Shown here: positions 1 through 9,470 of the stretch, one piece after another
Numbering within the stretch: position 1 is the first letter of the stretch
Layout of the letters: each line of letters begins with the position of its first letter
Assembly (NCBI GenBank): GCA_001304015.1
Contig: LJUY01000075.1
Span: 1 to 9,470 of the forward strand
Source of the DNA: a candidate division Zixibacteria bacterium SM23_81
GTDB taxonomy: Bacteria > SM23-81
Direction of reading: 5' to 3'
DNA: 9,470 nucleotides
Notes under the pieces: generated by a model
Told to the model about the DNA's origin: nothing
The model's database searches: none
The model's input: only the letters and a program-made list of their open reading frames with translations
Made by a program: the position numbers and the translations under genes

Positions 1-144
1 CCTGCCGGTGCGCACGTTCTTCAACTTGGTCCTGACGAAAGCCCCCCCTTTGCCCGGCTTGACATGCAGGAACTCCACTATGGTGTAAAGATCGCCCTCT
101 ACCACCAGGGTCATGCCGTTGCGAAAATCCGCGGTGGTCGCCAT
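1..144 (-). CDS. efp: Elongation factor P, N-terminal part (truncated by window edge)
   Basis: Only the first 48 codons are inside the window. EF-P enters the ribosome between the P and E sites and relieves stalling at consecutive prolines; the family is cytoplasmic. The visible part is the KOW-like first domain. It begins [18 protein letters not shown] and continues through the very conserved stretch [17 protein letters not shown] (about residues 28-44), which contains the lysine-bearing loop that is post-translationally modified in many bacteria. The ATG at 144 is preceded by a purine-rich ribosome site (AGGGGAAGGT) about 1-10 bases upstream. It lies downstream of the M24 peptidase gene on the same strand, a common neighbour of efp, but a 295-bp repeat-filled gap separates them, so it may have its own promoter. 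Identity is near certain; the remaining three quarters of the protein lie outside. Confidence 0.96.
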
Positions 145-272
145 ACCTTCCCCTGAGTTGTTAGCTGGCTGAAAGCAATTCAATCTTTGATAATCGGAAA
201 CCCGTTAATCTAGGATTTATCTTTGTGCCCCCACCCCAGTGGGCAGTGAGCAGCAAGCAGTGAAAGACAAGT

Positions 273-299
273 GGCAGTTGGCAGTTGCAGTTGGTAAGT
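273..299 (+). repeat. GGCAGTT heptamer tandem repeat
   Basis: Degenerate heptamers GGCAGTT, GGCAGTT, GCAGTT and GGTAAGT follow one another in the efp-peptidase gap. The stretch continues into a TCTTTCACGAGTCTC segment (299-313). A similar combination recurs at 6041-6068, and a reverse-strand version at 7099-7118. No coding potential is visible here. The 77-codon minus-strand open frame across 217-450 is simply the translation of simple repeats. Confidence 0.6.
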
Positions 300-381
300 C
301 TTTCACGAGTCTCTCGTCTCGAGTCTCCAGTCTCTTTCTCACAAAAAAGCCTCGATCAACACAACCAGTATCTAGCATCCT

Positions 382-444
382 AACTCTCAAAACTCTCTGA
401 ACTCTCTGAACTCTCTCAACTCTCCAAACTCTCTCAACTCTATA
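382..444 (+). repeat. Seven-copy 9-bp tandem repeat (AACTCTCTG type)
   Basis: Seven consecutive nonamers of the form AACTCTCNN are arranged head to tail: AACTCTCAA, AACTCTCTG twice, AACTCTCTC, AACTCTCCA, AACTCTCTC and AACTCTATA. The last unit supplies the TAG stop (440-442) of the peptidase gene on the minus strand. A 9-bp period preserves frame, so the array can translate as V-[EQ]-R repeats. It is more likely a slippage-generated 3' flank than coding sequence. Confidence 0.85.
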
Positions 445-1507
445 ACTCAACCAGCTCCTTGCTCGCCTGGGTCAAAACCTCACACCCTTCTTCTCGGATC
501 ACCACCACATCCTCAATACGCACCCCTCCCATTTCGGGGATATAGATACCCGGCTCGATGGTCACCACCATGCCTGGAGCCAGGCGCATCTGTCCTTTAG
601 GAGAAAGCTTGGGATCCTCATGAACATCCAGCCCGAGACCATGGCCCAGCCCGTGGCCAAAGTAGTCGCCGTAACCAGCCTCGGCGATGACCCGGCGTGC
701 CACGGCATCCAGCTCTGAGGCCAACATCTCGGCCTTGGCCGCGCTCTCGGCCTGCTGCTGCGCTTGAAGTGTCGTTTCGTATATGTCCCGCTGTCTATCG
801 TCTGCCGAGCCCAGAACCACGGTGCGGGTGAAATCGGAGACATACCCGCCAATCCGGGCTCCAAAGTCCATGGTCACCAAATCTCCTTCCTGAAGCTTTT
901 TTTCCGTAGGCTGCCCGTGAGGTAGTGCCGAACGCTCGCCGGAGACAACTATGGCGTCAAAGGGAAGCCTCTGGGAGCCCCGTTTCCTCATTCGGTACTC
1001 CAGCTCGGCGCAGACATCCACCTCCCTGATCCCCGGCCTAAGCAGCTCCAAGATCTCGTCGAAGACTGCATCGCTGATCTGGACGGCTTGGCGGATTTTC
1101 TCGATCTCCCCAGGCTCCTTCACCATGCTGATCTGTTCGACCAGCTCCCTGACGGGAACTAACTCCGTATTGGGAAGCAGCTCTGTCAGCTGCTGTTCCT
1201 GTTGTACGCTGATGTGTGTGGACTCGAAGCCCAGGCGGCGCTTTCCATCAAACCAGCTGAGGCTAGCCAGGTCCTTGAAAAGCTCCTCCTTAGCCATCCT
1301 GCGCTCAAAGCCCGTCACCTGGTCCTCGGCCTGGGTCTTGTAGCGAAAATCGGTGATGAAGACGGCCTGGTCATCCCCCACCAGGGCGCATCCATTGGAG
1401 CCGCTAAATCCAGTGATATAGCGAAGGCTCCGGGGAGCGGTCAGCAGGAAACCATCTATCTGGTGATCGGAAAGCTTTGCTCTTAGCTTGGCTAAACGAT
1501 CTTTCAT
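440..1507 (-). CDS. M24 family metallopeptidase, Xaa-Pro aminopeptidase/dipeptidase type
   Basis: The 355-residue protein has the two-domain layout of small prokaryotic aminopeptidase P/prolidase enzymes. A creatinase-like N-terminal domain (about 1-125, with RYITGFSGSNG near 30-39) precedes a pita-bread catalytic domain. All five dinuclear-metal ligands are recognisable: D214 (MDFGA), D225 (SDFTRTV), H289 (GHGLGHGLGLDVHE), E318 (IEPGIY) and E332 (VRIEDVVV). Accessory histidines H197 and H296 are also present. The enzyme should release N-terminal residues preceding proline, or split Xaa-Pro dipeptides; which of the two cannot be decided from sequence. It is cytosolic, with no signal peptide. 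The start ATG overlaps the TGA of the upstream TPR gene as ATGA, implying translational coupling. Its stop codon lies in a 9-bp tandem repeat. efp follows on the same strand, a common pairing for this family. Confidence 0.94.
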   Translation of the reverse strand: MKDRLAKLRAKLSDHQIDGFLLTAPRSLRYITGFSGSNGCALVGDDQAVFITDFRYKTQAEDQVTGFERRMAKEELFKDLASLSWFDGKRRLGFESTHISVQQEQQLTELLPNTELVPVRELVEQISMVKEPGEIEKIRQAVQISDAVFDEILELLRPGIREVDVCAELEYRMRKRGSQRLPFDAIVVSGERSALPHGQPTEKKLQEGDLVTMDFGARIGGYVSDFTRTVVLGSADDRQRDIYETTLQAQQQAESAAKAEMLASELDAVARRVIAEAGYGDYFGHGLGHGLGLDVHEDPKLSPKGQMRLAPGMVVTIEPGIYIPEMGGVRIEDVVVIREEGCEVLTQASKELVEL

Positions 1508-2403
1508 GTATCTCCTGTCGTCTCTGTGGGGGGCGCAGGACCCGGCTCTTCAGCATTTTGGTCATCGATGGGCTTCGGATCCTCTGGGGACTCTTTACCA
1601 GTAGTTTTCTTTTGCTTGAGATGGGCCGAACGCAAGGCCTTCAACTCGGCCAGGCGCTCTTTAACCGCTAGATCATCTGGTTTATGGCGCAAAACCTTCT
1701 GGTAGGTCTCGATGGCCTGGTCCAAAAGACCCTGTTGAAAATAGACCTCGGCCAAGGTAGCCGTGGCCATGCCTCGAGGTGGTCCCTTGCCCGACTCTTC
1801 ATCCCCTTCATCCAATAGAAGCTCCGTCTCCTCGGGACTCAGCTTGGATTCCTCGGCCTCAGGATCGGAAGAAGGCTGCTCCTCTTCAGCGCGGGATATC
1901 GCATCCTGGGGCTCGGAGAGCTGCTCCTCGAAAATGGGCACTTCCGTGACCGTGGACAGCTCTTTTGGCGGATCCACCGGGGGGTGCTCATCTTGGGGAG
2001 TCTGAAGCTCCTCCAACACCTCACGAACCTCGACGTTCCCGGCGTCCAATTCCAGAATCCGCCGATAGTGCTCAGCGGCCGTCTGGAGATCTCCCTGCCT
2101 GAAGGTTATATCGCCCAAGTTTTTAAGAACCAGTATATTTCCAGAATCGAGGGTCAGCGCTCCCCGGAAGGCTTCTTGGGCCTCTTGGAGGTCTCCCCGA
2201 TCCAGATAGCATCTACCCAGGACGACGTGACCGCTGGCATAGTCCGGGTGGAACTGAAGGCCCTTCCTGCACAGCTCGATGGCCTCCTCAACGTGGTCGC
2301 TGCGACGCAACTCGTCGGCCAGCCGGGCGAATACCCGCGATTTTTCATCCGACTGGAGTCTCTTATGCAGCCTGGCCATGAGGGAATGCTGCGAGCTCTT
2401 CAT
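1504..2403 (-). CDS. Tetratricopeptide-repeat protein with acidic linker
   Basis: The 299-residue soluble protein has three adjacent TPR units at about 22-55, 56-89 and 90-123 (for example AIELCRKGLQFHPDYASGHVV and AAEHYRRILELDAGN). A long Pro/Glu/Ser-rich acidic linker (about 134-210) follows. A fourth TPR lies at about 212-247 (LAEVYFQQGLLDQAIETYQKV), then a lysine- then proline/acid-rich tail. TPRs bind peptides, so this is probably a scaffold; no catalytic motif, signal peptide or membrane segment is visible. The ATG at 2403 has a purine-rich ribosome site (CAGGGGG) several bases upstream. Its TGA overlaps the peptidase ATG, so the two are probably co-translated. Similar TPR-linker-TPR proteins sit near LPS-core and peptidase genes in deltaproteobacteria, but no specific function can be assigned. 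The acidic linker may be poorly conserved. Confidence 0.85.
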   Translation of the reverse strand: MKSSQHSLMARLHKRLQSDEKSRVFARLADELRRSDHVEEAIELCRKGLQFHPDYASGHVVLGRCYLDRGDLQEAQEAFRGALTLDSGNILVLKNLGDITFRQGDLQTAAEHYRRILELDAGNVEVREVLEELQTPQDEHPPVDPPKELSTVTEVPIFEEQLSEPQDAISRAEEEQPSSDPEAEESKLSPEETELLLDEGDEESGKGPPRGMATATLAEVYFQQGLLDQAIETYQKVLRHKPDDLAVKERLAELKALRSAHLKQKKTTGKESPEDPKPIDDQNAEEPGPAPPTETTGDT

Positions 2404-2480
2404 GAAGGCCCCCTGAAATAAAAAGCCTCTTTAGTGGTCGATTTATACGATAGCACAACTGGGAGCCGATGTCAAGAAGG

Positions 2481-2540
2481 AATCATGGAAAAAAAGAATT
2501 ATGAAAAAAATTTATGGAAAAAAGAATCATGGAAAAAATG
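2481..2540 (+). repeat. Imperfect A-rich repeat, four ATGGAAAAAA units
   Basis: Four imperfect 14-16 bp units (2481-2496, 2497-2510, 2511-2524, 2525-2540), each containing ATGGAAAAAA or ATGAAAAAAA, fill part of the 193-bp gap between rfaE2 and the TPR gene. Read on the minus (transcribed) strand they give successive T-runs. There is no preceding GC-rich stem, so this is not a classical terminator. The plus-strand open frame through it (2434-2739) is lysine-rich low complexity and continues antisense into rfaE2, so I do not call it a gene. Confidence 0.7.
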
Positions 2541-2596
2541 GAGACTACGGAAAAACCAGGGAAAAAGGCAAGCCCGGCCATCCCTAGCTCAGAATC

Positions 2597-3073
2597 CTAG
2601 CCATACCGCTGGAGAATTCTCTGGATCAGACCCCTTGTGGAAAAACCCTCCACCAAAGGCACCGACACCACCCTGCCCCCGGCCTGCTCGACCGTATCAC
2701 GCCCCACAATTTCGTCGAGCTGGTAATCGCTGCCTTTGACCAGCACGTCGGGCACCACGGCCTGGATGAGCCGTGCCGGCGTCTCTTCCTCGAAGATACA
2801 CACGTAGTCCACCATCTCCAGGGCCGTCAGGACCCGAGCTCGGTCCTCCTGCGGGGTCAGGGGCCGCCCATGACCCTTCAGCTTTTGCACTGAGCGGTCG
2901 CTGTTTAGGCCCACCACCAAGATGTCGCCCAACTTCTTGGCCTGGATCAGGTACTCGACATGGCCCCGGTGCAGTAAGTCGAAGCATCCGTTGGTGAAGA
3001 CCACCTTGCGACCCTGCCTCCGGGCCTCATGGCGGACAGTGACCAGCTCCTCTCGGGTTAACAGCTCGCCCAT
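2597..3073 (-). CDS. rfaE2: D-glycero-beta-D-manno-heptose 1-phosphate adenylyltransferase
   Basis: The 158-residue cytidylyltransferase-fold enzyme corresponds to the C-terminal half of E. coli HldE. It transfers AMP from ATP to heptose-1-phosphate, giving ADP-D-glycero-beta-D-manno-heptose for LPS inner core. The signature is complete: VFTNGCFDLLHRGHVEYL (25-42) with the HxGH motif at H35-H38, GLNSDRSV (55-62), the RPLTPQEDRARVL region (70-82), LVKGSDY (111-117) and the C-terminal STRGLIQRI (145-153). Length is typical for the stand-alone form. It starts 2 bp after the stop of the kinase gene rfaE1, so the two steps carried by one fused protein in enterobacteria are encoded here by adjacent genes, as in many deltaproteobacteria and other lineages. 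The start ATG at 3073 has only a weak ribosome site and is probably coupled to rfaE1 translation. Confidence 0.96.
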   Translation of the reverse strand: MGELLTREELVTVRHEARRQGRKVVFTNGCFDLLHRGHVEYLIQAKKLGDILVVGLNSDRSVQKLKGHGRPLTPQEDRARVLTALEMVDYVCIFEEETPARLIQAVVPDVLVKGSDYQLDEIVGRDTVEQAGGRVVSVPLVEGFSTRGLIQRILQRYG

Positions 3074-3075
3074 GG

Positions 3076-4077
3076 TTATGAGTCTTCGGTGAAGTGTCCC
3101 AGATCTTCTGCTAGCTCCCGGAAGGTCACCGCCGTAGTGCCCACGCCCGCCACGGCGATACCGGCGGCGTGGTTGGAGATGAGGGCCGCCTCCTTGAGGC
3201 TGGCCCCGGCGGTACGGGCCACAACGAAGGAGGCCACCACGGTGTCGCCGGCCCCGGTGACGTCGTAGACCTCCCGGGCCAGGGTAGGGAAATGGGTCAA
3301 AGAGCCATCCCCCTCGAACAGGGCCATGCCCTCCTCCCCCCGGGTGATGAGCAGCGCCTCCAGCTCCAGACGCTGGAGCATCCCCTGGCCCACCTCCTTC
3401 AGGCTGGTCCCGTCGGTGATGGGCCGCCCGTAAGCCTGGCCGGCCTCCTTCTGGTTGGGAGTGATGAGGGAGACGCCGCGGTACAGGGGGAAGTGGGATT
3501 CCTTGGGGTCCACGGCCACGAACTTGCCCTTCTCCTTGGCCAGAGGCAGAATCCGGCTGAGGATCTTCGCGGTGATGACCCCCTTGCCGTAGTCGGAGAT
3601 GATCACGGCATGAACATCATGTAAATGGCCCTCGACCTTTTCCAGGATCTGTTGGAAGGCTTTGCCCGCTAGCTCCCGGGTATCTTCACGGTCGGCTCGG
3701 ACCACCTGCTGACTGTGGGCCACCACGCGGGTCTTTACGGTGGTGCTCCGGTCCACATCGGTGACTATTCCTCCCGTGTCGACGCCCTCATCGCCTATGG
3801 CCTGGATCAGCGTATGGCCGTGCTGATCGTCACCCACCAGCCCAACCAGCACCGGCGTGGCGCCCAGAGTGTGGATGTTGTGAGCCACGTTGCCCGCCCC
3901 ACCCAGGCGGATGGTCTCGTCGTTGACCTCCACCACCGGCACGGGGGCCTCTGGGGAAATGCGAGTGACGGTGCCCCACAGGAAGTGATCCAACATGAGG
4001 TCGCCCAGGACCATGACGCGGGAGGATGCAAAGCCGGAGAGGATCTCCTCTAAGCGTTTCTTGGGGATTTTGTCCAT
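3076..4077 (-). CDS. rfaE1: D-glycero-beta-D-manno-heptose-7-phosphate kinase
   Basis: The 333-residue PfkB/ribokinase-family kinase is equivalent to the N-terminal domain of HldE. It phosphorylates D-glycero-D-manno-heptose-7-phosphate at C1 in the cytoplasm. Family marks in order are VMVLGDLMLDHFLWG (21-35, the RfaE1-type opening), LGGAGNVAHN (58-67, PfkB signature 1), SDYGKG (161-166), DPK (190-192), TPNQKE (206-211) and the ATP/anion-hole signature DVTGAGDTVVASF (272-284) with catalytic base D278. Length matches the family. No strong Shine-Dalgarno precedes the ATG at 4077, and the sequence upstream is not convincingly coding, so I keep this start. As the first gene of the run it probably follows a promoter in the 158-bp gap to the repeat at 4236, but I could not pick one. 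A 6-bp-stem hairpin (4108-4125) lies in its leader. Confidence 0.96.
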   Translation of the reverse strand: MDKIPKKRLEEILSGFASSRVMVLGDLMLDHFLWGTVTRISPEAPVPVVEVNDETIRLGGAGNVAHNIHTLGATPVLVGLVGDDQHGHTLIQAIGDEGVDTGGIVTDVDRSTTVKTRVVAHSQQVVRADREDTRELAGKAFQQILEKVEGHLHDVHAVIISDYGKGVITAKILSRILPLAKEKGKFVAVDPKESHFPLYRGVSLITPNQKEAGQAYGRPITDGTSLKEVGQGMLQRLELEALLITRGEEGMALFEGDGSLTHFPTLAREVYDVTGAGDTVVASFVVARTAGASLKEAALISNHAAGIAVAGVGTTAVTFRELAEDLGHFTEDS

Positions 4078-4235
4078 GGAATGTGCTGAAAAGGTGAAAA
4101 GTCGAATACTTGCGAGTCAGCAAGTGCATAGATTGTTTGGGATTGGTTATAAATGAGCTACTGCAATATTGGGGAAATTTGCGGAAAAGTCAAGGGGAAA
4201 GTTGAATGATAGGAGGAAGGAGGCGGATTTAAAAA

Positions 4236-4296
4236 TGTAGCGTCCTTACTCCGTTGAGGACGGGTTTTTCGTCGCCACAGGAGTGGCGACGTTACG
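4236..4296. repeat. REPIN-like double-hairpin element, copy A
   Basis: The 61-bp element is TGTAG, hairpin GTCCTTACTCCGTTGAGGAC (4242-4261), a T-rich spacer GGTTTTTC, a perfect 8-bp-stem hairpin GTCGCCACaggaGTGGCGAC (4271-4290), then GTTACG. The right foot has decayed from the expected CTACA. The same order and length occur at 5421-5481, and a degraded copy is at 6156-6218. A GTAG foot beside a palindrome, twice in inverted orientation, is the layout of REPINs mobilised by RAYT (Y1) transposases. A-runs at 4231-4235 give a T-tract on the minus strand, so it may also end methyltransferase transcription. The TAA of that gene (4292-4294) lies inside the right foot. Confidence 0.8.
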
Positions 4297-4999
4297 ACTG
4301 TGCTAACACAATCTGAAAGAACTCCCAGCTGACCACACTCGTTCTCACGACCCGAAACCCAGCCCGCTCGATTTCATCTATCAGCCCGCATTTCAACAGA
4401 TCTCTGTACGTCTGGTATTCGGGATTAAACCGCTCCAGAAAATCAAACAGGGATCTCTTCCACTTTTTTTCTGGATTGTTATGCTCGACAACAACGATCC
4501 TGCCATTGGGTCTAATGACCCTATGGGCTTCCGCCAGGACCCTTCGCCGCACCTCTCGAGGCATCTCGTGGAGAGCCCCACAGATGACGGCTTTGTCGAA
4601 ATAGCCCTGGGAAAAGGGTATCTTTTGCGCATCGCCCTCCAGGAAGGTGACCTCTTCGGGCTTGTGCTTTTTCCGAGCCTGGTTTAATAACCTAGAGGAA
4701 AGATCGATGCCCATGACCTCTCCCGCCCCAGCAAGTCTTTGGCCCAGCATGATGCTCAAGGTGCCGGTGCCGCAGCAGATGTCTATGATTTTCTCCCCCG
4801 GCCAGGGATCGATCCACTCTATAATCAACTGACGCCATCTCTTCTCACCGCCGAAGCCTCCGTTGATGATGAAAAACAGGACTTTGATAAAGGGGTCGTA
4901 GATGCGAGAGAACCATTCATACCAAGCTACGTAGGTTCTTTGATAATAGTCCGGTAATTTTGGTGAGGTTTTATCGTTCTTTAAATGTTTATTGGGCAT
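4292..4999 (-). CDS. UbiE-like class I SAM-dependent methyltransferase
   Basis: With the start at 4999 the protein is 235 residues (MPNKHLKNDK...). It has a UbiE/COQ5-like opening, YDPFIKVLFFIINGGFGGEKRWRQ region (34-56), then the Rossmann SAM site IIDICCGTGTLSIML (71-85), the acidic post-II residue in GIDLS (97-101), EGDAQKIPF (121-129) and a post-motif region GALHEMPREVRR (141-152) resembling quinone methyltransferases. It lacks enough specific signature to say whether the substrate is a quinone, lipid or small metabolite. A longer open frame exists back to a TTG at 5098. That extension runs through a GAGGATT heptamer repeat and gives low-complexity residues, so I reject it. The ribosome site is weak. 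Its stop codon sits inside the double-hairpin repeat, which probably acts as its terminator. The gene stands alone, between rfaE1 and a noncoding island. Confidence 0.85.
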   Translation of the reverse strand: MPNKHLKNDKTSPKLPDYYQRTYVAWYEWFSRIYDPFIKVLFFIINGGFGGEKRWRQLIIEWIDPWPGEKIIDICCGTGTLSIMLGQRLAGAGEVMGIDLSSRLLNQARKKHKPEEVTFLEGDAQKIPFSQGYFDKAVICGALHEMPREVRRRVLAEAHRVIRPNGRIVVVEHNNPEKKWKRSLFDFLERFNPEYQTYRDLLKCGLIDEIERAGFRVVRTSVVSWEFFQIVLAQS

Positions 5000-5008
5000 T
5001 TTATCAGA

Positions 5009-5036
5009 GAGGATAGAGGATTGAGGAGTGAGGATT
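5009..5036 (+). repeat. GAGGATT heptamer tandem repeat
   Basis: Four heptamers in a row (GAGGATA, GAGGATT, GAGGAGT, GAGGATT), followed by a diverged fifth, lie just upstream of the methyltransferase start on its transcribed side. They form the untranslated leader if translation begins at 4999. Confidence 0.75.
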
Positions 5037-5068
5037 GACGGGAGGCCACTCCTGCCTCGCTCGGGTGC

Positions 5069-5098
5069 ATTACGTTTGGAACATCGCCTTTTTGACAA
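5069..5098 (-). promoter_or_regulatory. Possible sigma70-type promoter for the methyltransferase
   Basis: On the minus strand TTGTCA (5093-5098, one mismatch from the -35 consensus) is followed after 18 bases by CGTAAT (5069-5074, two mismatches from TATAAT). It would start RNA near 5062 and leave a leader of about 60 bases before the ATG at 4999. The match is moderate and could be chance. Confidence 0.3.
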
Positions 5099-5128
5099 GG
5101 AACTTCGAACTATACGTCTTTTCTATTA

Positions 5129-5354
5129 TGTCATTCTGAGCGCAGCTAAGAATCTCAACCGATCGCATTGTATAGGTGCAGAAGGAACGACTGAGTGTCC
5201 TCAGGTCCTACTCACACTCCGTTAGACCTTTTGCTACCTGTTGCCTGAGATTCTTCGGGCGCGGGCTTTGCTGTAAACCTTTTGGGTAGAAGTCTATCAT
5301 GAAGGAGGCGAAGAACTTTGGGCAAATTCCCTGGAATATGCCCTCAGAATGACA
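5129..5354. repeat. 226-bp inverted-repeat (MITE-like) element with TGTCATTCTGAG ends
   Basis: The ends are perfect 12-bp inverted repeats, TGTCATTCTGAG (5129-5140) and CTCAGAATGACA (5343-5354). A second inner inverted pair is AAGAATCTCA (5148-5157) and TGAGATTCTT (5246-5255). A further small pair, GAGTGT/ACACTC, lies at 5193-5219. There is no coding capacity. Sequences with this TCATTCTGAGCG...AAGAATCTC motif are, from memory, dispersed repeats in several bacterial phyla. The structure is that of a nonautonomous palindromic element; the mobilising enzyme is unknown. Confidence 0.7.
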
Positions 5355-5377
5355 AAATGAGAAAGTGCTTTCACGGT

Positions 5378-5481
5378 CACGAATCGCGGAAGGTGATCAC
5401 GCCCTTGTCAGAATAAAAAATGTAGCGTCCTCACTCCGGTGAGGGCAGTTTTTTCGTCGCCACAACAGTGACGACGCTACA
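5378..5481. repeat. REPIN-like double-hairpin element, copy B, with extended left flank
   Basis: The core (5421-5481, 61 bp) is the best-preserved copy. The ends are perfect 9-bp inverted repeats, TGTAGCGTC (5421-5429) and GACGCTACA (5473-5481). Hairpin 1 is GTCCTCACTCCGGTGAGGGC (5427-5446, 8-bp stem), followed by a TTTTTT spacer. Hairpin 2 is GTCGCCACaacaGTGACGAC (5456-5475, one mismatch). The left flank from 5378 (CACGAATCGCGG...GGTGATCACG...TCAGAAT plus an A-run) is shared with copy C at 6111-6155, so the repeated unit is longer than the core in these two copies. Confidence 0.82.
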
Positions 5482-5585
5482 TCGTTTGCAGCCATTGATA
5501 ATGGCATCGATCTTCGCTCTTTTGTACTCCCGTAATTGGGCGTCCACGGATCTCGCAATTATTTCTACTTTAGATAAATAAAAGC

Positions 5586-5614
5586 TTGACTTTTGAGATA
5601 AAATAGGGTATATT
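5586..5614 (+). promoter_or_regulatory. Strong sigma70-type promoter of the cold-shock gene
   Basis: TTGACT (5586-5591) and TATATT (5609-5614) are separated by exactly 17 bases; each differs from consensus by one base. Initiation is expected near 5620-5621, giving an untranslated leader of about 140 bases before the csp start. A long leader is typical of cold-shock mRNAs. Confidence 0.8.
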
Positions 5615-5675
5615 GCGCCAAGGATTGAGATATTAAGTTTCTGTTTCCTGTGCGATCGGCCGAAAAAAACGATAT

Positions 5676-5711
5676 GGCGAGGATCAGAGGTTCCGGTTCT
5701 TGCCTTTTTTT
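5676..5711 (+). terminator. Terminator-like hairpin inside the csp leader (candidate attenuator)
   Basis: GGCGAGGATC (5676-5685) can pair with GGTTCTTGCC (5695-5704) in a 10-bp stem that includes three G-U pairs, closing a 9-base loop. Seven T residues follow directly (5705-5711). It lies between the promoter and the ribosome site, so it would stop most transcripts at about 90 nucleotides unless melted or bypassed. It could be an attenuator or the end of a short leader RNA. Confidence 0.5.
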
Positions 5712-5760
5712 GTAGGTGTCAAGCACAGAGTTTTGAAACATAGAGAGGTGGTGAAAACAG

Positions 5761-5961
5761 TTGGCAGAAGGCAAAGTGAAGTGGTTTAGCGACCATAAGG
5801 GCTTTGGTTTCATCGAGCAGGACGATGGCGAAGATGTGTTCGTCCATTTTTCCGCGATTCAAGGCGACGGATTTAAATCGTTAGCCGAGGGCGATGAGGT
5901 CGAATTCGACATCACGCAGGGTCCCAAAGGAGCCCAGGCCAGTAACGTGGTCAAGCGATAA
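5761..5961 (+). CDS. csp: Cold-shock domain protein (CspA family)
   Basis: The 66-residue single cold-shock domain binds single-stranded RNA and DNA and acts as an RNA chaperone or antiterminator. It has all family marks: [17 protein letters not shown] (4-20) with RNP1 KGFGFIEQ (13-20), RNP2 VFVHFSAI (26-33), then [27 protein letters not shown]. Translation starts at TTG (5761), the only in-frame start matching the domain edge; a GAGAGGTGG ribosome site lies at 5743-5751. The nearby GTG at 5751 is out of frame. It is the only convincing plus-strand gene here and is monocistronic, with its own promoter (5586-5614), a long leader containing a terminator-like hairpin, and a strong terminator (5998-6040). 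Several paralogues usually exist per genome, so cold induction is not certain. Confidence 0.95.
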
Positions 5962-5997
5962 TCTTCTATATTTCTATATATAAAGGTTTTCGCAGAT

Positions 5998-6040
5998 CGA
6001 GACGGGTGTCATCTGAAGAGGTGGCGCCCGTTTCGCTTTT
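5998..6040 (+). terminator. Rho-independent terminator of csp
   Basis: The arms 5998-6014 and 6019-6035 form a continuous 17-bp stem with several G-U pairs (left arm CGAGACGGGTGTCATCT), a GAAG loop and then GCTTTT. It lies 37 bases after the csp stop codon. Confidence 0.85.
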
Positions 6041-6068
6041 GCAGTTGGCAGGTTCTTTACGAGTCTCG
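6041..6068 (+). repeat. GCAGTTGGCAG / ACGAGTCTC dispersed repeat
   Basis: GCAGTTGGCAGGTTCTTTAC followed by GAGTCTCG closely resembles the stretch at 280-315 in the efp-peptidase gap. It begins immediately after the csp terminator. Confidence 0.5.
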
Positions 6069-6110
6069 ATACCAATAACCGAGCCCCTGACATATCTTTC
6101 CCGCCACGTG

Positions 6111-6218
6111 CACGAATCACGAAAAGTGATCACGTTCTTTTCAGAATTCAAAAAAGTAGCGTCCTCACTCCTGTGAGGACGACTCTTTCATCGCCACTGG
6201 AATCCAGAGACACGCTTA
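6111..6218. repeat. REPIN-like double-hairpin element, copy C (right half decayed)
   Basis: The left flank (6111-6155) matches that of copy B. GTAG (6156-6159) is followed by a perfect hairpin, GTCCTCACTCCTGTGAGGAC (6161-6180). The second hairpin is broken: TCGCCACTGG (6191-6200) remains but its partner arm is scrambled, and the right foot reads GCTTA. The ferritin TAA stop (6216-6218) occupies the foot position. On the minus strand the intact hairpin is followed by GCTAC and a run of six T, so it may terminate ferritin transcription. Confidence 0.75.
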
Positions 6219-6524
6219 TCTCTTTTTCATCTTCTCGATTTCCTCCTCAACCTCTTCCGCGCCCTCAGCATAGAATTTCTCTTCGTCGGGAGCCAATTCT
6301 CTCAGCAGCCGGAGGAATTCTCCGGCATGTACGCGCTCCTCGTCGGCGATGTCCTTCAACACCTCGATGGCTAATGTACGGTCGGTAGACTCTGCCAGCT
6401 GCATGTACAACTGAACGGCCTCATATTCCGCCGCGATCATGAACCGAATGGCCCGGATGAGCTCATCTTTAGTGAGTTTCCTGTCGTGCGCCAGCCCGGA
6501 AAAAGGCGATCCAAATTCTGGCAT
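6216..6524 (-). CDS. Encapsulated-ferritin-like (EncFtn/Flp) protein
   Basis: The 102-residue, mostly helical protein resembles encapsulated ferritins and the ferritin-like domain fused to archaeal encapsulins. By alignment from memory with the Rhodospirillum EncFtn core, E33 and E35 (AAEYEAVQLY), Y40, E63 and H66 (DEERVHAGEF) correspond to its ferroxidase and entry-site residues. Two antiparallel helices, about 17-45 and 48-78, would need to dimerise to form the iron site, as in EncFtn. The start at 6524 is set by a strong ribosome site (AGGAGG, seven bases before ATG); the open frame continues upstream to 6635 but without support. The acidic/lysine tail (EEVEEEIEKMKKR) shows no typical encapsulin cargo peptide, and no shell gene is nearby. 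The likely role is iron oxidation or peroxide protection; partner unknown. Confidence 0.85.
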   Translation of the reverse strand: MPEFGSPFSGLAHDRKLTKDELIRAIRFMIAAEYEAVQLYMQLAESTDRTLAIEVLKDIADEERVHAGEFLRLLRELAPDEEKFYAEGAEEVEEEIEKMKKR

Positions 6525-6613
6525 GATGGCACCTCCTCTCTGTGCAAAAGTTATGAATCCACTCAATCTGATCGGCAGTGCACGGTAAGCAGGCGGTCTG
6601 CAGTCAATCCATG

Positions 6614-6714
6614 TGGGGGCGCGGTTTCCGCGCACATCTCAAGTTCTAGGAAAGGTTTCCAGCCATATAGGGGCGGTTCGCGAACCGCCCACCTTCGTCT
6701 ACGGAAAGGATTCT
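6614..6714. repeat. Diverged tandem duplication containing two GC-rich palindromes
   Basis: Unit 1 (6614-6660) holds hairpin GCGCGGtttCCGCGC (6619-6633) then TCTAGGAAAGGTTTC. Unit 2 (6669-6713) holds the perfect 20-bp palindrome GGGCGGTTCGCGAACCGCCC (6671-6690) then TCTACGGAAAGGATTC. The order palindrome, spacer, TCTA(C)GGAAAGG(N)TTC is the same in both. It lies between the ferritin and the small membrane gene; no T-run follows either stem. Confidence 0.55.
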
Positions 6715-6771
6715 ACAAAATATGGCGACGGATTTGAAACCCGCCCTGGATCTATCAGGATTTCACACAGC

Positions 6772-6918
6772 CTATCGGGACGTGAGCAATGCCGAGAGGA
6801 GAGCAATCGCGACCACCGCTCCTCCCGTCAGTATGGGAAAAAGCCTCTTCACACCTGGGGAATGCTGCATCACGAAGACCAGAGCGATGATCGCCACCGC
6901 CCAAATACCCACGTTCAT
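6772..6918 (-). CDS. Very small two-helix membrane protein
   Basis: The 48-residue product consists almost entirely of two hydrophobic segments, about 3-17 (VGIWAVAIIALVFVM) and 29-45 (ILTGGAVVAIALLSALL). A short QHSPGVKRLFP loop, with its positive charges, joins them, and the end is TSR. I do not recognise the family. An in-frame ATG at 6942 would give 56 residues (MQPVDTCD...), but neither start has a good ribosome site. A strong site (AGGAGG, 6983-6988) instead serves a 20-codon ORF in another frame, which ends ATGA over the 6918 start. Either this gene is translationally coupled to that ORF, or both are one gene broken by a frameshift near 6940. The frame is closed by a stop shortly above 6942. 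It lies upstream of the ferritin, about 250 bp away. Confidence 0.4.
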   Translation of the reverse strand: MNVGIWAVAIIALVFVMQHSPGVKRLFPILTGGAVVAIALLSALLTSR

Positions 6919-6977
6919 ATCGCAAGTATCCACAGGTTGCATACGCGTTTGTTTCTATCGCCAGTCTCTTCTGTCAT
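6915..6977 (-). CDS. Mini-ORF (20 codons) with strong ribosome site
   Basis: AGGAGG (6983-6988) lies five bases before the ATG at 6977. The ORF reads MTEETGDRNKRVCNLWILAI and its TGA overlaps the ATG of the membrane ORF at 6918 (ATGA). It may be a leader peptide, a coupled cistron, or the true N-terminus of the membrane protein now out of frame. The charged beginning is a reasonable cytoplasmic N-terminus for the helices that follow. Confidence 0.35.
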   Translation of the reverse strand: MTEETGDRNKRVCNLWILAI

Positions 6978-7098
6978 TCTCGCCTCCTCTTGCCATCGCT
7001 TTCAAAATGATGAGAAAGATGTTTGGCTAACACCCTGCACATCAGTTGTGGCGAGGTAAATTCAATGCTTGTGGAAAGGGCTGGCTCGGGTCCTGGGT

Positions 7099-7118
7099 AC
7101 TGCCAACCGCCTACTGCC
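7099..7118 (-). repeat. GGCAGTW heptamers, minus strand
   Basis: Three heptamers read GGCAGTA, GGCGGTT, GGCAGT on the minus strand. They are the same type of unit as at 273-299. The surrounding 262 bp between the mini-ORF (6977) and the YbjQ-domain gene (7240) shows no gene, promoter or terminator that I can support. Confidence 0.4.
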
Positions 7119-7239
7119 ATCATGGAAGAAACGGAAAGGGAATGGAATCCGCCTTCGGCTGAATGCGCGGGTTAACTGACGTTGTGGACGGCATAAGGCT
7201 ACAATCTTACACCACATCAATATTTTCCCGCAAGGCTAT

Positions 7240-7797
7240 CTATTTACTGAGCTTGACAGCGGTGCCGTAAGCTAAAAGTTCAGCCGCACTGCCCACGACA
7301 CTGGTAGTCATATAGCGAACATTGATTATTGCATCCGCCCCCATCTGGGCAGCTTGGGCGATCATCCTGCTGGTAGCTGCCGCCCGAGCCGTGCCCATCA
7401 TCTCTGTATATTCCGTCAATTCGCCGCCAAGGATAAGCCTGATCAGGGCGGATAGATCTTTTCCCAACCAGATAGCAAATACCGTATGGCCCTGAACGAG
7501 ACCGAGAATCTCATGTATCTCTCGGCGGGGCACTACATCTGAATTCAACAGCAGAACACCAGCTTCAGAGTCCGTAGGCAGAGGCACTGCTGCTGGTCTC
7601 TTCCCCTTCTTTTGTTCGAGAGCTACTGTCAGCAGAACCAGAAGGATGCCACCCAGAAGGCCAAAGACAGCCATCCGCAGCCACCAAGGGACTGCCGGAT
7701 CATCCTCAACGACCACGTGCCATGGTATTCCGACAAATACCACAACGAACAGCCCGAGCACGAAGGCCAGCGAGCCAATATGTCGAAGTACTTTCAT
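7240..7797 (-). CDS. Membrane-anchored YbjQ/UPF0145-domain protein
   Basis: The 185-residue protein has two N-terminal hydrophobic helices (about 7-27 and 37-60), a basic stop-transfer EQKKGKR, and a C-terminal YbjQ-like domain (about 81-184). Domain marks are EIHEILGLVQGHTVFA (93-108), LGGELTEYTEMMGTAR (123-138), RMIAQAAQMGADAIINVRYMTT (144-165) and AAELLAYGTAVKL (171-183). The fold is sometimes called putative heavy-metal binding, but its function is unknown. The orientation of the domain to the membrane cannot be read reliably. The ATG at 7797 has a good ribosome site (GGGAG, five bases upstream). It begins 53 bp after the lipoprotein gene stop on the same strand, so the two are probably co-transcribed and both are envelope-associated. 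Confidence 0.88.
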   Translation of the reverse strand: MKVLRHIGSLAFVLGLFVVVFVGIPWHVVVEDDPAVPWWLRMAVFGLLGGILLVLLTVALEQKKGKRPAAVPLPTDSEAGVLLLNSDVVPRREIHEILGLVQGHTVFAIWLGKDLSALIRLILGGELTEYTEMMGTARAAATSRMIAQAAQMGADAIINVRYMTTSVVGSAAELLAYGTAVKLSK

Positions 7798-7850
7798 CGC
7801 TTCTCCCTTCTATATCGTCAGATAACTGTGCAGATAACGGGACAAAAACG

Positions 7851-8726
7851 CTATTTTGATTTGCTTATAAACTCCTGGATATTTTCTTCAAGCAGACGAT
7901 TGAACTCTTCCGGGGCATCCCACATGATCACATGCCCGACATCGGGAACGATCTTGGCCTGGTATGAAGGGACGAGTTTTCTGAAAGCTTCTACATTTGT
8001 CGGTTCCATATCCGAATTAATGGCCATAACGGGAACCTGGCATTTCTGAAGAGCTGTAGCGATGTCTTCATTATGCCATCTTAAGTAATCAAGAAGGGAT
8101 TCCCTCCAGCCAATTCTGGAAGCATCCTTTAGCATAGAGAGCACGCGTTCAAAGGATGCCTCCGGATTCTTTTTGTAAAAGCCACTGCCAACTAATTTCT
8201 CGCTGGTTGGATGTGTTATCAGGTCCATAAAAACGCTGTCAATATAGCTAATCACTGGCGGTGGATACATCTTTTCGACATCATGCATATTGTCAACCAG
8301 AACAACACCCGTAACTCGATCGGGAACCTTGTTTGCTGCTTCAACAACAACAGGTCCCCCCATTGAAAAACCGACCAGCACAACCTGCTCAAGGTTAATT
8401 TTTTTAATAACGGTTGCTACATCTTCTCCAAATGACGCCATCGTCCAGTTAAAACGGTTATTGCCAGACTCTCCAAAACCGGGCAGGTCTATAGTGACTA
8501 CCTTGTATCTTTCTGAGAAATGAGAAACCTGTGCATCCCAGATACTTCTGTTATTGCTCCAGCCATGAATAAAAACCAGTGCTGGTTCACCCTCTCCCTG
8601 CATATCGAAACTGATTTTAACCCCATCTGATGAGATGGCAATATGATCAGGTTCCTTTGTGCAGCCACAGATAAGTAGGATCAATAAAATAAAACAGCAA
8701 CTGAAAAATAGAATCTTCTGCTTCAT
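7851..8726 (-). CDS. Alpha/beta-hydrolase lipoprotein
   Basis: The 291-residue protein starts with a lipoprotein signal (MKQKILFFSCCFILLILLICGC), with predicted lipidation at C22 (lipobox ICGC), then TKEPD. The mature part is an alpha/beta-hydrolase: oxyanion-loop HGW (54-56), LPGFGES (81-87), nucleophile elbow GFSMGG with S121, likely acid D239 in INSDM, and catalytic H265 in DVGHVIMW. A helical cap spans about 150-215. The substrate cannot be told; esterase, lipase or lactonase activity are all possible. The start ATG at 8726 has a strong GGAGGTG ribosome site four bases upstream. The gene looks more AT-rich than its neighbours, and an attC-like site lies 36 bp upstream of it, which together suggest horizontal acquisition. 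The YbjQ-domain gene follows 53 bp later. Confidence 0.9.
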   Translation of the reverse strand: MKQKILFFSCCFILLILLICGCTKEPDHIAISSDGVKISFDMQGEGEPALVFIHGWSNNRSIWDAQVSHFSERYKVVTIDLPGFGESGNNRFNWTMASFGEDVATVIKKINLEQVVLVGFSMGGPVVVEAANKVPDRVTGVVLVDNMHDVEKMYPPPVISYIDSVFMDLITHPTSEKLVGSGFYKKNPEASFERVLSMLKDASRIGWRESLLDYLRWHNEDIATALQKCQVPVMAINSDMEPTNVEAFRKLVPSYQAKIVPDVGHVIMWDAPEEFNRLLEENIQEFISKSK

Positions 8727-8762
8727 CTTACACCTCCATGCTTTTTGATGAATGATTGAAAC

Positions 8763-8819
8763 GCATAACGACGTGGATCAGCCGCGAGTTTACGAGTCGG
8801 CTGAATCCGTTGGTTGGGC
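8763..8819 (-). other. attC-like integron recombination site (57 bp)
   Basis: Read on the minus strand it has box R'' GCCCAAC (8813-8819, exact RYYYAAC), a 4-base spacer, arm GGATTCAGCCG, a 13-base loop, arm CGGCTGATCC, a 5-base spacer ACGTC, and box R' GTTATGC (8763-8769; one mismatch to GTTRRRY). The arms form a 10-bp stem with a single extra T on the R'' side, where known attC sites carry an extrahelical base. The outer boxes pair at 5 of 7 positions. It begins 2 bp after the HAD gene stop, as in integron cassettes. No integrase or second site is visible. Confidence 0.65.
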
Positions 8820-8821
8820 CA

Positions 8822-9470
8822 TCAATTCACAAACTTCAGAAGCTCCGTCGGTCGACCGATAACTTCAGCGGCGCCAGACTCTCGCAACTCCTTCTCCGAA
8901 CGAAAGCCCCACAGCGCGCCAACTGGGAGCATGCCAGCGCCGATGGCCGTCTTCATATCGACGGCACTGTCGCCAAGATAGAGAAACTCGTGTGCTGGAA
9001 TATCCAAACGCCGGGCTATCTCTCGTGGACCTGCGGGATCAGGCTTCAGGGGCACTCCATCTCTTTGGCCAAGTATCACTGCAAACTCCCAGCCGGAGAA
9101 GTATTCGTGAATGCAGAGCTCAGCGACAGGCTGAGCTTTGTTTGTCAGCACAGCCATCTCAATGTGTTTTGCAGTGAGGGCATCCAGCAATTCCGGTACT
9201 CCGCTGTACGGCTTGGTCTTCATGTTCCAGTTACGGTCATACTCCCTGCGGAAGGCCTGCAGACAATCTGCTATCAGCTGGTCATTCCGCTTCTCCGGCG
9301 GCAGCGCGCGGGATACAAGCGCGGCTGCTCCATTGCCGACGAAATAGCGAAATGCCTCCGTCGGGTGTGTCGGCAGCCCCTTCTGCTGCAAGACACGATT
9401 CATTGAACCGGCAAGATCCTCCAAGGTGTCAAGCAAGGTCCCATCCAAGTCGAAAATGACAGCTCTATAC
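8822..9470 (-). CDS. HAD-superfamily phosphatase, phosphoglycolate phosphatase-like (N-terminus beyond window)
   Basis: The frame is open to the window edge. It begins YRAVIFDLDGTLLDT, so a few N-terminal residues are missing; a TTG at 9448 would wrongly cut off the catalytic nucleophile. HAD motif I is FDLDGT, motif II is AVLTNK, motif III is the lysine in LKPDP, and motif IV is YLGDSAVDM. The helical cap between motifs I and II resembles Gph, which removes phosphate from 2-phosphoglycolate, though many close relatives act on other sugar or nucleotide phosphates. The rest is complete and normal in length. The TGA stop (8822-8824) lies 2 bp before the attC-like site, so this gene may be the body of an integron cassette. 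It is soluble, with no signal peptide. Confidence 0.9.
   Translation of the reverse strand, partial: YRAVIFDLDGTLLDTLEDLAGSMNRVLQQKGLPTHPTEAFRYFVGNGAAALVSRALPPEKRNDQLIADCLQAFRREYDRNWNMKTKPYSGVPELLDALTAKHIEMAVLTNKAQPVAELCIHEYFSGWEFAVILGQRDGVPLKPDPAGPREIARRLDIPAHEFLYLGDSAVDMKTAIGAGMLPVGALWGFRSEKELRESGAAEVIGRPTELLKFVN

Follow-up and report, generated by a model that had tools for sequence, protein, structure and literature searches.

The window, by which the whole analysed stretch of 9,470 bp is meant, constitutes the entire contig C28, one of the 99 contigs that make up a 3.07-Mb draft genome bin, and a 57-nt element close to one of its ends is almost certainly an integron attC recombination site. 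Together with the HAD-type phosphatase gene lying before it, this element very probably represents one integron gene cassette in standard orientation, stranded after integrase decay. The best reading is a single integron cassette, corresponding to the SALIN category (a single attC without integrase; PMC12690207), or the end of an array cut off by assembly. On the minus strand, the HAD gene (open at its 5' end) comes first at the contig end, and 2 nt separate its stop codon from the 57-nt site. A further 36 nt, which include a ribosome-binding sequence, lead to an alpha/beta-hydrolase lipoprotein gene, and a YbjQ-domain gene follows. The principal features are as follows:

8763..8819, minus strand: attC site, 57 nt, detected with covariance model R1; the cassette top strand is the window minus strand
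8813..8819, minus strand: R'' box GCCCAAC, an exact RYYYAAC
8798..8808, minus strand: left stem arm GGAT-T-CAGCCG, with the extrahelical base at 8804
8785..8797, minus strand: variable terminal structure ACTCGTAAACTCG, without internal stem (from alignment, site list and fold)
8775..8784, minus strand: right stem arm CGGCTG-ATCC, placed by register comparison
8763..8769, minus strand: R' box GTTATGC, with the exchange point expected between G (8769) and T (8768)
8822..9470, minus strand: HAD-IA phosphatase gene, phosphoglycolate-phosphatase-like (PF13419, 3.6e-32), its 5' end cut by the contig end
7851..8726, minus strand: alpha/beta-hydrolase lipoprotein gene (PF00561, 1.7e-28), starting 36 nt past the attC site

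Architecture and register of the site

An earlier note on this DNA had proposed an attC-like site at 8763-8819 with all parts in order, namely a RYYYAAC box, imperfectly paired outer boxes, spacers and a 10-bp stem with an extra base. The sequence bears this out on the minus strand, where every one of these parts is present and positions 8819 to 8763 read GCCCAAC-CAAC-GGAT-T-CAGCCG-ACTCGTAAACTCG-CGGCTG-ATCC-ACGTC-GTTATGC. The R'' and R' boxes lie in inverted orientation with 5 of 7 pairs formed and 2 of 7 broken, and R' departs from GTTRRRY at one R, which is a T; the position of the exchange point in R' follows PMC2727003. Between the boxes, unpaired spacers of 4 and 5 nt flank an inner stem of 10 bp carrying one extra T on the R''-L'' side at the canonical index, and the stem is closed by a terminal loop of 13 nt that opens with A, as after the stem in most of the attC sites compared. 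The total length, which the earlier note had placed at the low end for attC sites, equals the lower bound of the known range of 57-142 nt (PMC2727003).

When the site was set beside 11 attC sites, including those of aadA1, aadA16, aacA4 and cmlA5, its register proved to be that of aadA1 and cmlA5, position for position. With reference to the class 1 attC register, all nine of the nine inner pairs are present, the extrahelical base is in place and five of the seven outer-box pairs are formed. The extrahelical index, the adjoining six-pair block and the distance of 15 nt between the beginning of the right stem and R' are common to this site and all 11 compared attC sites. In another genome, an attC site of 58 nt that adjoins an intI gene (L039:4159-4216) has the same R' box, GTTATGC.

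Covariance-model support and matches in other genomes

Statistical support comes mainly from R1, a covariance model built on 11 attC sites from class 1 and class 3 integrons and intI-linked loci, with the window site left out. Because full sites came out of MAFFT in the wrong register, the terminal loop of the training sites was shortened, which gave a nearly gapless alignment. R1 assigned the window site 33.3 bits, with E = 2.2e-6 in the window (filters off) and E = 7.4e-4 in the 3.07-Mb bin, both values being rough, as they rest on a shortened calibration. The site is thus distinct from background in a covariance-model search of the kind that the earlier note had recommended, here with a model of our own, and it is the sole match of its class in the bin, where the runner-up reached 16.3 bits. 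The model also recovers class 1 sites on which it was not trained (IMP-1/fosE, 56.3 bits; the aadA1 cassette of L106, 54.3 bits) and gives 35-37 bits to untrained sites at four intI loci (L041, L044, L045 and L059). A simple finder requiring two boxes, a one-bulge stem with a length of 10 or more and at least 5 R-box pairs returned 1 match of such quality in 30 Mb of first-order Markov sequence derived from the window, both strands considered, corresponding to a chance expectation of ~3e-4 per window and ~0.1 per 3-Mb genome. The bare box pattern, with 208 matches in the genome versus 393 for a reversed control, is uninformative alone.

Folding energy was considered as evidence for the site and rejected as not significant. 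The predicted fold of the bottom strand has the shape of an attC site at -9.1 kcal/mol, with z -1.06 and a further z of -1.49, both within the range of shuffled sequences, whereas the comparison attC sites fold at z -3.6 to -6.4. The fold is weak because the 13-nt terminal loop lacks a stem, and this weakness makes current activity doubtful; confidence that the site is active today is low. By sequence and architecture the site is real, possibly weak or decaying.

These data also bear on the alternative that the element is a chance hairpin, or a transcription terminator of the HAD gene that resembles attC, which appears highly improbable. The element does follow a stop codon, and its folding energy within the shuffle range would suit such an origin, but the boxes, spacers and extrahelical base all stand in attC register, the R1 E-value amounts to 7.4e-4 per genome and no T-run follows the site. 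BLAST found no match to the site among plasmids and none to the region among phages. Elsewhere, a weak attC-like element of 16.3 bits (L169:1767-1843, on contig C57 of the bin G000) likewise occurs just before a lipoprotein gene and may be due to chance. As the window site illustrates, an attC read by eye from sequence can be a true attC.

The phylum is represented by three further genomes in the searched set (G001, G002 and G003), and all three contain attC-like sites, with scores of 27 and 26 bits in the family member G001 and maxima of 42 bits in G002 and 49.7 bits in G003. In G002 (L160:2575-3893, contig C47), two sites of the same orientation enclose ORFs resembling DUF4258, MqsA and HicB proteins, with families assigned by eye; judged in this way, they form an apparent toxin-antitoxin cassette, a typical cargo. 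G003 contains fragments of intI, and two of these lie where contigs end. The record of integron traces, here attC sites, an apparent toxin-antitoxin cassette and intI relics, is extended to a phylum with only four genomes in the searched set. Across 140 genomes, 43 had an R1 match at E <= 0.05, and lone sites were common among them. One such genome, G061, is a finished 5.0-Mb chromosome with no recognisable intI and four scattered attC sites (L170-L173), each no more than 65 nt from the end of a same-strand ORF; lone attC sites are therefore not only an assembly effect.

The probable HAD cassette and its genomic surroundings

The HAD gene is highly likely to be the cassette gene of this attC site. 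The arrangement is that of a gene cassette, with one gene in the same orientation as the site and its stop codon 2 nt before R'', so that the abutment of site and stop codon described in the earlier note holds. The HAD, lipoprotein and YbjQ genes had been said to share one orientation, and all three, like all recognisable genes named in the window, lie on the minus strand. The product scores 125 bits against TIGR01449, under the cut-off of 180, and its homologues begin with MKYKAV or VKYRAV. The contig terminates in about codon 2 of the gene, 651 nt from the attC site.

HAD relatives at 79% and 75% identity occur in Deltaproteobacteria MAGs in ordinary chromosomal settings with unrelated flanks. 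As these relatives lack attC, the HAD gene is not a dedicated cassette gene, and the possibility that its homologues serve as cassettes elsewhere was rejected, since none of the 34 HAD-homologue loci showed a convincing attC. The earlier note had pointed to a HAD-lipoprotein neighbourhood fixed in related genomes as a finding that would speak against its reading. A lipoprotein hydrolase adjoined the HAD gene in 0 of the same 34 loci, and this neighbourhood is therefore not fixed chromosome.

The lipoprotein gene, previously noted as AT-rich, indeed has a GC fraction of 0.433 versus 0.50-0.64 in other genes. With filters off, R1 detected only one attC in the contig, and neither the lipoprotein gene nor the YbjQ gene is followed by another. 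Because it has no attC of its own, the lipoprotein gene is probably not a second cassette and is most simply taken as host DNA or as acquired separately. The YbjQ-domain gene (window 7240-7797) is 72% identical to one in G004, a genome of another phylum, and has no counterpart in the family member G001; its similarity to the G004 gene does not extend beyond the gene itself, which points to lateral transfer. It was also considered as a second mobile cassette and rejected, as no attC was found beside it.

The bin itself appears to be composite. Contig C78 (L115) carries a second, syntenic copy, 73% identical, of window 427-4203 (about 1-4200; hldE1-hldE2-TPR-pepQ). Because C78 duplicates this hldE-to-pepQ stretch at such identity, the bin most likely consists of pieces of two related genomes, and C28 could be attributed to either. 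A 98-bp intergenic stretch (window 238-335) is 80% identical to one on contig C19 and resembles a dispersed repeat of the lineage; its presence on both C28 and C19 speaks for a common lineage. Elsewhere in the window, positions 6216-6635 encode an EncB-type encapsulin cargo ferritin-like protein (NF058679, 94.5 bits; cut-off 90), and Rfam at gathering thresholds gave no matches across the window.

Integrase relics, origin of the lone site and known systems

The earlier note had seen no integrase in view. This holds for intact genes, as no intact integron integrase exceeded the cut-off in the 92.6%-complete bin, but not for degraded ones, since two decayed intI C-terminal relics are present on contigs C19 and C26, one of which carries a frameshift and lies 0.2 kb short of the end of its contig:

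G000:C19, about 30560-30760 (L067, about 19560-19760): intI relic, with the frame resuming after the frameshift with SRGGRGVRSPFDS
G000:C26:127045-127239 (L004:1501-1695): intI relic, more decayed, ending in VLNRGGRGVRNPIDSL

The best family for the C19 relic is integron integrase, at 81.1 bits versus 62.7 for XerC, and the ending NRGGRGVRSPLD is that of the full-length integron integrases compared. The full-length tyrosine recombinases found in the bin were identified as XerD, at 373 bits, and XerC, at 346 bits. No attC was detected beside either relic. As the relics sit on other contigs, they are tied to the HAD cassette by lineage only. The arrangement of a complete integron, an intact intI with attI beside the cassettes, is not seen here; the contig holds one attC. 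The SALIN definition of a single attC and no integrase is true of the assembly, although the end of the contig within the HAD gene leaves this assignment short of certain.

Regarding its history, an integron integrase (IntI) would once have folded the bottom strand of the attC site, which is the window plus strand, performed the exchange at R' and inserted the HAD cassette, which would then have been the last or only one before the host lipoprotein gene. Subsequent decay of the integrases of the lineage would have left the cassette stranded, presumably movable only by an IntI acting in trans.

Two other accounts of how the site came to stand alone deserve consideration, both of which the earlier note had raised beside a cluster lacking an integrase. 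It may be the last attC of a longer array whose remainder, with an intI intact or not, continued past the end of the contig and dropped out during assembly, a scenario that is possible although we lean against it. The contig stops in codon 2 of the HAD gene, about where the preceding attC would be expected, and integrons are known to be broken up at attC sites in draft assemblies (PMC9024848). Among the best attC matches of 30 genomes, 15 lay within 2 kb of a contig end versus 9.3 expected (p ~0.002); this excess is weak at a 1-kb limit (p 0.07), however, and nothing else in the 92.6%-complete bin scores above 17 bits as an attC, nor was an intact intI found there. In the second account, an IntI acting elsewhere in the genome or cell placed one cassette off-target, in a secondary site of the attG type; we regard this, too, as possible but lean against it. 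Only one attC is present, beside a host gene that has a ribosome-binding sequence of its own, and off-target insertion is an accepted origin of integrase-less clusters (PMC8618304). Insertion at attG sites is described as established by Loot et al. (2024) in the account given in PMC12444791, and the intI-less G061 has its four scattered sites close behind ORFs. On the other hand, the other border of the cassette lies off the contig, and no related genome with an empty site was found.

A broader interpretation, in which the integrons of this little-sampled phylum have largely collapsed into dispersed single cassettes and relic integrases, is unlikely on present data. If it were true, isolated attC-tagged genes such as the HAD gene would persist as potential cargo for an incoming integrase.

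Among known systems, the presumed stranded HAD cassette most directly recalls integrase-less attC loci, in which an attC follows a gene with no intact intI nearby. It differs from them in that the end of a draft contig limits the site count and in that decayed intI relics occur elsewhere in the bin. Single attC sites can be true positives, and draft assemblies split integrons at contig borders (PMC9024848); off-target insertion and intI loss have both been proposed as origins of such loci (PMC8618304). Cassettes inserted at attG sites (Loot et al., 2024) would likewise leave a single attC beside a host gene, whereas the insertion border and the empty site are not seen in the present case. With class 1 attC sites such as those of aadA1 and cmlA5, the window site shares the R''/R' boxes, the spacers, the L stem and the register of the extrahelical base, but its terminal part is shorter and stemless and its fold is weaker; the extrahelical base of the cassette top strand is T, as opposed to C in aadA1 and G in cmlA5. 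The picture of integron workings remains unchanged, given that single attC sites without integrase are already recognised and drafts are known to break at such places. The HAD cassette thus belongs to a kind already known, a leftover of an integron rather than a new system.
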